Source of the DNA: Hyphomicrobiales bacterium | Lineage (GTDB): Bacteria; Pseudomonadota; Alphaproteobacteria; Rhizobiales; Xanthobacteraceae | NCBI GenBank assembly: GCA_003169835.1 | Contig: PNAI01000028.1 | Location: 1 to 64,000 of the forward strand | Direction of reading: 5' to 3' | Length of the DNA: 64,000 nucleotides | Shown here: positions 1-64,000 of the stretch, piece by piece | Layout: each line of letters starts with the position of its first letter | How positions within the stretch are numbered: position 1 is the first letter of the stretch | Program-made: the position numbers and the translations under genes | The notes under the pieces: generated by a model | Seen by the model: only the letters and a program-made list of their open reading frames with translations | Told to the model about the DNA's origin: nothing | Database searches by the model: none

Positions 1-22
1 CCCCGCAAGCGGGGAGAGGGAA

Positions 23-913
23 ATGACTTGGCTCTGGGTGGTGTTCACGCTGCTCGCTGCCGCGGGGCAGACCGTGCGCAATGCCATGCAACGGGAACTC
101 ACCGCGATGCTCGGTACCGTGGGTGCGACCCATGTGCGGTTTTTATTCGGATTTCCGTTCGCAATCGTTTTCCTCGTTGCCGTCATGCTCGCGAGCGGTC
201 AGGCACTGCCGCAGCCCGGATTGATCTTCTGGCCATGGGTGCTTGTCGGTGCATTCGCACAGATCCTTGCCACCGCGCTGATGTTGACTGCGATGAACGA
301 CCGCTCGTTCGTGGTCACCATCGCTTACATCAAGACTGAGGCGGTGCAGGCCGCGGTGTTCGGGCTCATCTTTCTGGGTGACGCGCTGACTCTGCCGATG
401 GTGATCGCCATCGTCGTGGCCACCGCCGGTGTCGCGTTGATGTCGTTCAAGGGTGGCGCGGCGATGCAGGGCGGTCTTCGGCCGACGCTGATTGGGCTTG
501 CTGCCGGTGGCATGTTCGCGCTTTCGGCCACGGGTTATCGCGGCGCCATCCTGGCGCTCGGTCATTCGAACTTCGTGCTGGGTGCGACCTACACGGTGAC
601 CGTCGGCCTCGTGGTGCAGGCGGCGCTGTTGACACTTTATCTCGCGCTCAAGCAGCGTGCGGTGCTTGTGGCCATCGTGCGCTCGTGGCGGCCTTCGCTA
701 TTTGCGGGGTTCATGGGCGCGACGGCGTCGGAATTCTGGTTTCTTGCGTTTGCGCTCGCGAGCGTGGCAAATGTGCGCACGCTGGCGCTGGTCGAGGTGC
801 TGTTCGCGCAAGCCATCTCATTTTTTATTTTCAAGCAGAAGACGAGCAAGCGAGAGGCGCTCGGCATGGCGCTGATTGTCGCGGGTGTAGCCCTGCTGAT
901 CTGGTCGCAGTGA
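23..913 (+). CDS. DMT-superfamily (EamA-type) permease
   Basis: A 296-residue, strongly hydrophobic protein with about ten predicted membrane helices in two halves, the layout of EamA/DMT-family inner-membrane exporters of small metabolites. The start ATG follows a purine-rich GAGAGGGAA ribosome site. The C-terminal half carries the family-typical pattern of a helix ending in Glu followed by a small-residue helix (near LALVEVLFAQ). Its stop lies 4 bases from the convergent DUF1178 stop. The substrate is unknown; members export amino acids, nucleosides or drugs. Family assignment is firm, the transported compound is not predictable. Confidence 0.85.
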   Translation: MTWLWVVFTLLAAAGQTVRNAMQRELTAMLGTVGATHVRFLFGFPFAIVFLVAVMLASGQALPQPGLIFWPWVLVGAFAQILATALMLTAMNDRSFVVTIAYIKTEAVQAAVFGLIFLGDALTLPMVIAIVVATAGVALMSFKGGAAMQGGLRPTLIGLAAGGMFALSATGYRGAILALGHSNFVLGATYTVTVGLVVQAALLTLYLALKQRAVLVAIVRSWRPSLFAGFMGATASEFWFLAFALASVANVRTLALVEVLFAQAISFFIFKQKTSKREALGMALIVAGVALLIWSQ

Positions 914-917
914 CCGG

Positions 918-1397
918 TCAGTTCCGATCGTCCGGCAATATCGGGAGCGGGTGGAACTCGATGCCCTCGTCGTGCAGTTCCTTGGCGTCCTGCGGGGACG
1001 CCTCGCCGTAGATCGAGCGATGCTCGATCTCGCCGTAATGCATCTTGCGCGCTTCTTCGGGAAACTTTCCGCCGACGTTGTCGGCATTCTTGATGAGATG
1101 CTCGCGCAATTCCTTCAGCTTGCTGCGCAGTTCACTCTCCTGCGGCGACATCATGGCGACGGGAGCTTTGGCATCCGGATTGACGGGCGGTGCCGTCGGT
1201 TCGACCGGCAGCGGCGCGGATATCACCTTGGACGAACGGCCGAGCGCGGGCGCCATGATCGTCTTCTCGACCTTCCCAGAACCGCAAGCCGGGCAAGTCA
1301 CCAGGCCGCGTTTGCGCTGGCGGTCATAGTCGGCGGAATTCTGAAACCAGATCTCGAATTCGTGCCGCTTATCGCAGGCGAGCGTATAGCGGATCAT
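918..1397 (-). CDS. DUF1178 family protein
   Basis: A 159-residue protein that matches DUF1178 from memory: it opens MIRYTLACDKRHEFE and has a CPAC zinc-ribbon-like pair near residues 35-38 followed by KVEKTIMAP. The first Cys (residue 8) plus the CxxC suggests a metal site, but no biochemical role is established. Its ATG overlaps the stop of the upstream nitrilase gene by 4 bases, so the two are very likely translationally coupled. The C-terminal half is charged and probably helical. The same neighbourhood (grxC, nitrilase, DUF1178) is common in Rhizobiales. Confidence 0.85.
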   Translation of the reverse strand: MIRYTLACDKRHEFEIWFQNSADYDRQRKRGLVTCPACGSGKVEKTIMAPALGRSSKVISAPLPVEPTAPPVNPDAKAPVAMMSPQESELRSKLKELREHLIKNADNVGGKFPEEARKMHYGEIEHRSIYGEASPQDAKELHDEGIEFHPLPILPDDRN

Positions 1398-2284
1398 GAC
1401 GGCCTCTTGACCATGCGCAGGTGAGCGGGCTCCGCCATCGACTCGGCCACTTCGAAGCGCCGGCCATGCTGGAGCGAAGGGATGCGCGCGCGGGCCGCGG
1501 TAAGTTCGGCCAGATCAATTTCCGCCATGACAACGCCCGGCTCGATGCCGCCTTCGGCCAGTACGCGGCCCCAAGGATCCACGACGAGCGAGTGGCCGAA
1601 TGTTTCGCGGCCGTTCTCGTGTTTGCCGCCTTGCGCGGCTGCGAACACGAACGAGCCATTCTCGATGGCGCGGGCGCGCAGCAGGATGTGCCAATGCGCT
1701 TCGCCGGTCTGCTGGGTAAAGGCGGAAGGCACGGCGAGGAAGGCTGAGCCCGCTTCGGCGAGCGCGCGATAGAGCGCGGGAAAGCGCAAGTCGTAGCACA
1801 CGGTGAGGCCCAGTCGTCCCCACGGCAGGTCTGCGAGAGCTGCGATTTCGCCGGAACGGAAATTGCCCGACTCGCGATAACTCTCGCCGTTGTCGAGATC
1901 GACGTCGAACATGTGAATCTTATCGTAGCGCGCGACGATCTCACCTTGCGGGTCGATCAGAAACGAGCGGTTCGCGGCCTTGTCGGGCGACACTTTGATT
2001 GCGAGCGAACCGATGTGAAGATGAATGGCGAGCGTGCGCGCAAGCTCACGGAACGCAACGAGGCTTGGATCTCTTTCTTCTTCCGTGATTGCCGCGAACA
2101 GACGCTCGCGTTTGCTTTCCATGATGTTGGTCATTTCCGGCGTGAGCACGTAGTCGGCCCCCGCGCGTTTGGCTTCGCCGATCAGCTTGGCGGCGGCGTC
2201 GAGATTGGCCTGCGGCGTGCGGCCCGAGCGCATCTGGACGAGGCCTGCGCGGAAGGTCGAGGTTTTGCCCATGGCTACAGTCAT
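1394..2284 (-). CDS. Carbon-nitrogen hydrolase (nitrilase/omega-amidase superfamily)
   Basis: A 296-residue cytosolic amidase of the nitrilase superfamily. The catalytic triad is visible: Glu50 (in LTPEMTN), Lys122 (in YDKIHMFD) and Cys163 (in TVCYDLRFP). The YDKIHMFD and CYDLRFP motifs are those of the Nit1/Nit2 branch, which hydrolyses deaminated glutathione or omega-amides of keto acids. It lies 15 bases after grxC and overlaps DUF1178, consistent with an operon of thiol-related functions. The exact substrate is inferred from the branch only. A start at residue 5 (MGKTST) is also possible. Confidence 0.9.
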   Translation of the reverse strand: MTVAMGKTSTFRAGLVQMRSGRTPQANLDAAAKLIGEAKRAGADYVLTPEMTNIMESKRERLFAAITEEERDPSLVAFRELARTLAIHLHIGSLAIKVSPDKAANRSFLIDPQGEIVARYDKIHMFDVDLDNGESYRESGNFRSGEIAALADLPWGRLGLTVCYDLRFPALYRALAEAGSAFLAVPSAFTQQTGEAHWHILLRARAIENGSFVFAAAQGGKHENGRETFGHSLVVDPWGRVLAEGGIEPGVVMAEIDLAELTAARARIPSLQHGRRFEVAESMAEPAHLRMVKRPS

Positions 2285-2299
2285 TTGGCCAGATCGCCC

Positions 2300-2566
2300 T
2301 TAACCATTGGCTAACCCCAGCAGCGGATCGAGTCCGCCTGCGTCGTCGAGGGCGTAAAGTTCGTCGCAGCCGCCGACATGGGTCTCACCGATGAAAATCT
2401 GAGGCACAGTGGTCTTGCCATTTGCGCGGGCTGTCATGGCGGCGCGCAGCTCACAATTGCCGCTCACGTCGATCTCGGTGAACTTAACACCTTTGCGCTG
2501 GAGCAATTCCTTGGCCCACTGGCAATAGGAGCAAAAAGAGGCGGTGTAAATTTCAACCGGGACCAT
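2300..2566 (-). CDS. grxC: Glutaredoxin 3
   Basis: An 88-residue glutaredoxin, the usual length. The dithiol active site CSYC is at residues 12-15, the cis-proline motif TVPQIFIG follows, and the GGCDEL glutathione-binding loop is near residue 70. It reduces protein disulfides and glutathione mixed disulfides in the cytosol using GSH. It sits between the frameshifted comF (43 bases upstream) and the nitrilase gene (15 bases downstream), all on the minus strand, so it is probably co-transcribed with them. The dithiol CxYC form marks it as class I rather than a monothiol Grx. Confidence 0.93.
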   Translation of the reverse strand: MVPVEIYTASFCSYCQWAKELLQRKGVKFTEIDVSGNCELRAAMTARANGKTTVPQIFIGETHVGGCDELYALDDAGGLDPLLGLANG

Positions 2567-2609
2567 AGGTTTCTCGGTCGCGCGATTTCTCAGTAGCGTC
2601 GCTCGCCCA

Positions 2610-3444
2610 TTATATGGGCGCGCGCAACGTATCTACAACCCGCGCGAACACAAGCACATCCACGTTTGCGGCACCCGCCCGCAGCAGTGCCCGGGCGCAA
2701 GCATCGGAGGTCGCGCCGGATGTCAGCACGTCATCGACCAAGATGAGCCGGCGTCCCTTGACCGCGGCCTTGCCCTCCGGCGGCACGCGGAAGGCACCCT
2801 GAACATTGCGCGCGCGTTCGGTCTTGCTCAAGCCGATTTGCTGCACGGTCGCCTTGACGCGCTTAAGGCGCGGTCTCGGCAATCGGGACGCCGCTGGTGT
2901 ACGAGATCGCCTTGGACAGCAGTATCGATTGGTTGAAGCGGTGCATCCAAAGCCGCCGCCAGTGCAACGGTACCGGTACGAGCGCGTCAGCCTGCGTGAG
3001 GAGTTCTTGTCCTGCGCGCGCGATCCATCGTCCCATGAGCGGTGCGAGCTCGATGCGGTCGCCGTATTTGAGTGCATGCACAAGCGTGCGGGCGATGTCG
3101 TTGTAGCGCACTGCTGCGCGAGCGCGCTGATAGGCCGGCGGATCGGCGAGTGCCTGCATCGAAAGCACGCCCGCGCCGGGGTCGTAGGCGAAAGGGATGC
3201 CGAGCCGCTCGCAATAGGGCGGGGCGATGAATGAAAGCTTGCCCCAGCAGTTGGCGCTGAGGCCGTTTTCGCCGACCAAGCTGCGGCAAGCGGGGCACAG
3301 CGGCGGCAGTGCGACATTGAGCGTTCGGCCGGCGGCAACGCGAAAGCCTGCGCGAAAACCTGTGCGCATACTGGCGCCAAGGCGTGCGAAGCGCGACGGT
3401 CTTGGTTCCGCCAGGGGCTGTTGTTCTGTTACTTGGAGCGCCAT
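2610..3444 (-). pseudogene. comF: ComF family protein, interrupted by a frameshift
   Basis: The N-terminal part (3444 to 2863) reads as a ComF protein: a Cys-rich module (CPAC, PYCERLGIPF), then ALKYGDR and LVPVPLHWRR. It meets a stop just after GVPIAETA. The next frame continues the family sequence with LKRVKAT and QQIGLSKTERARN and contains the phosphoribosyltransferase motif LVDDVLTSGAT, ending at 2610. Removing one base near 2866-2870 joins the halves into about 277 residues, the usual ComF length. ComF proteins are PRTase-like and linked to DNA uptake. This is either a real frameshift or a sequencing error; no other lesion is seen. Confidence 0.85.
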
Positions 3445-3478
3445 CGCGATACGCTAGCGTCCCGGAGTGCGATGCTCA

Positions 3479-4375
3479 ATGGCACAAAGCCCCATCCTGT
3501 TCGACCGCGATTTGTTGCGCGCGCGGCGCGCGCGGGCTGCCGCGCTCGGGCCTGCGGCGTTCCTGCTCGATCGTGTGACTGCCGAGCTTTCAGAGCGGCT
3601 TTCGGTGGTGCTGCGAAAGTTCGAACTCGCAGCCGATCTCGGCACGCCGGGTGATGCGGTGCGCCGCGTGCTGGAAAATGTCGTGGGTACGGTCGTTGCG
3701 GTCGATGCGCGGCCTGAGCTGCGTGCAGAGATGGGGCCGCTTACCGTCGCCGCGGATTTGGAGGCGCTGCCGTTCCGCGACGGCGTGTTCGATCTCGCGG
3801 TGTCGGCACTCGCATTGCAGTTTGTCAACGATCTACCGGGTACGCTTAAGCAAATCCGGCGCGCGCTCAAAGCCGACGGATTGTTTTTGGCGGCGCTGAT
3901 CGGAGGATCGAGTCTTGGCGAGCTGCGCGAAGCTTTTGCCACCGCGGAGGCCGAAGTTGAAGGCGGCGCCTCGCCGCGCATTGCACCCTTCGTCGATGTG
4001 CGGGAACTCGGCGCGCTGCTGCAACGCGCGGGATTTGCGCTGCCGGTCACCGATATCGATCGGCTGACGGTGCGCTATGCATCGCCGCTCGCGCTCATGC
4101 ACGATTTGCGTCGCATGGGTGCGACCAATGCGCTCGCCGAGCGGCGGCGCGCGCCGCTGCGCCGTGCGACGTTGCAGCGGATGATGGAAATCTACGGTGA
4201 GCGCTTCGCCGATGCGGATGGCCGCGTGCGCGCGACGTTTGAGATCGTCTGGCTGTCGGGCTGGGCGCCGCATGAAGGTCAGCAAAAACCGCTTGCTCCC
4301 GGATCGGCAAAAATGCGGTTGGCCGATGCGCTGGGCACGCGGGAATCGTCTGCGGGCGAGAAGGCTGAACGCTAA
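3479..4375 (+). CDS. SAM-dependent methyltransferase (BioC/NDUFAF5-like)
   Basis: A class I methyltransferase of 298 residues. The core shows a degenerate glycine motif (ELAADLGTPGD), an acidic strand end (VVAVDARPEL) and the LPFRDGVFDLAVSALALQFVNDLP stretch (split across motifs II-III) typical of the BioC/NDUFAF5 branch, whose mitochondrial member acts on complex I assembly. I chose ATG at 3479 because the protein then begins MAQSPILFDR, as in relatives, with GGAG 12 bases upstream; an in-frame GTG at 3467 is the alternative. It is divergent from comF with a very short shared upstream region. Substrate unknown. Confidence 0.85.
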   Translation: MAQSPILFDRDLLRARRARAAALGPAAFLLDRVTAELSERLSVVLRKFELAADLGTPGDAVRRVLENVVGTVVAVDARPELRAEMGPLTVAADLEALPFRDGVFDLAVSALALQFVNDLPGTLKQIRRALKADGLFLAALIGGSSLGELREAFATAEAEVEGGASPRIAPFVDVRELGALLQRAGFALPVTDIDRLTVRYASPLALMHDLRRMGATNALAERRRAPLRRATLQRMMEIYGERFADADGRVRATFEIVWLSGWAPHEGQQKPLAPGSAKMRLADALGTRESSAGEKAER

Positions 4376-4396
4376 AGTGTGCGATTCAATCGGTTG

Positions 4397-4600
4397 TCAG
4401 TTAAATATCGCGGCGATTTTGTCGTAGAGCTGCTGCTTTACCGCCGTGCCCAGGCTGTACACCGTCGCCGCGATGGCGGCGCCGACGCCGGCAGCGATCA
4501 TGCCGTATTCGATGGCCGTGCTCCCGCTTTCGTCAATGAGCATATCCCGAAATTTGCCGGCAGTCTTGGAGCAAAGCGTCGCTAGGCTGGTCATTTTCAA
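4397..4600 (-). CDS. Flp/Fap-type (type IVb) pilin
   Basis: A 67-residue protein with the Flp prepilin pattern: a basic leader ending in Gly26, then STAIEYG with Glu at +5 of the mature protein, followed by a hydrophobic helix (GMIAAGVGAAIAATVYSLG). Prepilin peptidase would cut after Gly26 and the mature subunit would polymerise into a Tad/Flp pilus. No tad/cpa assembly genes are nearby, so it is an isolated pilin gene here. It lies between a convergent methyltransferase gene and mutT. Motif-based family assignment is secure; whether it is the main pilin of the cell is unknown. Confidence 0.9.
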   Translation of the reverse strand: MKMTSLATLCSKTAGKFRDMLIDESGSTAIEYGMIAAGVGAAIAATVYSLGTAVKQQLYDKIAAIFN

Positions 4601-4621
4601 ATCCCAAGTCAGTCGGCAGAT

Positions 4622-5026
4622 TCACAACAGCGTCGTTAGATGTGCGATCAGCGGTTCATCGGCCGGCGGCATCTTGTAATCCTTCAGGCGGTTCGGCTGA
4701 ACCCAGGCAAGTCTTTGGCCTTCGCGTGCCCGAACGATTCCTTCCCAGCGGCGGCAGACGTAGAGTGGCATCAAGAGATGGAAATCCGGATAGGCGTGGC
4801 TTGCGAACGTGAGTGGAGCAAGACACGACTCGTTGACGACAACGTCCAACTCCTCATTCAATTCCCGGATCAACGTCTGCTCCGGCCGCTCGCCGGGTTC
4901 GACCTTGCCGCCGGGAAATTCCCATAGGCCCGCCATCGTCTTGCCCTCGGGGCGCTCTGCGAGCAGCACGCGCCCATCGATGTCGATCATGGCGCAAGCA
5001 GCGACGAGGACGACCTTTGCGCTCAC
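4622..5026 (-). CDS. mutT: 8-oxo-dGTP diphosphatase (Nudix hydrolase, MutT type)
   Basis: A 134-residue Nudix protein. The complete Nudix box spans residues 40-62 (GKVEPGE, then REL and EEL), which binds Mg2+ and positions the pyrophosphate. The strand before it (GLWEFPGG) is the MutT signature. The enzyme removes oxidised dGTP from the nucleotide pool. The start is GTG at 5026 with a CGGAG-like site upstream. It is downstream of argJ with a 114-base gap. The EEL instead of EEG at the end of the box is a common variant. Confidence 0.9.
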   Translation of the reverse strand: MSAKVVLVAACAMIDIDGRVLLAERPEGKTMAGLWEFPGGKVEPGERPEQTLIRELNEELDVVVNESCLAPLTFASHAYPDFHLLMPLYVCRRWEGIVRAREGQRLAWVQPNRLKDYKMPPADEPLIAHLTTLL

Positions 5027-5140
5027 AAACCGACGCTCCGAAATCTTGGCAAGCCCGAGTTAAGAACAGTTCAACGAAATGTTTAAACTGCCGGTGCCGC
5101 CTACGTGGTTAACTGGACATTGAGCCTATCCGGTAGGCAT

Positions 5141-6382
5141 CTAGGAGCGATAGTCGCCGTTGATGGCGACATACTCCTTGGTCAGGTCGCAGGTGAGGAT
5201 GCGGTCGGCGCCGCGGCCAAGCCCGAGGTTGACCTTCAACGTGATCTCGGGCCGCGCCATGACGGCGGAAACCGCCGCCTCGTCATAGCTGGGATCGCGC
5301 GCGCCCTTGTGCGCCACGCGGATGCCGCCGAACCATATGGACAGGCGATCGCGATCGGCCGGCTCGCCGGCCTTGCCCACGGCCATGACCACACGGCCCC
5401 AATTGGCGTCCTCGCCGGCGAAAGCGGTCTTGACCAAAGGCGAGTTCGCGATGGAACGCGCAATGCGCCGCGCGGAAGACTTCGACACTGCGCCTTCGAC
5501 CAAAACCTCCACCAGCTTGCGGGCACCTTCGCCGTCGCGCGCCACTTGTTCGGAAAGATTGGCCAGCACGGCATTGAATGCCGCGCGAAATTCCTTGAGG
5601 CGTGGATCGGCAGCGCGCGCGATGCGCGGCGCGCCGTGTGCCGATGCTGCACCGGTCGCGAACGCCATGAGCGTGTCGGAGGTCGAAGTGTCGCCGTCGA
5701 CCGTCACGGCGTTGAATGTGTTTTCCACGCCATCACGTAAGAGAGTCTGGAGCGCTGCGGTTGTGATCGCCGCGTCGGTGAAAACAAACGCGAGCATGGT
5801 CGCCATGTCAGGTGCGATCATGCCGGCGCCTTTGGCAATGCCGTTGATGGTGACGGTCGTCTTGCCGATGCGCGTTGAGGCGGTTGCGACCTTTGGAAAG
5901 GTATCCGTGGTCATGATCGCTTTTGCCGCGTCGAGCCATGGGGTGGCCTGAGCTGAGCTCACCATGCTTTCCATTACGCCATCAAAAGCGCTGGCGTCGA
6001 GCGGTTCGCCGATGACGCCGGTCGAGGCGAGAAAGACATCTTGCGGTTTGCAGCCGGCGGCAATCGCTGCGATGTCGGCGGTGAATTTGCACGCCGCACG
6101 GCCGCTCTTGCCGGTGAAGGCATTGGCATTGCCGGAATTGACCACGAGTGCGCGCGGTTTTGCGCCTTTAAGCTGGGCGCGGCACCATTCGACCGGCGCG
6201 GATGGACATTTCGAGCGCGTAAAAACGCCGGCGGCGGTGGTGCCTGGGTCGAACAGAGCAAGTAGCACGTCGGTGCGCCCGGTATAGCGAATGCCGGCTG
6301 CGGCGGTCGCGAGCCGCACGCCGGGGATCGCCGGCATGGAGGGGACATTCTTCGGCGCTAAGGGAGATACGGCGGAACTCAT
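5141..6382 (-). CDS. argJ: Bifunctional ornithine acetyltransferase / N-acetylglutamate synthase
   Basis: ArgJ recycles the acetyl group from N-acetylornithine to glutamate in arginine synthesis. From ATG 6382 it has 413 residues, the normal size; the frame stays open 36 codons further upstream but that stretch has no family similarity. The self-cleavage site is visible as [14 protein letters not shown] with nucleophile Thr195, which would give alpha and beta chains. The GNANAFTG motif near residue 84 and the C-terminal AINGDYRS are family-typical. It lies between the PPIase lipoprotein gene upstream and mutT downstream on the same strand. Whether it accepts acetyl-CoA as well (bifunctional) cannot be read from sequence. 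Confidence 0.95.
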
Positions 6383-6562
6383 CTGGGCGCAGACCTTGGT
6401 AGCAACTTTGGGCGCAAACTTGTACGGGCGAGCGCCAAGCTGTTGAAGTTCTGCGCGTGCGACATTGGCGCTGGCGTGAATGCTGCACACGCGTGTTGCG
6501 TTAAGTCCTGTTCAGTCGCCGGGTCAAGGTCGCGCCATCACGAAATTAATTGATTGCTGCGA

Positions 6563-7609
6563 TCACTTAATTTCGGCGGGCTTCTCAACTGGCGTTTCGG
6601 CCGGCTTTTCCGCGGGCGTTTCAGCAGGTTTTACCGTCGGCATTTCGGCGGGCTTTGCTGCGGGCTTGTCCAGCCGCTCGATCTTGGCTTCGTCGCGCAG
6701 CTTGGTGATGAAGTCCGATTGCGCCTTGCGCATTACAATGGTTTGGACCTGATCCTTGACCTTGTCGAAGTCGGGCGGCTGACGGTTGCGCTTGTCTTCG
6801 ACCTTGAGCACGTGCCAGCCGAATTGCGTCTTGATCGGGCCCGAGAGTTGGCCTTTCTCGAGCTGGAATGCGACCGTCGAAAACTCCGGAACCATCTGCT
6901 CCTTGGTGAAATAATCGAGATCGCCGCCGTTCTGTTTGCCGGAAGGGTCTTCAGTGAGTTCGGCGGCGAGCGTAGCGAAATCTTCGCCCTTGTTGAGCCG
7001 TTCGATGATGGACTTGATCTTGCCTTCGGCTTCCTTGCTCGCCTTCTCGTCGGCCGGATCGGCGACGCGGATCAAGATGTGGCGCGCGCGTACTTCCTGC
7101 TCGCTGCCCATGCCCTTGGTGGCATCATCGTAGACTTTGCGCATGGCGGTGTCGGTCACGGCTGCCTTGGTTTCGGCTTGCAGCATGAGTTCGGCCAAAA
7201 GCTTGTTGCGCAGATGTGTGAGGCGGTTCTGGAATTCGGCGCTCTCGCCAATCTTTTTGCTTTCGGCCGCTTTGGCCACCAGCATGATGTCGGCAAGATA
7301 AGCGACCAGATAGTCGCGCTTGGAGTCGGGTGAGAGCGAGGCGGAATTTTGGCCAAGATCCTCTTCGGCAATCGCCAAGTCGCTCTGCCTGATCTCGACG
7401 CCGTTGACCTTGGCGATCGTCGGATCTTTGGGGTCGGGCGCGCGGTTGGCGACGGAGCCGGCGTCCTTTGACTTTGAGGTATCCGAATTCTTGCCGCATC
7501 CGGCGAGCAGGGGCGCGACCAGGAGGGCTGTGGCGGCAATTAGGCACAGCCGGTGCGGGCGCGGCACTACGAATGTCGATAGGAAACGGCCGTATAAAAT
7601 CGATGTCAT
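6563..7609 (-). CDS. Parvulin-type peptidyl-prolyl isomerase lipoprotein
   Basis: A periplasmic, probably membrane-anchored folding factor of the SurA/PrsA type, 348 residues from ATG 7609 (AAGG site upstream). A signal peptide ends in a lipobox LLAGC with Cys38. A SurA-N-like helical region follows, then a PpiC rotamase domain beginning VRARHILIRV and including GGDLDYF and FGWHVLKVED. The last 35 residues are a low-complexity run of KPAE-type repeats rich in Pro, Ala, Glu and Lys, probably a flexible tail. It is divergent from secA across about 300 bases, which fits a role in handling exported proteins. Confidence 0.9.
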   Translation of the reverse strand: MTSILYGRFLSTFVVPRPHRLCLIAATALLVAPLLAGCGKNSDTSKSKDAGSVANRAPDPKDPTIAKVNGVEIRQSDLAIAEEDLGQNSASLSPDSKRDYLVAYLADIMLVAKAAESKKIGESAEFQNRLTHLRNKLLAELMLQAETKAAVTDTAMRKVYDDATKGMGSEQEVRARHILIRVADPADEKASKEAEGKIKSIIERLNKGEDFATLAAELTEDPSGKQNGGDLDYFTKEQMVPEFSTVAFQLEKGQLSGPIKTQFGWHVLKVEDKRNRQPPDFDKVKDQVQTIVMRKAQSDFITKLRDEAKIERLDKPAAKPAEMPTVKPAETPAEKPAETPVEKPAEIK

Positions 7610-7911
7610 GATACTACCTTTGAATGTGTGGCCTCGAAATCCGTCCGCGGCGGATTGATCGCGGACCTTTTCGCGCAAATGGTCCGGCTTGGCAATGAAA
7701 GAATGGCTATTCCTTGGGAAACGGCGCCGTGCTTCGGTAATTGACAACCTTCGGACCCCCCCCTATCTCTCGAATGTCGGTCCCGGCCCTGCCTGATGAG
7801 ATCACATTGCATTTGCTCAAAAAGTACCACATTTCCGCGTGCCGGGACCTTGCGCGGTCGGCCCGGGCGGGCGAGCGTTGTGGCCGCGGCGGCGCTAGGA
7901 AGGATTGATTG
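7610..7911. other. Intergenic region between the PPIase gene and secA
   Basis: About 300 bases between divergent genes. It includes a run of eight C (7756-7763) and, just before secA, an AGGAAGGA ribosome site at 7897-7904. Promoters for both genes should lie here, but I see no convincing -35/-10 pair and no conserved RNA structure. Confidence 0.5.
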
Positions 7912-10710
7912 ATGATCGGCGCCGTTGCTCGCAAATTTTTCGGCTCGTCCAATGACCGGCGCATCCGTAGCTATCGGCCACGGGTCGATGCGATCAATGC
8001 GCTCGAGCCGGAGCTGGCGAAGCTGTCCGACGACGCGTTGCGCGCGCGCACTGCAGAGTTCAAGAAAGAAATTGCCGACGGCAAGTCGCTCGACGATGTT
8101 CTCGTGCCTGCGTTTGCCACCGTGCGCGAAGCGGCCAAGCGCGCGATCGGCCAGCGGCACTTCGATGTGCAGATGATCGGCGGCATGATCCTGCACGAAG
8201 GCAAGATTTCGGAAATGAAAACCGGCGAAGGTAAAACGCTGGTCGCGACATTGCCGGTCTATCTGAATGCGCTTGCGGGCCGCGGCGTCCATGTGGTTAC
8301 CGTCAACGATTATCTCGCCTCGCGCGATTCCGAGTGGATGGGGCAGATTTATAATTTTCTCGGTCTTACGGTGGGCGTCATCGTGCACGGTATTGATGAT
8401 GAGCAGCGCAAGAAGGCTTACGACTGCGACGTCACCTACGGCACCAACAACGAGCTTGGCTTCGACTATCTGCGCGACAACATGAAGTACCGTATGGAAG
8501 ACATGGTGCAGCGCGGGCACACCTATGCCATCGTGGACGAGGTCGACTCCATTTTGGTTGACGAGGCACGCACGCCGTTGATCATCTCGGGTCCGCTCGA
8601 CGATCGTTCGGATTTCTACAATACCATCGACGCGTTTATTCCTAAGCTCGACAAGACCGACTACGAGGTCGATGAGAAGCAGCGCGCGGTGTCGCTGACC
8701 GAAGCCGGCATGGAGAAGCTGGAGCAGCGCCTGCGCGACGCCGGGCTGCTCAAGGGCGATCATCTCTACGATGTGGAGAACGTCTCGACCGTGCACCACG
8801 TCAACCAGGCGCTGCGCGCGCATCAGTTGTTCCAGCGCGACAAGGATTACATCGTGCGCAACGACGAAGTCGTCATCATCGACGAGTTCACCGGCCGCAT
8901 GATGCCGGGCCGGCGCTATTCGGAGGGCTTGCATCAGGCGCTCGAGGCCAAAGAGCACCAGCCGATCCAGCCCGAGAACCAGACGCTCGCCTCGATCACG
9001 TTTCAGAATTATTTCCGCATGTACGAGAAACTTTCCGGCATGACCGGCACGGCGCTGACGGAAGCCGACGAGTTCATGGACATCTACAATCTCGAAGTAC
9101 TGGAAGTTCCTACCAATCTGCCGATGGTCCGTGACGATGAGCACGATGAGGTCTATCGCACCAATGCGGAGAAATACCGCTCGATCATCGCGCTGCTGGA
9201 GGACTGCAAGGTTCGCGGCCAGCCAGTGCTGGTCGGCACGACCTCAATCGAAAAATCCGAAAGCCTCGCGGAGATGTTGCGCAAGGCCGGCTGGGAGCAG
9301 CACGACTTCACCGATCCGAATGCCTTCGCCGCGCTCTACACCGGCGACGAAGGTGCCAAGGAGACGAAAGTCTTTGCGATCCTCAACGCGCGCTACCACG
9401 AACAGGAGGCCTATATCGTCTCGCAGGCCGGTGTGCCGGGCGCGATCACGATTGCCACCAACATGGCCGGCCGTGGCACCGACATTCAGCTCGGCGGCAA
9501 TGCCGATATGCGTATTCGTCAGGAGTTGAAGGACATCCCGGAAGGTGGTCAGCGCGACGCCGCGATTGCGGAGATCCGCTCTCAAGTGGCGCGGCTTAAA
9601 GAGAAGGCGCTCAAGGCCGGCGGACTGTTTGTGCTCGGCACCGAGCGGCACGAGAGCCGGCGCATCGACAACCAGCTGCGCGGCCGCTCCGGCCGCCAGG
9701 GCGACCCCGGACGCTCCAAGTTCTTCCTGTCGCTCGAAGACGACCTGATGCGCATCTTCGGATCGGATAAGCTCGACGGCATGCTGCAGAAGCTTGGATT
9801 GAAGGAGAACGAGGCGATCGTTCACCCATGGATCAACAAGGCGCTGGAGAAGGCGCAGCAGAAGGTCGAGGCGCGCAACTTCGACATCCGCAAGAATATC
9901 CTCAAGTACGACAATGTGATGAACGACCAGCGCAAGGTCATCTTCGACCAGCGCGTCGAGTGGATGCAGGACGAGGCGGTCGCTGCTGTCATCACCGACA
10001 TGCGCCACAGCACCATCGATGATCTGGTCGACAAGCACGTGCCGGAAAATGCCTACCCTGAGCAATGGAATACGGTTGCCCTGAAGGAAGACATCCAGCG
10101 CGTGCTCGGCCTCGATCTGCCGGTCGATCAATGGGCTAAAGAAGAAGGGATCGCGGGCGACGAGTTGCTTACGCGCATTGAACGGCGCGCCGACGAGCAC
10201 ATGGCGGGGAAGGTCGCCCAGTGGGGGCGGGAAGTGCTGCGCTATGTCGAGAAGTCGGTCCTGCTGCAAACGCTCGATCATCTGTGGCGCGAGCATCTGG
10301 TCATGCTGGAGCATTTACGCCAGGTGATCGGGTTGCGCGGCTACGGCCAGCGCGATCCGCTCAATGAGTACAAGGCCGAGGCTTTCAGTTTGTTCGAGGC
10401 GATGAGCCAGAACTTGCGCGAAGCGGTCACCGCGCAGCTCATGCGGGTCGAGATCCAGCAGCAACCGCCGCAAGCGGAGCCGGCGCAGAACCTGCCCTAT
10501 ATGGAAGCCCACAAGATCGATCCCTCGACCGGGGAGGATGAGATGGCGCTTGCTGCGGCCGGCGCACAGACGCTGGCGCGCCATGGCATTGGAAGTGCGC
10601 CGGAGCGCAATCCGAACGATCCTGCAACTTGGGGCAAGGTGGGGCGCAACGAAGTATGCCCCTGCGGTTCGGGTAAAAAATATAAGCACTGCCACGGCCG
10701 CTACGCGTAG
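7912..10710 (+). CDS. secA: Preprotein translocase ATPase SecA
   Basis: A full-length SecA of 932 residues, the motor that drives unfolded preproteins through SecYEG. Walker A lies near residues 102-109 (MKTGEGKT), the DEAD-type motif reads [12 protein letters not shown], and motif VI reads [13 protein letters not shown]. The preprotein cross-linking and scaffold domains are uninterrupted. The C-terminus ends in a SEC-C zinc module with [14 protein letters not shown], which binds SecB and phospholipid. The start ATG at 7912 follows AGGAAGGA by 7 bases; a TTG at 7909 in frame is less likely. Nothing in it is unusual. Confidence 0.98.
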
Positions 10711-10793
10711 CGGCTTTAAGACGTCACGCGCGATGCCGGTCGTGCGCCGGCAAAATCATGCGTGCCGCTTGGACTAAATTTTCGAAATGATTT

Positions 10794-12305
10794 TTAGAAA
10801 CGGCCGCGAGTGGTGATGGACGACCACCGGCTTTCGAAATTGCCGGCTGGCGCCATTGGTGCGGTGCTGGGCGCCGTGTTCGCCACCAGGCTTGCCGCGT
10901 TGGACGGGCGCTCGCCTTCGGCGGGCCTGCTCGACTGTTCGACGGTTTCGGTTTGCTTGGGACGGATTGCGCCGGGAGCCGTCGTTTGTGCTGGACGCGC
11001 AACAATGTGCGGTTTCGCCGCCGGCACCACACGTGCAGTCGTGAGCGCACCGGTGGTTTCACTCGGGGAGGCCGCTGCGCGCGCATTGGCGGGCGCGGCG
11101 GCCGGAGCGTAGATATTGGAGAACAAGCTGCCGTTCGCGGGACGAGACGACGCGACTGGCGCCGGCCGCTCGATCGCAGTTGCCATGCGCGCCGGTGCAG
11201 GGGGTGGCAGTCTTTGCGGTACAGTGGCGGGAGCGCTGACGATGGGGGCCACGGCCACGGTTTGAGGCGCGCGCGGAGGCACGACGCTCTGCGGGATTGT
11301 TCCCGGGATCGGTGTCGTTATCGTTGCAAGCGTGCGCAGCGGGCTGTCGGAAGCGCCGGTTTCGGTTTTCTGCAACGCGGCGAGGAAGACCGGATGCATG
11401 CCGCCGTCCGTACCAGTCCTGATCGGAGAGGTCTTGGTGCCGCGGGTGATCAATTCGGCGGTTTGGAATTCGTCCTGGCGTTGCTTTTCGTTCACGGCTG
11501 CGACGATATCGCTGGAAACTTCATACGCCGGGCATTTGGCAACCGGATTGAATGACAATGGAGAAGAATTTGCCGGCGCCTGCGCGTCGAAGACATAGCG
11601 CTTCTCGCAGACATCGACCTTGGGTTCGAGGCGTGTCACCTCGAAATGGTCGTTGCCGCGCTTGAGCATTTTCCAGAATGCCAGGTTTGGATTGTTGCGG
11701 TGCTTGGCGAGATTCTCGGGCGTCATGCGGAATGGATACGCCTGCACCTGGAATGCGCGCTGGCCGCCGAAGAATGCTTCGCGTCCGAGCGCGTAGATTT
11801 CGCCGATCTGCTCGTCGGTCATGGCGTAGCAGCCGCGCGAGGAACAATCGCCGTGGATCATCAGCTCGGCGCCGGTTCGGTTCCAGGAGCGGTCATAGGC
11901 GTTGGGGTAGCCCATGTTGAACGCGAGATAGTATTGCGACTTCGGATTCATCTGAGAGGGCGTGATGGAATAGAAGCCCTCGGGCGCCTGGCGGTCGCCT
12001 TCTTTGATCTTGGGGCCGAGTTCACCCGACCAGCGGCAGACAGGGTAGGTCTTGAGCAGCGCGTAGCGGCCGGTACGGTCCTGCTTCCAAACCTCAAGCT
12101 CGGCATCCTGCTTGAAGATGCGAATAAGGATCGAGGAATCCTTACTCATGTTCTTCTGCTCGAGCTCGGCGAGAGTCTTGTTGGAAAGCGGCGTCATGGC
12201 GCGCGCGGAGAGGTCGGTGCCATCGGTCTGGCAGCCGCCAAGGGCACCTGCGGCGGCAATCGCCGCTGACGCAAGGAGTAGACGGAAGGGTGGGCTACGG
12301 TTCAA
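10794..12305 (-). CDS. L,D-transpeptidase (YkuD) family lipoprotein
   Basis: A 503-residue cell-wall enzyme. The signal peptide ends with a lipobox ALGGC at Cys25. The catalytic YkuD motif is HGDCSSRGC, with His151 and nucleophile Cys159; such enzymes form 3-3 peptidoglycan crosslinks or attach proteins to the wall. The catalytic domain occupies roughly residues 55-230. The remaining C-terminal half (from about 320) is a Pro/Ala/Thr-rich, probably disordered tail. It converges on secA with an 83-base gap. An extra Cys in the motif (HGDC) is common in this subfamily (YafK-like). Anchoring site and substrate are inferred. Confidence 0.88.
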   Translation of the reverse strand: MNRSPPFRLLLASAAIAAAGALGGCQTDGTDLSARAMTPLSNKTLAELEQKNMSKDSSILIRIFKQDAELEVWKQDRTGRYALLKTYPVCRWSGELGPKIKEGDRQAPEGFYSITPSQMNPKSQYYLAFNMGYPNAYDRSWNRTGAELMIHGDCSSRGCYAMTDEQIGEIYALGREAFFGGQRAFQVQAYPFRMTPENLAKHRNNPNLAFWKMLKRGNDHFEVTRLEPKVDVCEKRYVFDAQAPANSSPLSFNPVAKCPAYEVSSDIVAAVNEKQRQDEFQTAELITRGTKTSPIRTGTDGGMHPVFLAALQKTETGASDSPLRTLATITTPIPGTIPQSVVPPRAPQTVAVAPIVSAPATVPQRLPPPAPARMATAIERPAPVASSRPANGSLFSNIYAPAAAPANARAAASPSETTGALTTARVVPAAKPHIVARPAQTTAPGAIRPKQTETVEQSSRPAEGERPSNAASLVANTAPSTAPMAPAGNFESRWSSITTRGRF

Positions 12306-12561
12306 TCGCGATGCTCCCCGATCCGGGCTTTCCCCAGAGAATTCCTTAACGAATAGTTACCCTTATGGGGGCCTAATCGCAAGGGCTGAGCCCAGCATCG
12401 TACTGATTCAACACTGTTATGGTGAAAGAATGGTAAAATTAAATCAAAGTCGAATCTATCTCATATGACCCGGTTCTATTGGCCTGAGACCATCGGGTGC
12501 TGCGGGGCTGCCTGGGGAAACTTAAGGATAACTGGGATAGCCACCGCGAGGACGCTCACGT

Positions 12562-13518
12562 TCAATCGAGATCGCGGCCGATGGCGAGGAATTTGTCTTG
12601 CCGTTGCCGTCGCACGATTTCGCGGCTCAATCCTCGAAGCTCGGAAAACGCCTCCGTGATGGCCTCGGCGGTGGCCGCAATTGCGGCGGGCGGATCGCGG
12701 TGGGCGCCGCCGAGCGGTTCGGGCACGATGCGATCAATGATGCCAAAGCGATCGAGGTCGGTCGCGGTAATCTTCATGTTGGTGGCGGCGTCCTGCGCTC
12801 TGCTGGTGTCGCGCCATAGAATGGAGGCCGCGCCTTCCGGCGAGATCACGCTGTAGACCGCGTGTTCGAGCATGAGCACGCGGTTGGCGGTGGCGATCGC
12901 GATGGCGCCGCCCGAGCCGCCCTCGCCCAGGATGACGGCGACATTGGGAACGCAAAGGCCAAGGCAGGCCTCGGTCGAGCGTGCGATCGCCTCGGCCTGG
13001 CCGCGCTCCTCAGCGCCGATCCCCGGATAAGCGCCGGCGGTGTCGACCAGCGCGAGCACCGGAATGTCGAAGCGATCGGCGAGTTCCATAAGCCGCACCG
13101 CCTTGCGATAACCTTCCGGCCGCGCCATGCCGAAATTGTGCTTGAGCCTGCTTTCGGTGGCGGAGCCCTTCTCATGACCGATGACGCAAATGCTTTCGCC
13201 GTTGAAACGGCCGAAGCCGCCGACGATTGCTTCGTCCTCGCCGTATTTGCGGTCGCCGGCGAGCGGAACGAAATCTGTGATCATGCCAGCGATGTACTCG
13301 AGGCAGTGTGGCCGCTGCGGATGGCGCGCGACTTGGGTCTTCTGCCAGGGTGTGAGATCGGAATAGATGTCTTTTAGGGCGGCCGCGGCTTTGGCTTCGA
13401 GACGGCCGATTTCATCGCCGACTGAGACGGCATTGCCGCTTTGCGCCATCGCGCGCAGCTCCTCGACCTTGGCCTCGAGTTCGGCCACCGGTTTTTCGAA
13501 ATCGAGATAACTGCGCAT
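12562..13518 (-). CDS. accA: Acetyl-CoA carboxylase carboxyltransferase subunit alpha
   Basis: AccA, 318 residues, the standard length. With AccD it transfers the carboxyl group from biotin to acetyl-CoA in the first step of fatty-acid synthesis. Recognisable stretches are the N-terminal YLDFEKPVAELE coiled-coil region, PEGYRKAVRLMELAD, the oxyanion-hole strand VDTAGAYPGIGAEERGQ (shown in part) and GEGGSGGAIA. accD is not in the window. The gene lies downstream of xerD on the same strand with about 100 bases between. Confidence 0.97.
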   Translation of the reverse strand: MRSYLDFEKPVAELEAKVEELRAMAQSGNAVSVGDEIGRLEAKAAAALKDIYSDLTPWQKTQVARHPQRPHCLEYIAGMITDFVPLAGDRKYGEDEAIVGGFGRFNGESICVIGHEKGSATESRLKHNFGMARPEGYRKAVRLMELADRFDIPVLALVDTAGAYPGIGAEERGQAEAIARSTEACLGLCVPNVAVILGEGGSGGAIAIATANRVLMLEHAVYSVISPEGAASILWRDTSRAQDAATNMKITATDLDRFGIIDRIVPEPLGGAHRDPPAAIAATAEAITEAFSELRGLSREIVRRQRQDKFLAIGRDLD

Positions 13519-13621
13519 GGAAAAAAGTGACGCCTTCGGTGGGATGGTATGTCGCTGCTGAAGAAACTGGCCATTGCCGGCCTATCAAGTCAAGCAACGT
13601 CGCATCGCTATGCGGGAATTC

Positions 13622-14557
13622 CTACTCTTCCGCCAGCGGATGGAGGTCGCGCACCAGGCTTTTGAGGCGTTCCGCGAGCACGTGGGTGTAAATTTGCGTG
13701 GTGGAAATGTCGGCGTGGCCGAGCAGCGTCTGCACAACGCGCAAGTCGGCGCCGTTCTGTAGCAGATGGCTGGCGAAGGCGTGACGCAGCACGTGGGGGC
13801 TCACGCGTGTCGATTTCAGCCCGGCCGCGCCGGCAAGCGATTTGAGCTCGCGGGCAAAATGCTGGCGGGTGAGATGGCCGGTTTCGCCAAACGAGGGGAA
13901 CAGCCATTTCGAGCGGCCGAGCTTGGTTTCATCGCGCAGCGCGAGATATTCGGCCATGGCACGTTTGGCGGCATCGTTGAGTGGTACGAGCCGCTCGCGT
14001 GCGCCCTTGCCGCGCACGACCAACATCCGTTGATCGCGCCGCGCGGCCGATTCCGGCAGTGCGACCAATTCCGAGACGCGCAGGCCGGTGGCGTAGAGCA
14101 CTTCGAGGAGGCACGCGAGGCGCGCGGCGCGCAGCCGTTCCGAAATGGTGTCCGTGCTCAGCCCGGCGCGTGCCTGTGCGAGCAGGTTGTCGACTTCCGC
14201 GATCGAGAGAACCTTCGGCAGACTGCGGCCGCGTTTTGGTCCTTCGATTGCGGCGGCGGGATCATCGCTGCGGTGGCCTTCGCTGTAGAGAAAGCGATAG
14301 AGCTGACGAATGGCGGACAAGTGCCTCGCGACAGAAGCCGCCGCGAGGCCCCGCTTGGCAAGCCGGCCAAGGTAGGCGCGCAAATGATCGTTGGTCGCGG
14401 CTGCGATCGTTTTTCCGATTGCGCCAAGATCGGCGGAGAAATCCTGCAAATCGCGGGTATAGGCGGAAAGCGTGTTCTTGCTTGCGCCGCGCTCGGCCGC
14501 GAGCATGTCTAGGAACAGCGCGATGTGGGTCTCGTTGGATTTTGGCCGGCGGGGCAT
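13622..14557 (-). CDS. xerD: Tyrosine recombinase XerD
   Basis: A 311-residue tyrosine recombinase acting with XerC at dif to resolve chromosome dimers. The SAM-like N-terminal domain (residues 5-95) is followed by the catalytic domain with all active residues: Arg160 (ATGLRVSEL), Lys184, His255 and Arg258 (HVLRHAFAS), His281 (LLGHADIS) and Tyr290 (IYTHV). Length and the housekeeping context (accA, aroK) argue for the chromosomal XerD rather than a phage integrase. It follows the 49-residue membrane protein gene by 11 bases and is probably co-transcribed with it. Confidence 0.93.
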   Translation of the reverse strand: MPRRPKSNETHIALFLDMLAAERGASKNTLSAYTRDLQDFSADLGAIGKTIAAATNDHLRAYLGRLAKRGLAAASVARHLSAIRQLYRFLYSEGHRSDDPAAAIEGPKRGRSLPKVLSIAEVDNLLAQARAGLSTDTISERLRAARLACLLEVLYATGLRVSELVALPESAARRDQRMLVVRGKGARERLVPLNDAAKRAMAEYLALRDETKLGRSKWLFPSFGETGHLTRQHFARELKSLAGAAGLKSTRVSPHVLRHAFASHLLQNGADLRVVQTLLGHADISTTQIYTHVLAERLKSLVRDLHPLAEE

Positions 14558-14568
14558 GCGGCGCGTCT

Positions 14569-14718
14569 TCAGCGCGGCTTGGTCAAAATGTCGCGTGGAA
14601 CCGTCACGGTCATCTCGCGTGTCGTTGGCTCGATATAGCTGGCAAGCGCGTAGATGGCGCCGTAAATCAGGCCAACCAGAAATCCGACGACCACCAGGAA
14701 GCGCAGTAGGCTCGGCAT
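14569..14718 (-). CDS. Small conserved single-pass membrane protein
   Basis: A 49-residue ORF that I recognise as a recurring small protein between xerD and aroK in Rhizobiales. It starts ATG at 14718 after an AAAAGAG site, reads MPSLLRFLVVVGFLVG, continues through one hydrophobic helix (residues 4-28) and ends in a short polar tail with EMTVTVPRD. It is predicted to sit in the inner membrane with the tail in the periplasm. The stop is 11 bases before xerD, suggesting an operon. No function is known to me. Short genes like this are easily left out of annotations. Confidence 0.8.
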   Translation of the reverse strand: MPSLLRFLVVVGFLVGLIYGAIYALASYIEPTTREMTVTVPRDILTKPR

Positions 14719-14918
14719 CTCTTTTGATCTTTATGATCTTTATTGCTGCTCATATGCCGTCCAAGTCTGAACGAAAGACCGGACGGAAATATTGCCGAGT
14801 ACGACCACGTTCCGCCCGCCCTGGCAAGAGGCTCGGATTTGAGCGCGTAGATTGGGCTTCCGGGTTGTTTCGGAGGGCGGTTTATGGAACCGTGGCGGCT
14901 GATTTCGGAACTGATGTC

Positions 14919-15539
14919 ATGCTGGAAATCGCTGTGCAGAATACAGGCGCAACAATGCCCGAAGCCGCGCTCACGGCGGCGCTCGGGCGGCGCTCGATCG
15001 TGCTCGTTGGCATGATGGGGGCCGGCAAGTCCTCGATCGGCCGGCGTCTCGCTGTGCGGCTCAATCTGCCGTTCGTCGATGCCGACACCGAGATCGAGAA
15101 AGCTGCCAGCATGACGATCCCGGAAATCTTCACCGCGCACGGCGAGGCGTATTTTCGCGCCGGCGAAGCGCGCGTGATCGCGCGACTGCTCGAGAGCGGC
15201 CCGCAAGTGCTTGCCACCGGAGGCGGCGCCTTCATGAATCCGGAAACCCGTGCCGTAATCCACGTCAAGGGGATATCGATCTGGCTCAATGCGACGCTCG
15301 AAATTTTGATGCGCCGCGTCAAGCGCCGTGCCGACCGTCCCATGCTTGCGGGCCCCGATCCGGTCGAAGCGCTCACGCGGTTGGTCGAAGAGCGGTACCC
15401 GGTCTATGCGGAGGCCGAGTTGACGGTTGAATCGCGCGACATGCCGCACGAGACAATCGTGGCCGAGATCATAGCCAAGCTTTGCAGCCATGCGAGCCTC
15501 GCCGGCGGTGCCGACAATGCGGAGGCGCGCGGCCAATGA
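14919..15539 (+). CDS. aroK: Shikimate kinase
   Basis: AroK phosphorylates shikimate at the 3-hydroxyl. The P-loop GMMGAGKSS is at about residues 31-39, the shikimate-binding DADTEIE follows near residue 53, and the second substrate motif appears as ATGGGAFM. The frame is open far upstream, but family similarity starts near residue 20; I chose ATG 14919 (CGGAA 8 bases upstream, 206 residues); ATG 14955 is the alternative. Its TGA overlaps the aroB ATG (ATGA), so the two shikimate enzymes are translationally coupled. Confidence 0.94.
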   Translation: MLEIAVQNTGATMPEAALTAALGRRSIVLVGMMGAGKSSIGRRLAVRLNLPFVDADTEIEKAASMTIPEIFTAHGEAYFRAGEARVIARLLESGPQVLATGGGAFMNPETRAVIHVKGISIWLNATLEILMRRVKRRADRPMLAGPDPVEALTRLVEERYPVYAEAELTVESRDMPHETIVAEIIAKLCSHASLAGGADNAEARGQ

Positions 15540-16666
15540 CCAAGGCGCTTCGCGCAGGTCCCATCGTCGTGAATGTGGCGCTGGCGGGCCGCGCCTATGA
15601 CATCGTCATTGGACGCGGGAGTTTGTCTTCGCTCGGCACGCGCATTGCAGCGCTGCGTGCTGGCGCTGCGGCGCTCATTGTCACGGATGAAAATATTGCG
15701 CGGTTGCATCTTACAGCGGCGCATGGCGTTTTGCGCGCCGCGAACGTGCGCAGCAGTGAGATCGTGATCGCGCCGGGCGAACAATCCAAAAGCTGGCGCG
15801 TCTTTGAAACGGTATGCGAAGGGCTATTGGCCGCGCGCTTGGAACGCGGCGATCTTGTCATTGCGCTCGGTGGCGGAGTGGTCGGCGATCTTGCGGGCTT
15901 TGCCGCTGCGGTGGCGCGCCGCGGTCTCGACTATGTGCAGGTGCCGACGTCGCTGCTTGGGCAAGTCGATTCATCCGTCGGGGGCAAGACGGCGATCAAT
16001 TCCAGCCACGGCAAGAACCTGATCGGGGCGTTCCATCAGCCAATTCTGGTGATCGCCGACACCGCGCTGCTGGATACGCTGCCGCCGCGCGAATTCCGCT
16101 CCGGCTACGCGGAAGTGGTGAAATACGGGCTGTTGGGCGATGCCAGCTTCTTTTTCTGGCTGGACGCAAATTGGCACGAGATGTTTGCGGGGGGCGAAGC
16201 GCGCGAACACGCGATCTCGATGTGCTGCCGGCACAAGGCGGCTATCGTCGCGCGCGATGAGCGCGAGAACGGCGAGCGGGCGCTGCTCAACTTCGGACAC
16301 ACGTTCGGGCATGCTTTCGAGGCGGCGTGCGGCTTTTCCGACCGGCTGCTGCATGGTGAAGCGATCGGGCTCGGGATGGCGCTGGCCGTCCAATTCTCCG
16401 CGCGGCGTGGTTTGCTGCCGATGGCGGATGCGGACCGCGTCATTGCACACCTTGCGGCCGTTGGGTTGCCGACCCAAATCAAGGAGATTCCCGGCGGAGC
16501 GCCTAAACTGGACACGATTATGAATCTTATCGGACAGGACAAGAAGGTGCAGCGCGGCAAACTCACTTTCATACTGGCGCGCGGCATTGGGGCCGCGTTC
16601 GTTGCCCGCGACGTCGATGCCGCGGAAGTTGAATCATTTCTCGCCGAAAAAATCTCGAAGCGATGA
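15536..16666 (+). CDS. aroB: 3-dehydroquinate synthase
   Basis: AroB, 376 residues, converts DAHP to 3-dehydroquinate with NAD+ and a divalent metal. Visible signatures are GGGVVGDLAGF for NAD binding, the PTSLLGQVDSSVGGKT motif, and metal ligands in GYAEVVKYG, FGHTFGHA and LLHGEAIGLG. The ATG overlaps the aroK stop and the gene's own TGA overlaps the next ATG, so aroK-aroB-corC form one coupled unit. Length and motifs are complete. Confidence 0.96.
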   Translation: MTKALRAGPIVVNVALAGRAYDIVIGRGSLSSLGTRIAALRAGAAALIVTDENIARLHLTAAHGVLRAANVRSSEIVIAPGEQSKSWRVFETVCEGLLAARLERGDLVIALGGGVVGDLAGFAAAVARRGLDYVQVPTSLLGQVDSSVGGKTAINSSHGKNLIGAFHQPILVIADTALLDTLPPREFRSGYAEVVKYGLLGDASFFFWLDANWHEMFAGGEAREHAISMCCRHKAAIVARDERENGERALLNFGHTFGHAFEAACGFSDRLLHGEAIGLGMALAVQFSARRGLLPMADADRVIAHLAAVGLPTQIKEIPGGAPKLDTIMNLIGQDKKVQRGKLTFILARGIGAAFVARDVDAAEVESFLAEKISKR

Positions 16667-17955
16667 CCAAAGAAGACTGGCTGACACTTGGTGCAATTCT
16701 CATCTGCCTCTTGCTGTCGTTTTTATTCGCCGGCAGCGAGACCGCGCTGACCACATCGTCGCGCGCGGCGATGTTGCGACTGGCGGAGGACGGCAATCGT
16801 CAAGCCGGGGTCGTCAACAAACTGTTGGCGATGCGCGAGCGCATGATCGGCGCGCTGCTGGTCGGTAACAACGCCGTCAACATCATCGCCTCGACACTCG
16901 CGACCGGCCTGTTCCTCGCGTGGTGGGGGGACATCGGCGTGTTTTACGCAACGGTCGTAATGACGGTGCTGGTGGTGGTTTTCGCCGAGGTACTGCCAAA
17001 GACCGCCGCCATCAATGCGCCCGATCGTGTCGCTCTGCTCGTAGCGCGCCCGATCTCCTGGTTCATACGTCTGCTCGTTCCGGTGCTGGTAACGATCGAA
17101 GCACTGGTGCGGTTGATCTTACGAGTGAGCGGAATGCGCCTCGGCGAAACGCAATCGATGGTCTCGCCGCACGAGGAAATCCGCGGCACCGTCGATCTGC
17201 TGCATCGTGAGGGCGGCGTCGACAAGCACGACCGCGACATGGTCGGCGGTCTGCTCGATCTGCGCGATCTCGAAGTCGCCGACGTCATGGTTCACCGCAC
17301 CGCGATGATGACGCTCAACGCGGATGATCCGACCGAGGAGATCGTACGTGCGATGCTGGCGTCCGAATACACGCGCGTGCCGTTGTGGCGGGAGAGTCCC
17401 GAAAACATCATCGGGATTCTGCATGCCAAGGATCTGTTGCGTGCGATCCGGGACGCCGAGGACGATCTGAGCAAGGTCGATGTCACGGTGATCGCGCTGC
17501 CGTCGTGGTTCGTGCCCAACTTTCGTCCGCTGATCGAGCAGCTCAAAGCCTTCCGGCGGCGGAAAACCCATTTCGCGCTGGTGGTCGACGAATACGGCGA
17601 CCTGATGGGCATGGTCACGCTTGAGGATATCCTGGAGGAGATCGTCGGCGATATTTCCGATGAGCAGGACATGCCGGTTCCCGGCGTGCGGCCGCAGCCC
17701 GACGGTTCGGTCAATGTCGATGGCGCGGTGCCAGTGCGCGATCTCAACCGCGTGATGGACTGGAACCTGCCCGATAACGAAGCGACCACCATTGCCGGGC
17801 TGGTCATTCACGAAGCGCGTTCAATCCCGGAAGTGGGGCAGAGCTTCACGTTCCACGGCTTTCGTTTTCGCGTGCAGCGCAAGCACCGCAACCGCATCAT
17901 GGCGCTGCGGATCACTCCACTCGTGCCAAAAGCAGCGGCTGCAAGAGCAGGCTAA
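16663..17955 (+). CDS. CNNM/CorC-type transporter-associated protein (HlyC/CorC family)
   Basis: A 430-residue inner-membrane protein. An N-terminal DUF21/CNNM membrane domain with several helices occupies residues 5-190 and has the signature AGSETALTTSSRAAM. A pair of CBS domains follows (with YTRVPLWRE and DEYGDLMGMVTLEDILEEIVGDI-like ends), then a C-terminal CorC/HlyC domain. CNNM/CorC proteins are linked to Mg2+ or Co2+ efflux and binding of adenine nucleotides by CBS. The old name hemolysin is misleading. The ATG overlaps aroB's stop, and its TAA overlaps the next gene's ATG by one base. Confidence 0.92.
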   Translation: MTKEDWLTLGAILICLLLSFLFAGSETALTTSSRAAMLRLAEDGNRQAGVVNKLLAMRERMIGALLVGNNAVNIIASTLATGLFLAWWGDIGVFYATVVMTVLVVVFAEVLPKTAAINAPDRVALLVARPISWFIRLLVPVLVTIEALVRLILRVSGMRLGETQSMVSPHEEIRGTVDLLHREGGVDKHDRDMVGGLLDLRDLEVADVMVHRTAMMTLNADDPTEEIVRAMLASEYTRVPLWRESPENIIGILHAKDLLRAIRDAEDDLSKVDVTVIALPSWFVPNFRPLIEQLKAFRRRKTHFALVVDEYGDLMGMVTLEDILEEIVGDISDEQDMPVPGVRPQPDGSVNVDGAVPVRDLNRVMDWNLPDNEATTIAGLVIHEARSIPEVGQSFTFHGFRFRVQRKHRNRIMALRITPLVPKAAAARAG

Positions 17956-18926
17956 TGAAGTCCATGCGAATTTTCGTGATCGCGTTGATGTCTGCGGCTT
18001 GTTTCGTTACGACAGCCGAGGCGCAAAACTATCCTGATCGGCCCATCCACCTCATCGCGCCGTTCCCGGCCGGAGGGTTGGCCGATGTGCTCGCGCGTTC
18101 GGTCGGAGATGAAATCAGTAAGACGCTCGGTCAGCCGGTCATCGTCGAAAATCGGGCGGGCGCCGGCGGCAATGTCGGCGCCGACGCGGTCGCCAAGGCC
18201 GCGCCCGATGGCTACACGCTGATGATGTCTTCGGCCGGCATTCTCACCGCCAATCCGTTCCTCTACGCAAAAATGCCGTTCGATGCGGAGAGCGCTTTCG
18301 TCCCGGTCACTAACGTTGCCGACATGCCGATGATGGTGGTCGTCAATCCAAAGGTGGAAGCGAAAACGCTGGGTGAACTCGTTGCATTTGCGCGCGCGCA
18401 GCCGGGCAAACTCAATTTTGGCTCGCCCGGCATCGGAACCACGGGCCATCTCGGGCTTGCCATGCTCATGCATGCAGCGAACGTCAAGATCACGCACGTG
18501 CCGTATCGTGGTGCGGCGCCCGCCGTGGCCGATCTGATCGCCGGTCAGATTGATGGCGTTGTCGATAATCCGCCGACGGTGCTGCAGCACATCGAGGGCG
18601 GGCGGTTGAAGGCGTTGGCGGTGGCTGCAAAGACGAGGATGATGCAGTTGCCCGATCTGCCGACCGCGGCGGAGTCGGGAGTCGCCAATTACGAGGCGAC
18701 CTCGTGGTTTGGCATTGTGGCGCCGGCCGGCACCCCGCCGGCCATCGTCGCGCGGCTGCACAAGGAGATTGTCGCGGCCTTGCGCACACCTGCCATGCAG
18801 GAACGCTTCGCCAAATCCGGAGCGCGGCTGGTCGGCAATAGCCCGGACGAATTCGCGGCGCAGATACGAACCGAGCGCGTGCAATGGGGCGGGATCATCC
18901 GCGCTGCCAACATCAAGGCCGAGTAG
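17955..18926 (+). CDS. Bug/TctC-family tripartite tricarboxylate receptor protein
   Basis: A 323-residue periplasmic solute receptor of the TTT (Bug) family. A signal peptide ends at TAEAQN; the first mature strand is YPDRPIHLIAPFPAGG, the loop that binds carboxylates, followed by IVENRAGAGGN and APDGYTLMM. No TctA/TctB membrane partners are adjacent. Its ATG overlaps the CorC-family stop (TAATG), so it may be coupled to the aroK-aroB-corC unit, an odd placement for a solute receptor. Its 3' end overlaps the convergent bolA by 14 bases. The ligand is unknown. Confidence 0.93.
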   Translation: MKSMRIFVIALMSAACFVTTAEAQNYPDRPIHLIAPFPAGGLADVLARSVGDEISKTLGQPVIVENRAGAGGNVGADAVAKAAPDGYTLMMSSAGILTANPFLYAKMPFDAESAFVPVTNVADMPMMVVVNPKVEAKTLGELVAFARAQPGKLNFGSPGIGTTGHLGLAMLMHAANVKITHVPYRGAAPAVADLIAGQIDGVVDNPPTVLQHIEGGRLKALAVAAKTRMMQLPDLPTAAESGVANYEATSWFGIVAPAGTPPAIVARLHKEIVAALRTPAMQERFAKSGARLVGNSPDEFAAQIRTERVQWGGIIRAANIKAE

Positions 18927-19194
18927 CGCCTTCGCCTGGAGCGCTGGCGTGTATCGCGAGCGCATGCACACCATCTGCAAGTTCCGCGGCTAAGATCGCG
19001 TTAATCATGCGGTGGCGTTCGACGCGGCTTTTCCCGCGGAAGGCTTCCGACACGATGGTGACCCGGAAATGGGTTTCGCCGCCCGGCCGGTGGCCGGCAT
19101 GACCGGCGTGCTGGTGGGATTCGTCAATCACATCGAGGCATTGCGGCGAGAAAGCCTTGGTCAACTTGTTCGTGATGAGATCGCCGGTCGCCAT
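18913..19194 (-). CDS. bolA: BolA family protein
   Basis: A 93-residue BolA-like protein. The conserved core reads VIDESHQHAGH, then ETHFRVTIVSEAFRGKSRVERHR and AIHA, including the invariant RHRMI region and the His used for Fe-S binding with monothiol glutaredoxins. BolA/Grx pairs handle iron-sulfur clusters and iron sensing. The gene is divergent from the J-domain gene, an arrangement frequent in Rhizobiales. The final 14 bases overlap the convergent Bug receptor gene. Confidence 0.93.
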   Translation of the reverse strand: MATGDLITNKLTKAFSPQCLDVIDESHQHAGHAGHRPGGETHFRVTIVSEAFRGKSRVERHRMINAILAAELADGVHALAIHASAPGEGATRP

Positions 19195-19311
19195 GGCATC
19201 TGCTTAGGTAAGCTGCGGCAACGGGTCAATTACGGTTGTGGCGTTTTGCGATGAAAAACATGAATGTCAAGACTTGAACGTTAGACTTCAAATTTCGCAT
19301 AATGATCGGTC

Positions 19312-19923
19312 ATGAAATTCGACTCGCCCTTGTTCGATCGCATCCGCGTCAAGCCCGGCGCCGACCGGCGTGTGCGCGCCGAGGGACCGACCTGTGAATG
19401 GGCCGGCTGCGACGAGCACGCGAACCATCGTGCGCCCAAGGGCCGGCTGCGTGAGCGGGAATATTGGCAATTCTGCATCAATCACGTGCGCGAGTACAAT
19501 AATTCTTACAATTATTTTGCCGGCATGACCGATGATGCGGTCACACGCTATCAGCGGGATGCCATTACCGGCCATCGTCCGACTTGGAAAATGGGTGTTG
19601 GTAAGCGCGGCGCGGAATCGCACACCCATACAGAACACGACCGCGCGAACGATCCATTCGGGATGTTCCGCGAGGTCGGCGGCAAGAGGCGGCCGAATTT
19701 CGAGCGGGCCGAGCCCACCCGCAGCGTACGCAATGCCGAGCGCAAAGCGCTGACCGCGCTCGGGCTTGAACTTGATGCCACCGCCGCCGATATCAAAGCG
19801 AAGTTCAAGCTCCTGGTGAAACGCCACCACCCTGACGCGAACGGTGGCGATCGGGCCAGCGAAGACGTGCTGCGCGAGATCATCCAGGCCTATAAGTATT
19901 TGAAATCCGTGCAATTTGGCTGA
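19312..19923 (+). CDS. J-domain (DnaJ-like) protein
   Basis: A 203-residue protein whose J domain is at the C-terminus: ALTALGLELDAT, then KFKLLVKRHHPDANGG with the essential HPD, ending in QAYKYLKSV. The first 130 residues contain a Cys-containing segment (CEWAGCDEH) and an aromatic NNSYNYFAGM stretch but no G/F or zinc-finger region, so it is a type III J protein that probably directs DnaK to a specific client. It is found next to bolA and cobS in many Rhizobiales. The client is unknown. Confidence 0.9.
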   Translation: MKFDSPLFDRIRVKPGADRRVRAEGPTCEWAGCDEHANHRAPKGRLREREYWQFCINHVREYNNSYNYFAGMTDDAVTRYQRDAITGHRPTWKMGVGKRGAESHTHTEHDRANDPFGMFREVGGKRRPNFERAEPTRSVRNAERKALTALGLELDATAADIKAKFKLLVKRHHPDANGGDRASEDVLREIIQAYKYLKSVQFG

Positions 19924-20043
19924 TGATGGGGGTGGGATTCGCGCCCTGCGTCGATTCTGCTAAGTTCGCGCCCCGATCGGAAACCTCAATACCCTCAGGA
20001 AATCGCGCATGCCTCCGCGCCCTTCCGGGGCCACGGAGTTGCA

Positions 20044-21042
20044 ATGACGACCGCGACACAAGAAAAAGTCCCGCAAAAAGCCCCGCTGCCCGACATGAAA
20101 GTGTCGATCCGGCAATTGTTCGGCTTCGACAGCGACATGGAAGTGCCGGCCTATTCAAAGCCGGACGAGCACGTGCCGGACTTCGACCCTGATTACCGGT
20201 TCGACAAGCCGACCACGCTCGCCATCCTCGCGGGCTTTGCGCACAACCGCCGCGTTATGATCACCGGCTATCACGGCACCGGAAAATCCACGCACGTCGA
20301 ACAGGTGGCGGCGCGGCTGAATTGGCCGTGCGTGCGGGTCAATCTCGACAGCCACATCAGCCGCATCGACTTGATCGGCAAGGACGCGATCGTCATCAAG
20401 AACAACCAGCAGGTGACCGAGTTCCGCGACGGCATTCTGCCGTGGGCGCTGCAAAACAATATCGCGCTGTGTTTCGATGAATACGATGCCGGCCGTCCGG
20501 ACGTGATGTTCGTGATCCAGCGCGTGCTCGAAGTGTCGGGCAAGCTCACGCTGCTCGATCAGAACAAAGTGATCCGGCCGCATCCGGCGTTTCGTCTGTT
20601 CGCCACCGCCAACACGGTGGGGCTTGGCGACACGACCGGCCTGTACCACGGCACACAGCAGATCAATCAGGGTCAGATGGACCGCTGGTCGATCGTCACC
20701 ACACTCAATTATCTGCCGCACGACAATGAGGTCGAAATCGTGCTGGCCAAGGCCAAGCACTACCGCAACGACGAAGGCCGCGACATCGTCAACAAGATGG
20801 TGCGCGTGGCCGATCTCACACGCAACGCGTTCATCAACGGCGATATCTCGACCGTGATGAGCCCGCGTACGGTGATCATCTGGGCGGAGAATGCCGAGAT
20901 CTTCAAGGATGTCGGTTTTGCGTTCCGGCTCACGTTCCTCAACAAGTGCGACGAGCTCGAACGCTCGATCGTCGCGGAGTTCTATCAGCGCTGCTTCGGA
21001 GTGGAACTCCCAGAATCCGCGGTCAACGTGGCGCTGAGCTGA
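20044..21042 (+). CDS. cobS: Aerobic cobaltochelatase subunit CobS
   Basis: A 332-residue MoxR-type AAA+ ATPase. Walker A is GYHGTGKST at about residues 75-83 and Walker B includes [12 protein letters not shown]; sensor regions follow. CobS forms a chaperone-like ring with CobT that drives Co2+ insertion into hydrogenobyrinic acid diamide by CobN in aerobic B12 synthesis. The N-terminal motif [19 protein letters not shown] is characteristic of CobS. cobT follows after 28 bases; cobN is not in the window. Confidence 0.96.
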
Positions 21043-21070
21043 TCGTAAAGCCTGCGGGAGCAGGCCTGTC

Positions 21071-22969
21071 ATGAGCTCGAATATCAAACCGAAAAATTCG
21101 GCCAAGGACTCGCCGACCGAGCCGTTCAAGCGCGCGGTCGCTGGCTGCCTGCGCGCGATCGCGCGGATGCCTGAGCTAGAGGTTGCGTTCGCAGCTGAAC
21201 GGCCGGGTTTGCAAGGCGGCAAAGTCCGCCTGCCGGAGCCGCCGCGCAAGCTCTCTGTGGCGGATGCGGCGATCGTGCGCGGACACGCCGATTCAATCTC
21301 GCTCAAGCTTGCCTGCCACGACCCAAGTGTACATCGGCGTCTCGTTCCGGGTGGACAGCAGGCCCGGGCGGTGTTCGAGGCGGTCGAGCAAGCGCGCGTC
21401 GAAGCGATCGGGTCGCGGCGCATGGCGGGCGTGGCAAAAAACCTCTCCGCCATGCTCGATGACCGCTTTCATCGCGGCAAGTTCGACGAGATCACCGATC
21501 GGGCGGACGCGCCGATCGAGGATGCGGTCGCCATGATCGTGCGCGAGCGGTTGACCGGGCAGGCCCCGCCGCCTGCCGCCAAAAAGCTGGTCGATCTGTG
21601 GCGTCCGTTTATCGAGGATCGGGCCGGCCGCGGGTTGGACCGGCTTGAGCGATTGATCGAGGACCAGCGCCGCTTCGGCGATGCCGTGCACGATCTGCTT
21701 GAGTCCCTCGACATGGGCGAGGACCGCAGCAATTCCGATGACGAGGAAGAGGGCGAGGAAGGCGATCAGGAGCGCCGCAAGGACGAGAAGGGCGAGAAGG
21801 GAGAGAATTCCGATTCATCCGACAAGGAACGCATGAGCATGGAGGAGGCCGAAGCTTCGGCGGAAGCCGCGGAGAGTTCCGAAGACGCGGTCGATGCTCC
21901 GACCACCGATCTCTCCGACGATTCCGAAATGGGCGAAGCGGAGACCGCGGCCGAGCCATGGCGGCCGCGCCATCATCCGAACGAGCCGAAGGGGCCCGAC
22001 TACAAGCCCTTTACGATGAAATACGACGAGACGACCGAGGCGGAGGAATTGTGCGAGCCGGAGGAACTCGACCGCCTGCGCGGTTACCTCGACAAGCAGC
22101 TTTCCCACTTGCAGGGCGTGGTCGCGCGGCTGGCCAACCGGTTGCAGCGACGGCTGATGGCGCAGCAGAACCGGGCCTGGGAATTCGATCTCGAAGAGGG
22201 TGTGCTAGATCCGGCGCGGCTGTCGCGCATCATCACCGATCCGCTGCATCCGCTGACGTTCAAGCATGAAAAGGACACGACCTTCCGCGATACGGTGGTG
22301 ACGCTGCTGCTCGACAATTCGGGCTCGATGCGCGGGCGTCCGATCACGGTGGCCGCCACCTGCGCCGATATTCTGGCGCGTACGCTTGAGCGCTGCGGGG
22401 TGAAGGTCGAAATCCTGGGCTTCACGACGCGCGCGTGGAAAGGCGGTCAGGCGCGCGAAGCATGGCTGGCGGCGGGAAAAAATCCCAATCCGGGCCGGCT
22501 CAATGACTTGCGCCACATTATCTACAAATCCGCGGACGCACCCTGGCGGCGCGCGCGCAAGAATCTCGGGCTCATGATGCGCGAGGGATTGCTGAAAGAG
22601 AACATCGATGGGGAGGCGCTCGACTGGGCGCATAAGCGTCTGTTGGCGCGTTCCGAACAGCGCAAAATCCTGATGATGATTTCAGACGGCGCGCCGGTGG
22701 ATGATTCCACGCTCTCGGTCAATCCGGGAAATTATCTCGAGCGCCATTTGCGATGGGTGATCGAGGATATCGAGACGCGCTCGCCGGTCGAGCTGATTGC
22801 TATCGGCATCGGCCATGACGTAACGCGCTACTACCGACGCGCGGTCACCATCGTCGATGCCGAAGAGCTGGGCGGCGCCATGACCGAAAAGCTCGCGGAG
22901 CTTTTCGAGGAACACGCGGCAGCCGTTCCACGCCGGGGCAAAAGGCCGGCACGACGATTGCACTCGTAA
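21071..22969 (+). CDS. cobT: Aerobic cobaltochelatase subunit CobT
   Basis: A 632-residue partner of CobS. An N-terminal helical domain (residues 1-210) leads into a very acidic low-complexity linker (about 215-305, runs such as [12 protein letters not shown]). The C-terminal von Willebrand A domain has the MIDAS motif [11 protein letters not shown] and a second metal-site stretch [12 protein letters not shown]. In the complex the VWA domain recruits CobN. The linker is normal for CobT. The C-terminus is basic. The start ATG at 21071 follows a GGGAGCAGG site. Confidence 0.96.
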
Positions 22970-22993
22970 GCTCGGTTGGCGGGCGCCAATCTG

Positions 22994-24031
22994 ATGGGGA
23001 AGATCTTGAAAAATTATTTGACTGGCGCGGTTGGCATTCTGGTTCTTGCGCTGATTGTTGCTCTGATCCCGGCCGCAGCGCAGGCGCCCGGTGCCGTCTC
23101 CGTCGGTACGCGGATTGAGGTTCGCGCGCAGCCGATCGAAGCGTTCAATCCGCGCGAGGTTTTACAGTCGCGCTTTGGCGAACTTGAGTTTCGTGGCGGT
23201 TTGATACTGACCTCGCCGTACCGGCATTTTGGCGGGATATCGTCCATTCGTGTGTCGCCCGATGGCGGAAATCTTATCGCGGTTTCCGACAAGGGGTACT
23301 GGTTGCGCGCTCGCATCGCCTATCGCGCCGGCCGGCCGATCGGGATCACCGACGCCGAGATGGCGCCCATTCTCGGCCCGGACGGCCGGCCGCTCAGCCG
23401 GCGCGGCTGGTACGACACGGAATCGCTCGCCGAGGACGGTGGAACGCTTTATGTCGGCATCGAGCGCGTCCACCAGATCGTGCGTTTCGATTATGCGAAG
23501 GACGGATTGGCGGCGCGCGGCATCCCGATTGCGGTGCCGCCGGGCATGCGGACGCTGCCGGCCAATAAGGGGCTTGAGTGCCTGATCGTACCACCGAAGG
23601 GTCAGCCGCTCGCAGGTACGCTGATCGCGATCTCCGAGCGCGGTCTCGACGCGCAGGGCAACATTTTGGGATTCCTGATCGGCGGTGCGAGTCCCGGCAC
23701 GTTCACCGTCAAACGCAGCGATGATTTCGATATTACCGATTGCGCGACGACGCCGCGCGGCGATCTGCTCATTCTCGAACGTCGTTTCTCGTGGGCGATC
23801 GGGGTTGCGATGCGCATACGCCGCTTGGCGCTTTCGCAAGTTAAACCGGATGCGCTACTCGACGGGCCGGCATTGATCTTTGCCGATATGGGTTTTCAGA
23901 TCGACAATATGGAAGGTCTCGCCGTCCACCGCGCGGCCACGGGCGAACTCGTGCTTACGCTGATCTCCGACGATAATTTTTCGCCGATCCAGCGCAATCT
24001 TCTTTTGCAGTTCACGCTGGTGGGGGAGTGA
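22994..24031 (+). CDS. Secreted esterase-like phytase-family protein
   Basis: A 345-residue exported protein of the esterase-like activity of phytase (DUF4246/PF13449-type) family. A signal helix (VGILVLALIVALIPAAAQA) precedes a beta-propeller-like region with typical strands such as FGGISSIRVSPDGG, LIAVSDKGYWL, DTESLAEDGGTLYVGIE and FQIDNMEGLAVHR. The acidic residues in these strands probably bind calcium. I chose ATG 22994; a TTG at 22976 in frame is possible. No strong ribosome site is visible. It ends 6 bases before the convergent rpmB stop. The physiological substrate is not known. Confidence 0.8.
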   Translation: MGKILKNYLTGAVGILVLALIVALIPAAAQAPGAVSVGTRIEVRAQPIEAFNPREVLQSRFGELEFRGGLILTSPYRHFGGISSIRVSPDGGNLIAVSDKGYWLRARIAYRAGRPIGITDAEMAPILGPDGRPLSRRGWYDTESLAEDGGTLYVGIERVHQIVRFDYAKDGLAARGIPIAVPPGMRTLPANKGLECLIVPPKGQPLAGTLIAISERGLDAQGNILGFLIGGASPGTFTVKRSDDFDITDCATTPRGDLLILERRFSWAIGVAMRIRRLALSQVKPDALLDGPALIFADMGFQIDNMEGLAVHRAATGELVLTLISDDNFSPIQRNLLLQFTLVGE

Positions 24032-24037
24032 CGCGGA

Positions 24038-24328
24038 TCAGCTGGCCACGGCCTGCTTTTTGCGGATCTCGCGTCTGATCTCGCGCATGTGGGGCGAGAG
24101 TTCCACGTCTTTGGCCTTGGCCAGGAAGGCGTCGAGGCCGCCGCGATGGTCCACGGTCTTGAGTGCATTGGCCGAAACCCGCAGCTTGATCGAGCGGCCG
24201 AGCGCGTCGGAGATCATGGTCACGTTCAGCAGATTGGGCAGAAACCGCCGCTTGGTCTTGCGGTTCGAATGGCTGACTCGGTTGCCGACTTGGGGCCCCT
24301 TGCCGGTAAGCTCACAACGCCGTGACAT
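24038..24328 (-). CDS. rpmB: 50S ribosomal protein L28
   Basis: Ribosomal protein bL28, 96 residues. The start [16 protein letters not shown] and the motif [16 protein letters not shown] are diagnostic, and the C-terminal helix ends in the basic IRREIRKKQ. It assists late 50S assembly near the E site. The frame is open 15 codons upstream to a TTG, but ATG 24328 is the family start. A good sigma-70-like promoter lies about 70-100 bases upstream. Confidence 0.97.
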
Positions 24329-24399
24329 GGATAAAATCCTTCGATTTGTTTTAACGCCCGCGTTGGCGCCCAATGACCATCTACCGCAATGGAGCGCAA

Positions 24400-24429
24400 C
24401 CTATATTGGAGGCGGTCAAAGGCCGTCAA
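24400..24429 (-). promoter_or_regulatory. Probable rpmB promoter
   Basis: On the minus strand TTGACG (24429-24424) is followed after 18 bases by TATAGG (24405-24400). Both hexamers are near consensus, and transcription would start about 65 bases upstream of the L28 ATG. Strength and sigma factor are inferred from sequence only. Confidence 0.6.
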
Positions 24430-24645
24430 GTTCAATGAAATGGCTTATTTTGGGTCGCCGGCGCGCAGGGGTAGATTCCATACAAACGACGTATTCGGGC
24501 GCAATATTGAGCAATAGGCTGGAGGCGGCATCTGAAGAGCTTGATCGGGCCTTACCGTGGCGGCAGATGCATTTAGTCGAAAGCTTTAGCGAGTGGAAAG
24601 TTGAAGCGGCTACCTCCACCCAGCCTGTCAGCGAGGAGCGAGATC

Positions 24646-25512
24646 GTGCCGTCATCCCGGCCTGACATCCATGCTGTCTTGCGACCTGTCTTGCTGGCTG
24701 CGTCGGTCACGGCCGCGTTCGCGAGCGGTGAAGTCGCGCAAGCGCAAGGCAAGCTCGAAGCGAGTTACGTGGCCACGCTCGCCGGCTTTCCCGTGGGGAA
24801 GGGCCGCTGGACGATCGAAATTGCCGAAGATCAATACACGGCGACGGCAAGCGGGGCGACCGCCGGCTTGTTGCGGGTCTTCGCGAGCGGCGGGGGAAAC
24901 AGTGCGGCGCGCGGCGCAATGGTTGTGGGAGTACCGATGCCGGCGAGTTTTACCGCAAGCGTTACCGCCGACAAAAAAACCGAAGAATTCCGCATGACGC
25001 TGGAAGGCGGCGATGTGAAGGACTTCTCGGTTGTGCCAGAGCCGGAGCCCAATCCCGAACGTGTGCCGTTGACTGAGGTCCATCGCCGCGGAGTTTTAGA
25101 TCCGATGACCGCTTCACTTATTCGCGTTCCCGGCAATGCCGATCTAATGGGGCCGGAGGCATGCCAGCGCACGATTTCGGTTTTCGACGGCCGCATGCGC
25201 TACGATCTGCAGCTTAACTACAAGCGCGTGGATCAGATCAGCGCGGAGAAGGGCTATTCCGGTTCTTCGGTGGTGTGCGCGATGAATTTCGTGCCGCTTG
25301 CGGGACACAATCCGCATCGTTCAGCGATAAAGTACCTCATCAACTTGCGCGAAATGGAGATGTGGCTGGCGCCGATCGCCGGAACGCGCATCGTGGTGCC
25401 CTATCGTGTTTCGATCCCGACGCCGGTCGGGGTCGGAATCATGCAGGCGACGGAATTTCTGTCGGTCTTGCAGCCGCCGCGCGCCGCGTCCGCCACCGCG
25501 AAGGCGCATTGA
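24646..25512 (+). CDS. DUF3108 domain-containing exported protein
   Basis: A 288-residue exported protein. The chosen start is GTG 24646, preceded by GAGGAG at 8 bases; an in-frame TTG at 24601 lacks such a site. A signal peptide ends near GEVAQAQG. The mature part begins LEASYVATLAGFPVGKGRW, the DUF3108 entry motif, and continues with the beta-rich fold (VPEPEPNPERVPLTEVH, GVLDPMTASL, MEMWLAPIAGTRIVVPYR). Function is unknown; the fold is shared with LolA-like lipid carriers, which is only a hint. It is divergent from rpmB across about 317 bases that hold the rpmB promoter and nothing else I recognise. Confidence 0.82.
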   Translation: MPSSRPDIHAVLRPVLLAASVTAAFASGEVAQAQGKLEASYVATLAGFPVGKGRWTIEIAEDQYTATASGATAGLLRVFASGGGNSAARGAMVVGVPMPASFTASVTADKKTEEFRMTLEGGDVKDFSVVPEPEPNPERVPLTEVHRRGVLDPMTASLIRVPGNADLMGPEACQRTISVFDGRMRYDLQLNYKRVDQISAEKGYSGSSVVCAMNFVPLAGHNPHRSAIKYLINLREMEMWLAPIAGTRIVVPYRVSIPTPVGVGIMQATEFLSVLQPPRAASATAKAH

Positions 25513-25864
25513 TCGAGGCGCTGAGATCGTGCGACGTCATGTAGTTATCCACAGGGCTGCATTTCACAAACGCGCAAGAGTTGTCTAGTCGCCGCGCTAC
25601 CCCGTGCTTTGCGCGAAATTAATAACTTTGCGAAGGATTTGATGCGGTTCAAAATCACCGAACACTTCATGTAGTGGAGTGACGGGGTGTGGCCTCCAGA
25701 TGTCGCAGTGAACAAACTCATACAGCAGCCGAGTCACTGATTCGGCCGCGGTTCGTTCCAGACTCGTTCCCAACGTTAAGCTGACGCATCAATTGCGTTG
25801 CAAAGTGGTACAGAAAATTGCCACCAGCGCCGCGCAACGGCGATTTCGTGATGATTCGAGTGCG
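25513..25864. other. Intergenic region with one consensus DnaA box
   Basis: About 350 bases without a gene. It contains one perfect 9-mer TTATCCACA at 25545-25553 followed by an AT-richer patch (AAATTAATAAC, about 25616-25626). Only a single box is seen, so an origin is not supported. No other structure was found. Confidence 0.4.
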
Positions 25865-26326
25865 ATGAACGTCCGCAGACAAGAAGCCTTCGGTTACCGA
25901 AGCGATCCTGCCGTCCCGGTTTTCCCCGACGACCGGCCCATCATCATCTTCGACGGTTTTTGTGCGCTTTGCTCGGGGTGGGCGGAGTTTGTGCTCCGCC
26001 ATGACCACAAGGAAATCTATCGGCTGCTGTCGGCACAGTCGGCGCTCGGGAGTGCGCTCTATGCGCACTATGGCCTCAATCCGCAGGATTACGAGACCAA
26101 TATTCTGATTGCGGACGGTATTGCGTGGTTCAAGTCAGAGAGCAGCATCCGCATGGCCGAAGGCTTGGGGTTCCCCTGGTCGCTGGCGCGATGCTTTCGC
26201 GTCTTGCCGCTGGCGTGGCGCGACGGAATTTATGAAATGATTGCGCGTAATCGACTGCGCTGGTTTGGCAAACGCGGCACCTGCTATCGCCCTGATCAGC
26301 GCTACGTGGATAGATTTCTTGCATGA
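25865..26326 (+). CDS. DCC-family thiol-disulfide oxidoreductase-like protein (DUF393)
   Basis: A 153-residue protein of the DCC family, named for its Asp-Cys-Cys pattern: here FDGFCALCSGW near residue 33-43, with the CxxC in a thioredoxin-like fold, then FRVLPLAWRDGIYEMIARNR and a C-terminal GKRGTCYRP that is family-typical. A redox role is predicted but not proven. ATG 25865 fits relatives; a longer in-frame start at 25793 adds a basic stretch without similarity. Its TGA overlaps the ATG of the next gene, so the two are coupled. Confidence 0.88.
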   Translation: MNVRRQEAFGYRSDPAVPVFPDDRPIIIFDGFCALCSGWAEFVLRHDHKEIYRLLSAQSALGSALYAHYGLNPQDYETNILIADGIAWFKSESSIRMAEGLGFPWSLARCFRVLPLAWRDGIYEMIARNRLRWFGKRGTCYRPDQRYVDRFLA

Positions 26327-28086
26327 TGGCGGGATGGCTGAAAATTCTCATCCTCGGCGGATACGGCACGTTCGGCGGGCGGCTGGCGAAGCTGCTGGCC
26401 GACGAGGAACGGCTGATGCTCCTGATCGCGGGACGTTCAAAGCAGCGCGCGGCGGAGTTCTGCAACGATCTGCCGGCGAGGGCGGAGGTGCTTGCGCTTG
26501 CATTCGATCGGGACGGCAATGTCGAAGCGCAAATGAGGGCGATCAAGCCGGACATTGTGGTGGACGCGAGCGGACCGTTTCAATTTTATTGCGCCGATCC
26601 GTATCGCGTCGTTCGTGCGGCGCTCGCGCATGGGGTCCACTACCTCGATCTTGCCGATGGCTCGGACTTTGTGAAGGGCATTGCGAAATTCGAGAGCGAG
26701 GCGCGCGCACGCGGCGTTTTCGTGCTGTCGGGGGTGAGCAGTTTTCCCGTGCTTACCGCCGCGGTGGTGCGGCACATGTCGCACGGTCTGTCACAAATCA
26801 AATCGATCAGGGGCGGAATTGCACCGTCGCCTTACGCCGGCGTTGGCCTCAACGTCATTCGCGCGATTGCGAGCTACGCGGGGAAGCCAGTTGTGTTGAT
26901 CCGCGACGGCAAACCAGCGCCCGGTTACGCGCTCGTCGATGCGTGCCGCATCACCATCGCACCACCGGGGCGGCTGCCGCTCAAAAGCAGGCGCTTTTCG
27001 CTGGTGGATGTCCCGGATCTCGCAGTGTTGCCCGAGCTGTGGCCTGGCCTGCGTTCGATCTGGATGGGCGCCGGTCCGGTGCCGGAAGTTCTACATCGTG
27101 CGCTCAATGCACTTGCCCGGCTGGTTCGGTTCAAGTTGCTAAAGTCGCTCTCGCCGTTGGCCAAGATCATGCATTGGGCCACTAATGTTTTGCGGTGGGG
27201 CGAACATCGCGGCGGAATGTATGTCGCAGTCGAGGGCGTACGCGACGACGGCGTTGCGGTCGAACGCTCCTGGCATCTCGTTGCCGAAGGCGACGACGGT
27301 CCCTTCATTCCGTCGATGGCGGCCGAAGCGATCATCCGACATTGCCTTGATGGCCGGCATCCAAAGCCCGGCGCACGGCCGGCGATTTGCGAGCTTGAAT
27401 TGCAAGACTACGAACCGCGCTTCGCGCGGATGAAAATTGTCACGGGCTGCCGGGATGCTTCGTCCGAAACGGCGCGGCTGCCGCTTTATCGGCGGCTGCT
27501 AGGGGATGCCTATGCATCGCTGCCACCGCAACTGCAGCAGATGCACGATCTCGCGATTGACTTCGGCGCTACCGGCCGCGCGACGGTGGAGCGCGGCCGC
27601 GGGGGGCTCGCACGTCTGATCGCAAAAATCGCCCGCTTCCCACCGGCCGGCATCGATGTTCCACTTGAAGTGAGTTTTCGTTTGCAAGACCAATGCGAAC
27701 ACTGGCAGCGCACATTTGGCGGACACGTGTTTTCGAGCACGCAGGAAGCTGGCCGTGGGCGCTTCGAGCATTTGCTGTGTGAGCGATTTGGGCCTTGTGT
27801 CTTCGGCATGGCGCTGGTGATCGATGGAGGCCGGTTGCGGCTCGTTTTGCGGCGCTGGAGCTTGTTTGGCGTGCCGCTGCGGGTTCGGTGGGCGCCGTTC
27901 GGCGATATCTACGAGCACGTGGAAAACGGCCGCTTCTGTTTTCATGTCACCATCGGCCATCCATTCACCGGACCGATCGTCAATTATCACGGCTGGCTCG
28001 TGCCGCGAGAAACAGCTTCCGATAGTGCTCGACAAGCGGCCCCCAATCCTGCTTTGGTTCGCCTCGGTGTAGAGACCCCCTTGTGA
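26323..28086 (+). CDS. Saccharopine dehydrogenase-like NAD(P)-binding protein fused to DUF4166
   Basis: A 587-residue two-domain protein. Residues 5-370 form a Rossmann domain: ILILGGYGTFGGRLAKLL (dinucleotide loop), then IVVDASGPFQFY and HYLDLADGSDFV as in saccharopine-dehydrogenase-like reductases. Residues about 395-570 form a DUF4166 domain (VPLEVSFRLQ, W...FGGHVFSSTQ, GRFEHLLCERFGPCVFGM). The substrate is unknown; such fusions are often near DCC-family genes, as here with an ATGA overlap. It also overlaps the helicase start (TGATG), so three genes form a coupled unit. Confidence 0.85.
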   Translation: MMAGWLKILILGGYGTFGGRLAKLLADEERLMLLIAGRSKQRAAEFCNDLPARAEVLALAFDRDGNVEAQMRAIKPDIVVDASGPFQFYCADPYRVVRAALAHGVHYLDLADGSDFVKGIAKFESEARARGVFVLSGVSSFPVLTAAVVRHMSHGLSQIKSIRGGIAPSPYAGVGLNVIRAIASYAGKPVVLIRDGKPAPGYALVDACRITIAPPGRLPLKSRRFSLVDVPDLAVLPELWPGLRSIWMGAGPVPEVLHRALNALARLVRFKLLKSLSPLAKIMHWATNVLRWGEHRGGMYVAVEGVRDDGVAVERSWHLVAEGDDGPFIPSMAAEAIIRHCLDGRHPKPGARPAICELELQDYEPRFARMKIVTGCRDASSETARLPLYRRLLGDAYASLPPQLQQMHDLAIDFGATGRATVERGRGGLARLIAKIARFPPAGIDVPLEVSFRLQDQCEHWQRTFGGHVFSSTQEAGRGRFEHLLCERFGPCVFGMALVIDGGRLRLVLRRWSLFGVPLRVRWAPFGDIYEHVENGRFCFHVTIGHPFTGPIVNYHGWLVPRETASDSARQAAPNPALVRLGVETPL

Positions 28087-31000
28087 TGCCCCTTTCGTTT
28101 TCATCTTCGCCGCCCCGCGATGCTCGAGTACGCGGCGCCGGCGTCACCGCCGTGCTGGGTCCGACCAATACCGGCAAAACCCATCTCGCGATCGAACGCA
28201 TGCTGGCGCATTCCTCCGGCATGATCGGGTTGCCGCTGCGGCTGCTCGCGCGCGAGGTCTACAACAAAGTCGTCGAACGGGTGGGCGCGGAAAACGCGGC
28301 GCTCGTCACCGGCGAGGAAAAGATCAAGCCGCCGAACCCGCGCTACTGGGTGGCGACGGTCGAGGCCATGCCGCGCGATCTCGATCTTGCCTTCGTCGCG
28401 ATCGACGAGGTGCAACTCGGCGCCGATTTCGAGCGCGGACATGTTTTCACCGATCGCATGCTCAACCGGCGCGGGCGCGAGGAAACGCTGGTGCTGGGAG
28501 CTGCGACCGCACGGCCGATGGTGGAAAAGCTTTTGCGTGGGGCGAATATCGTGAGCCGCCCGCGACTTTCGACGCTCATCCATTCCGGCGACAAGAAACT
28601 CACGCGGCTGCCGCGGCGCAGCGCCATCGTCGCCTTCTCGGCAGATGAAGTGTACGCCATCGCTGAATTGATCCGCCGCCAGCACGGGGGCGCAGCGGTG
28701 GTGCTCGGTGGGCTCAGTCCGCGCACGCGCAATGCGCAGGTCGCGCTCTACCAATCGCGCGATGTTGACTATCTGATTGCCACCGATGCCATCGGTATGG
28801 GGCTCAACCTCGACGTCGATCACGTGGCATTTGCCTCGGATCGGAAATTCGACGGCTATCAGTTCCGCCAGCTCAGTCCTGCAGAGCTCGCCCAGATTGC
28901 CGGTCGCGCCGGCCGTGCGACGCGCGACGGTACGTTCGGTACGACCGGGCGTTGTCCGCCGTTCGAGGACGATCTGGTCAGGGCGCTGGAAAGCCATTCA
29001 TTCGAGCCGATCAAGGTATTGCAATGGCGCAACACCGAACTTGAATTCGCTTCGATGGGTGCTCTTCAGGCATCGCTCGCCATGACGCCCGTGGAGGCCG
29101 GATTGACGCGCGCCCCCGTCGCCGAGGACATTTTGGTGCTCGAACACGCGGCACGCGACGATGAAATTCGTGCCATGGCCACTTCACGAGACGCGATCGA
29201 GCGGTTGTGGGAGGTTTGCCAAGTTCCAGATTATCGTAAAATTGCGCCGGCTACGCATGCGGAACTTGTCGTTACCCTCTATGGATTTCTGATGCGGGAG
29301 GGTAGAATTCCCGCCGACTGGTTCTCCCGCCAAGTCGCGCAGGCCGATCATACCGATGGCGACATCGATACGCTCTCCAACCGGATCGCGCATGTGCGAA
29401 CGTGGACTTTCGTGGCGAACCGGCCGGATTGGCTTGCCGATCCGGAACACTGGCAGGCGGTCGCGCGTGCGGTTGAGGACAAACTTTCCGATGCCTTGCA
29501 CGAGCGGCTCACCGAACGATTTGTTGATCGCCGTACCAGCGTGCTGATGCGGCGCTTGCGTGAGAAGACGATGCTGGAAACGGAAATCAAAAAAACCGGC
29601 GAGGTCATGACCGAGGGGCATGTGATCGGCCGGCTGGAAGGTTTCAGCTTCACCCCCGGTTCCTCCGCCGATGGTTCGGAAGCCAAGGCGCTGCAGGCCG
29701 CCGCGCGCAATTCTCTCGCAGGCGAAATCGATGCGCGAGCGCGCCGGCTTTCGCAGGCGCCCGACCGCGAATTCATCCTTACGGTCGACGGTACACTGCG
29801 CTGGATCGGCGAAGCGGTCGCGAAACTTGCCGCCGGCGACGACGTGCTGCGGCCGCGCCTGCGGATCATCGCCGATGAACATCTCTCAGGCGCGCCGCGC
29901 GATGCCGTGCAGACGCGTCTCGATGTGTGGCTCAAGACGCATGTCGAGCGCCTGCTCGGCCCGCTGTTCGTACTGACGCTGGCGGAAGATGTAACCGGAA
30001 TTGCCCGCGGCATCGCATTCCAGCTGGTCGAGGCACTGGGCGTTCTGGAGCGGCAGAAAATTTCGGAAGACATCAAGTCGCTCGATCAGCCGGCGCGCGC
30101 GACGTTGCGCAAACATGGTGTGCGCTTTGGTGCCTATCACATTTACATCCCGGCATTGCTCAAGCCGGCACCGCGCGCGCTGGCGGTCCAATTGTGGGCG
30201 CTCAAGCACGGCGGCCCAGAGCATGGGCTCGAAAACTTGCAGCTTCTTGCAGCGAGCGGACGCACTTCGATTCCGGTCGATCCGAAAATGCCCAAACTGC
30301 TTTACCGTACCGTCGGATATCACGTCTGCGGTGCGCGTGCGATCCGGGTCGATATTTTGGAGCGGCTTGCCGATTTGATCCGGCCCGCGTTGGCATGGCG
30401 CGAAGGAACAAGCAGTACGCGGCCAGCGGGCGCGTATGACGGGCGGGCGTTCTTGGTCACCGGCGCGATGACTTCGCTCACGGGTGCGTCGGGCGAAGAT
30501 TTTGCCTCGATCCTGCGGGCGCTCGGATATCGCATGGAGAAGCGGCCAAAGCCGGCGGAGCCTGCTGCGGCTGTATCGGCGTCGATGGCGCCAATTGCAG
30601 CGGCGGAAGCGCCTCAGTCGGTAGCTGCGACGGAGTCATCGGGAGATCCGATTGTAGAACCGGCGGCGGAATCGGCGGACGCCGTGACCGCGATCGTGCC
30701 GCAAGTTGAGATCGCTCTCGATCTGCTTCCCGTTCCGGATTATTTCCCCTCCGATTCTGCGCCGATCGCGCCAGCTGTCGCGGAGCCAACCGCAGCGGAT
30801 GCGGCGCCTGCGGTCGAGAGCGCGCCGACTTCAAACGTTGAGGCGGTCGGGGTCGCGGCTGAATCTTCATTAGCGCCGCCGTCGCAGAATGTTTATGGAA
30901 GTTCGCGCACCGAAGCCCCCGTCGTGGCGGCGGTAACGCCTGCGGCCGTGGAACCTGAGATGATCGAGGTTTGGCGTCCGGGCCGTCCGGACGGCCCGCG

Positions 31001-31463
31001 GCGCAAACGTGAAGACAACAAGCGCGAAGAAAATAAGCGTCCGCCGCGCCGCCGCGAACGGTCGGCGCCGCAATCCGAAAACCGGCCCGCCGGTGAGATA
31101 CAGGCCACGCCAGCAACTGCATCCGCGCCTTCTTCAGCCGCACCTGTACAGGCGCGACCTGCAAGCAGGAGGCCGCGCCACGGCGAGGAGCCCGACGGCG
31201 AGCGCAAGGAAAAGCACAGCCGTCCGCGTGCGCGCCCGCCGGAGCGCGATGGTCGGCCCGAGCGCGGCGGTCGCGCGGAGGGGCGCGGGGATCGTCCCGG
31301 CCGCGGGCGCGAGCGCCATGATCGTGATGGAGGCAATCGCGAGCCGCGCACTTGGACTTCGACCGACGAGCGCAGCGGGAAGGGGCCCGATCCGAACTCG
31401 CCGTTCGCCAAGTTGCTGGCGCTCAAGGAGCAGCTTGAAACCAACGCCAAGGAGCGGCGCTGA
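28086..31463 (+). CDS. SUV3/MgpS-like superfamily 2 RNA helicase
   Basis: An 1125-residue helicase resembling the mitochondrial SUPV3L1 branch. Walker A is GPTNTGKTH at residues 25-33; the DExH-type motif reads AIDEVQLGADFERG; motifs V-VI include ATDAIGMGLNLDVD and QIAGRAGRATRDGTFG. The helicase core ends near residue 330; a long conserved alpha-proteobacterial region follows to about 815. The last 300 residues are low complexity: first Ala/Pro/Glu-rich, then a dense Arg/Gly/Glu tract, probably RNA-binding and disordered. The start ATG overlaps the previous stop. It probably works on RNA with the following S4 protein, by context. Confidence 0.88.
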   Translation: MPLSFSSSPPRDARVRGAGVTAVLGPTNTGKTHLAIERMLAHSSGMIGLPLRLLAREVYNKVVERVGAENAALVTGEEKIKPPNPRYWVATVEAMPRDLDLAFVAIDEVQLGADFERGHVFTDRMLNRRGREETLVLGAATARPMVEKLLRGANIVSRPRLSTLIHSGDKKLTRLPRRSAIVAFSADEVYAIAELIRRQHGGAAVVLGGLSPRTRNAQVALYQSRDVDYLIATDAIGMGLNLDVDHVAFASDRKFDGYQFRQLSPAELAQIAGRAGRATRDGTFGTTGRCPPFEDDLVRALESHSFEPIKVLQWRNTELEFASMGALQASLAMTPVEAGLTRAPVAEDILVLEHAARDDEIRAMATSRDAIERLWEVCQVPDYRKIAPATHAELVVTLYGFLMREGRIPADWFSRQVAQADHTDGDIDTLSNRIAHVRTWTFVANRPDWLADPEHWQAVARAVEDKLSDALHERLTERFVDRRTSVLMRRLREKTMLETEIKKTGEVMTEGHVIGRLEGFSFTPGSSADGSEAKALQAAARNSLAGEIDARARRLSQAPDREFILTVDGTLRWIGEAVAKLAAGDDVLRPRLRIIADEHLSGAPRDAVQTRLDVWLKTHVERLLGPLFVLTLAEDVTGIARGIAFQLVEALGVLERQKISEDIKSLDQPARATLRKHGVRFGAYHIYIPALLKPAPRALAVQLWALKHGGPEHGLENLQLLAASGRTSIPVDPKMPKLLYRTVGYHVCGARAIRVDILERLADLIRPALAWREGTSSTRPAGAYDGRAFLVTGAMTSLTGASGEDFASILRALGYRMEKRPKPAEPAAAVSASMAPIAAAEAPQSVAATESSGDPIVEPAAESADAVTAIVPQVEIALDLLPVPDYFPSDSAPIAPAVAEPTAADAAPAVESAPTSNVEAVGVAAESSLAPPSQNVYGSSRTEAPVVAAVTPAAVEPEMIEVWRPGRPDGPRRKREDNKREENKRPPRRRERSAPQSENRPAGEIQATPATASAPSSAAPVQARPASRRPRHGEEPDGERKEKHSRPRARPPERDGRPERGGRAEGRGDRPGRGRERHDRDGGNREPRTWTSTDERSGKGPDPNSPFAKLLALKEQLETNAKERR

Positions 31464-31497
31464 GGCGCGCCTGTCGCGTGAATTGGATCGCCAAAAA

Positions 31498-31815
31498 TTG
31501 AATCGTCAACGCATCGATAAGTGGCTGTGGCATGCGCGGGTGGTACGTACCCGGTCGGCCGCCGCGGGCCTTGCGAGCGCCGGATACGTGCGAGTGAATG
31601 GATCCCGGATCGATGCCGCGGGCAGGGCCGTGCACATTGGCGATGTAATTACGATCGCGCTGGATCGTCATGTACGGGTGCTCAAGGTGGCCGAATTTGC
31701 CGCGCGCCGCGGGACTTCCGATATGGCGCGCGCGCTATATGTTGAGCTGACCCCGGCAGCAGCTTCCGCATCGGAATCGGGGCGTTCGCTTGCGAACGCG
31801 CCATCCATGCGGTAG
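31498..31815 (+). CDS. S4-domain RNA-binding protein (HslR-like)
   Basis: A 105-residue basic protein with an S4 fold: [20 protein letters not shown], then [25 protein letters not shown], the classic alpha-L RNA-binding pattern of Hsp15/HslR, which binds stalled 50S-peptidyl-tRNA. The start is uncertain: no ATG is present in frame near the domain, and TTG at 31498 (MNRQRIDKW) or TTG at 31483 are candidates. It follows the helicase gene closely and precedes fdxA, an order common in Rhizobiales. Confidence 0.85.
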
Positions 31816-31855
31816 GCAGCCGCGGTTCGCTACGGCCATGGCCCGGAACGGTGGA

Positions 31856-32194
31856 ATGACCTACGTCGTCAACGAAAGTTGTATTAAATGCAAGTACATG
31901 GACTGCGTGGAAGTGTGTCCGGTGGACTGCTTCTACGAGGGCGAGAACATGCTCGTCATCCATCCAGACGAGTGCATCGATTGCGGGGTGTGCGAGCCGG
32001 AATGCCCGGTGGAGGCGATCAAGCCCGATACCGAGCCGGGCCTGGAGAAATGGCTCACGCTGAATACAGAATATGCAAAGACTTGGCCTAATATTACCGT
32101 GAAGAAGGAGGCCCCAGCCGACGCAAAAGACTGGGAAGGCGTGGCGGAAAAATTCGAGAAATTCTTTTCCCCAGAACCAGGTAGCGGGGACTAG
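31856..32194 (+). CDS. fdxA: Seven-iron ferredoxin FdxA
   Basis: A 112-residue 7Fe ferredoxin. The N-terminal part has the pattern [17 protein letters not shown] for a [3Fe-4S] cluster plus one ligand of the other, and [17 protein letters not shown] for the [4Fe-4S] cluster. The C-terminal 50 residues are the usual FdxA extension ([17 protein letters not shown]). It transfers low-potential electrons in the cytosol. ATG 31856 gives the family N-terminus MTYVVNESC. Rieske oxygenases use a different ferredoxin type, so it is not an obvious partner for the oxygenase at 51 kb. Confidence 0.96.
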
Positions 32195-32269
32195 TTAACA
32201 ATCTTAACCAATTTTAACGATTTTATCTTTGCTGAACGGCTAAAACGTTGCCGATGGGGCGTTAAAGCA

Positions 32270-32297
32270 TTGATTTTTGCGGAAAATGTGATATATA
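32270..32297 (+). promoter_or_regulatory. Candidate promoter upstream of carD
   Basis: TTGATT (32270-32275) and TATATA (32292-32297) with a 16-base spacer in an AT-rich stretch. Transcription would begin about 32304 and run straight into the hairpin at 32325. This is the most promoter-like sequence in front of carD. Confidence 0.5.
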
Positions 32298-32324
32298 GTT
32301 GATACATGGATTGGTGCTCGAGCT

Positions 32325-32348
32325 GCTCCCCGTGGGGAGCTTATTTTT
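32325..32348 (+). terminator. Rho-independent terminator or attenuator hairpin before carD
   Basis: A perfect inverted repeat GCTCCCC/GGGGAGC (32325-32331, 32334-32340) followed by TTATTTTTT. It could end the fdxA transcript or, since a promoter-like sequence lies just upstream, attenuate carD transcription. Confidence 0.7.
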
Positions 32349-32590
32349 TCGGGGATCATCCAGGATAAACCCGGGATTGGGGGCGTGGTACGGCACACGC
32401 AAAAGTTGTGACGACAGGGAAAACGCGTCAAAAGTCTAAAAAATCCGTCGGTGTGAGCCGGCGGGGGAAAAAGACCTCGGTCGGCGGAAGCCGGCGGAGT
32501 TCGCAAGCTGTGCGTGGCAGTGCGCGCCGCCCAGCCCCTGTGGCCAAGTCGCTTGGCCGTCAAAAGCCCGATCAAGGAGCAGTACCTGGG

Positions 32591-33166
32591 ATGATCACCA
32601 AAAAGACGACCCAACGCCAGGGGTTTAAAACCAGCGAATTCATCGTCTACCCGTCACACGGGGTAGGCCAGATTGTCTCCATCGAGGAACAAGAGGTGGC
32701 GGGGATCAAGCTTGAGCTCTTTGTCATCAGCTTCGTCAAAGACAAGATGACCTTGCGGGTCCCTACCGCGAAAATCGCGACCGTGGGTATGCGCAAGCTT
32801 GCCGAGGCGCCGCTGGTCAAGCGCGCTATCGAGACGCTCAAAGGTCGTGCGCGCATCAAACGCACCATGTGGTCGCGCCGGGCGCAGGAATACGAAGCCA
32901 AGATCAACTCCGGCGATATCGTTGCAATCGCCGAGGTGGTGCGCGATCTCTTTCGTTCGGAGACGCAGCCCGAGCAGTCCTATAGCGAGCGGCAACTTTA
33001 TGAAGCTGCGCTCGACAGGCTCTCGCGCGAGATTTCGGCGGTGCAGCACGTGACCGAGACCGAAGCGGTCAAGGAAATCGAAGCGGCGCTTGCCAAGGGT
33101 CCGCGCCGCGGTCCGCCGAAGACGGCGGAAGAGGCTGCCGAAGTGGTCGAGGAAGAAGCGGCGTAA
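32591..33166 (+). CDS. CarD-family transcriptional regulator
   Basis: CarD binds RNA polymerase beta and stabilises open promoter complexes. The N-terminal RNAP-interacting domain reads FIVYPSHGVGQIVSIEEQEVAG and LELFVI; the C-terminal helical DNA-binding part contains RTMWSRRAQEYEAKINSGD and QSYSERQLYEAALDR. ATG 32591 with AAGGAG 11 bases upstream gives 191 residues, close to Rhizobium homologues. The frame stays open to a GTG at 32408, adding 61 Lys/Arg/Ser-rich residues; that longer form is possible but lacks a ribosome site. A terminator follows the gene. Confidence 0.92.
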   Translation: MITKKTTQRQGFKTSEFIVYPSHGVGQIVSIEEQEVAGIKLELFVISFVKDKMTLRVPTAKIATVGMRKLAEAPLVKRAIETLKGRARIKRTMWSRRAQEYEAKINSGDIVAIAEVVRDLFRSETQPEQSYSERQLYEAALDRLSREISAVQHVTETEAVKEIEAALAKGPRRGPPKTAEEAAEVVEEEAA

Positions 33167-33197
33167 TTCGCCGCAGAGATTTTGCCGACAAGTTCAA

Positions 33198-33224
33198 GGC
33201 TCGGCCAAAAGCCGGGCCTTTTTA
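33198..33224 (+). terminator. Rho-independent terminator after carD
   Basis: GGCTCGGC (33198-33205), loop CAAAA, GCCGGGCC (33211-33218), then TTTTTA. The 8-bp stem has one G-T pair. It sits 31 bases after the carD stop. Confidence 0.85.
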
Positions 33225-33256
33225 TTTTCAGCCCAAGATTACGGGCGCCGTTGAAT

Positions 33257-34240
33257 TTACTGTTTTGGCTTGAAGTCGATCGCCTTGACGGTGGCGGCGA
33301 CCTTGGCGCGCTGTTCGTTTATTGCATCGCCGAATTCCTTCGGCCCGCCGACGTTGATGACTTGGCCGGTGGCCTTGAGCCGATCGGCAATCGAACCGTC
33401 TGCCGCTACGGCGCGGAAGTCGGCCGCGATTTTCTCCTTCAGCTCGTTTGAGAGGGTCTTTATGCCAAACAGGCCGACAAGACCTTCGACCTCAAGCGAC
33501 GGGAAGCCAGCTTCGCGTGCGGTCGGTACGTCCGGTGCAGCCGCTGCGCGCGTGCGATTGTTTACCGCGATCAACCTGATCCGGCTGGCCTGCCACTGCG
33601 GCTGCACGATCGCGAACGATGCCATCACCACTTGGATGCGGCCTTCGCCGAGGTCCACGGGCGCCACATTGATGTCGCGATAGGGAACCTGCGTGATTTT
33701 CAGGCCTTCGGTGTGTTCATACCCCCAGAATGTGAATTCGGTGATGCCTTGAACCAGCCCTGAGTTAAAGTTTCCGGGCTCCTTGCGCACGGCTTCGGTG
33801 AATTCCTTTACAGTCTTGTAAGGCGCGTCTTGCTTCACAGCCATCGCAAGAATGGTGTTGGAGACCCGCGCGATCGGGAAAATTTCCTTCTGGTCGTACG
33901 ACAGCTTGCTGTACACGAACGGGTGCACAGCGAAATTTCCTGCCGGTGAGAACAAAAACGTGTGATCGTCGTTGGCGGACAGGAACGCCGTGATCGCCAC
34001 GATGCTGTCGCCGCCCGGGCGATTCTCAATCACCACCGCTTGGCCCCAGCGCGCTTGCAGCTTTTCCGCAAATAGCCGCGCGCCGATATCGGCGCCGGCG
34101 CCGGGACCGAATGGCACGATGAATTTGATCGCGCGTTGCGGCCACGTCTGCGCGCTCGCCGAAGAGGGCGCGGCCATGAGGCCGAGCATTCCCAGAAGAC
34201 CGGTAACAAACAGCATTGTCCGGGTTTTCATCACGTGCAT
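33257..34240 (-). CDS. Bug/TctC-family tripartite tricarboxylate receptor protein
   Basis: A second orphan TTT-type receptor, 327 residues from ATG 34240 (GAGGAAA 5 bases upstream; the open frame upstream has no similarity). The signal peptide ends SSASAQ. The Bug fold is shown by TWPQRAIKFIVPFGPGAG and VVIENRPGGDSIVA, then VPYRDINVAPVDLGEGRIQV. No TctA/TctB genes flank it; it lies between carD and an M48 protease gene. The ligand, usually a carboxylate, is unknown. Confidence 0.92.
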   Translation of the reverse strand: MHVMKTRTMLFVTGLLGMLGLMAAPSSASAQTWPQRAIKFIVPFGPGAGADIGARLFAEKLQARWGQAVVIENRPGGDSIVAITAFLSANDDHTFLFSPAGNFAVHPFVYSKLSYDQKEIFPIARVSNTILAMAVKQDAPYKTVKEFTEAVRKEPGNFNSGLVQGITEFTFWGYEHTEGLKITQVPYRDINVAPVDLGEGRIQVVMASFAIVQPQWQASRIRLIAVNNRTRAAAAPDVPTAREAGFPSLEVEGLVGLFGIKTLSNELKEKIAADFRAVAADGSIADRLKATGQVINVGGPKEFGDAINEQRAKVAATVKAIDFKPKQ

Positions 34241-34365
34241 GATTTCCTCACCTTGATTTTCGCGTTGACGCGTCTTGCCTTGTTGAGAAGGAGTATACCG
34301 CGCAGCGGTCTGTTTTGGCAGGCGTTTGTTGAACAATGACGTTGGTGCGAGCGCACCGGCGCGGG

Positions 34366-35862
34366 CTATTCCACCACGATCTTGACCAACTCGCCCGGCT
34401 TCAACTTGTCGCCGGAGTTGAGTCCATTGATCGCGCGGAACCGTTCGACCGCGCGGTCGGTGATGGCCATGCGGCGCGCGAGCGTCTCAACGGTGGCGCC
34501 GGCAGCTGTCTTCACCACCTTGATGCGGCGCGGTTTTGCCGATGCCGCTTCGGCAGGAGTTATCTTGCGAAAGGTGCCGATCGATTCGCGAAAGGCGTGC
34601 TCGCTGGCATCCGAATAATTCCTGGAAGCGAAGATGAAACGGTAAACATCGTTTTCGAAGCGCACGACATAGAGCCGGAATGTCCAGTCGTTACCTCTGG
34701 CGGTGGCCGTTGCCGCCGGAAGCCCATTGATGGTGCTTTCGGAAATGCTGTCGCGATCGATGTTTTCGATCCAGCCGGAGTCGAGATATTCAGAGAGTAC
34801 TTGTGCGTTCGGCGCGTGCACCACGTCGAGACGCAGCGCTTGCGCGCCGCCATCCTTCACCCCGAACACCGCTTGCGCGGTGTTGTCGAGGATGAAGCCG
34901 TCGGGCGCCGTGAAGGCAAATCCGAGCTTGGGATGCAGGAAGCGGCGGCCGCGCACGAAACCATCACTCGGATCGTCGCCGTAAACGAGGCTATCGATCA
35001 AAGTGAGATATTCGTTCTTGTCGCGCTTGCCGGCGCCGGGGCCGACGTATTGCCGTGCGTTGAGGCGTACGTTCTTGATCCGCTCGGGCGTGGAGGGATG
35101 CGAGGAAAGAAAGTCGGGCGGGCGCTGATCCGTGCTGGTTTCGCCAGCGCCGGAGCTGCGGACCTTGAGGTCCGCGTTGAGACCCATCGAGGTGAGAAAC
35201 CGCTGCGCGCCATAAGGATCAAATCCGGCACGGGCGGAAATGCCGACGCCGATTCCGTCGGCTTCGAATTCTTGGGCGCGCGAAAAGCTTGCGAGCGCGA
35301 TCTTGGAGCGTGCGAGCGCGAGCGCGCCCATCTGAGGATCGCCCAGCAAATCGGTGGCGACGCGGCTGAAAATGACCGCCTGCCGCGCCTGGTCTTCGCG
35401 GAACGCGGCGTGACGCGCAATGACGTGCGCCATCTCATGAGAAAGCACGGAGGCAAGTTCGGACGTGTCGTTGGCAAGCGCGATCAGGCCGCGCGTTACG
35501 TACAGCTGGCCATTGGAGAGCGCAAAGGCATTGATCGCCGGAGAATTGAGGATCGTTATCTTGTATTTGAAATCGGGCCGCTCTGACGCTGCAACCAGCC
35601 GGTCGACCGTTTGTGTGAGAAGTGCTTCTAATTTTGGCTGCTCGTAGGCGCCGCCATAGGCCGCAAGGATGCGCACGTGTTCGCGCTGCGTCGCCGGCGA
35701 CATCTCCGCCGGCTTTTGAGTGTCGTTCGGTGTGGCTTGACGATTGTCGGCAAGCTGGGCTGTGCAAGCCGCAAGTGCGAACGCAAGCGACGCAGATGAG
35801 GCCAGCGCGCGCAGCCAAGCCCATAAGCTTTTCGACTTGAAGCGCTCTAACTTGGCAAACAC
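34366..35862 (-). CDS. M48-family zinc metalloprotease lipoprotein with LysM domain
   Basis: A 498-residue periplasmic protease of the BepA/LoiP type. The signal peptide ends in lipobox LAAC at Cys33. The zinc motif HEMAH is at residues 142-146, and EFEADGIG supplies the third ligand. The C-terminal 50 residues form a LysM-like peptidoglycan-binding module (TLARRMAITDRAVERFRAING, GDKLKPGELVKI). It probably assists outer-membrane protein quality control. The start is GTG 35862. It follows the nuclease-fold gene by 16 bases on the same strand, so the two likely share a transcript. Confidence 0.9.
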   Translation of the reverse strand: MFAKLERFKSKSLWAWLRALASSASLAFALAACTAQLADNRQATPNDTQKPAEMSPATQREHVRILAAYGGAYEQPKLEALLTQTVDRLVAASERPDFKYKITILNSPAINAFALSNGQLYVTRGLIALANDTSELASVLSHEMAHVIARHAAFREDQARQAVIFSRVATDLLGDPQMGALALARSKIALASFSRAQEFEADGIGVGISARAGFDPYGAQRFLTSMGLNADLKVRSSGAGETSTDQRPPDFLSSHPSTPERIKNVRLNARQYVGPGAGKRDKNEYLTLIDSLVYGDDPSDGFVRGRRFLHPKLGFAFTAPDGFILDNTAQAVFGVKDGGAQALRLDVVHAPNAQVLSEYLDSGWIENIDRDSISESTINGLPAATATARGNDWTFRLYVVRFENDVYRFIFASRNYSDASEHAFRESIGTFRKITPAEAASAKPRRIKVVKTAAGATVETLARRMAITDRAVERFRAINGLNSGDKLKPGELVKIVVE

Positions 35863-35878
35863 GTTGGCGGTACCTGCT

Positions 35879-36739
35879 CTAATTCTGTTCGGCGAGTTCG
35901 ATTTGCTCTGGCCAGGTCGCTTCGATCCAGGGTCCGCCGCGCTCCTCGATCACACCGCGCACCCGGATGTTGCGGCCCGCCAGTTTCTTGGGTTCAATTC
36001 CTCCCGCAGCAAAGGCGCGTGCATTACGCTTGAGGATCGTCACCGTAAAGTCTTCAGACCAGCGGCGCCCGAAATTCACATAGATTGTGGCTCCGCTCTC
36101 GCGAACCGACAACACCTTGCCTTCGACCAGCGTAAAGCGTCCGCGTTCCGCCAGGACTTTAGCCGGGGCAGTTGCCTGCTGGATGACATAATATGGAATA
36201 CCCCAAAGGCCAAGACTGCTGGTGCGTGCTGAATGCTCAGCGGCAAACAGCAGCGCTCCGCAGGTCCGCTCGCCGATTTCGGCGGCAACCAGTGCATGCC
36301 CTTGCGCGAGCATGTCCTGTTGCACCGAACGGTCCGCCCCTTCGACGGAAACAAGCGCGACGATGCGGCCGTAACGGTCGGCATTGGGCCCGAGTTTCTT
36401 CAGCGTCACGGGACGGCCTGCGAGCAGCGCTTCAAGCGCGGCCTTGGCGGCGAGCCCTGCCTTCACCTTTGGTCCTGATTCACCGGGCAGCGGCATCGGC
36501 GGGACTTCCACGGCCGCAAGCCGGACGTGCTGGCCGTCATCGAGTTGAAATGTGCGGCCGTCAATTACGCGTCGCGCCGCGCCGGTGCCAATCGCTTCGA
36601 GCTTGCAACCGGTTTCGGGGGCGGCGCTCGTCTGGGCACAGGTTGGGGCCGTGGTAAAGGCAGCGGCAAGTATGATCGGCAATATGCGCCAATCTTGCAT
36701 GCGGGCGAAACGATTGCGGATGGACATGAGCCTGACCAT
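35879..36739 (-). CDS. Exported staphylococcal-nuclease-fold protein, catalytic residues degenerate
   Basis: A 286-residue protein with a signal peptide (PIILAAAFTTAPTCAQ) and an SNase-like domain around residues 55-185: VIDGRTFQLDDGQHVRLAAVEVPP and DRYGRIVALV. Comparing with the canonical DGDT...RL.GID.PE pattern, Asp60, Arg73 and Arg125 are kept, but the metal Asp is Glu78 and the general-base Glu is Pro81. Nuclease activity is therefore doubtful and a binding role possible. A C-terminal region (residues 200-286, VEGKVLSVRESGATIYVNFG) looks like an OB-type domain. The start could also be ATG 36727. Confidence 0.8.
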   Translation of the reverse strand: MVRLMSIRNRFARMQDWRILPIILAAAFTTAPTCAQTSAAPETGCKLEAIGTGAARRVIDGRTFQLDDGQHVRLAAVEVPPMPLPGESGPKVKAGLAAKAALEALLAGRPVTLKKLGPNADRYGRIVALVSVEGADRSVQQDMLAQGHALVAAEIGERTCGALLFAAEHSARTSSLGLWGIPYYVIQQATAPAKVLAERGRFTLVEGKVLSVRESGATIYVNFGRRWSEDFTVTILKRNARAFAAGGIEPKKLAGRNIRVRGVIEERGGPWIEATWPEQIELAEQN

Positions 36740-36856
36740 GGTTTCGGTGTGTGGAGGGCCGCGCGTGCTTCACAATATTATAGCTGTAGCAAACGATTTT
36801 GGCCGCACGTGGATGCTTCGTGCGCCAAACAAATGGCTGTGATAAACCACGCTTGC

Positions 36857-36933
36857 GGTCCCGTAGCTCAGCCGGATAGAGCAGCGGTTTCCTAAACCGA
36901 AGGTCGGAGGTTCGAGTCCTCTCGGGACCGCCA
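36857..36933 (+). tRNA. tRNA-Arg (anticodon CCT)
   Basis: A complete cloverleaf can be folded: acceptor GGTCCCG/CGGGACC with discriminator G and encoded CCA, D-arm TAGCTCAGCCGGATAGAGCA, anticodon loop TTCCTAA (CCT), and T-arm with GGTTCGAGTCC. The outermost anticodon-stem pair is a G-A mismatch. It reads AGG codons. It lies at the boundary between core genes on its left and accessory genes on its right. Confidence 0.95.
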
Positions 36934-37102
36934 AGATTTTTCAGCATAAAACGGCAGCCCAATGTTTAACTCGCGAAAGTGCCGATAGTGCGGGCATCGA
37001 GGCCTGTCTGGCGTTCTCTCTTGCTATGGCGCGGGCCAACTAGTCCAAAATTTAGAGATTTTCGGCCTCTATTCTCTGTCGGGCAGTGTGGCAGCCTAAA
37101 GT

Positions 37103-38389
37103 TTATGAATGCGTCACCAAGCATCTAGGCAGGCCTATCATGGGTTTTCTTGGTGGCGGTTGCTCCCATCCGAACACCGACCGCCCCTCGTATGAGAATG
37201 ATCGCTGCCTCTCGCTTGCAATCAATTCATCAATCGCAGGCCCGTTGGTAATCTGTTCTAGATTTCGTGCCTGCTCATCTAATCGTTTGAGCGCGTGCAG
37301 TTCCTCCTCGCGCCCAAGCTTTGCAGTCTGCACCGCCGACTTGAGTACGCGAATAGTCTCGTCATACACGCGGAGTGGAACGGGAAACGGATGTCGATCC
37401 TTACCGCCATGCGCGAACGAAAATCGAGCAGGGTCGCTGAAACGGCAAGGCGTGCCATGCACGACTTCAGCAACCATCGCCAATGCTTGTACGGTGCGCG
37501 CACCCACTCCGGGCGTGAGCAGCAATTGCGGAAAATCGACAGGTCCGCGGTCCGCGGCCGCCGCGAGCGAGCCGTGCAGCCGACGCGCAATCACATCGTA
37601 ATGCTGCACGTCGTGATGGGCGGGCATCATCAAGTGTGGAAGCAGTGGCTGCGCTGGTTCCGGCAATCGTGTTATTTCACTTACATGCAATTTTGAATAT
37701 TCGCGCGCGATCCCGTCAGGCCCGACCGTGGCGAGCAGATTTAGCTGAGCATCTCGGGAGGGTTTTGCTTTTCGATCGGTGAGATTGATGATCTTTCCGT
37801 GTCCAAGGCCTTCGATCGCCGCGTGCGGTTCATCGACAAAACTGCCGAGCCCTTCCGAAGTCCAATGATACCGCCGAGCCTGTTTCCGGCATTCATTCAT
37901 GCCTTGCTGCACGACCGTCCACTTCCCATCATCAGTTACAATGAATCCGTGCAAATAAAGATCAAAGCCATCCTGCACTGCTGCGCTGTCGACTTTGGCG
38001 ACGAGACGGCTTGCTTCCGCGAGGGCCGAACCGTCGAAGCCGACGCGGTCTCCGATTGAAACGAGCTCATGTGGTGTTTGCCGAGAGTGCTTTCCGCGGC
38101 CACCACATACGTGGACGCCGATTTCTTTTCCCAATGGAGCAAGGCCACGTTTGAGTGCTCCAATTACGCTCGTCGTAATGCCCGACGAATGCCAATCCAT
38201 GCCCATGACGGCACCGAACGACTGGAACCAGAAGGGATGAGCGAGCCGACGCAGGAGTTCATCGCGTCCAAAATGGAAGACGATTGCCTGACACACGACT
38301 CCGCCGAGTCGTGTCATGCGATCTGCTAGCCACTTCGGGACGTGGCCGCCGTGAAGAGGGAGGTCTGCACTTCCAGTGCGAGCAGCCAT
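37103..38389 (-). CDS. DUF763 family protein
   Basis: A 428-residue protein that I recognise as DUF763: N-terminal GSADLPLHGGHVPKWL, then FGAVMGMDWHSSGITTSVIGALK and VCGGRGKHSRQTP. Near residues 288-304 LLLTPGVGARTVQALAM resembles a helix-hairpin-helix, hinting at nucleic-acid binding. The family is scattered among archaea and bacteria and has no known function. By eye the gene is less GC-rich than its neighbours, and it sits right after tRNA-Arg, so it may have been acquired. No partner gene is adjacent. Confidence 0.82.
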   Translation of the reverse strand: MAARTGSADLPLHGGHVPKWLADRMTRLGGVVCQAIVFHFGRDELLRRLAHPFWFQSFGAVMGMDWHSSGITTSVIGALKRGLAPLGKEIGVHVCGGRGKHSRQTPHELVSIGDRVGFDGSALAEASRLVAKVDSAAVQDGFDLYLHGFIVTDDGKWTVVQQGMNECRKQARRYHWTSEGLGSFVDEPHAAIEGLGHGKIINLTDRKAKPSRDAQLNLLATVGPDGIAREYSKLHVSEITRLPEPAQPLLPHLMMPAHHDVQHYDVIARRLHGSLAAAADRGPVDFPQLLLTPGVGARTVQALAMVAEVVHGTPCRFSDPARFSFAHGGKDRHPFPVPLRVYDETIRVLKSAVQTAKLGREEELHALKRLDEQARNLEQITNGPAIDELIASERQRSFSYEGRSVFGWEQPPPRKPMIGLPRCLVTHS

Positions 38390-38995
38390 CGCCGGGGATC
38401 CATGTCAGATGGAGCAAGTTTGTCGGGCTTAGCCGCCTCGACATGACCCATCGTTCATGCTTTGTACTATAGGATATGAGTCGGGGCAATTGGTGGGGTT
38501 AGGGGGGCGCCGAGACGTTTGGTGCGAATGGACCGAGTGCGATGAGTTCTCGGTTGTTCCCAATCATCGCGAGCTTGGGAAGACGAGATAATTCTGCCGC
38601 AACTTGTGTGGCCGGAAATTCGCATAATGACAGGTTACGGAATATTCCGACTGTCGACGCGCGGCGACGACATTGCGTGCCAAAAAACGTCAGGGCAGCG
38701 CCGCTAAGCGGAGCTTAAATGATTCATCAGATGTTTCCGTGCGGCCTGGCAAACGTGTGTCATGTCCCGCAGAGCGGACATCAGGCGGTGCAACCAAAAT
38801 CTCGGCTAAGCCTAAGACGCTGATACGAACGGCGCTGTCGATATAGCCATTTCGGCCACCCAGAACGCCTTTTCGCCCAGTAAATCAAGATATTGGATTT
38901 GCCCCAAAAACATAGTCAGGTGGCTGCACGCTTGTCGCCGATATCGGCACCTTGTTACAGTCAATCGCTGCAACAGCCGCGTTCGGGAGGTCGCC
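38390..38995. other. Noncoding region between DUF763 and the nicX-like operon
   Basis: About 600 bases between divergent genes. ATGTCC/GGACAT (about 38761-38780) is a small inverted repeat around GCAGAGC, and two palindromic sites lie just before the next gene. A GGGAGG ribosome site is at 38985-38990. I find no ORF, RNA gene or mobile-element end in the rest. Confidence 0.5.
38937..38975 (+). promoter_or_regulatory. Candidate operator: two inverted repeats upstream of the nicX-like gene
   Basis: A perfect 12-base palindrome GCCGATATCGGC (38937-38948) is followed by TGTTACAG-7 bases-CTGCAACA (38953-38975), arms matching at 7 of 8 positions. They lie 21-59 bases before the ATG at 38996, a position typical of repressor operators. 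The regulator is not in the window. Confidence 0.45.
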
Positions 38996-40057
38996 ATGCA
39001 TGAAGCTATCAACCACGCCAAGTTGGCGATGTTGTTCCGCAAGGAATATCAGCTCTGCAACGTGCAGAAGGGCGAAACGATTGTTCTCTTGAGTGACCTT
39101 GGCGCGCGGCGGGACTACGTTGCCGCGGCGTTCGCGGCCGCGGAGGACCTCAGCGCAGACGCCTACGAGATGTGCGTCAATGCCATGCCATCCTGGACAA
39201 AGGTCGGCGTGGAAACCATCGGTCGGTGCAAGGGCACGCTCGAAGCGATCAAGTCTGCCGACATGCTGGTCTGTCTCCACATCCCACTGTTCACGCGCTG
39301 GCTCAAGGATGCGCGCGCGGCCGGCACGCGCGTGCTGATGGTGATCGACGGCCCCGACGAGCTCGAGGAGCTGATGGCGCCGCCTGGACTCAAAGAGGCG
39401 GTCGACTATGCCGGCCAGCGGCTCGATCGGGCGAAGTCAATGCGCATAACGCGACCGGGAGGTACTGATCTCACGGTGAAGCTCGGCGAATACCCGACAA
39501 TGATTCAATACGGCTACGCCGAGTCCACGGGCCGCTTCGATCATTGGGGCGCAGGTCACGTGCATACATTTCCGAACGAGGGATCTGCAACGGGCACGGT
39601 TGTTTTCCAACCCGGCGACATAATCGTTCTTCCCTACTGCCGTTACGTGCAAGACGAAGTGCGACTCGACATCCGCGAAGGATCTATCCGCAAGATCGAG
39701 GGTGGTCTCGACGCCAAGCTGATGAGCGATTGGCTGGACGGCAACCGCGCCAATGCAGATGATTTGGACGGTCACGCCATCTCACATCTGGGATGGGGTC
39801 TCAACCCGCAGGGTCGTTGGGATGCGATCGCGCTCAACGGCGCGGATCCCAAGCGCCACCACGCCGGCGCACGATGCTTCGCCGGAAATTTCTTATTTTC
39901 GACCGGGCCCAATTCGCAGGGCGGCGGCAAGCGCACGACCAAGGGACATTATGATGTGCCGATGCGCGATTGCACTGTGACGCTCGACAATGATGTGATC
40001 ATCGAACGTGGCAATTTTGCCGACGAAAAGATGCGTGTAGCACGTGTTGCCCGCTAA
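38996..40057 (+). CDS. 2,5-dihydroxypyridine 5,6-dioxygenase (NicX)-like protein
   Basis: A 353-residue protein of the NicX/M29-aminopeptidase-like fold. Its metal site matches the one reported, to my recollection, for Pseudomonas putida NicX (His265, His318, Asp320): here His264 (SHLGWG), His318 and Asp320 (GHYDVP). NicX opens the ring of 2,5-dihydroxypyridine to N-formylmaleamate using Fe(II) and O2. It heads a run of genes for an ABC importer, a cupin dioxygenase and a Mo hydroxylase. Many such homologues are misnamed leucyl aminopeptidase. Ring opening is well supported; the precise hydroxypyridine is not certain. GGGAGG lies before the ATG. Confidence 0.8.
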   Translation: MHEAINHAKLAMLFRKEYQLCNVQKGETIVLLSDLGARRDYVAAAFAAAEDLSADAYEMCVNAMPSWTKVGVETIGRCKGTLEAIKSADMLVCLHIPLFTRWLKDARAAGTRVLMVIDGPDELEELMAPPGLKEAVDYAGQRLDRAKSMRITRPGGTDLTVKLGEYPTMIQYGYAESTGRFDHWGAGHVHTFPNEGSATGTVVFQPGDIIVLPYCRYVQDEVRLDIREGSIRKIEGGLDAKLMSDWLDGNRANADDLDGHAISHLGWGLNPQGRWDAIALNGADPKRHHAGARCFAGNFLFSTGPNSQGGGKRTTKGHYDVPMRDCTVTLDNDVIIERGNFADEKMRVARVAR

Positions 40058-40083
40058 ATAATCGCCGCACGGAGGGGCGGAGG

Positions 40084-41550
40084 ATGACCCATTCGGCGGC
40101 GAGCGCCAAAGGCGTAAGCAAGCGGTTCGGCGCGACGTGCGCTCTGGACGGTGTCGATTTTGACGTAAGGTCAGGTGAGATCCATGCGCTGGTCGGCGAG
40201 AATGGCGCCGGAAAATCAACGCTGGTGCGCCTGCTCGGCGGCGTGCATCGCCCGGACCAGGGCGAGATCACGGTTGACGGTCATCTGCGCCGGTTTGCGA
40301 ATCCGCATGACGCGATTTCGGCTGGTATTGCCACCATTCCGCAAGAACTGCGTTTGGTCCCTGCTCTGTCGATTGCCGAAAACATTGCGCTTGGCGATCC
40401 CCCGCTACGGCGCCTGCTTGGATTTCCGATCATCGACCGAGGGCGCATGCGCGAGGAAGCGCGCACGCAACTTGGACAACTCGAATTTATCCCCGACGTC
40501 GATCTCCTCGTTGACCAATTGACCTTTGCCGAGCGTCAGCTCATCGCAATCGCCAAAGCGCTGCGCAAACGTTGCCGGCTTCTGATCCTCGATGAGCCGA
40601 CTGCGGCACTTGAGACGCGTGAAATCGAGCGCTTGTTCGCCGTGCTCGATCGCATGAAACGGCAGGGTACCGCCATCATATACGTGTCACATCGGCTCGA
40701 TGAGATCGTAGCACTCGCTGATCGTTGCACCGTGCTGCGTGACGGCCACGTGGCCGCGGTGAGCCAGCGCGGCGAATTTAGTGCCGCTGACCTGGTACAA
40801 GCCATGACCGGCCGCGCTGCGGCGGATTTTGCGATCGAAATTAATCCACACGGCAACACGCTGCTCGAAGACATCGAAGAGCGTGCCGATCCCATTCGTC
40901 TGCGGGCGAACGAAATTGTAGGACTCGCAGGCTTGCTTGGAAGTGGCACCAATCGCGTGCTGCAGCGGCTGTTCGGAGTTGGGGGCACGCGCAGTGTCGT
41001 GCGCGTGAACGGTGAGCGGCGCCTCCTCGCCAATCCGATCGACGCCATCCGCGCAGGGATCGGCATGGTGCCCGGCGAACGCCGGCTCGGTCTGATCATG
41101 AATTTGTCAGTACGTGAAAATATCATATTGCCCAGCCTGGATCGGCTTGCCGTCGGCTGCATTTTGAACCGTGCTGCCGGCGATCAGTTGGTCGCGCAGC
41201 TCATGGATCTCCTAGATGTTCGGCCACGCCGGCCGGAGCTGCCAACCTCGGCGCTCTCCGGCGGCAATCAGCAGAAAGTAATCCTCGCCAAATGGTTGGC
41301 GCGCCAGGTTGGCGTGCTCCTTCTGGACGAGCCGACGCAGGGTGTGGACGTGGGTGCGAAAGCACAAATCCACGCGCTCATTCGCGACTTCGCACGCAAG
41401 GGCGGGGGCGTACTAGTCGGCTCGAGCGATTTGTCCGAACTTGCGCGACTTGCGGACGGCGTTCTCGCGATGCGCCAGGGTAGCGTCACGCAACGAATTG
41501 AGCGCGGCGAACTCAATGAAAATCGGCTGCACGCGGCAATCGACGGATGA
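40084..41550 (+). CDS. Sugar-type (RbsA-like) ABC transporter ATP-binding protein
   Basis: A 488-residue protein with two ABC domains in tandem. The first has Walker A GENGAGKST, LTFAERQLIAIAKAL signature and LILDEPTAAL; the second has a degenerate A-loop (AGLLGSGTNR), signature LSGGNQQKVILAKWL and LLLDEPTQGVD. This asymmetry is normal for the RbsA/MglA group. It energises the permease and receptor encoded next, with which it overlaps by ATGA. In this context the cargo is more likely an aromatic or heterocyclic compound than a sugar, which is inference. A GGAGG site precedes the ATG. Confidence 0.92.
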   Translation: MTHSAASAKGVSKRFGATCALDGVDFDVRSGEIHALVGENGAGKSTLVRLLGGVHRPDQGEITVDGHLRRFANPHDAISAGIATIPQELRLVPALSIAENIALGDPPLRRLLGFPIIDRGRMREEARTQLGQLEFIPDVDLLVDQLTFAERQLIAIAKALRKRCRLLILDEPTAALETREIERLFAVLDRMKRQGTAIIYVSHRLDEIVALADRCTVLRDGHVAAVSQRGEFSAADLVQAMTGRAAADFAIEINPHGNTLLEDIEERADPIRLRANEIVGLAGLLGSGTNRVLQRLFGVGGTRSVVRVNGERRLLANPIDAIRAGIGMVPGERRLGLIMNLSVRENIILPSLDRLAVGCILNRAAGDQLVAQLMDLLDVRPRRPELPTSALSGGNQQKVILAKWLARQVGVLLLDEPTQGVDVGAKAQIHALIRDFARKGGGVLVGSSDLSELARLADGVLAMRQGSVTQRIERGELNENRLHAAIDG

Positions 41551-42494
41551 TCATGCCGCCATTTCTCAAACGCTGGAATGTCGCCGGCCAAGTGCCGTTG
41601 ATCACCCTGATCCTACTTTGCCTTTTCACCGCATTGATGACGGATCGCTTCCTTTCACCGCTAAATCTCACCAACATACTCGTGCAATCCTCGATCATGG
41701 CGGTGATCGCCATCGGCATGACCTTCGTGATCATCGGCGGGGGCTTCGACCTTTCGGTCGGCTCGACGGTTGCCTTTGCGGGCTGCGTCGCGGCCATGGT
41801 GATAGTAAAATTCGGCATCGTCGTCGGTGTGCTCGCAGGTATTCTGTCCGGCGCCGCGATTGGGTTCGCAAACGGTCTGATCATCGCCAAGCTCGGCGTC
41901 AATCCGTTCATCACCACGCTAGGCACAATGGTCCTGGTGCGCGGCTTGGTTTATCTGATCACCGGAGGCGCGCCGGTCGGCGACGATGGAATGCCTTCCG
42001 CTTTCATCGCCTTCGGCTCCGCCCGCTTCCTCGGAGTGCATTATCTAGTCTGGGTTCCTGCGGTCCTGGTCGTGGTTTTGTCGTTCGTGATGCACATGAC
42101 GCCCTATGGACGCCGCATCTATGCCACCGGTGGCAACCGAGAAGCCGCCTATTTGTCCGGTGTGGCGGTTGAGCGCGTCATCGCATCTACCTATGTGTGG
42201 TGCGGAGCGCTTGCTGGCATCGCTGGCGTCATGCTCGCCGCCCGCCTGCAGTCCGGCCAGCCCACGGCCGGCGAATTTTATGAGCTCACGGCGATCGCGG
42301 CGGTGGTACTTGGTGGCGCCGCCCTGCATGGCGGCGAAGGTACGCTTTACAAGAGCATCATTGGTGTTTTCATCATGATCGTACTGGGCAATAGCCTTAA
42401 TCTGCTCAATGTCGACTCCTACTGGCAGCGGGTTGCCGTTGGCGCGATCATCATTGCCGCCGCGGCAGCAGATCGGTTACGCTTACGCCGTTGA
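41547..42494 (+). CDS. RbsC-like ABC transporter permease
   Basis: A 315-residue inner-membrane permease with about eight to ten helices and the BPD_transp_2 fold: TFVIIGGGFDLSVGSTVAF is the diagnostic stretch, followed by GVNPFITTLGTMVLVRG and LGGAALHGGEGT. It forms the channel for the RbsA-like ATPase. The ATG overlaps the ATPase stop by 4 bases. The receptor gene follows after 17 bases. Confidence 0.93.
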   Translation: MIMPPFLKRWNVAGQVPLITLILLCLFTALMTDRFLSPLNLTNILVQSSIMAVIAIGMTFVIIGGGFDLSVGSTVAFAGCVAAMVIVKFGIVVGVLAGILSGAAIGFANGLIIAKLGVNPFITTLGTMVLVRGLVYLITGGAPVGDDGMPSAFIAFGSARFLGVHYLVWVPAVLVVVLSFVMHMTPYGRRIYATGGNREAAYLSGVAVERVIASTYVWCGALAGIAGVMLAARLQSGQPTAGEFYELTAIAAVVLGGAALHGGEGTLYKSIIGVFIMIVLGNSLNLLNVDSYWQRVAVGAIIIAAAAADRLRLRR

Positions 42495-42511
42495 ACAAAG
42501 GAGCCATCGCC

Positions 42512-43447
42512 ATGCTCAATGTCCGCCATGCCGTACTTGCCGCGGCCCTCATGTCGGCTGCGCTGGGCCTTGCGCCGGCGCCCGCATCAGCGCAGCAAAA
42601 AATCACCATCGGGGTATCGCTCGCCCAAGACGACAATCCCTTCTACATCGCCATGTTGCGCGGCATCCGCGCGCGCGCGCAGGAACTTGGCTGGGAGGTG
42701 GCGACCGTTTCCGCGAACGAGGATAAGGTCAAGCAGATCAACGGCGTCCAGGATCTCGTCGCCAAGGGCGTGAAGGGCATTCTCATCTCGCCGATCGATG
42801 CGGTGGGAGTGAATGCGGCCTATGACGCGGCGAAAGCCGGCAATGTTCCGATTGTGTCGGTCGCGCGCGGCTCCACGTCGCCGAACCAGACGCTCCATGT
42901 GGCGATGGACGAGAAACAGATCGGCCGCGACATTGCGGAATGGACCGCAAAGCAGATCGGCGGAGAAGGCAAGGTGGCAATGCTGCTCGGTCCGAGCGGG
43001 GCACCCACGTTCCGCAATCTCGCCGAAGGTTATGCCGAGGTGATGGCGAAATATCCCAAGATTCAAATCGCATTCCGGACCGACGGTCCGCTTACGCGAG
43101 AGCGCGGCGTCAAGAATGCCGAGGACGCGCTGGTGGCCAATCCCGATCTCAAGGCGATCTACACCGCAAACGACGACGTTGCTCTCGGCGCCATGCAGGC
43201 CGTGCTTGCCGCTAACCGCGCCGGGAAGACTCTCGTAACCGGTATGAATGGCGTACCGCCGGCACTGCGCGCGGTGAAGGACGGGAATCTTGCCATGACC
43301 GTGGAACTCAATCCGGTGGAATGGGGCCGGCTCGGCGTCGATGTGCTGGCAACATATCTTAAGGGCGACAAGGTCGAGCCGCGCGTCTTCATCAAACACG
43401 TCATCATCGACAAAACGAATATCGATGCTAAACTGCCGAAAAGCTGA
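42512..43447 (+). CDS. RbsB-like periplasmic substrate-binding protein
   Basis: A 311-residue periplasmic binding protein of the type 1 (Peripla_BP_4) fold. ATG 42512 has AAAGGAG 9 bases upstream; an in-frame TTG at 42491 is less likely. A signal peptide ends PASAQQK, and the mature protein begins ITIGVSLAQDDNPFYIAMLRG, with the hinge pattern GVKGILISPIDAVGVNAAYDAA and GKVAMLLGPSGAPTFRNLAEGY. It supplies the ATPase and permease encoded just upstream. Ligand unknown. Confidence 0.93.
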   Translation: MLNVRHAVLAAALMSAALGLAPAPASAQQKITIGVSLAQDDNPFYIAMLRGIRARAQELGWEVATVSANEDKVKQINGVQDLVAKGVKGILISPIDAVGVNAAYDAAKAGNVPIVSVARGSTSPNQTLHVAMDEKQIGRDIAEWTAKQIGGEGKVAMLLGPSGAPTFRNLAEGYAEVMAKYPKIQIAFRTDGPLTRERGVKNAEDALVANPDLKAIYTANDDVALGAMQAVLAANRAGKTLVTGMNGVPPALRAVKDGNLAMTVELNPVEWGRLGVDVLATYLKGDKVEPRVFIKHVIIDKTNIDAKLPKS

Positions 43448-43455
43448 GAATACCG

Positions 43456-44487
43456 ATGCAACATCCGACGCCCAAGGTGAAGTCGGAGTCGGATTTTGTC
43501 GCGCAGCTTGAGGCGTCCAACCTGCATCCGCTGTGGGACCGCTTTCGAACGCTCACGCCTGTCAAGCCGCAGGCCAAAGATCCGCCGCTGCTGTGGCGCT
43601 GGAAAGATATCGAGCGTTTTACCGAACGCGCAGTCAGAGAAGCGGCAATTGACGACGTCGAGCGCCGCGCGTTGATCCTGGTCAACCCAGCTTTCGGTGG
43701 CGAGACGGTGACGACCTCGAACTTGATCGCAGCTTTCACGGTGCTTGATCCCGGCGATCGGGCGCGGCCGCATCGGCACACATTCGCAGCAATCCGTTTT
43801 GCCACGCACGCGGAAGGCGCCGCCACGATCGTCAATGGCCGCCGTTGCGAAATGCACGAAGGCGATCTGATTCTTACGCCTCCTATGTGCTGGCATGGTC
43901 ATATCAACGAGAGCGACCACCGCATTGTCTGGTTCGATGCGGCAAACATCCCGTTGATCCGCGGCCTCGACGCCAATTTCTTCGAACCGGGCGACCCGAA
44001 GGCCAATCAGTTTTGGCAGGTGGACGAAGGCGACGAAAAGCTCTGGACTGAGCCCGGCATCGTCGGCGCTGATATCCAGCACGCGCCTGTGCATTCGCCG
44101 AAGTACCGCTACGCGGGCGACGCGACCCGCCGCCTGTTGGCGGCACTCCCGTCTGGTCCCGATGGCGCACGCACCGTGCGCTACACCAACCCGACGACGG
44201 GCGAAGCCGTCATGCCGGCGCTGGACCTTTATATGTCCCGTCTGCCCAAGGCCCAGGCGACTCGGCCGAAGCGCACCACCTGCAACATGATTTGTCTCGT
44301 CGTCTCCGGAGAGGGCAGTTCAACCGTCGGCGAGCATACGTTTGAATGGTCGCAGCACGACGTATTTTCGATTCCTCATTGGACCTGGGCCAGCCACAAA
44401 GCGATCGGCAGCAACGCCGATCTCTTTATCGTGACCGACAAATCGGCGTTCGAACGGCTCGATCTTCTGCGCGAGGAATTGCAATAA
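43456..44487 (+). CDS. Gentisate 1,2-dioxygenase-like bicupin protein
   Basis: A 343-residue double cupin. The first cupin has metal ligands His106 and His108 (RPHRHTFAAIRF) and a later His in MCWHGH (147-149), as in gentisate and 1-hydroxy-2-naphthoate dioxygenases. The second cupin (about residues 240-335) has GEGSSTVGEHTFEWSQHDVFSIPHW (given in part) and lacks a clear full ligand set, again as in that family. It should cleave a hydroxylated ring using Fe(II); the substrate is not certain. It follows the ABC receptor by 8 bases, and its stop overlaps the apparent start of the Mo hydroxylase. Confidence 0.82.
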   Translation: MQHPTPKVKSESDFVAQLEASNLHPLWDRFRTLTPVKPQAKDPPLLWRWKDIERFTERAVREAAIDDVERRALILVNPAFGGETVTTSNLIAAFTVLDPGDRARPHRHTFAAIRFATHAEGAATIVNGRRCEMHEGDLILTPPMCWHGHINESDHRIVWFDAANIPLIRGLDANFFEPGDPKANQFWQVDEGDEKLWTEPGIVGADIQHAPVHSPKYRYAGDATRRLLAALPSGPDGARTVRYTNPTTGEAVMPALDLYMSRLPKAQATRPKRTTCNMICLVVSGEGSSTVGEHTFEWSQHDVFSIPHWTWASHKAIGSNADLFIVTDKSAFERLDLLREELQ

Positions 44488-46892
44488 GCACGCCCGCTGA
44501 GAAGCACGAAGGCATCGGCGCATCAGTTCGGCGCGTCGAAGATCCGAAATTTTTGCGCGGTGGCGGAATTTTTGTTGCCGACATAACCCTTCCCGAAGAA
44601 TTGCATTGTGTTCTGGTTCGCTCGCCGCACGCCCACGCCCGCATCGCGAAAATTGATGCGGCGCTGGCATCGCAGATGCCCGGCGTGGTCACGATATTCA
44701 CCGGCGCCGACATGGCCGCAGACAATGTCGGGCCCATGGCTCCCTTGTGGGCGATCAAGTCGGCAGACGGCAAGCCGATGGCGGAGCCGCCACGCTGGGC
44801 TCTCTCGCGCGATCGGGTCCGCCATGTCGGTGAAGCCTTGACCGCGGTCGTTGCCGAAACACGCGAACAGGCACAGGAAGCCGCGGAAAAGGTGCAGGTC
44901 GAATACGAGCCTCTGCCGGTCGTGGTCGATGGCCGCGCGGCGCTAATGAAAGGTGCGCCGCAGCTGCACGACGCCGCGCCAGGCAACGTATGTTTCCGCT
45001 TCGCGCGCGGCGATGAGAGTGCGGTCAACAAGGTCTTTGAGCAGGCCCCGCATATTGTACGTCTCGACCTCGTCAATAATCGTCTCATCGGCGCGGCGCT
45101 TGAGCCGCGTGCCGTGCTTGCGGTCGGCGAGTCTGTTGGCGATCGGCTGACGCTCTATAGCGCGACGCAGGTACCACATCACATCCGCCGCGTTGTCAGC
45201 GAGCAGCTCGGCATGCCGGTCAACGGCATTCGTCTGATTGCGCCAGATGTCGGTGGTGGTTTCGGTTACAAAGGCAAGCACTATCCAGAGGAGACGATAA
45301 TCGCCTGGGCTGCGCGAAAATTGCGGCGCCCTGTGAAATGGGTCGCCACTCGCAACGAATGTTTTGTGTCCGACAACCAAGGGCGCGATCACCTCACCCA
45401 TGCGGAACTCGCGATCGACGCGGGGGGGCATTTTCTTGCGCTGCGCGTCGAGACAATTGCAAATCTCGGCGCCTATGTATCAACTTTCGGCGCCGCCATT
45501 CCAAGCGCGATCTATAGTGCACTCTTGGCTGGCGTGTACCGCACGCCGGCCATCGCCGTGCAGTCAACCGGCGTGTTCACCAATACACTGCCGACCGACG
45601 CTTATCGCGGCGCCGGCCGGCCGGAGGCCTGTTACGTGCTCGAACGCCTTGCGGATGAGGTCGCGCGCAAGCTCGGCCTCGACCGCGCGGAGATACGGCG
45701 GCGTAATCTCGTGCCAGTGGAGGCTATGCCTTATAAAACACCAATCGGGCCCACCTACGATTGCGGTAATTTCCCAAAAGTCTTCGCGCGCGTGCTCGAT
45801 GTCTCCGATTATAAGGGTTTCGAGAAGCGTCGCTCAGCCGCCGCGCGCGCAGGCAGACGGCGCGGGATAGGCATGGCGTGCTATGTCGAGTCCTCTGGCA
45901 TTGCGCCGTCGCGCTTCGCCACCAGCCTTGGTGCACGCGTCGGCTTCTTCGAGGCCGCCTCGATCCGGATGCAGCCCGACGGTAGCGTGCAAGCAATGCT
46001 CGGGACACACAGTCACGGTCAAGGCCACGCCACAACCTTTGCTCAGATTATCGCCTCGCGCCTAGGTGTGCCGGTGGCTGCGGTGCAAATAGTCGAGGGC
46101 GATACCGATCAGGTGCCGTTCGGCACTGGCACTTTCGGCTCTCGCTCGATTGCGGTCGGTGGGTCAGCGCTCGACTGCGCGGCTATGAAAATCATTGCCA
46201 AAGGTAAGCTGATTGCCGCGCACCTGATGGAAGCATCCGCGGCGGACATTACCTTTACCGGAGGCCGCTTCGCCGTCGCCGGTACCGACCGGCGCGTGAG
46301 CCTGCGTGAGGTTGCGCGAGCAGCCTACATTCCCACCAGTTACCCAACTGATCTTGAGCTCGGCCTTCAGGACACCGCAGTGTACGACCCGCCGACATTC
46401 GCCTGGAGCAACGGGGCGCATGTCTGTGAGGTCGAGGTCGATATCGATACTGGCGAGGTACGTGTTGTCAATTATTGGGCTGTGGACGATGTCGGCACAG
46501 TGATCAATCCGATGATTGTCGAAGGCCAGATTCAAGGTGGTGTCGCGCAGGGTCTCGGGCAGGCGCTGCTCGAGCATTGCGTCTACGATCCGGTGAGCGG
46601 GCAATTGTTGGTCGGCTCGTTCATGGATTACGCGATCCCGCGTGCCGATGACATGCCAGCCATGGTGTCTGAACTCGATGAGAGTCAGCCTTGCACGCAC
46701 AATCCGCTTGGCGCTAAAGGCTGCGGTGAAGCGGGATCGATTGGTGCACCGGCGGCAATTGTTGGCGCGGTGCTCGATGCCCTCAGCCCGCTGGATGTCA
46801 CCGACATAGAGTTGCCGCTCACCCCGGCGCGTGTGTGGGCGGCGATCTGGTCGGCAAGAAGGGTGGAAAGGGTGGAATCAGCGCCAGGGTGA
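44484..46892 (+). CDS. Molybdenum hydroxylase large subunit (xanthine dehydrogenase/CoxL family)
   Basis: About 802 residues. Moco-binding loops are visible: GGGFGYKG near residue 256, AYRGAGRPEA near 372, GQGHATTFAQ near 511 and GAKGCGEAG near 742 with the catalytic Glu. It would hydroxylate an N-heterocycle or oxidise an aldehyde. No in-frame ATG/GTG/TTG lies at the domain start. ATA at 44484 overlaps the cupin stop, sits 5 bases after GAGGAA, and gives ISTPAEKHEGIGAS, matching family N-termini; ATG 44346 would require a 142-base overlap. No FAD or 2Fe-2S subunit gene is adjacent, which is unusual. Confidence 0.88.
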   Translation: MSTPAEKHEGIGASVRRVEDPKFLRGGGIFVADITLPEELHCVLVRSPHAHARIAKIDAALASQMPGVVTIFTGADMAADNVGPMAPLWAIKSADGKPMAEPPRWALSRDRVRHVGEALTAVVAETREQAQEAAEKVQVEYEPLPVVVDGRAALMKGAPQLHDAAPGNVCFRFARGDESAVNKVFEQAPHIVRLDLVNNRLIGAALEPRAVLAVGESVGDRLTLYSATQVPHHIRRVVSEQLGMPVNGIRLIAPDVGGGFGYKGKHYPEETIIAWAARKLRRPVKWVATRNECFVSDNQGRDHLTHAELAIDAGGHFLALRVETIANLGAYVSTFGAAIPSAIYSALLAGVYRTPAIAVQSTGVFTNTLPTDAYRGAGRPEACYVLERLADEVARKLGLDRAEIRRRNLVPVEAMPYKTPIGPTYDCGNFPKVFARVLDVSDYKGFEKRRSAAARAGRRRGIGMACYVESSGIAPSRFATSLGARVGFFEAASIRMQPDGSVQAMLGTHSHGQGHATTFAQIIASRLGVPVAAVQIVEGDTDQVPFGTGTFGSRSIAVGGSALDCAAMKIIAKGKLIAAHLMEASAADITFTGGRFAVAGTDRRVSLREVARAAYIPTSYPTDLELGLQDTAVYDPPTFAWSNGAHVCEVEVDIDTGEVRVVNYWAVDDVGTVINPMIVEGQIQGGVAQGLGQALLEHCVYDPVSGQLLVGSFMDYAIPRADDMPAMVSELDESQPCTHNPLGAKGCGEAGSIGAPAAIVGAVLDALSPLDVTDIELPLTPARVWAAIWSARRVERVESAPG

Positions 46893-46962
46893 AGATAATT
46901 AATGCTGTTATAAACCTGGCGCAGAGCCCTCAATATTTTCTCTAAGTGATGATAATTGGAGA

Positions 46963-48081
46963 TCATGCTCCCGTCGGCCGATGTAACGCTGTTCGCGTAC
47001 GTTGACGGATCAGCCACTTTGATCGGCCGGCGATGGAAAGTGCAAGTGCGCGTAGGGGGGGTGGCCAAGTGGTTGGCAATCCGAGCAGGACCGAGATGCG
47101 CTGTGTGTGATCCGTGATCGGTCGCTCGTTGCGCTCCCAAATACTGAGCGCTTCCGATATATCTCGTTCGCGGTCAAGATAGTAGGCGAGGGACAGTGCG
47201 TTCATCATGGCGCAACCACCGCCTTGTCCAATATTCGGGGGCAGGGCGTGTGCCGCGTCACCAATGATCGCAACGTGCCCGGCCGACCAGCGCCTGAGTT
47301 TGATCAGTTCGAAACGGTCATAGCGGCCTTGTTCCCCGATGCGATCGATCAGCACTTCGAGATGCGGAAACCACCGCTTCCAGGCATCTTTCTTGACAGG
47401 CACCCCTTTTGCGATCTCGTCGCTGTCGAGCATGGTGAGCGCGATATAAACTTCGGTTTCGCTGCATGGCGTGTAGAGCATACGCCGGCTGCCGGACCAG
47501 TATTCAACTGTTGTCGCGCCGTCGGCATTGTGTTCGTCCGGCGTCTTGCCAATCAGCAGCCGCGTGCAGCCGTCAATGAGATACTTGCGCTTGGAAATCA
47601 ACCCTAGCGAATCGCGCACACGTGAATTGCTGCCGTCCGCGCCCACAATCAGATCGGCCTTCAATCGGCGGCCGTCAGCGAGCTCAAGCTCGCCATCGGC
47701 ACTCGCCCGTGCCACCACCGAATTGAAAACGATTTCGACGTCCGCGCGCGCGGCAGCACCTGCAAGCGCATTGATGACGGTCTGCCGAACGATGGAAAAG
47801 ACGCGGCTGCCGGTCCAACGATGCAGAGAGATGACCTGATTGTGGCCATCACGCACCTCGCGCGTATGGGCGAACGGCGCACCTTTGACCGCGGCCTCAT
47901 AGGCGCCGATAGCTTCGAGCACGCGAAGCCCGTTTTCGTAGATGTAAATACCCGCGCCGGTGGTACGCAGGCGATCCGCGCGTTCGTGTACGCGGACGCT
48001 CCAGCCGCGCCGCGCCAGCGCGCAAGCCGCGGTGAGCCCGGCAAATCCGGCTCCGACGATTTCCGCGTGTCTCTTCGTCAT
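46963..48081 (-). CDS. Class A FAD-dependent aromatic monooxygenase
   Basis: A 372-residue flavoprotein hydroxylase. The dinucleotide motif GAGFAGL is at residues 10-16, the DG motif reads LIVGADGSNSRVR near residue 148, and the GD motif reads IIGDAAHALPPNIGQGG near 273. This is the PHBH/salicylate-hydroxylase fold and is the class that includes 6-hydroxynicotinate 3-monooxygenase (NicC), which makes 2,5-dihydroxypyridine. Presence near a NicX homologue makes a similar decarboxylating hydroxylation plausible; this is inference. It converges on the Mo hydroxylase gene and diverges from the VOC gene. Confidence 0.87.
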   Translation of the reverse strand: MTKRHAEIVGAGFAGLTAACALARRGWSVRVHERADRLRTTGAGIYIYENGLRVLEAIGAYEAAVKGAPFAHTREVRDGHNQVISLHRWTGSRVFSIVRQTVINALAGAAARADVEIVFNSVVARASADGELELADGRRLKADLIVGADGSNSRVRDSLGLISKRKYLIDGCTRLLIGKTPDEHNADGATTVEYWSGSRRMLYTPCSETEVYIALTMLDSDEIAKGVPVKKDAWKRWFPHLEVLIDRIGEQGRYDRFELIKLRRWSAGHVAIIGDAAHALPPNIGQGGGCAMMNALSLAYYLDRERDISEALSIWERNERPITDHTQRISVLLGLPTTWPPPLRALALSIAGRSKWLIRQRTRTALHRPTGA

Positions 48082-48186
48082 GCCGCCGCCATGTTATGAC
48101 ATCGCACGATTAAGAGTAGCCCTGGCCGGGGCGGCCGCGTTAAAATGCTGCCGACGAGGGCGAAGCACGCCCGCATGGAGGTTATC

Positions 48187-48606
48187 ATGGCTCGTCTGCG
48201 CCACTTTGCAGTCTGCGTGAAGGATTTGGACAAGGCAGCAGCGTTCTACCAGGATGTCTTTGATCTCAAGCGCATCGGCCGGGAAGATCTGGAAATCGGC
48301 TCGGCCATCTACATGAGCGACGGCGTAATCAACCTAGCGCTCCTCAACTTCAAGGGCAGCCAGGGCAACAAAGCATCAGATATCAAGGAAGGGACGACCT
48401 TTGTTGGTGCGCACCATTTCGGCTTTCAGGTCGAGGACCTCAAGGAAACCCAGAAGCGCATCGAGGCTCACGGCGGAAAATTTTTCTTTGATCTCGGTGA
48501 CGAACGCCACGGCAACTTCGAACGCAAATTCAAGGACCCCGACGGCGTGATCTTCGACATTTCCAAGCACGGCTGGCAGGGGACAGACAGCTACAGCAAG
48601 AAATAG
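48187..48606 (+). CDS. VOC-superfamily (glyoxalase/extradiol-like) protein
   Basis: A 139-residue protein with one VOC module pair: ARLRHFAVCVKDLDKAAAFYQDVF, then AHHFGFQVEDL and GNFERKFKDPDGVIFDISKHG. Metal ligands expected are His6 of the first strand, His in HHFGF and the acidic residue near the end, here in VIFDIS. Such proteins act as lyases, isomerases or resistance factors. ATG 48187 has GGAGG 6 bases upstream; longer in-frame starts lack this. It is divergent from the flavin monooxygenase and followed by a terminator hairpin. Its reaction is unknown. Confidence 0.85.
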   Translation: MARLRHFAVCVKDLDKAAAFYQDVFDLKRIGREDLEIGSAIYMSDGVINLALLNFKGSQGNKASDIKEGTTFVGAHHFGFQVEDLKETQKRIEAHGGKFFFDLGDERHGNFERKFKDPDGVIFDISKHGWQGTDSYSKK

Positions 48607-48623
48607 TGGTTGGCATCGGTGAG

Positions 48624-48654
48624 AAACGGCGCTCGGCTCGGCCGAACGCCGTTT
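48624..48654. terminator. Probable bidirectional terminator hairpin
   Basis: AAACGGCG (48624-48631) pairs perfectly with CGCCGTTT (48647-48654), extended by TCGGC/GCCGA around a 3-base loop with one C-A mismatch. It lies between two convergent genes, so it may end both transcripts. T-runs are short on both sides. Confidence 0.65.
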
Positions 48655-48679
48655 GCATTAGGGGCGCTGTGTCAGGCGG

Positions 48680-49678
48680 CTATTTGATGAATGCGTTGCT
48701 GTAGAGTTCCTCGACCGGGGTCTTTTTCTGGATCAATCCCTTGGCCAGATAAAAATCCTGCAACTTTGAAAGCCGCTCGACGTTGACCTCGCCCAAGTTG
48801 GGCTGTCCGGGATAGACCTGCTTTGCATACATGTTAAAGGCGAACTTGACGCCGGCTTCCTTGCCCTTCCATTCCGGCACGATCGCGATGAAATCATCAG
48901 CGGCTTTATCCGGATTGTCCATCATGTCCTTCATGCCGCGCAGCGCAGCCTTGACGAATGAACGAATAAGCTCCGGCTTGTCCTTGATCATCTGATCGGA
49001 GGTTGCGATCGCTTGTGCCATATGCGGGAAGAAATCATCCGTCGGAATAATCTTCACCTTCACGCCTGCATCTTGAATCGGTGGAATCCAGTCCGGCACG
49101 CCGGCCATGGCGACCGACTTGCCGGTGGCTACGAACTCCCACACCCCGACCGGACCGACCGCCTGAATATTCACGTCGTCCTGTGTGAGCCCCGCGCTGG
49201 CGAGTAGCCCGAGCAGCGCATAATACGTCGTGTCCTGGATCGACATGACGCTGATGGTTTTGCCCTTGAGGTCGGACGGCTTCGTGATGCCCGAGTCCTC
49301 GCGCGCGACGAGTTGCATGAATCCCTTGCCGCCGAACACGGCGACGATCTTGACCGGTACACCGTTCTGCCGGACGATAATCGGAGCATCCGCTACGACG
49401 CCGCCGAGGGGCGCGTTGCTGGCGCCGACTTGTTTCGCCACATCGACGCCGCCGCGTCCGACGGCAAACGTCACGTCGAGACCGGCTTCGGTGAAATAGC
49501 CCTTGCCCTTGGCGAGCTGAATCGGCCCGAAGGCTGGCAGGATCGGCGGTGCTGGAAACAGATAAGTGACGGCTTCGGCCGCTTGGGCTGATGTGCTGGG
49601 AGCCAGGAAACCCAATCCGAGCGCACTGCTCGCCGCCACGAAATGACGGCGGGATATTCTGGTCATACATGCGGACAT
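48680..49678 (-). CDS. NMT1/SsuA-type ABC substrate-binding protein, Tat-like signal
   Basis: A 332-residue periplasmic receptor related to the nitrate/taurine/THI5 group. The N-terminus carries ISRRHFVAASSALGLG, close to a twin-arginine signal, ending STSAQAAE. Core stretches are PFGPIQLAKGKGYFTEAGLDV-like (here AFGPIQLAKGKGYF), DLKGKTISVMSIQDTTYY and FVATGKSVAMAGVPDW. ATG 49678 has GGAG upstream. It is divergent from the ATPase and permease genes of the same importer. Ligand unknown, but anionic aromatics are common in this group. Confidence 0.9.
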   Translation of the reverse strand: MSACMTRISRRHFVAASSALGLGFLAPSTSAQAAEAVTYLFPAPPILPAFGPIQLAKGKGYFTEAGLDVTFAVGRGGVDVAKQVGASNAPLGGVVADAPIIVRQNGVPVKIVAVFGGKGFMQLVAREDSGITKPSDLKGKTISVMSIQDTTYYALLGLLASAGLTQDDVNIQAVGPVGVWEFVATGKSVAMAGVPDWIPPIQDAGVKVKIIPTDDFFPHMAQAIATSDQMIKDKPELIRSFVKAALRGMKDMMDNPDKAADDFIAIVPEWKGKEAGVKFAFNMYAKQVYPGQPNLGEVNVERLSKLQDFYLAKGLIQKKTPVEELYSNAFIK

Positions 49679-49714
49679 CTCACTTCTCCCATTCGATAAA
49701 TCGTCGCGAACCGT

Positions 49715-49735
49715 CCATCGATATGCTATCGGTGG
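49715..49735. promoter_or_regulatory. Inverted repeat between divergent transporter genes
   Basis: CCATCGAT-ATGCT-ATCGGTGG: 8-base arms with one mismatch and a 5-base spacer, placed in the 140-base region between the receptor gene and the ATPase gene. A shared operator is possible; no regulator gene is nearby. Confidence 0.35.
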
Positions 49736-49818
49736 CGTCGCCATTTGTCACTCTGCTGTGATTGGCAACATGCTCGGAAAAACGGCAATCGTCCGGGCCC
49801 TCAGGTCGATTTGACGCA

Positions 49819-50622
49819 ATGTCCGACGTCGTGCGCCTTGAATTCCGCAATGTCTCGATGCGCTTCGTGGAGGCGACGGGCCAGAGCCTCACTGCGGTTG
49901 CCGGCGTGAGCTTTTCCGTGCGCGACGGCGAGGTGGTCTCGCTCATCGGCCCGAGCGGCTGCGGCAAATCCACGCTGTTAAATATCGGTTCCGGCCTCTA
50001 CGCCCCGAGCGAAGGGGAGGCATATGTTGACGGCGAGCGTGTGGAAGGGCCAAACGCGCACGTTGCATTCATGTTGCAGAAGGACCTGTTGCTGCCTTGG
50101 CGCACAATTGTCGAAAATGTTATGCTCGGTGTTGAGATTCAGGGATTACCGATTACCGAGCGTAAACGGCGCGCGCAAGCGCTGCTCGAAAATCTCGGCC
50201 TCGCCGAATTTTTGGATCGCTACCCGCATCAATTGTCGGGCGGTATGAGACAGCGGGTCGCGCTGGCGCGGACGCTGGCGGTGGATCCGACCGTGCTGTT
50301 GCTCGATGAACCGTTTTCAGCTGTCGATGCGCAAACACGAATTGTGCTCCAGCGCGAACTGGCGCAGACGCTTAAACGTGCGGCCAAGACCGCGCTCCTC
50401 ATTACCCACGATCTATTGGAAGCCGTCACGCTTTCTGACCGTGTGCTGGTCATGAGCAGGCGGCCGGGCCGCATCATCGACGAAATTCAAGTCGACTTGC
50501 CTGGCCGCGACGATCCGATCGCGCGGCGACATGAGGCCAGGGTCAATGACTATGTAAGCAGGCTGATGGATCGACTCGATATCGGTCATGACTCGCTCAA
50601 CACGGCGGGGGCGTCGGCGTGA
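49819..50622 (+). CDS. NMT1/SsuB-type ABC transporter ATP-binding protein
   Basis: A 267-residue ATPase of the nitrate/sulfonate/taurine group. Walker A is GPSGCGKST, the Q-loop region reads FMLQKDLLLPWRT, the signature is LSGGMRQRVALARTL, and Walker B is LLLDEPFSAVD. ATG 49819 starts the family sequence (MSDVVRLEFRNV); longer in-frame starts have no similarity. The GTG of the permease overlaps its stop. The partner receptor is divergently encoded. Confidence 0.94.
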   Translation: MSDVVRLEFRNVSMRFVEATGQSLTAVAGVSFSVRDGEVVSLIGPSGCGKSTLLNIGSGLYAPSEGEAYVDGERVEGPNAHVAFMLQKDLLLPWRTIVENVMLGVEIQGLPITERKRRAQALLENLGLAEFLDRYPHQLSGGMRQRVALARTLAVDPTVLLLDEPFSAVDAQTRIVLQRELAQTLKRAAKTALLITHDLLEAVTLSDRVLVMSRRPGRIIDEIQVDLPGRDDPIARRHEARVNDYVSRLMDRLDIGHDSLNTAGASA

Positions 50623-51413
50623 ACAGCGCGGCGAAGAACTCACTCATCCGTAAGGGTAGCGCGGCGAGCGTCGTCCTTCTGATAGTTTTCCTGGCGGCGT
50701 GGCAATGGGGGCCAGGCCTCCTTGGCATTCCGTCCTTCATCGTTCCGCCGCTTTCCATGGTCTACGACGAATTTTTTCGAATGTTGCACGTGAACCACCT
50801 GATGACGCACACGGCAATAACAGCGGCCGAGGTACTGGCCGGATTCGTGATCGGGAGTCTGCTTGGCGCTTTCATTGGTTATGTGCTCGGCATGTCGCCG
50901 ACGGCAGAGTTTGCTCTCTCTCCATATATTCTCGCCTTGCAGATTGCGCCCAAAGTGGCATTTGCGCCGCTCTTCATTATGTGGATGGGCTTTACCGTCT
51001 ATCCGAAAATCCTCGTCGCCATCCTGATCGTGTTCTTTCCGATCATGGTCAACGTGCTGAGTGCAATCCGTACGGTCGACCCCGACCTGATCAATCTTGC
51101 GCGCGCATTCAAGGCAACGCGCGCACAGATTTTCTGGAAAATCGAATTTCCGGCTTCGATGCCGCCGCTGTTCGCAGGCTTGCGTATCGGCTCGACCCTA
51201 GCCGTCGTGGGTGTTGTGGTGGGCGAACTCGTCGGCGGCAATATGGGGCTTGGTTATCTACTGTCCTTCGGCGAGGGTCAGGCCAACACGCCCATGGTGT
51301 TCGTGACGATCCTCATGCTAACGCTGGTCGGCGCCGTCGCGTATCTTGCCGTCATTGTGATCGAGCAGCGTGTGCTGCATTACCTGCCTACGCGCGCGTT
51401 CGGCGGAGTTTAG
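50619..51413 (+). CDS. NMT1/SsuC-type ABC transporter permease
   Basis: A 264-residue permease with six membrane helices and the BPD_transp_1 fold; the coupling loop is seen at LINLARAFKATRAQIFWKIEFPASMP (in part). Its GTG start overlaps the ATPase stop (GTGA). The Rieske oxygenase gene begins 78 bases downstream on the same strand, suggesting import and oxidation of the same compound. Confidence 0.93.
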   Translation: MNSAAKNSLIRKGSAASVVLLIVFLAAWQWGPGLLGIPSFIVPPLSMVYDEFFRMLHVNHLMTHTAITAAEVLAGFVIGSLLGAFIGYVLGMSPTAEFALSPYILALQIAPKVAFAPLFIMWMGFTVYPKILVAILIVFFPIMVNVLSAIRTVDPDLINLARAFKATRAQIFWKIEFPASMPPLFAGLRIGSTLAVVGVVVGELVGGNMGLGYLLSFGEGQANTPMVFVTILMLTLVGAVAYLAVIVIEQRVLHYLPTRAFGGV

Positions 51414-51491
51414 CGCCCGGTATCGTTGCTTGCGCCAGCCGCTTTCTTTCACGTATCATCACGCAAGCCTTTTTTCGAAGGACATTCGAAC

Positions 51492-52871
51492 ATGACGCCC
51501 ATTGCTGGCGAGCAGATTCGATCTCTGGTCCAACCTGGACGAGTTCATCGGCGTGTCTATACCGATGAAGAAATCTTCGACCTTGAGCTTGAAAGAATTT
51601 TCGGTTCAGCATGGATTTATGTCGGGCACGAGAGTCAGATCAAGTTGCCTGGAGATTTTCTCGCGACGCGGATAGGCCGCAAGCCGCTTTTGCTTGTGCG
51701 CGACTCCGACGGAAACATTCAACTGTTGCATAATCAATGCGCGCATCGCGGCTCGATGGTAGTCGCGTCCGACTGCGGGCATACATCGGAGTTTCGGTGT
51801 TGCTACCACGGATGGACATACCATCTGGACGGCCGGCTCAAGGCCGCACCCCTCTTGCATGGATATCCGTCGCACTTTGACCCGAAAAATTCCGACACCG
51901 CGATGCGCCGCGTACCGCGCGTCGCGAGCTATCGTGGATTTGTCTTTGGAAGCCATGCCAAGGACGGCCCGAGTCTCGAGGACTTCCTCGGCTATATGAC
52001 GACGTCGTTCGATGATCTCATCGACCGTGCGCCAGATGGTGATCTGGAGGTGGCCGGCGGCGTCTTCAAGCACACGTACAGGGGCAACTGGAAACTCTAC
52101 CTTGAAAATCTGTGCGATGCCGCGCATCCGCTCTTCGTGCATCAATCGTCGATCGATGCCGCGCAGCAGCAGTCGGACGACACGTACTCGGACGGCTCCG
52201 GCGAAATCGCAATCCGGCAGATGCGCCAAAACGGCGCGTCCTACAGTTTTTGGGAAGCTAACGTTGGAATCTGGACGTATCCGAACGGTCACAGCTTTCT
52301 CGGCGACTATCACGACGATGCAAAGCTTGTTGCCGCTCTGAACGATCCTGTGTTTCGCGAATATCATGCGGCCATGGAAGCAAAGAAGGGCAAGCAGCAG
52401 GCCAAGAAAATTCTTGATACGCGGCGCTGGAACAGCAACGTCTATCCAAATCTTTCTTTCATGAGCCAGTTTCAGCAGCTCCGCGTTGTGCATCCGCTGA
52501 CGGTGAACCAGACTGTGGTTCACGCTTATACTTTTCGCCTAGGCGGTGCGCCGACTCGCATGTTTGAAAATGCAATCAGTTTCGCCAATATCGTGAACGG
52601 CACGGGCTCGCTCGTGCTCACCGACGATCTTGAAATTTACAACCGCATTGATCTTGGGCTTTTGAGTGCTGGGTCCGAATGGCTTGAAATAGGACGCGGC
52701 TACGAAGGCGATCAACCCGATGAGCATGGCGGCTGGCGCGGGAAGAATTCAACCAGCGAAATCTACATTCGGAACATGTTCGACACTTGGCTTAACTATA
52801 TGGCGGTCGAGAAACCGATCAACGGCGGGCGTTCCAGCGTCTCGTCCCATGCCGCGGAGTCGCGGCCGTGA
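51492..52871 (+). CDS. Aromatic ring-hydroxylating dioxygenase, alpha (Rieske) subunit
   Basis: A 459-residue oxygenase large subunit. Rieske ligands are Cys83, His85, Cys103 and His106 (NQCAHRGS, then CCYHGW), and the mononuclear iron site is at His212 and His217 with bridging Asp209 (NLCDAAHPLFVH). With the beta subunit encoded next it should form an alpha3beta3 enzyme adding O2 to an aromatic ring. ATG 51492 has GAAGGA about 9 bases upstream. No ferredoxin or reductase gene is nearby. Substrate cannot be assigned; related enzymes act on benzoate-, anthranilate- or salicylate-like acids. Confidence 0.92.
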   Translation: MTPIAGEQIRSLVQPGRVHRRVYTDEEIFDLELERIFGSAWIYVGHESQIKLPGDFLATRIGRKPLLLVRDSDGNIQLLHNQCAHRGSMVVASDCGHTSEFRCCYHGWTYHLDGRLKAAPLLHGYPSHFDPKNSDTAMRRVPRVASYRGFVFGSHAKDGPSLEDFLGYMTTSFDDLIDRAPDGDLEVAGGVFKHTYRGNWKLYLENLCDAAHPLFVHQSSIDAAQQQSDDTYSDGSGEIAIRQMRQNGASYSFWEANVGIWTYPNGHSFLGDYHDDAKLVAALNDPVFREYHAAMEAKKGKQQAKKILDTRRWNSNVYPNLSFMSQFQQLRVVHPLTVNQTVVHAYTFRLGGAPTRMFENAISFANIVNGTGSLVLTDDLEIYNRIDLGLLSAGSEWLEIGRGYEGDQPDEHGGWRGKNSTSEIYIRNMFDTWLNYMAVEKPINGGRSSVSSHAAESRP

Positions 52872-53398
52872 CGGTGGCGGAAATGAAACCGGGCGGCACG
52901 AAACCCGCGTCGGCGAAGGTTGTGTTGGGTCTTGCTGAATGCGAGCAATTTTTGATCCAAGAGGCGCGTTTGCTTGATGACGGCCGCTTCGATGAGTGGC
53001 TGAATTTGTTCACCGCTGATGCCTGGTATTGGGTGCCATCGCAGCCGAACCAGGAAAATCCCCGCGACACGATTTCACTTATGTATGACGACCGCCGTCT
53101 GCTCGAAACGCGCGTTCGTCGCCTTGCGAGTCCGCGCATCTATTCGCAGGAGCCGCGTTCGCGCACGAGCCGGATGATTGGCAACGTGACGATCGAAGAG
53201 GCCGCCCCGGACGGGAAGGCGTGTACGGTCCGCTCTAAGTTTCAGTTATTGGAATACCGCAGGGAGACCCAGCGCATTTTTGGCGGTACGTGTTATCACC
53301 ATTTGATCCAAGGCGAAAAAGGCATTCAAATCGCCTGGAAGCGCGTCGATCTTGTCAATTGCGATGCCCCTCACGAAGGCTTGGTGGTGCCGTTTTGA
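52868..53398 (+). CDS. Aromatic ring-hydroxylating dioxygenase, beta subunit
   Basis: A 176-residue NTF2-like small subunit: FLIQEARLLDDGRFDEWLNLFTADAWYWVP (in part), SLMYDDRRLLETRVRRL and SRTSRMIGNVTIEE are all family-typical. It stabilises the alpha subunits and has no metal. The GTG start overlaps the alpha-subunit stop (GTGA), and its own stop overlaps the TTG of the hydrolase gene. Confidence 0.93.
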   Translation: MTVAEMKPGGTKPASAKVVLGLAECEQFLIQEARLLDDGRFDEWLNLFTADAWYWVPSQPNQENPRDTISLMYDDRRLLETRVRRLASPRIYSQEPRSRTSRMIGNVTIEEAAPDGKACTVRSKFQLLEYRRETQRIFGGTCYHHLIQGEKGIQIAWKRVDLVNCDAPHEGLVVPF

Positions 53399-54294
53399 CG
53401 TCGGTCGGTTCTACACGGACAGTCTTTCTCGACTACGATCAGCAGGCTCTGGACAAGCAATATGATCAACGCGCGTGGGCTCCGAATGCTGCTGAGGTTA
53501 TCAAAGGCTATGCAATTGACAGTGATGTCGTGCGCAGCAAGCTTGGCGAGCCGCAGACATTTGCCTATGGCAACAGCCCAGCTGAAGTCTTGGATGTCTT
53601 CAAGACCGTGCGGGCGAATGCTCCCATCCAGGTGTTTATTCACGGCGGCGCCTGGCGATTACTGTCACGGCGCGAAAGCGCATTTCCAGCCGAAACATTT
53701 GTCAATGCAGAAGCACATTTTATCGCACTCGATTTTGCGCTCCTGCCACATGTGACGCTCACCGAAATGGCGTCGCAAGTTCGAAACGCAATCGCGTGGA
53801 TATATCGGAATGCCGACCGGTTTGATGGCGACAATGATCGGATTTATGTTTCCGGACATTCCTCAGGTGGGCATCTTGCCGCAATTGCTTTGACAACGGA
53901 TTGGCCGAATTGTTTCGGACTACCGAAATCCGTCATCAAGGGCGGTATCTGCGCCAGCGGAATTTACGATCTTGAACCGGTGCGGCTGAGTTCACGCAAT
54001 GACTACGTCAGGGTCGATGCGCTGATTGAAGATCAACTTAGTCCCATACGGCATATAGACCTCATAAATTGTCCCATCATTGTCGCCTACGGAGAATACG
54101 AGACGGACGAATTCAAACGGCAGGCGCGTGAGTTTTCTAACGCGATAGGTCAGGCGCATCGCTCGGTTCGACTGATTGATGCTTCCGGTCTCAATCATTA
54201 CGAGGTCGTCAAAACGCTGGCGGAATCTGATGGGTTGCTCGGAAGGGCTGCGCTTCAACAGATGCAATTGGCACCAAAATCGCGCGAAGCTTGA
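53395..54294 (+). CDS. Alpha/beta hydrolase, kynurenine-formamidase-like
   Basis: A 299-residue hydrolase. HGGAW (83-87) is the oxyanion motif of arylformamidases/BD-FAE esterases; the nucleophile is Ser156 in GHSSGGH; Asp in YGEYETDEF and His in GLNHYE complete the triad. Such enzymes remove formyl or other acyl groups from amides and esters. The start appears to be TTG 53395, overlapping the beta-subunit TGA, as no ATG is in frame near it. In this cluster it is a candidate deformylase for an N-formyl ring-cleavage product (role of NicD), by inference only. Confidence 0.82.
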   Translation: MTSVGSTRTVFLDYDQQALDKQYDQRAWAPNAAEVIKGYAIDSDVVRSKLGEPQTFAYGNSPAEVLDVFKTVRANAPIQVFIHGGAWRLLSRRESAFPAETFVNAEAHFIALDFALLPHVTLTEMASQVRNAIAWIYRNADRFDGDNDRIYVSGHSSGGHLAAIALTTDWPNCFGLPKSVIKGGICASGIYDLEPVRLSSRNDYVRVDALIEDQLSPIRHIDLINCPIIVAYGEYETDEFKRQAREFSNAIGQAHRSVRLIDASGLNHYEVVKTLAESDGLLGRAALQQMQLAPKSREA

Positions 54295-54422
54295 GCGGAT
54301 GAGCCCTCACAGGCGCATTGCGAATGGGTGAACCTCTATGCTCATATTGCCTGAGATAGTGTTGTAAGCGCAGCGGCAATCGATCCTTTCGATCAAGGCC
54401 TATAAGCGCAGGAGGGGACAAA

Positions 54423-55394
54423 ATGCATATTCGTCTTTCCACGATAACGGCTGTGATGGTTCTGTCGGTTTCAGCAAGCGTCGCAAGTGCGCAGGAAATC
54501 ACGCTCAAGGGCATTACGTCGTTCGCCGAGAAGACATTTTATTCGCGCGGCTTCGAGCGGTTCATTGAAAAGGTGAATGCCGACGGCAAAGGCGTGATCC
54601 AGATCAACTATATCGGTGGACCGAAGGCGATGCCGCCGTTCGAGGTCGGTAACGCCCTCAAAAGTGGCGTCGTCGATATCGCAAACGTGACGGGCGCCTT
54701 CTATACGAACCTGATGCCCGAGGCGGACGCCTGGAAGCTGACTGAACGCCCGATGTCGGAGATCCGCAAGAATGGCGGATACGATTACATGGCAAAAATC
54801 TATGAGCAGAAGCTCAATGCGATCCTGCTCGCGCGCCACATCGACAATAACCCCTTCCACATTTATCTGAACAAGCCGATCACCACGATCGACCTCACCG
54901 GCCTTAAATTGCGCATCACGCCGGTTTATCGCGACTTCTTCCAGTCCCTCGGTGCCACCGTCGTGCAGACAGCACCGGGCGAGGTCTACACCGCACTCGA
55001 ACGCGGCGTCGTCGATGGCTACGGCTGGCCGATCACGGGAATTTTCGATCTCGGCTGGAACGAGAAAACCAAATACCGAGTCGATCCCGGCTTCTACAGC
55101 GCGGAAGTCAGCATTCTGATCAACAAGGCGACGTTGGATAAGCTCAACCCGGCGCAGAAAAAAGTGATTGCCGATGCGTCGGCCTGGCTCGAGGCACAGG
55201 CGTCGCAAACGGTCAAGGAGAACGAGGCGGATATCGCGAGACAAAAGGCCGCCGGCATCCAGGTGATCGAATTTAAGGGGGTTGATGCTATCGCCTTCCA
55301 CAACAAGGCCTACGAGACGGGCTGGGCCGGCGTCCTCAAGCAAAGCCCTGAGCACGGGGCAAAGTTGAGAGAGTTCTTCGCCAAATCCAAGTGA
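54423..55394 (+). CDS. TRAP transporter substrate-binding protein (DctP)
   Basis: A 323-residue periplasmic receptor. A signal peptide ends ASVASAQE, the mature part opens ITLKGITSFAEKTFYSRGF, and the conserved carboxylate-binding Arg is in GLKLRITPVYRDF; ALERGVVDGYGW is another family mark. It delivers a carboxylic acid to the DctQM membrane unit. AGGAGGGG lies before the ATG. A 128-base gap separates it from the hydrolase gene, so it may have its own promoter. Confidence 0.93.
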   Translation: MHIRLSTITAVMVLSVSASVASAQEITLKGITSFAEKTFYSRGFERFIEKVNADGKGVIQINYIGGPKAMPPFEVGNALKSGVVDIANVTGAFYTNLMPEADAWKLTERPMSEIRKNGGYDYMAKIYEQKLNAILLARHIDNNPFHIYLNKPITTIDLTGLKLRITPVYRDFFQSLGATVVQTAPGEVYTALERGVVDGYGWPITGIFDLGWNEKTKYRVDPGFYSAEVSILINKATLDKLNPAQKKVIADASAWLEAQASQTVKENEADIARQKAAGIQVIEFKGVDAIAFHNKAYETGWAGVLKQSPEHGAKLREFFAKSK

Positions 55395-55409
55395 GCAATC
55401 CGGAAGTGG

Positions 55410-55946
55410 ATGCGGGGCGAGGCGAGGGTGATGGAGCGAATATCGAGGGCCTACGGCCGCGTCCTTGACGGGATGATGCTGATTGCGTGCCTGTTATTGC
55501 TCGTAATGACGCTTTTGATCGGCGCAGACGTTGCCTCAAGAAATTTCGGCGCCGGCGGCATCGCGTGGAGCAATGAGGTCTCGGAAAACATCATCTATCT
55601 GCTCACACTTCTATCGGCGCCCTGGCTGCTGCGCCAGGGCCGGCATATCCGCGTCGATATCGTGCTTCGTGTCTTGCCGCCCGGGGTTGGCTGGCTGTTC
55701 GAATGGGTGAGCGACCTGATGGGGCTCGGCTGCTCACTCTATTTCGTCTGGTATGGCTTGAAAGTTCTTGAGGCCAGCTATCTGGCCGGCGCGATGTCGA
55801 TCAAAACACTCGTGACCCCGGAATGGTGGCTGCTGGTGCCCCTGCCGGCCGCCTTTCTGCTGCTGGCCATCGAGTTCATCTTTCGCATGCATCGGCTGAG
55901 CCAGGCCGAACGCGCGCCGCGCATGGATGCGGTGTCCGCGTCGTGA
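55410..55946 (+). CDS. TRAP transporter small permease (DctQ)
   Basis: A 178-residue protein with four predicted helices and the DctQ signature: DVASRNFGAGGIAWSNEVSENIIYL (in part), RQGRHIRVDIV and PLPAAFLLLAIEFI. It pairs with DctM. An alternative start at ATG 55431 has a closer GAGG site. The DctM gene follows after 37 bases. Confidence 0.91.
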   Translation: MRGEARVMERISRAYGRVLDGMMLIACLLLLVMTLLIGADVASRNFGAGGIAWSNEVSENIIYLLTLLSAPWLLRQGRHIRVDIVLRVLPPGVGWLFEWVSDLMGLGCSLYFVWYGLKVLEASYLAGAMSIKTLVTPEWWLLVPLPAAFLLLAIEFIFRMHRLSQAERAPRMDAVSAS

Positions 55947-55983
55947 CGGTTATTCATGCGGACCCCGCAAGGAGGCATTGATC

Positions 55984-57312
55984 ATGGCGTGGCAGCTATC
56001 TTGGCAATTTGGCGCGCTGCTTCTGCTTGGCGGATCGACGGTATTGCTATTTCTCGGAATGCCAGTGGCGCTGTCGTTTGTTGCGATCAATATCGTTGGT
56101 GCATGGCTGTTCCTCGGAGGCGAAGCAGGCCTCGCGCAGATCGTGCGCAACAGTGTTGTGTCCGTAATGAACTTCTCTTTGACGCCAATCCCGCTTTTCA
56201 TCCTGATGGGTGAAATTCTCTTTCATACTGGAATCGCGATCAAAGTGATTGATGGGATCGAGCGGCTGATCAAACAGGTTCCAGGACGGCTTGCCGTCGT
56301 GGCTGTGGTGGCCGGAACAATCTTCTCGGCGATCTCCGGCTCGACCATCGCGACAACTGCGATGCTCGGCTCGCTGATGCTCCCGATCATGCTCGCGCGC
56401 GGCTATCACCCAACAATGGCCACCGGGCCCATCATGGCGATCGGCGCGGTCGATATGTTGATTCCACCCTCGGCATTGACTGTGCTGCTCGGCAGCCTTT
56501 CGGGGATCTCCATTTCCAAGCTCTTGATCGGCGGTGTCGTGCCCGGGCTCATGCTCTCGGTGGCGTTCGTCGCCTATATCATGTTGCGCGTGCAGATCAC
56601 GCCTTCGCTCGCTCCCGCAACGCTGATCGAAAAGCACACAGGCTGGCAAAACTGGCGCTTGCTGGTCCTCTATGTGCTGCCGCTGGTTTCGATCTTTGCA
56701 GTTGTAGTCGGCGCAATGTCGGGCGGCTTTGCGACGCCGACCGAGTCGGCCGCGCTCGGCGCGCTCGCCACCATGGCGCTGGCGGGCATCTATGGCGCGC
56801 TCAACTTCGACGCACTTATGAAATCGCTCAAAGGCACAGTCTCAATCACCGGGATGATCCTGTTTATCATCCTGGGCGCCACCACCTTTTCTCAGATCTT
56901 GAGCTTCTCCGGGGCGACCGACGGGCTGGTCTCGGTCATCCTCGGGCAGGGACTATCGCGACTCGCACTGGTGGCGTTAATGATGCTTACCCTGATATTT
57001 CTGGGCATTTTCGTTGATCAGGTCAGCATGATGCTAATCACGCTCCCGGTGTTCATGCCGTTGGTGCAGAAGCTCGGAGTCGATCCCATCTGGTTTGGTG
57101 TGTTATTTCTTATTTGTATGCAACTCGGGCTGCTCCTGCCGCCGCACGGGCTGCTGCTCATGACGATGCGCGGTGTTGCGCCGCCTGAGGTAACGTTTGC
57201 GCATATTTTTCAGGCGGTGGTACCCTACGTGATCATGAGCCTGTTGCTGCTTGGTCTGCTTCTGTTGCTTCCGGGTATCGCGACGTGGCTGCCAAACTTT
57301 CTTATCGGGTGA
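55984..57312 (+). CDS. TRAP transporter large permease (DctM)
   Basis: A 442-residue sodium-coupled transport subunit with about twelve helices. Family stretches include LTPIPLFILMGEILFHTGIA, ISGSTIATTAMLGSLMLP and IPPSALTVLLGSLSG. ATG 55984 is preceded by AAGGAGG at 9 bases; a longer frame upstream has no similarity. With DctP and DctQ it completes the importer. The ThDP enzyme gene begins 20 bases later. Confidence 0.94.
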   Translation: MAWQLSWQFGALLLLGGSTVLLFLGMPVALSFVAINIVGAWLFLGGEAGLAQIVRNSVVSVMNFSLTPIPLFILMGEILFHTGIAIKVIDGIERLIKQVPGRLAVVAVVAGTIFSAISGSTIATTAMLGSLMLPIMLARGYHPTMATGPIMAIGAVDMLIPPSALTVLLGSLSGISISKLLIGGVVPGLMLSVAFVAYIMLRVQITPSLAPATLIEKHTGWQNWRLLVLYVLPLVSIFAVVVGAMSGGFATPTESAALGALATMALAGIYGALNFDALMKSLKGTVSITGMILFIILGATTFSQILSFSGATDGLVSVILGQGLSRLALVALMMLTLIFLGIFVDQVSMMLITLPVFMPLVQKLGVDPIWFGVLFLICMQLGLLLPPHGLLLMTMRGVAPPEVTFAHIFQAVVPYVIMSLLLLGLLLLLPGIATWLPNFLIG

Positions 57313-57332
57313 ACTGAGAAAAGGAATACTGG

Positions 57333-58994
57333 ATGAAAGGTCATCCAACGGTCGCGGCCGTCATCGCAATGGATCTTGCTTCATACGGAGCGCGCAAATG
57401 CTTCGGTTTGCTTGGCACTGCCAATTTCAAGATATCGCATGCGCTGGTGGAAGCTGGAGTGGAACTGATTTCGGCGCGCCACGAAGGCAATGCTGCGAGC
57501 ATGGCTGACGCCTACGCCAAATCGACGGGCGAACTCACATTGGTCAGCGTCCATTCCGGTCCTGGACTTACTAACGCGATGACTGGGATTGCTGAAGCTG
57601 CGAAAAGTCGCACGCCAATGGTCGTGCTGGCAGGCGATGTACCCACCGGCGCCATCAGATCGAATTTTTACATTGAGCAGGCCGAGCTCGTTCGCTCCGT
57701 GGGCGCTGTCTCCGAACGAATTCACACGCCGCACACTGCGCGCGAGGATACATTGCGCGCCGTGAGCCGCGCCATGCGCGATCGCCAGACGGTTGTGCTC
57801 AGCCTGCCGATGGACGTGCAGGATGCACCGCTCGCTTCGAACAATCCGCCTCTGAAGCTGCCCCCGGTTTCAGGCGGCTTGCATCCCGATCCCGCGGCGG
57901 TTTGTCGGCTTGCAGACGCCATATCAAAGGCGCAGCGCCCGCTCATTGTCGGAGGACGCGGCGCAGTGATCTCGGGCGCTGAAGCGGCATTGATCTCGCT
58001 TGCCGATCGCACCGGTGCATTGCTTGCAACGTCCGTCTGCGGGCACGGGTTGTTCGCTGGAAATCCATGGTCTCTGGGGATCAGCGGCGGGTTCTCTTCT
58101 CCAATTGCGGATGAGCTGATCGCGGAGAGCGATCTCATTCTCGGATTTGGCGTGAGCTTCACCCAGTGGACAACCAAGAAAGGCAAGCTGATCGCCCCGG
58201 GCGCGATTGTTGCGCAGATTGACGTCGAGCTCGTGAAGTTGGGCTACCACACGCCGGTTCACCATGCTCTGATTGGTGACGCGAAAGCGACGGCGGAAGC
58301 ATTGCTGGCGGAACTCGATCGAAACCGAGTGCCGAGCGCGCAAGCGGGACGCCGTAACGATCTCACACGAGAACGCATACGTTCCGGCGACAACCATCAT
58401 AGTTCATACCGCGATGAATCCACCGCGCAGTTCATCGACCCCAGAACACTTAGCAAGGCCGTTGATAAAATCCTGCCGAGCGACCGCGTCGTGGCCTCCG
58501 ATTCTGGCCATTTCTGTGGTTGGGTTCCGCGTTATTTCCGCGTCCCAGGCCCACAGGCTTCTTGTCTGAGCCATTCGTTCCAGGCCGTGGGTCTTGGGTT
58601 GGCGTCGGCGATTGGACTGGCCGTTGCGAATCCCGGAAAACTTGCCGTGCTCGGAGCAGGCGACGGCGGCTTCATGATGTCGATTGCGGACCTCGAAACA
58701 GCGCTACGCCTAAAACTTCGGATGTGCATCCTCATCTATAACGACAGCTCGTATGCGGCAGAGGTGCACTATTTTCGGCGGCAAGGATATTCGACCGACA
58801 TCGTGCGGTTCCCTGAGACGGACTTCGCCGCCATTGCGCGCGGCTATGGTGCCAGGGCAGCAACGGTGAGGACGCTAGCCGATCTCAAACCAGTGCAAAC
58901 CTGGGTGAACGAAGGCGCGCCCGGAGTATTTGTGATTGACGGCAAGATCAATCCAAACCTTGAGGCGGATTGGCACGCGGAACATTTCCCCTGA
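57333..58994 (+). CDS. Thiamine-diphosphate-dependent enzyme (acetolactate synthase/benzoylformate decarboxylase type)
   Basis: A 553-residue ThDP enzyme. The activating Glu51 lies in SARHEGNAAS; the ThDP-binding motif starts GAGDGGFMM and ends YNDSSYAAE; the middle domain is PLIVGGRGAV. The family includes 2-oxo acid decarboxylases, carboligases and lyases. It follows the TRAP genes closely, so its substrate may derive from the imported acid. Missing acetolactate-synthase regulatory subunit and the catabolic context favour a decarboxylase or lyase. The exact reaction is unknown. AAAGGA precedes the ATG. Confidence 0.88.
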   Translation: MKGHPTVAAVIAMDLASYGARKCFGLLGTANFKISHALVEAGVELISARHEGNAASMADAYAKSTGELTLVSVHSGPGLTNAMTGIAEAAKSRTPMVVLAGDVPTGAIRSNFYIEQAELVRSVGAVSERIHTPHTAREDTLRAVSRAMRDRQTVVLSLPMDVQDAPLASNNPPLKLPPVSGGLHPDPAAVCRLADAISKAQRPLIVGGRGAVISGAEAALISLADRTGALLATSVCGHGLFAGNPWSLGISGGFSSPIADELIAESDLILGFGVSFTQWTTKKGKLIAPGAIVAQIDVELVKLGYHTPVHHALIGDAKATAEALLAELDRNRVPSAQAGRRNDLTRERIRSGDNHHSSYRDESTAQFIDPRTLSKAVDKILPSDRVVASDSGHFCGWVPRYFRVPGPQASCLSHSFQAVGLGLASAIGLAVANPGKLAVLGAGDGGFMMSIADLETALRLKLRMCILIYNDSSYAAEVHYFRRQGYSTDIVRFPETDFAAIARGYGARAATVRTLADLKPVQTWVNEGAPGVFVIDGKINPNLEADWHAEHFP

Positions 58995-59163
58995 CAAGCG
59001 GTCGATGTGTAACTGAAACCGAATACCATTCAACGACGATATTGATGTGTGGTGACGCCTTGCCGATCAAAGTGTACCTTGATCCCACTCCAGATTAGTC
59101 TTCCAATGTTTGGGCGGTAGCCAGCGCCCATTCCAAGCGAATGGACACATAGGGAGGAACATG

Positions 59164-59274
59164 ATGACCGACGAATTTGAAAATCACTGCTGGAAAGACA
59201 TTGTTTCGAAGGATGTGCTGGAAATCTACGCCCACTATGAGCGCAAGGTCTTCGTCGGCGCACGTGTGGAATGA
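59164..59274 (+). pseudogene. N-terminal remnant of an isochorismatase-family gene
   Basis: A short reading frame of 36 codons after a strong GGGAGGAA site. It reads MTDEFENHCWKDIV and ends HYERKVFVGARVE. I recognise this as the start of a cysteine-hydrolase (isochorismatase) subfamily in which VFVG is normally followed by the PALLAID catalytic Asp strand. Here a stop follows and no frame downstream restores the family. It therefore looks like a truncated gene, facing the intact isochorismatase-family gene. Confidence 0.55.
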
Positions 59275-59447
59275 AAGGTTGTACCTTTTGAACGGATGGT
59301 TCGCTAGCCTCGCGGCTACCGCCATTTGAGCCGGATCGCGCAGACTTGGCAATGTGTTCTAGGCGCCTGGAATGTTGGGATACGCGTAATTGAGCGTCCA
59401 GCGAGAAACGCGAGCGCCGCGCGAACCGTGCGGATTATCGCGTCAAC

Positions 59448-60224
59448 TTAGAGATTCGCAGCCAGCTTGGGCTTCAGTGTCGCCGTCGCCGAGCCCTTCG
59501 GCAGATCGAACATGCCGATCGGAAGGCTATCAAAGAATGCCAGCACCTCCGCGGTTTTTACCACGTCGGCATATTTCGCATTCATATCGCAGAGATTAAT
59601 GGCGTGGCTCGCCTGCGAGCGATCGAAGCAGCCTTCCTCTGCAAGCGTGATGCGGTAGTTGAGGCTGAAAGCGTCGAGCACGGTCGCACGCACGCAGCCC
59701 GATGTCGTGGTGCCGGTGACGATCACGCTGTCGCAGCCGAGCAGGGTAAGATAGCTCGTCATGTTGGAGCCGAAGAAGCCGGACGGCTTCTGTTTGTAGA
59801 TCACGATGTCCTGTGGCCCGGGCGCGATCTCGGCCACGATTTCGTTGCCGTCGATGTTGGTGTTCGGGCGGTTGCTGCGGTCCTCGTCGGAGCGGTTGTT
59901 CTTCCAACTCCAGCTGCCGTTGTCCCAGTTGTCCGCGCGCCGCACGCCGGTGGTATAGATGACCGGGACGCCTTTCTCGCGCGCCTTTTCGATCAGCGAC
60001 TTCAGGTAGGGCATCGCCACCCACGCGTCCTCGCCGCATGAATTTCGCCATCGTTTGATCGATTCCAGGATCGGCATCGGCCGCTCATCGCAAAAAGCGT
60101 AGTTCACATCGATGATGAGCAGCGCCGGACGTCTGCCAAAGCCCTGCCTGGAGCCATAGCCGGAGGCCTCGAACACCGCCTTGTCGCGCTCGGTGAGGAA
60201 CTTGTTCCAAATTGGTTCCGACAT
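59448..60224 (-). CDS. Isochorismatase-family amidase (N-carbamoylsarcosine/maleamate amidase-like)
   Basis: A 258-residue cysteine amidase. The triad is Asp39 (ALLIIDVNYAF), Lys144 (IYKQKPSGFF) and Cys177 (TTTSGCVRATVLDA), with a cis-peptide before the Cys. The TSGCVRA region and following CFDRSQASHAINLCDMNAKY (in part) resemble maleamate amidase NicF and N-carbamoylsarcosine amidase. NicF releases ammonia from maleamate, the step after deformylation in nicotinate degradation. The substrate is an inference. It lies downstream of an ABC importer on the same strand, with 48 bases between. Confidence 0.85.
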   Translation of the reverse strand: MSEPIWNKFLTERDKAVFEASGYGSRQGFGRRPALLIIDVNYAFCDERPMPILESIKRWRNSCGEDAWVAMPYLKSLIEKAREKGVPVIYTTGVRRADNWDNGSWSWKNNRSDEDRSNRPNTNIDGNEIVAEIAPGPQDIVIYKQKPSGFFGSNMTSYLTLLGCDSVIVTGTTTSGCVRATVLDAFSLNYRITLAEEGCFDRSQASHAINLCDMNAKYADVVKTAEVLAFFDSLPIGMFDLPKGSATATLKPKLAANL

Positions 60225-60272
60225 CGTGTCGTGCTCCCGAATGATAAGTCAGCCGATTAAAGTCTCGCGCAT

Positions 60273-61271
60273 TTACAATCTCGCGCGAACGCTCTCCACG
60301 AAGCTCATGTCGATAATCTCGTCGTATTTCACGTCGATTTTTAGCATGCCGGCGCCCATCACAACCGCCTTGCCGGTTTCCCAGGCTTCACGGCTGATCA
60401 TGCCATCCTTGCTCCACATATTGTCGGCGAAGGACCGGTCGAGCGTCGCCTTCAGATCTTCCAAGGCCATGGTCGGGAAGTGCTTCTTGGCGATCTCGGC
60501 CGCGCCATTTTTGTCGGCGTAGAGAAACTTGAGACCTTTCATCATGCCGCGCACGAATCCGCGCACCACCTCGGGCTCCTTCTTGATTGAGTCGAGCCGA
60601 ATGTTGATGGTGGAATAGGCATAGGGGCCGAGTTCCTTCGGCACATTGAAAAACGGCTCGCCCCAGAGACCCAGCTTGATCCCCTGTGCGATCATCGGTT
60701 CGGTGGTGACGCCAATCTTCGCCTGACCACTACGGACGCCGGCCGGTACTGCCGAATTCGGCATTTCATACAGCGTCACGTCTTTCTTGGCGTCGAGTTT
60801 CCACTTGTTGAGCAAAAAGCGTGTGATCGAGTTTGGCGTGCCGCCGTAAGGCCCGACGGCGATCGTTTGTCCCTTGAAGTAAGTCGGCCAGTCGGCGGTA
60901 TTGGGGTCATTGCCCTTCGCTGCGCAGAAATAGATGTTGCCGCGGTCGACACAATGCACGACCGAGCGCAGTTCCGCCCCCTTGACCTTGGCGAACGCAT
61001 TGTGTTCAGGACCGCCGATGAAGGCAAAGGCCTGGCCTGACAAGACCGCATTCGTGTGGCCGCCGCCCGTTTCGATGGTGACGATCTTCACCTCAATGTC
61101 GGCCTCGGCGAAGTAGTTGTTGGCCATCGCGATATACATCGGCAGATAGCCGGTGGAATGCACGGGCTCGGCCACCAGCAGATCATATTTAGCGGCGCGT
61201 GCGACGTAAGGCTTTGCGACGAGTACGGCGCCGGCCGCCGCAGTTGTGCTGAGGAACTTTCGCCTGTTCAT
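60273..61271 (-). CDS. NMT1/SsuA-type ABC substrate-binding protein
   Basis: A 332-residue receptor. ATG 61271 has AGGAGG 6 bases upstream; the open frame above it is a shadow of the permease gene. The signal MNRRKFLSTTAAAGA is Tat-like and ends YVARAAK. Body motifs include AMANNYFAEADIEVKIVTIE, AVGPYGGTPNSITRFLL and PNSAVPAGVRSGQAKIGVTTEP (all partial). It belongs to the importer encoded just upstream (61298-63975). Ligand unknown. Confidence 0.9.
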   Translation of the reverse strand: MNRRKFLSTTAAAGAVLVAKPYVARAAKYDLLVAEPVHSTGYLPMYIAMANNYFAEADIEVKIVTIETGGGHTNAVLSGQAFAFIGGPEHNAFAKVKGAELRSVVHCVDRGNIYFCAAKGNDPNTADWPTYFKGQTIAVGPYGGTPNSITRFLLNKWKLDAKKDVTLYEMPNSAVPAGVRSGQAKIGVTTEPMIAQGIKLGLWGEPFFNVPKELGPYAYSTINIRLDSIKKEPEVVRGFVRGMMKGLKFLYADKNGAAEIAKKHFPTMALEDLKATLDRSFADNMWSKDGMISREAWETGKAVVMGAGMLKIDVKYDEIIDMSFVESVRARL

Positions 61272-61297
61272 GATAGCCTCCTGTTTAATCATTCTCT

Positions 61298-62167
61298 CTA
61301 TTGCCGAGTGCCTTTGCGCAGCAGACTCTCTAACCATGACACCGCGGCATACATGATGATGGCGAGCGTCGAGAGCACCAGCACCGCGACCCAGACGAGT
61401 GCGATGTCGTAGGTCTGGCCGGCGTAGAGAATGGCGCGGCCGAGACCGTGCTGGGACGCGATGAACTCGCCGACGATGGCGCCGGTCAAGGCGAGGCCGA
61501 TGTTCACCCGCAGCACCGAGATGATCCAGGGCAGGCAGAACGGAACGACCAGCTTTCGGAACACCTGCCAGCGCGTGGCGCCGAGCGAATAGAACAGCTT
61601 CTCGCCATCGGGATCGAGTGCCTTGACGCCCGCATAGGCAGTCAGTGTCGAGACCACCAGCGTCAACGCGGTCGCGACCGCGACTTTGGATCCGAGCCCG
61701 ATTCCGAATACCAGAATGATGAGCGGCGCGAGCGCGAGCTTGGGGATCGACTCCAGGCAGATGATGTAGGGCTGAACGATTGCGGCGTAATTGCGCGACC
61801 ACCAAAACGACAGGCCCAGCAAAGATCCCGCCGCCGTTCCAAGCAAAAAGCCGAATATGGTCGAGCGGAATGTAAAGCTGATGTCAGTCCAGGCGTCGCC
61901 GGTGGTGAAAAAAATCTTAAGCGTGTGCCAGATTGCGCTCGGCTGCGACCAGAAGAAGGCGTCGATCACGCTGGTGGTCGCGGCGGCTTCCCACAGGCCA
62001 ATGATGCCAACCAAAATTCCGGCCTGGGTGGTCACGATCGCCCAGGTTGGCCAGTCAATTTGTACTGGGAGCCGATGGACGGGCTTGGCCGTAGTATTGG
62101 TCACGGGCTTGGCCGGCGCGAGGTCGAGGGCGACGTCAGCGACGTGCGGGCTGTCCTGAACGGCCAT
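61298..62167 (-). CDS. NMT1/SsuC-type ABC transporter permease
   Basis: A 289-residue permease starting at ATG 62167 with GGAGG upstream. A polar N-terminal 45-residue extension precedes six helices. The coupling loop region reads DPDGEKLFYSLGATRWQVFRKLVVP and the later EFIASQHGLGRAILYAG is conserved. Its start is one base after the ATPase stop, so the two are likely coupled. Confidence 0.92.
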   Translation of the reverse strand: MAVQDSPHVADVALDLAPAKPVTNTTAKPVHRLPVQIDWPTWAIVTTQAGILVGIIGLWEAAATTSVIDAFFWSQPSAIWHTLKIFFTTGDAWTDISFTFRSTIFGFLLGTAAGSLLGLSFWWSRNYAAIVQPYIICLESIPKLALAPLIILVFGIGLGSKVAVATALTLVVSTLTAYAGVKALDPDGEKLFYSLGATRWQVFRKLVVPFCLPWIISVLRVNIGLALTGAIVGEFIASQHGLGRAILYAGQTYDIALVWVAVLVLSTLAIIMYAAVSWLESLLRKGTRQ

Positions 62168-62168
62168 G

Positions 62169-62960
62169 TCAGGCGGCCTCCGGTAGGGCGGGCGCGCTCG
62201 CGGTGAGCAGGTTGAGGCAGTGCTCTTTGATCGCAATGAATTCCGGCGTGAGCGAACTCGTACGCACGCGCGGCCGCGGCAGCATGATCAAGATGGATTC
62301 GAGGATGCAGCCCGGCCTGGTGCCCATGACATGGACTTCGTCAGAGAGATAAATCGCCTCTTCGACGTCATGGGTGACAAACAGCACAGTCTTGCCGAAA
62401 TCGCTCCACAGCTGCATCAGCCATTCCTGCATCTGGAGCTTGGTCTGCGCATCGAGCGCTCCGAACGGCTCGTCCAGTAGAATGATGTCGGTGTCAAACA
62501 ACAGCGTGCGCAGCAGCGCCGCGCGTTGACGCATGCCGCCGGAAAGCGTGCTCGGATAGAGATATTCGAAACCGGAAAGTCCGTAGCGTTGCAGCAGCGA
62601 CAGCGCGCGCTCGCGCGCCTCGCGCAGCGGCACACCTTGGATTTCCATTCCGAGGATGACGTTGTCGAGCACGCTGCGCCAGGGCAGGAGTAAATCTTTC
62701 TGAAGCATATAACCGACGCGGCCGATGGTGCCGGTGGCATCTACGCCGTCGATCAGCACCTTGCCTGCGGTCGGCTCGAGCAATCCCGCGATTATGTTGA
62801 AGATGGTGCTCTTGCCGCAGCCCGACGGTCCGATCAGGCTGACGAAACGGCCTGAAGGAATCGACAGCGTAACCGGTACGAGCGCCTCGAAGACGCCGGT
62901 GGCCGTCTTGAACGTCATGCAGACGTTGTCGACGTAAAGCTTCGGGGGCGAAGACAGCAT
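62169..62960 (-). CDS. NMT1/SsuB-type ABC transporter ATP-binding protein
   Basis: A 263-residue ATPase. Walker A GPSGCGKST, YMLQKDLLLPWRS, signature LSGGMRQRAALLRTL and Walker B ILLDEPFGALD are all present. ATG 62960 has GGGAG 6 bases upstream. It closely resembles the ATPase at 49.8 kb, especially in the MLQKDLLLPWR and EIQG regions, so the two importers are paralogous. A 184-base gap separates it from the permease gene at 63145. Confidence 0.94.
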   Translation of the reverse strand: MLSSPPKLYVDNVCMTFKTATGVFEALVPVTLSIPSGRFVSLIGPSGCGKSTIFNIIAGLLEPTAGKVLIDGVDATGTIGRVGYMLQKDLLLPWRSVLDNVILGMEIQGVPLREARERALSLLQRYGLSGFEYLYPSTLSGGMRQRAALLRTLLFDTDIILLDEPFGALDAQTKLQMQEWLMQLWSDFGKTVLFVTHDVEEAIYLSDEVHVMGTRPGCILESILIMLPRPRVRTSSLTPEFIAIKEHCLNLLTASAPALPEAA

Positions 62961-63144
62961 GCACACTCCCGTGGACCGTGCCGAGTCACAATAATTCGCC
63001 AGTCCCAGGACTATATGGCAAAATCCATGCCAGGCACCATAGCCGCTCACATGTGCGCAAACCGGTAAATCGAATTTCCGGGGTGGCGGGCCGATGACGG
63101 CAAATTATTCCAAATGCATAATCTTTCGGCAGGTCGGATAGTTT

Positions 63145-63975
63145 CTATCTGCGTCGCATTACGACGGCCTCAAGCCACGATATCGCCAGATACATCACCG
63201 ACGAGACGATCGCGAGAATGGTCACCGCGGTCATGACGATATTCATTTTGAAAATCTGACTTCCATATTGGATGAGATAGCCAAGACCCAGGTTTGCGGA
63301 TTGGAACTCGCCGACAACGACACCGACAAGTGACAGGCCTGCATTGACCTTCAGTGTCGCAATGAGTGTCGGCACGCTCCCCGGCAGCACCACCTTTCTC
63401 AGAATCTGGCCCTTGCTGGCGCCAAACGACTGCGCAAGCTTGATCTTGTTTGGGTCGATGCTCTGGAACCCGCTGTAGATCATAAGGATCGTAACAAACA
63501 GCGAGATCGCGAGCGACATGCCATAGATGGAAAGCGTTGCGCCGAGCCAGATGTAAAAGATTGGCACGAACGCGGTTTTCGGCATGGCATTCGCCACGAC
63601 AAGATACGGATCGAGCACCTTATAAAGACTGTTCCACCACCAAAGCGTGGCGGCAATCGTCGTCCCGAGCACCATCGCGGCAGCGAATCCAATCACCGTG
63701 GCGACTACGGTCGATAAAGTATGGCTGAGGATGCTGGCTTGCTGCGGTGTCGCCGTTAGCAGTTCAAGAAACGTCGGCCAGAGCATGGACGGATAGCTGG
63801 TGAAGAGCGGATTTATGATCTGCGCCTTAGGCAAAACCTCCCACAGAATGAGGAGCACCAATAGGACGGCAAGCTGCGTCACACGCACGAAAATCTGGTC
63901 ACGCCGATTGCGCTGCAACCAGTTGCGATATTGCGGGCTCGCGCTCGCGAGCGTCGCGGAATTAGCCTTCGACAT
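63145..63975 (-). CDS. Second ABC transporter permease of the same group
   Basis: A 276-residue SsuC-type permease with six helices; the coupling loop region is KIKLAQSFGASKGQILRKVVLPG and GEFQSANLGLGYLIQYG is the conserved tail. ATG 63975 follows AAGGAGCT. It is encoded upstream of an ATPase-permease-receptor set on the same strand, so this importer may use two different permeases as a heterodimer, or it may belong to a system continuing past the window end. Confidence 0.91.
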   Translation of the reverse strand: MSKANSATLASASPQYRNWLQRNRRDQIFVRVTQLAVLLVLLILWEVLPKAQIINPLFTSYPSMLWPTFLELLTATPQQASILSHTLSTVVATVIGFAAAMVLGTTIAATLWWWNSLYKVLDPYLVVANAMPKTAFVPIFYIWLGATLSIYGMSLAISLFVTILMIYSGFQSIDPNKIKLAQSFGASKGQILRKVVLPGSVPTLIATLKVNAGLSLVGVVVGEFQSANLGLGYLIQYGSQIFKMNIVMTAVTILAIVSSVMYLAISWLEAVVMRRR

Positions 63976-64000
63976 GGACTTCGAGCTCCTTCCATAGCGC

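Follow-up and report, generated by a model that had tools for sequence, protein, structure and literature searches.

The locus considered here raises the question of how translation begins on a gene for a molybdenum (Mo) hydroxylase, the reading frame of which runs into the stop codon of an upstream cupin gene at an ATA triplet. A preliminary description of the window, i.e. the whole 64,000-nucleotide stretch of Hyphomicrobiales DNA that was analyzed, reported an in-frame ATA of the Mo hydroxylase at the end of the cupin gene, GAGGAA 5 bases before it and no ATG, GTG or TTG in frame nearby, and these points are borne out (Table 1). The junction reads CAATAAGC at 44482-44489, with the cupin codons CAA TAA at 44482-44487, and TTGCA separates GAGGAA from the ATA. 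If the ATA initiates, the downstream start and the upstream stop have four nucleotides in common, ATAA (44484-44487), forming a -4 overlap; the Mo hydroxylase frame is -1 relative to the cupin frame, and it is open across the cupin stop. The canonical in-frame codons around the ATA in the window are an ATG at codon -46, a TTG at codon -35 (44379) and a TTG at codon +23 that falls within the conserved domain, with none between codons -35 and +23; a mechanical ORF call places the start at the ATG. Four-nucleotide overlaps elsewhere in the same operon, which the preliminary description had also mentioned, are present as ATGA at 41547-41550 and, additionally, as TTGA at 42491-42494 (ORF coordinates).

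Table 1. Features of the cupin-Mo hydroxylase junction, in window coordinates.
Feature	Position	Strand	Details
Cupin gene (gentisate 1,2-dioxygenase-like)	43456..44487	+	Tail ...CGC GAG GAA TTG CAA TAA
Shine-Dalgarno GAGGAA	44473..44478	+	Within final cupin codons; predicted duplex -5.9 kcal/mol
Proposed ATA start of the Mo hydroxylase	44484..44486	+	In frame in the window, likewise in 7 distinct relatives
Cupin stop TAA, common to the proposed start	44485..44487	+	ORF reading
Large subunit of the Mo hydroxylase (802 codons, counted from the ATA)	44484..46892	+	Domains, PDB matches, dN/dS
Sole upstream in-frame ATG	44346..44348	+	Within the cupin gene; likely a mis-annotated start

The cupin matches TIGR02272 (8e-71, below the curated cut-off), and its PDB matches are gentisate dioxygenases. 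The downstream gene, with its MoCoBD_1, MoCoBD_2 and Ald_Xan_dh_C domains, encodes a xanthine oxidase-family large subunit; its best PDB relatives are the CoxL and quinoline 2-oxidoreductase large subunits, and it reaches no curated NCBIfam cut-off. The 13 NCBIfam matches to the Mo hydroxylase open at residues 3-175 (10 of them at 3-23), which makes the earlier claim that homology begins exactly at the ATA overstated; a conserved GIGxxxxRxED block opens 9 codons past the window ATA. In the nine best-scoring paralogs from the same genome a canonical in-frame codon lies 1-13 codons before the aligned block, and a start in the region of the ATA is therefore to be expected. The family is greatly expanded in this genome (G000, 3.3 Mb, 83% complete), where a search with the Mo hydroxylase gives 29 matches; 16, this gene among them, span nearly the whole query.

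The operon comprises a 2,5-dihydroxypyridine 5,6-dioxygenase relative, a sugar-type ABC transporter, the cupin and the Mo hydroxylase. The first of these (38996-40057) has a PDB match to 2,5-dihydroxypyridine 5,6-dioxygenase (7cn3, 2.8e-60), and neither a Pfam match (E up to 1e-5) nor an NCBIfam model was found for it. Together with the Mo hydroxylase and the cupin, this match suggests that the operon may serve the degradation of a nitrogen heterocycle of the pyridine type. On reading the ORF lists, L041, L042 and L043 share much of this gene order, and L045 and L046 share parts of it; L046 has a second Mo hydroxylase large subunit-like ORF 4239-4995 nt past the cupin stop. Iron-sulphur or FAD partner genes were not noticed among the window neighbors examined or in the ORF lists of seven relatives.

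Relatives were sought by several routes. A contig scan with the cupin as query returned 35 loci, three of which were dropped (L072 and L074, with incomplete tails, and L075, 33% identical); a script found a Mo gene downstream in 22 of the 32 kept and not in the other 10; in L070 Mo-like sequence was recognized by eye. Of 391 genomes covered by a family search, 15 carry the cupin (E up to 1e-120), the window's own among them, and 10 of the 14 other loci were identified as duplicates, having the same sequence as contig-scan loci. Repeating the family search from a different center (14/390) added no locus, and the order search returned the window itself only (1/397); the window's genus is represented by its own genome only. 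In L054, for which the script found no plausible cupin stop, the cupin frame continues into Mo-hydroxylase-like sequence, through either an indel or a genuine fusion. A 60% identical cupin relative occurs in a MAG assigned to Klebsiella pneumoniae (L060), an assignment that looks doubtful.

An ATA over the cupin stop, in frame, is found in the window and in L041, L042, L043, L044, L045, L047 and L078, the seven relatives being distinct assemblies from two other genera of the family. The junction is ATAA in seven of these eight ATA-type loci and ATAG in L078, which comes from a single-contig 8.2 Mb genome; the N-terminus predicted from the ATA of this ATAG allele (genome G103, L078/L096) is (fMet-)DARAKIAGEGIGA. 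The shared in-frame ATA is a real feature. The preliminary description had left three readings, i.e. a sequencing error, a point mutation weakening expression, or initiation at ATA; recurrence of the same in-frame ATA in seven other distinct assemblies rejects the error and a mutation private to this strain, and the comparison best supports initiation at the ATA. It had also pointed to relatives as a place where an ATG might be seen, and here the outcome is divided: L012 (=L048) carries ATGA exactly at the ATA position, whereas the seven closer overlapping relatives do not. Elsewhere the junction takes other forms. It is GTGA in L067, L068 and L069; L013 (=L050) has the in-frame ATA over the stop but an ATG 3 codons on, and was counted apart; L046 (=L082) has an insert of ~200 bp with an in-frame stop, followed by its own GTG start; L049 (=L084) has TAG then GTG, and in other loci a separate start lies farther downstream. 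The cupin end CAATAA is also found in L070, where an ATG 13 nt on in another frame leads into EGIGA-like sequence (by eye), which indicates that the in-frame ATA relation does not follow automatically from a CAATAA end.

Shine-Dalgarno energies were calculated with the standard 16S tail assumed for all loci, a pattern for the organisms' own 16S 3' end having been found in G103 only (1/9 genomes). In all eight ATA loci GAGGA lies 5-6 nt before the ATA, with a pairing energy of -5.9 kcal/mol; the window has GAGGAA within the upstream gene at a suitable spacing (6 nt). The idea that a stronger Shine-Dalgarno compensates for the ATA gave a mixed result: pairing is weaker in the ATGA (-2.4) and GTGA (-1.5 to -2.9) relatives but stronger at the separate ATG starts of L053 (-9.4) and L056 (-11.3), and because of the latter a special compensation is not established.

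In the window, L041, L045 and L078, any canonical start ahead of the conserved block lies far within the cupin, and across species the usable region has none. L041 lacks an in-frame ATG, GTG or TTG over codons -51 to +36, and so does L045 between codon -24, where its upstream stop lies, and codon +43; L078 has a TTG at -46 and a GTG at +15, the latter within its GIGASVLRVED block. The start in L042, L043, L044 and L047 is ambiguous, since a canonical codon 6 codons past the ATA (ATG in L042, TTG in the other three) could initiate.

Taken together, these observations make it likely, as judged from sequence, that translation of the Mo hydroxylase begins at the AUA that overlaps the stop of the cupin. 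Two alternatives move the start elsewhere. Initiation at ATG 44346 (or TTG 44379) within the cupin gene, which would extend the protein by up to 46 residues, agrees with the mechanical ORF call and with the ATG being the sole upstream in-frame ATG in the window; however, its Shine-Dalgarno is weak (-2.8 kcal/mol at 10 nt, and -0.4 for the TTG), L041, L043, L045 and L047 have no canonical upstream start, and L012 carries its ATG at the ATA position, which leaves an upstream start very unlikely. We see an equally slight chance for another near-cognate codon, such as ATT 44478 or the codon at +17. The latter is ATG, TTG, ATT or ATC in six of the seven relatives, but AAG in the window and TCG in L045, and the six +17 codons tested (L041-L044, L047 and L078) are without a Shine-Dalgarno (0.1 to 1.9); ATT 44478 directly adjoins the Shine-Dalgarno (0 nt spacing). 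In L078 the GTG at codon 15 does show some pairing (-3.8), which counts against the ATA start.

Other alternatives concern the fate of the gene or the route into its frame. If the stop-codon change had destroyed the start, the Mo gene would be barely or not expressed and decaying; ATA is a weak start, and an aUAA coupling reporter lacking a Shine-Dalgarno gave no initiation in E. coli in the experiment reported (PMC9955659). The junction of that reporter is the identical AUAA, and its failure also counts against initiation at the ATA; the Shine-Dalgarno, present here and lacking there, is the obvious difference from the window (PMC9955659). Decay is nonetheless highly improbable: the Mo frames are full-length, at 793-802 codons in the seven loci uncut by a contig end, and the gene is under purifying selection, with dN/dS of 0.07-0.16 (6 pairs) between loci at Mo dS of 0.5-2.6 (0.5-1.4 for the cupin in compared pairs). 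Ribosomal frameshifting (-1) where the cupin ends, giving a cupin-Mo fusion, would fit the relation of the two frames and the Mo frame being open there, but reading the junctions by eye revealed no slippery heptamer or other supporting signal, L046 interposes its insert with an in-frame stop and a GTG of its own, and L012 has ATGA; we regard such a fusion as extremely improbable. Between the ATA and the GIG block the codon-position bias is weak, with 10/6/13 differences at positions 1/2/3 over five partly non-independent pairs, one of which has 4/4/4; this weakness counts against the ATA start.

Codon usage at the end of the cupin gene is consistent with constraint on the Shine-Dalgarno. Across the eight ATA-type loci, 25 of the 206 cupin columns with a conserved amino acid (Met and Trp excluded) use a single codon throughout. 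Of the final four cupin codons, three keep their amino acid, and each of these three (GAG, GAA and CAA) is the same codon in 8/8 loci despite the high synonymous divergence; they supply the Shine-Dalgarno and also the A with which the ATA begins. Invariant columns number 5 of 36 for Q/E/K in both genes and 16 of 136 for two-fold codons, and the 3/3 tail has a hypergeometric P of ~0.0014 in each comparison, both values being post hoc and treating columns as independent. Wholly invariant three-column windows among the amino-acid-conserved columns number 2 of 204, the cupin tail and one other. With L012, L013 and L046 added (11 loci), only one of 27 conserved Q/E/K columns ends in A throughout, and that is the final CAA. 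Counting against the ATA start, these final codons also specify amino acids of the cupin.

In a concatenated tree rooted on L067-L069, the ATGA locus L012 is sister to a nine-locus clade comprising the eight ATA loci and L046 (supports 62 and 58); support for the clade with the ATA loci is low (58). It is plausible that a single TGA-to-TAA change of the cupin stop turned ATG into ATA, which was then kept, and lost once via the insert. Such a stop swap would convert the downstream ATG to ATA with the cupin protein untouched, any exchange among TGA, TAA and TAG being silent there.

With respect to mechanism, we envisage that the ribosome ending the cupin at UAA would be held by GAGGAA beside the AUA, allowing termination-reinitiation, and that the initiator tRNA (CAU) would pair with the AUA with a third-base mismatch; Mo hydroxylase output would therefore be coupled to that of the cupin and fall below the level given by an AUG. 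In a search for an unusual initiator tRNA, an initial pattern matched in one of nine genomes, at a locus (L101) that contains no tRNA gene; a wider pattern matched in 8/8 genomes (G207 left out) at 12 places. Ten of these loci were scanned (all but L103 and L109), and six of the ten contain a tRNA-Met whose anticodon is CAT, one of them in the window's own genome (L105). A special AUA-reading initiator tRNA was not seen among these, the six putative initiator tRNA-Met having the ordinary CAT anticodon.

The infC gene represents a known type of weak start, and its form in these genomes favors the ATA reading. In nine genomes searched, all eight with infC (L088-L095, L091 being from the window's own genome) share an in-frame ATT whose position is conserved and which, judging by that position, is probably the infC start in these genomes; an in-frame ATG lies 4-17 codons past it in five of the eight, and canonical codons lie at least 25 codons upstream in two. 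A general count of non-canonical starts at -4 overlaps, using a GC3 filter, was too noisy to use and did not list the focal junction as lacking another start. By a crude count TGA is the commonest stop among the GC3-filtered ORFs (276/511, with 151 TAG and 84 TAA).

The proposed ATA start is related both to -4 overlaps and to AUA starts that have been described before, and differs from them in its ATAA/ATAG form. The -4 stop-start overlaps with termination-reinitiation described in PMC10666635 have the same geometry, frame relation and Shine-Dalgarno within the upstream gene; there ATGA and GTGA are the forms named, whereas here ATA is combined with a TAA or TAG stop. AUA starts have been described for Staphylococcus aureus infC and ccpN (conserved) and citZ (lineage-specific), where non-canonical sites give ~10% of AUG in poor medium and ccpN up to 30% in rich medium (PMC13009471). 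As here, a strong Shine-Dalgarno accompanies the AUA, but the phylum is different and that account, as far as it was available to us, describes no overlap with an upstream stop (PMC13009471). In Listeria, ATG-to-ATA start mutants of rsbW, which overlaps rsbV, retain reduced expression (PMC13068326). There too one base change alters a downstream start within an overlap, although, as described, those are rare mutants with a 17-bp overlap and an altered upstream protein (PMC13068326), whereas the ATA here is shared between genera and is silent upstream. A literature search for bacterial overlapping genes with an ATAA start/stop found nothing, an AUAA match concerning RNA cleavage.

We hypothesize that the AUA has been selected as an attenuator. 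More speculatively, and with more doubt than conviction, we suggest that the AUA may be kept on purpose, in that the choice of cupin stop (TAA/TAG versus TGA) would act as a protein-silent dial between a weak AUA and a strong AUG, the conserved Shine-Dalgarno keeping the AUA usable, and that the same trick may occur in other operons, hidden by annotation. The shared AUA at a stop-start overlap offers a natural test of Shine-Dalgarno rescue of AUA reinitiation, and bears on whether stop-codon choice tunes the next gene. Gene finders usually accept ATG, GTG and TTG, and genes with AUA starts are consequently cut short, extended or overlooked; a mechanical ORF call begins >100 nt late in L041 and L045.
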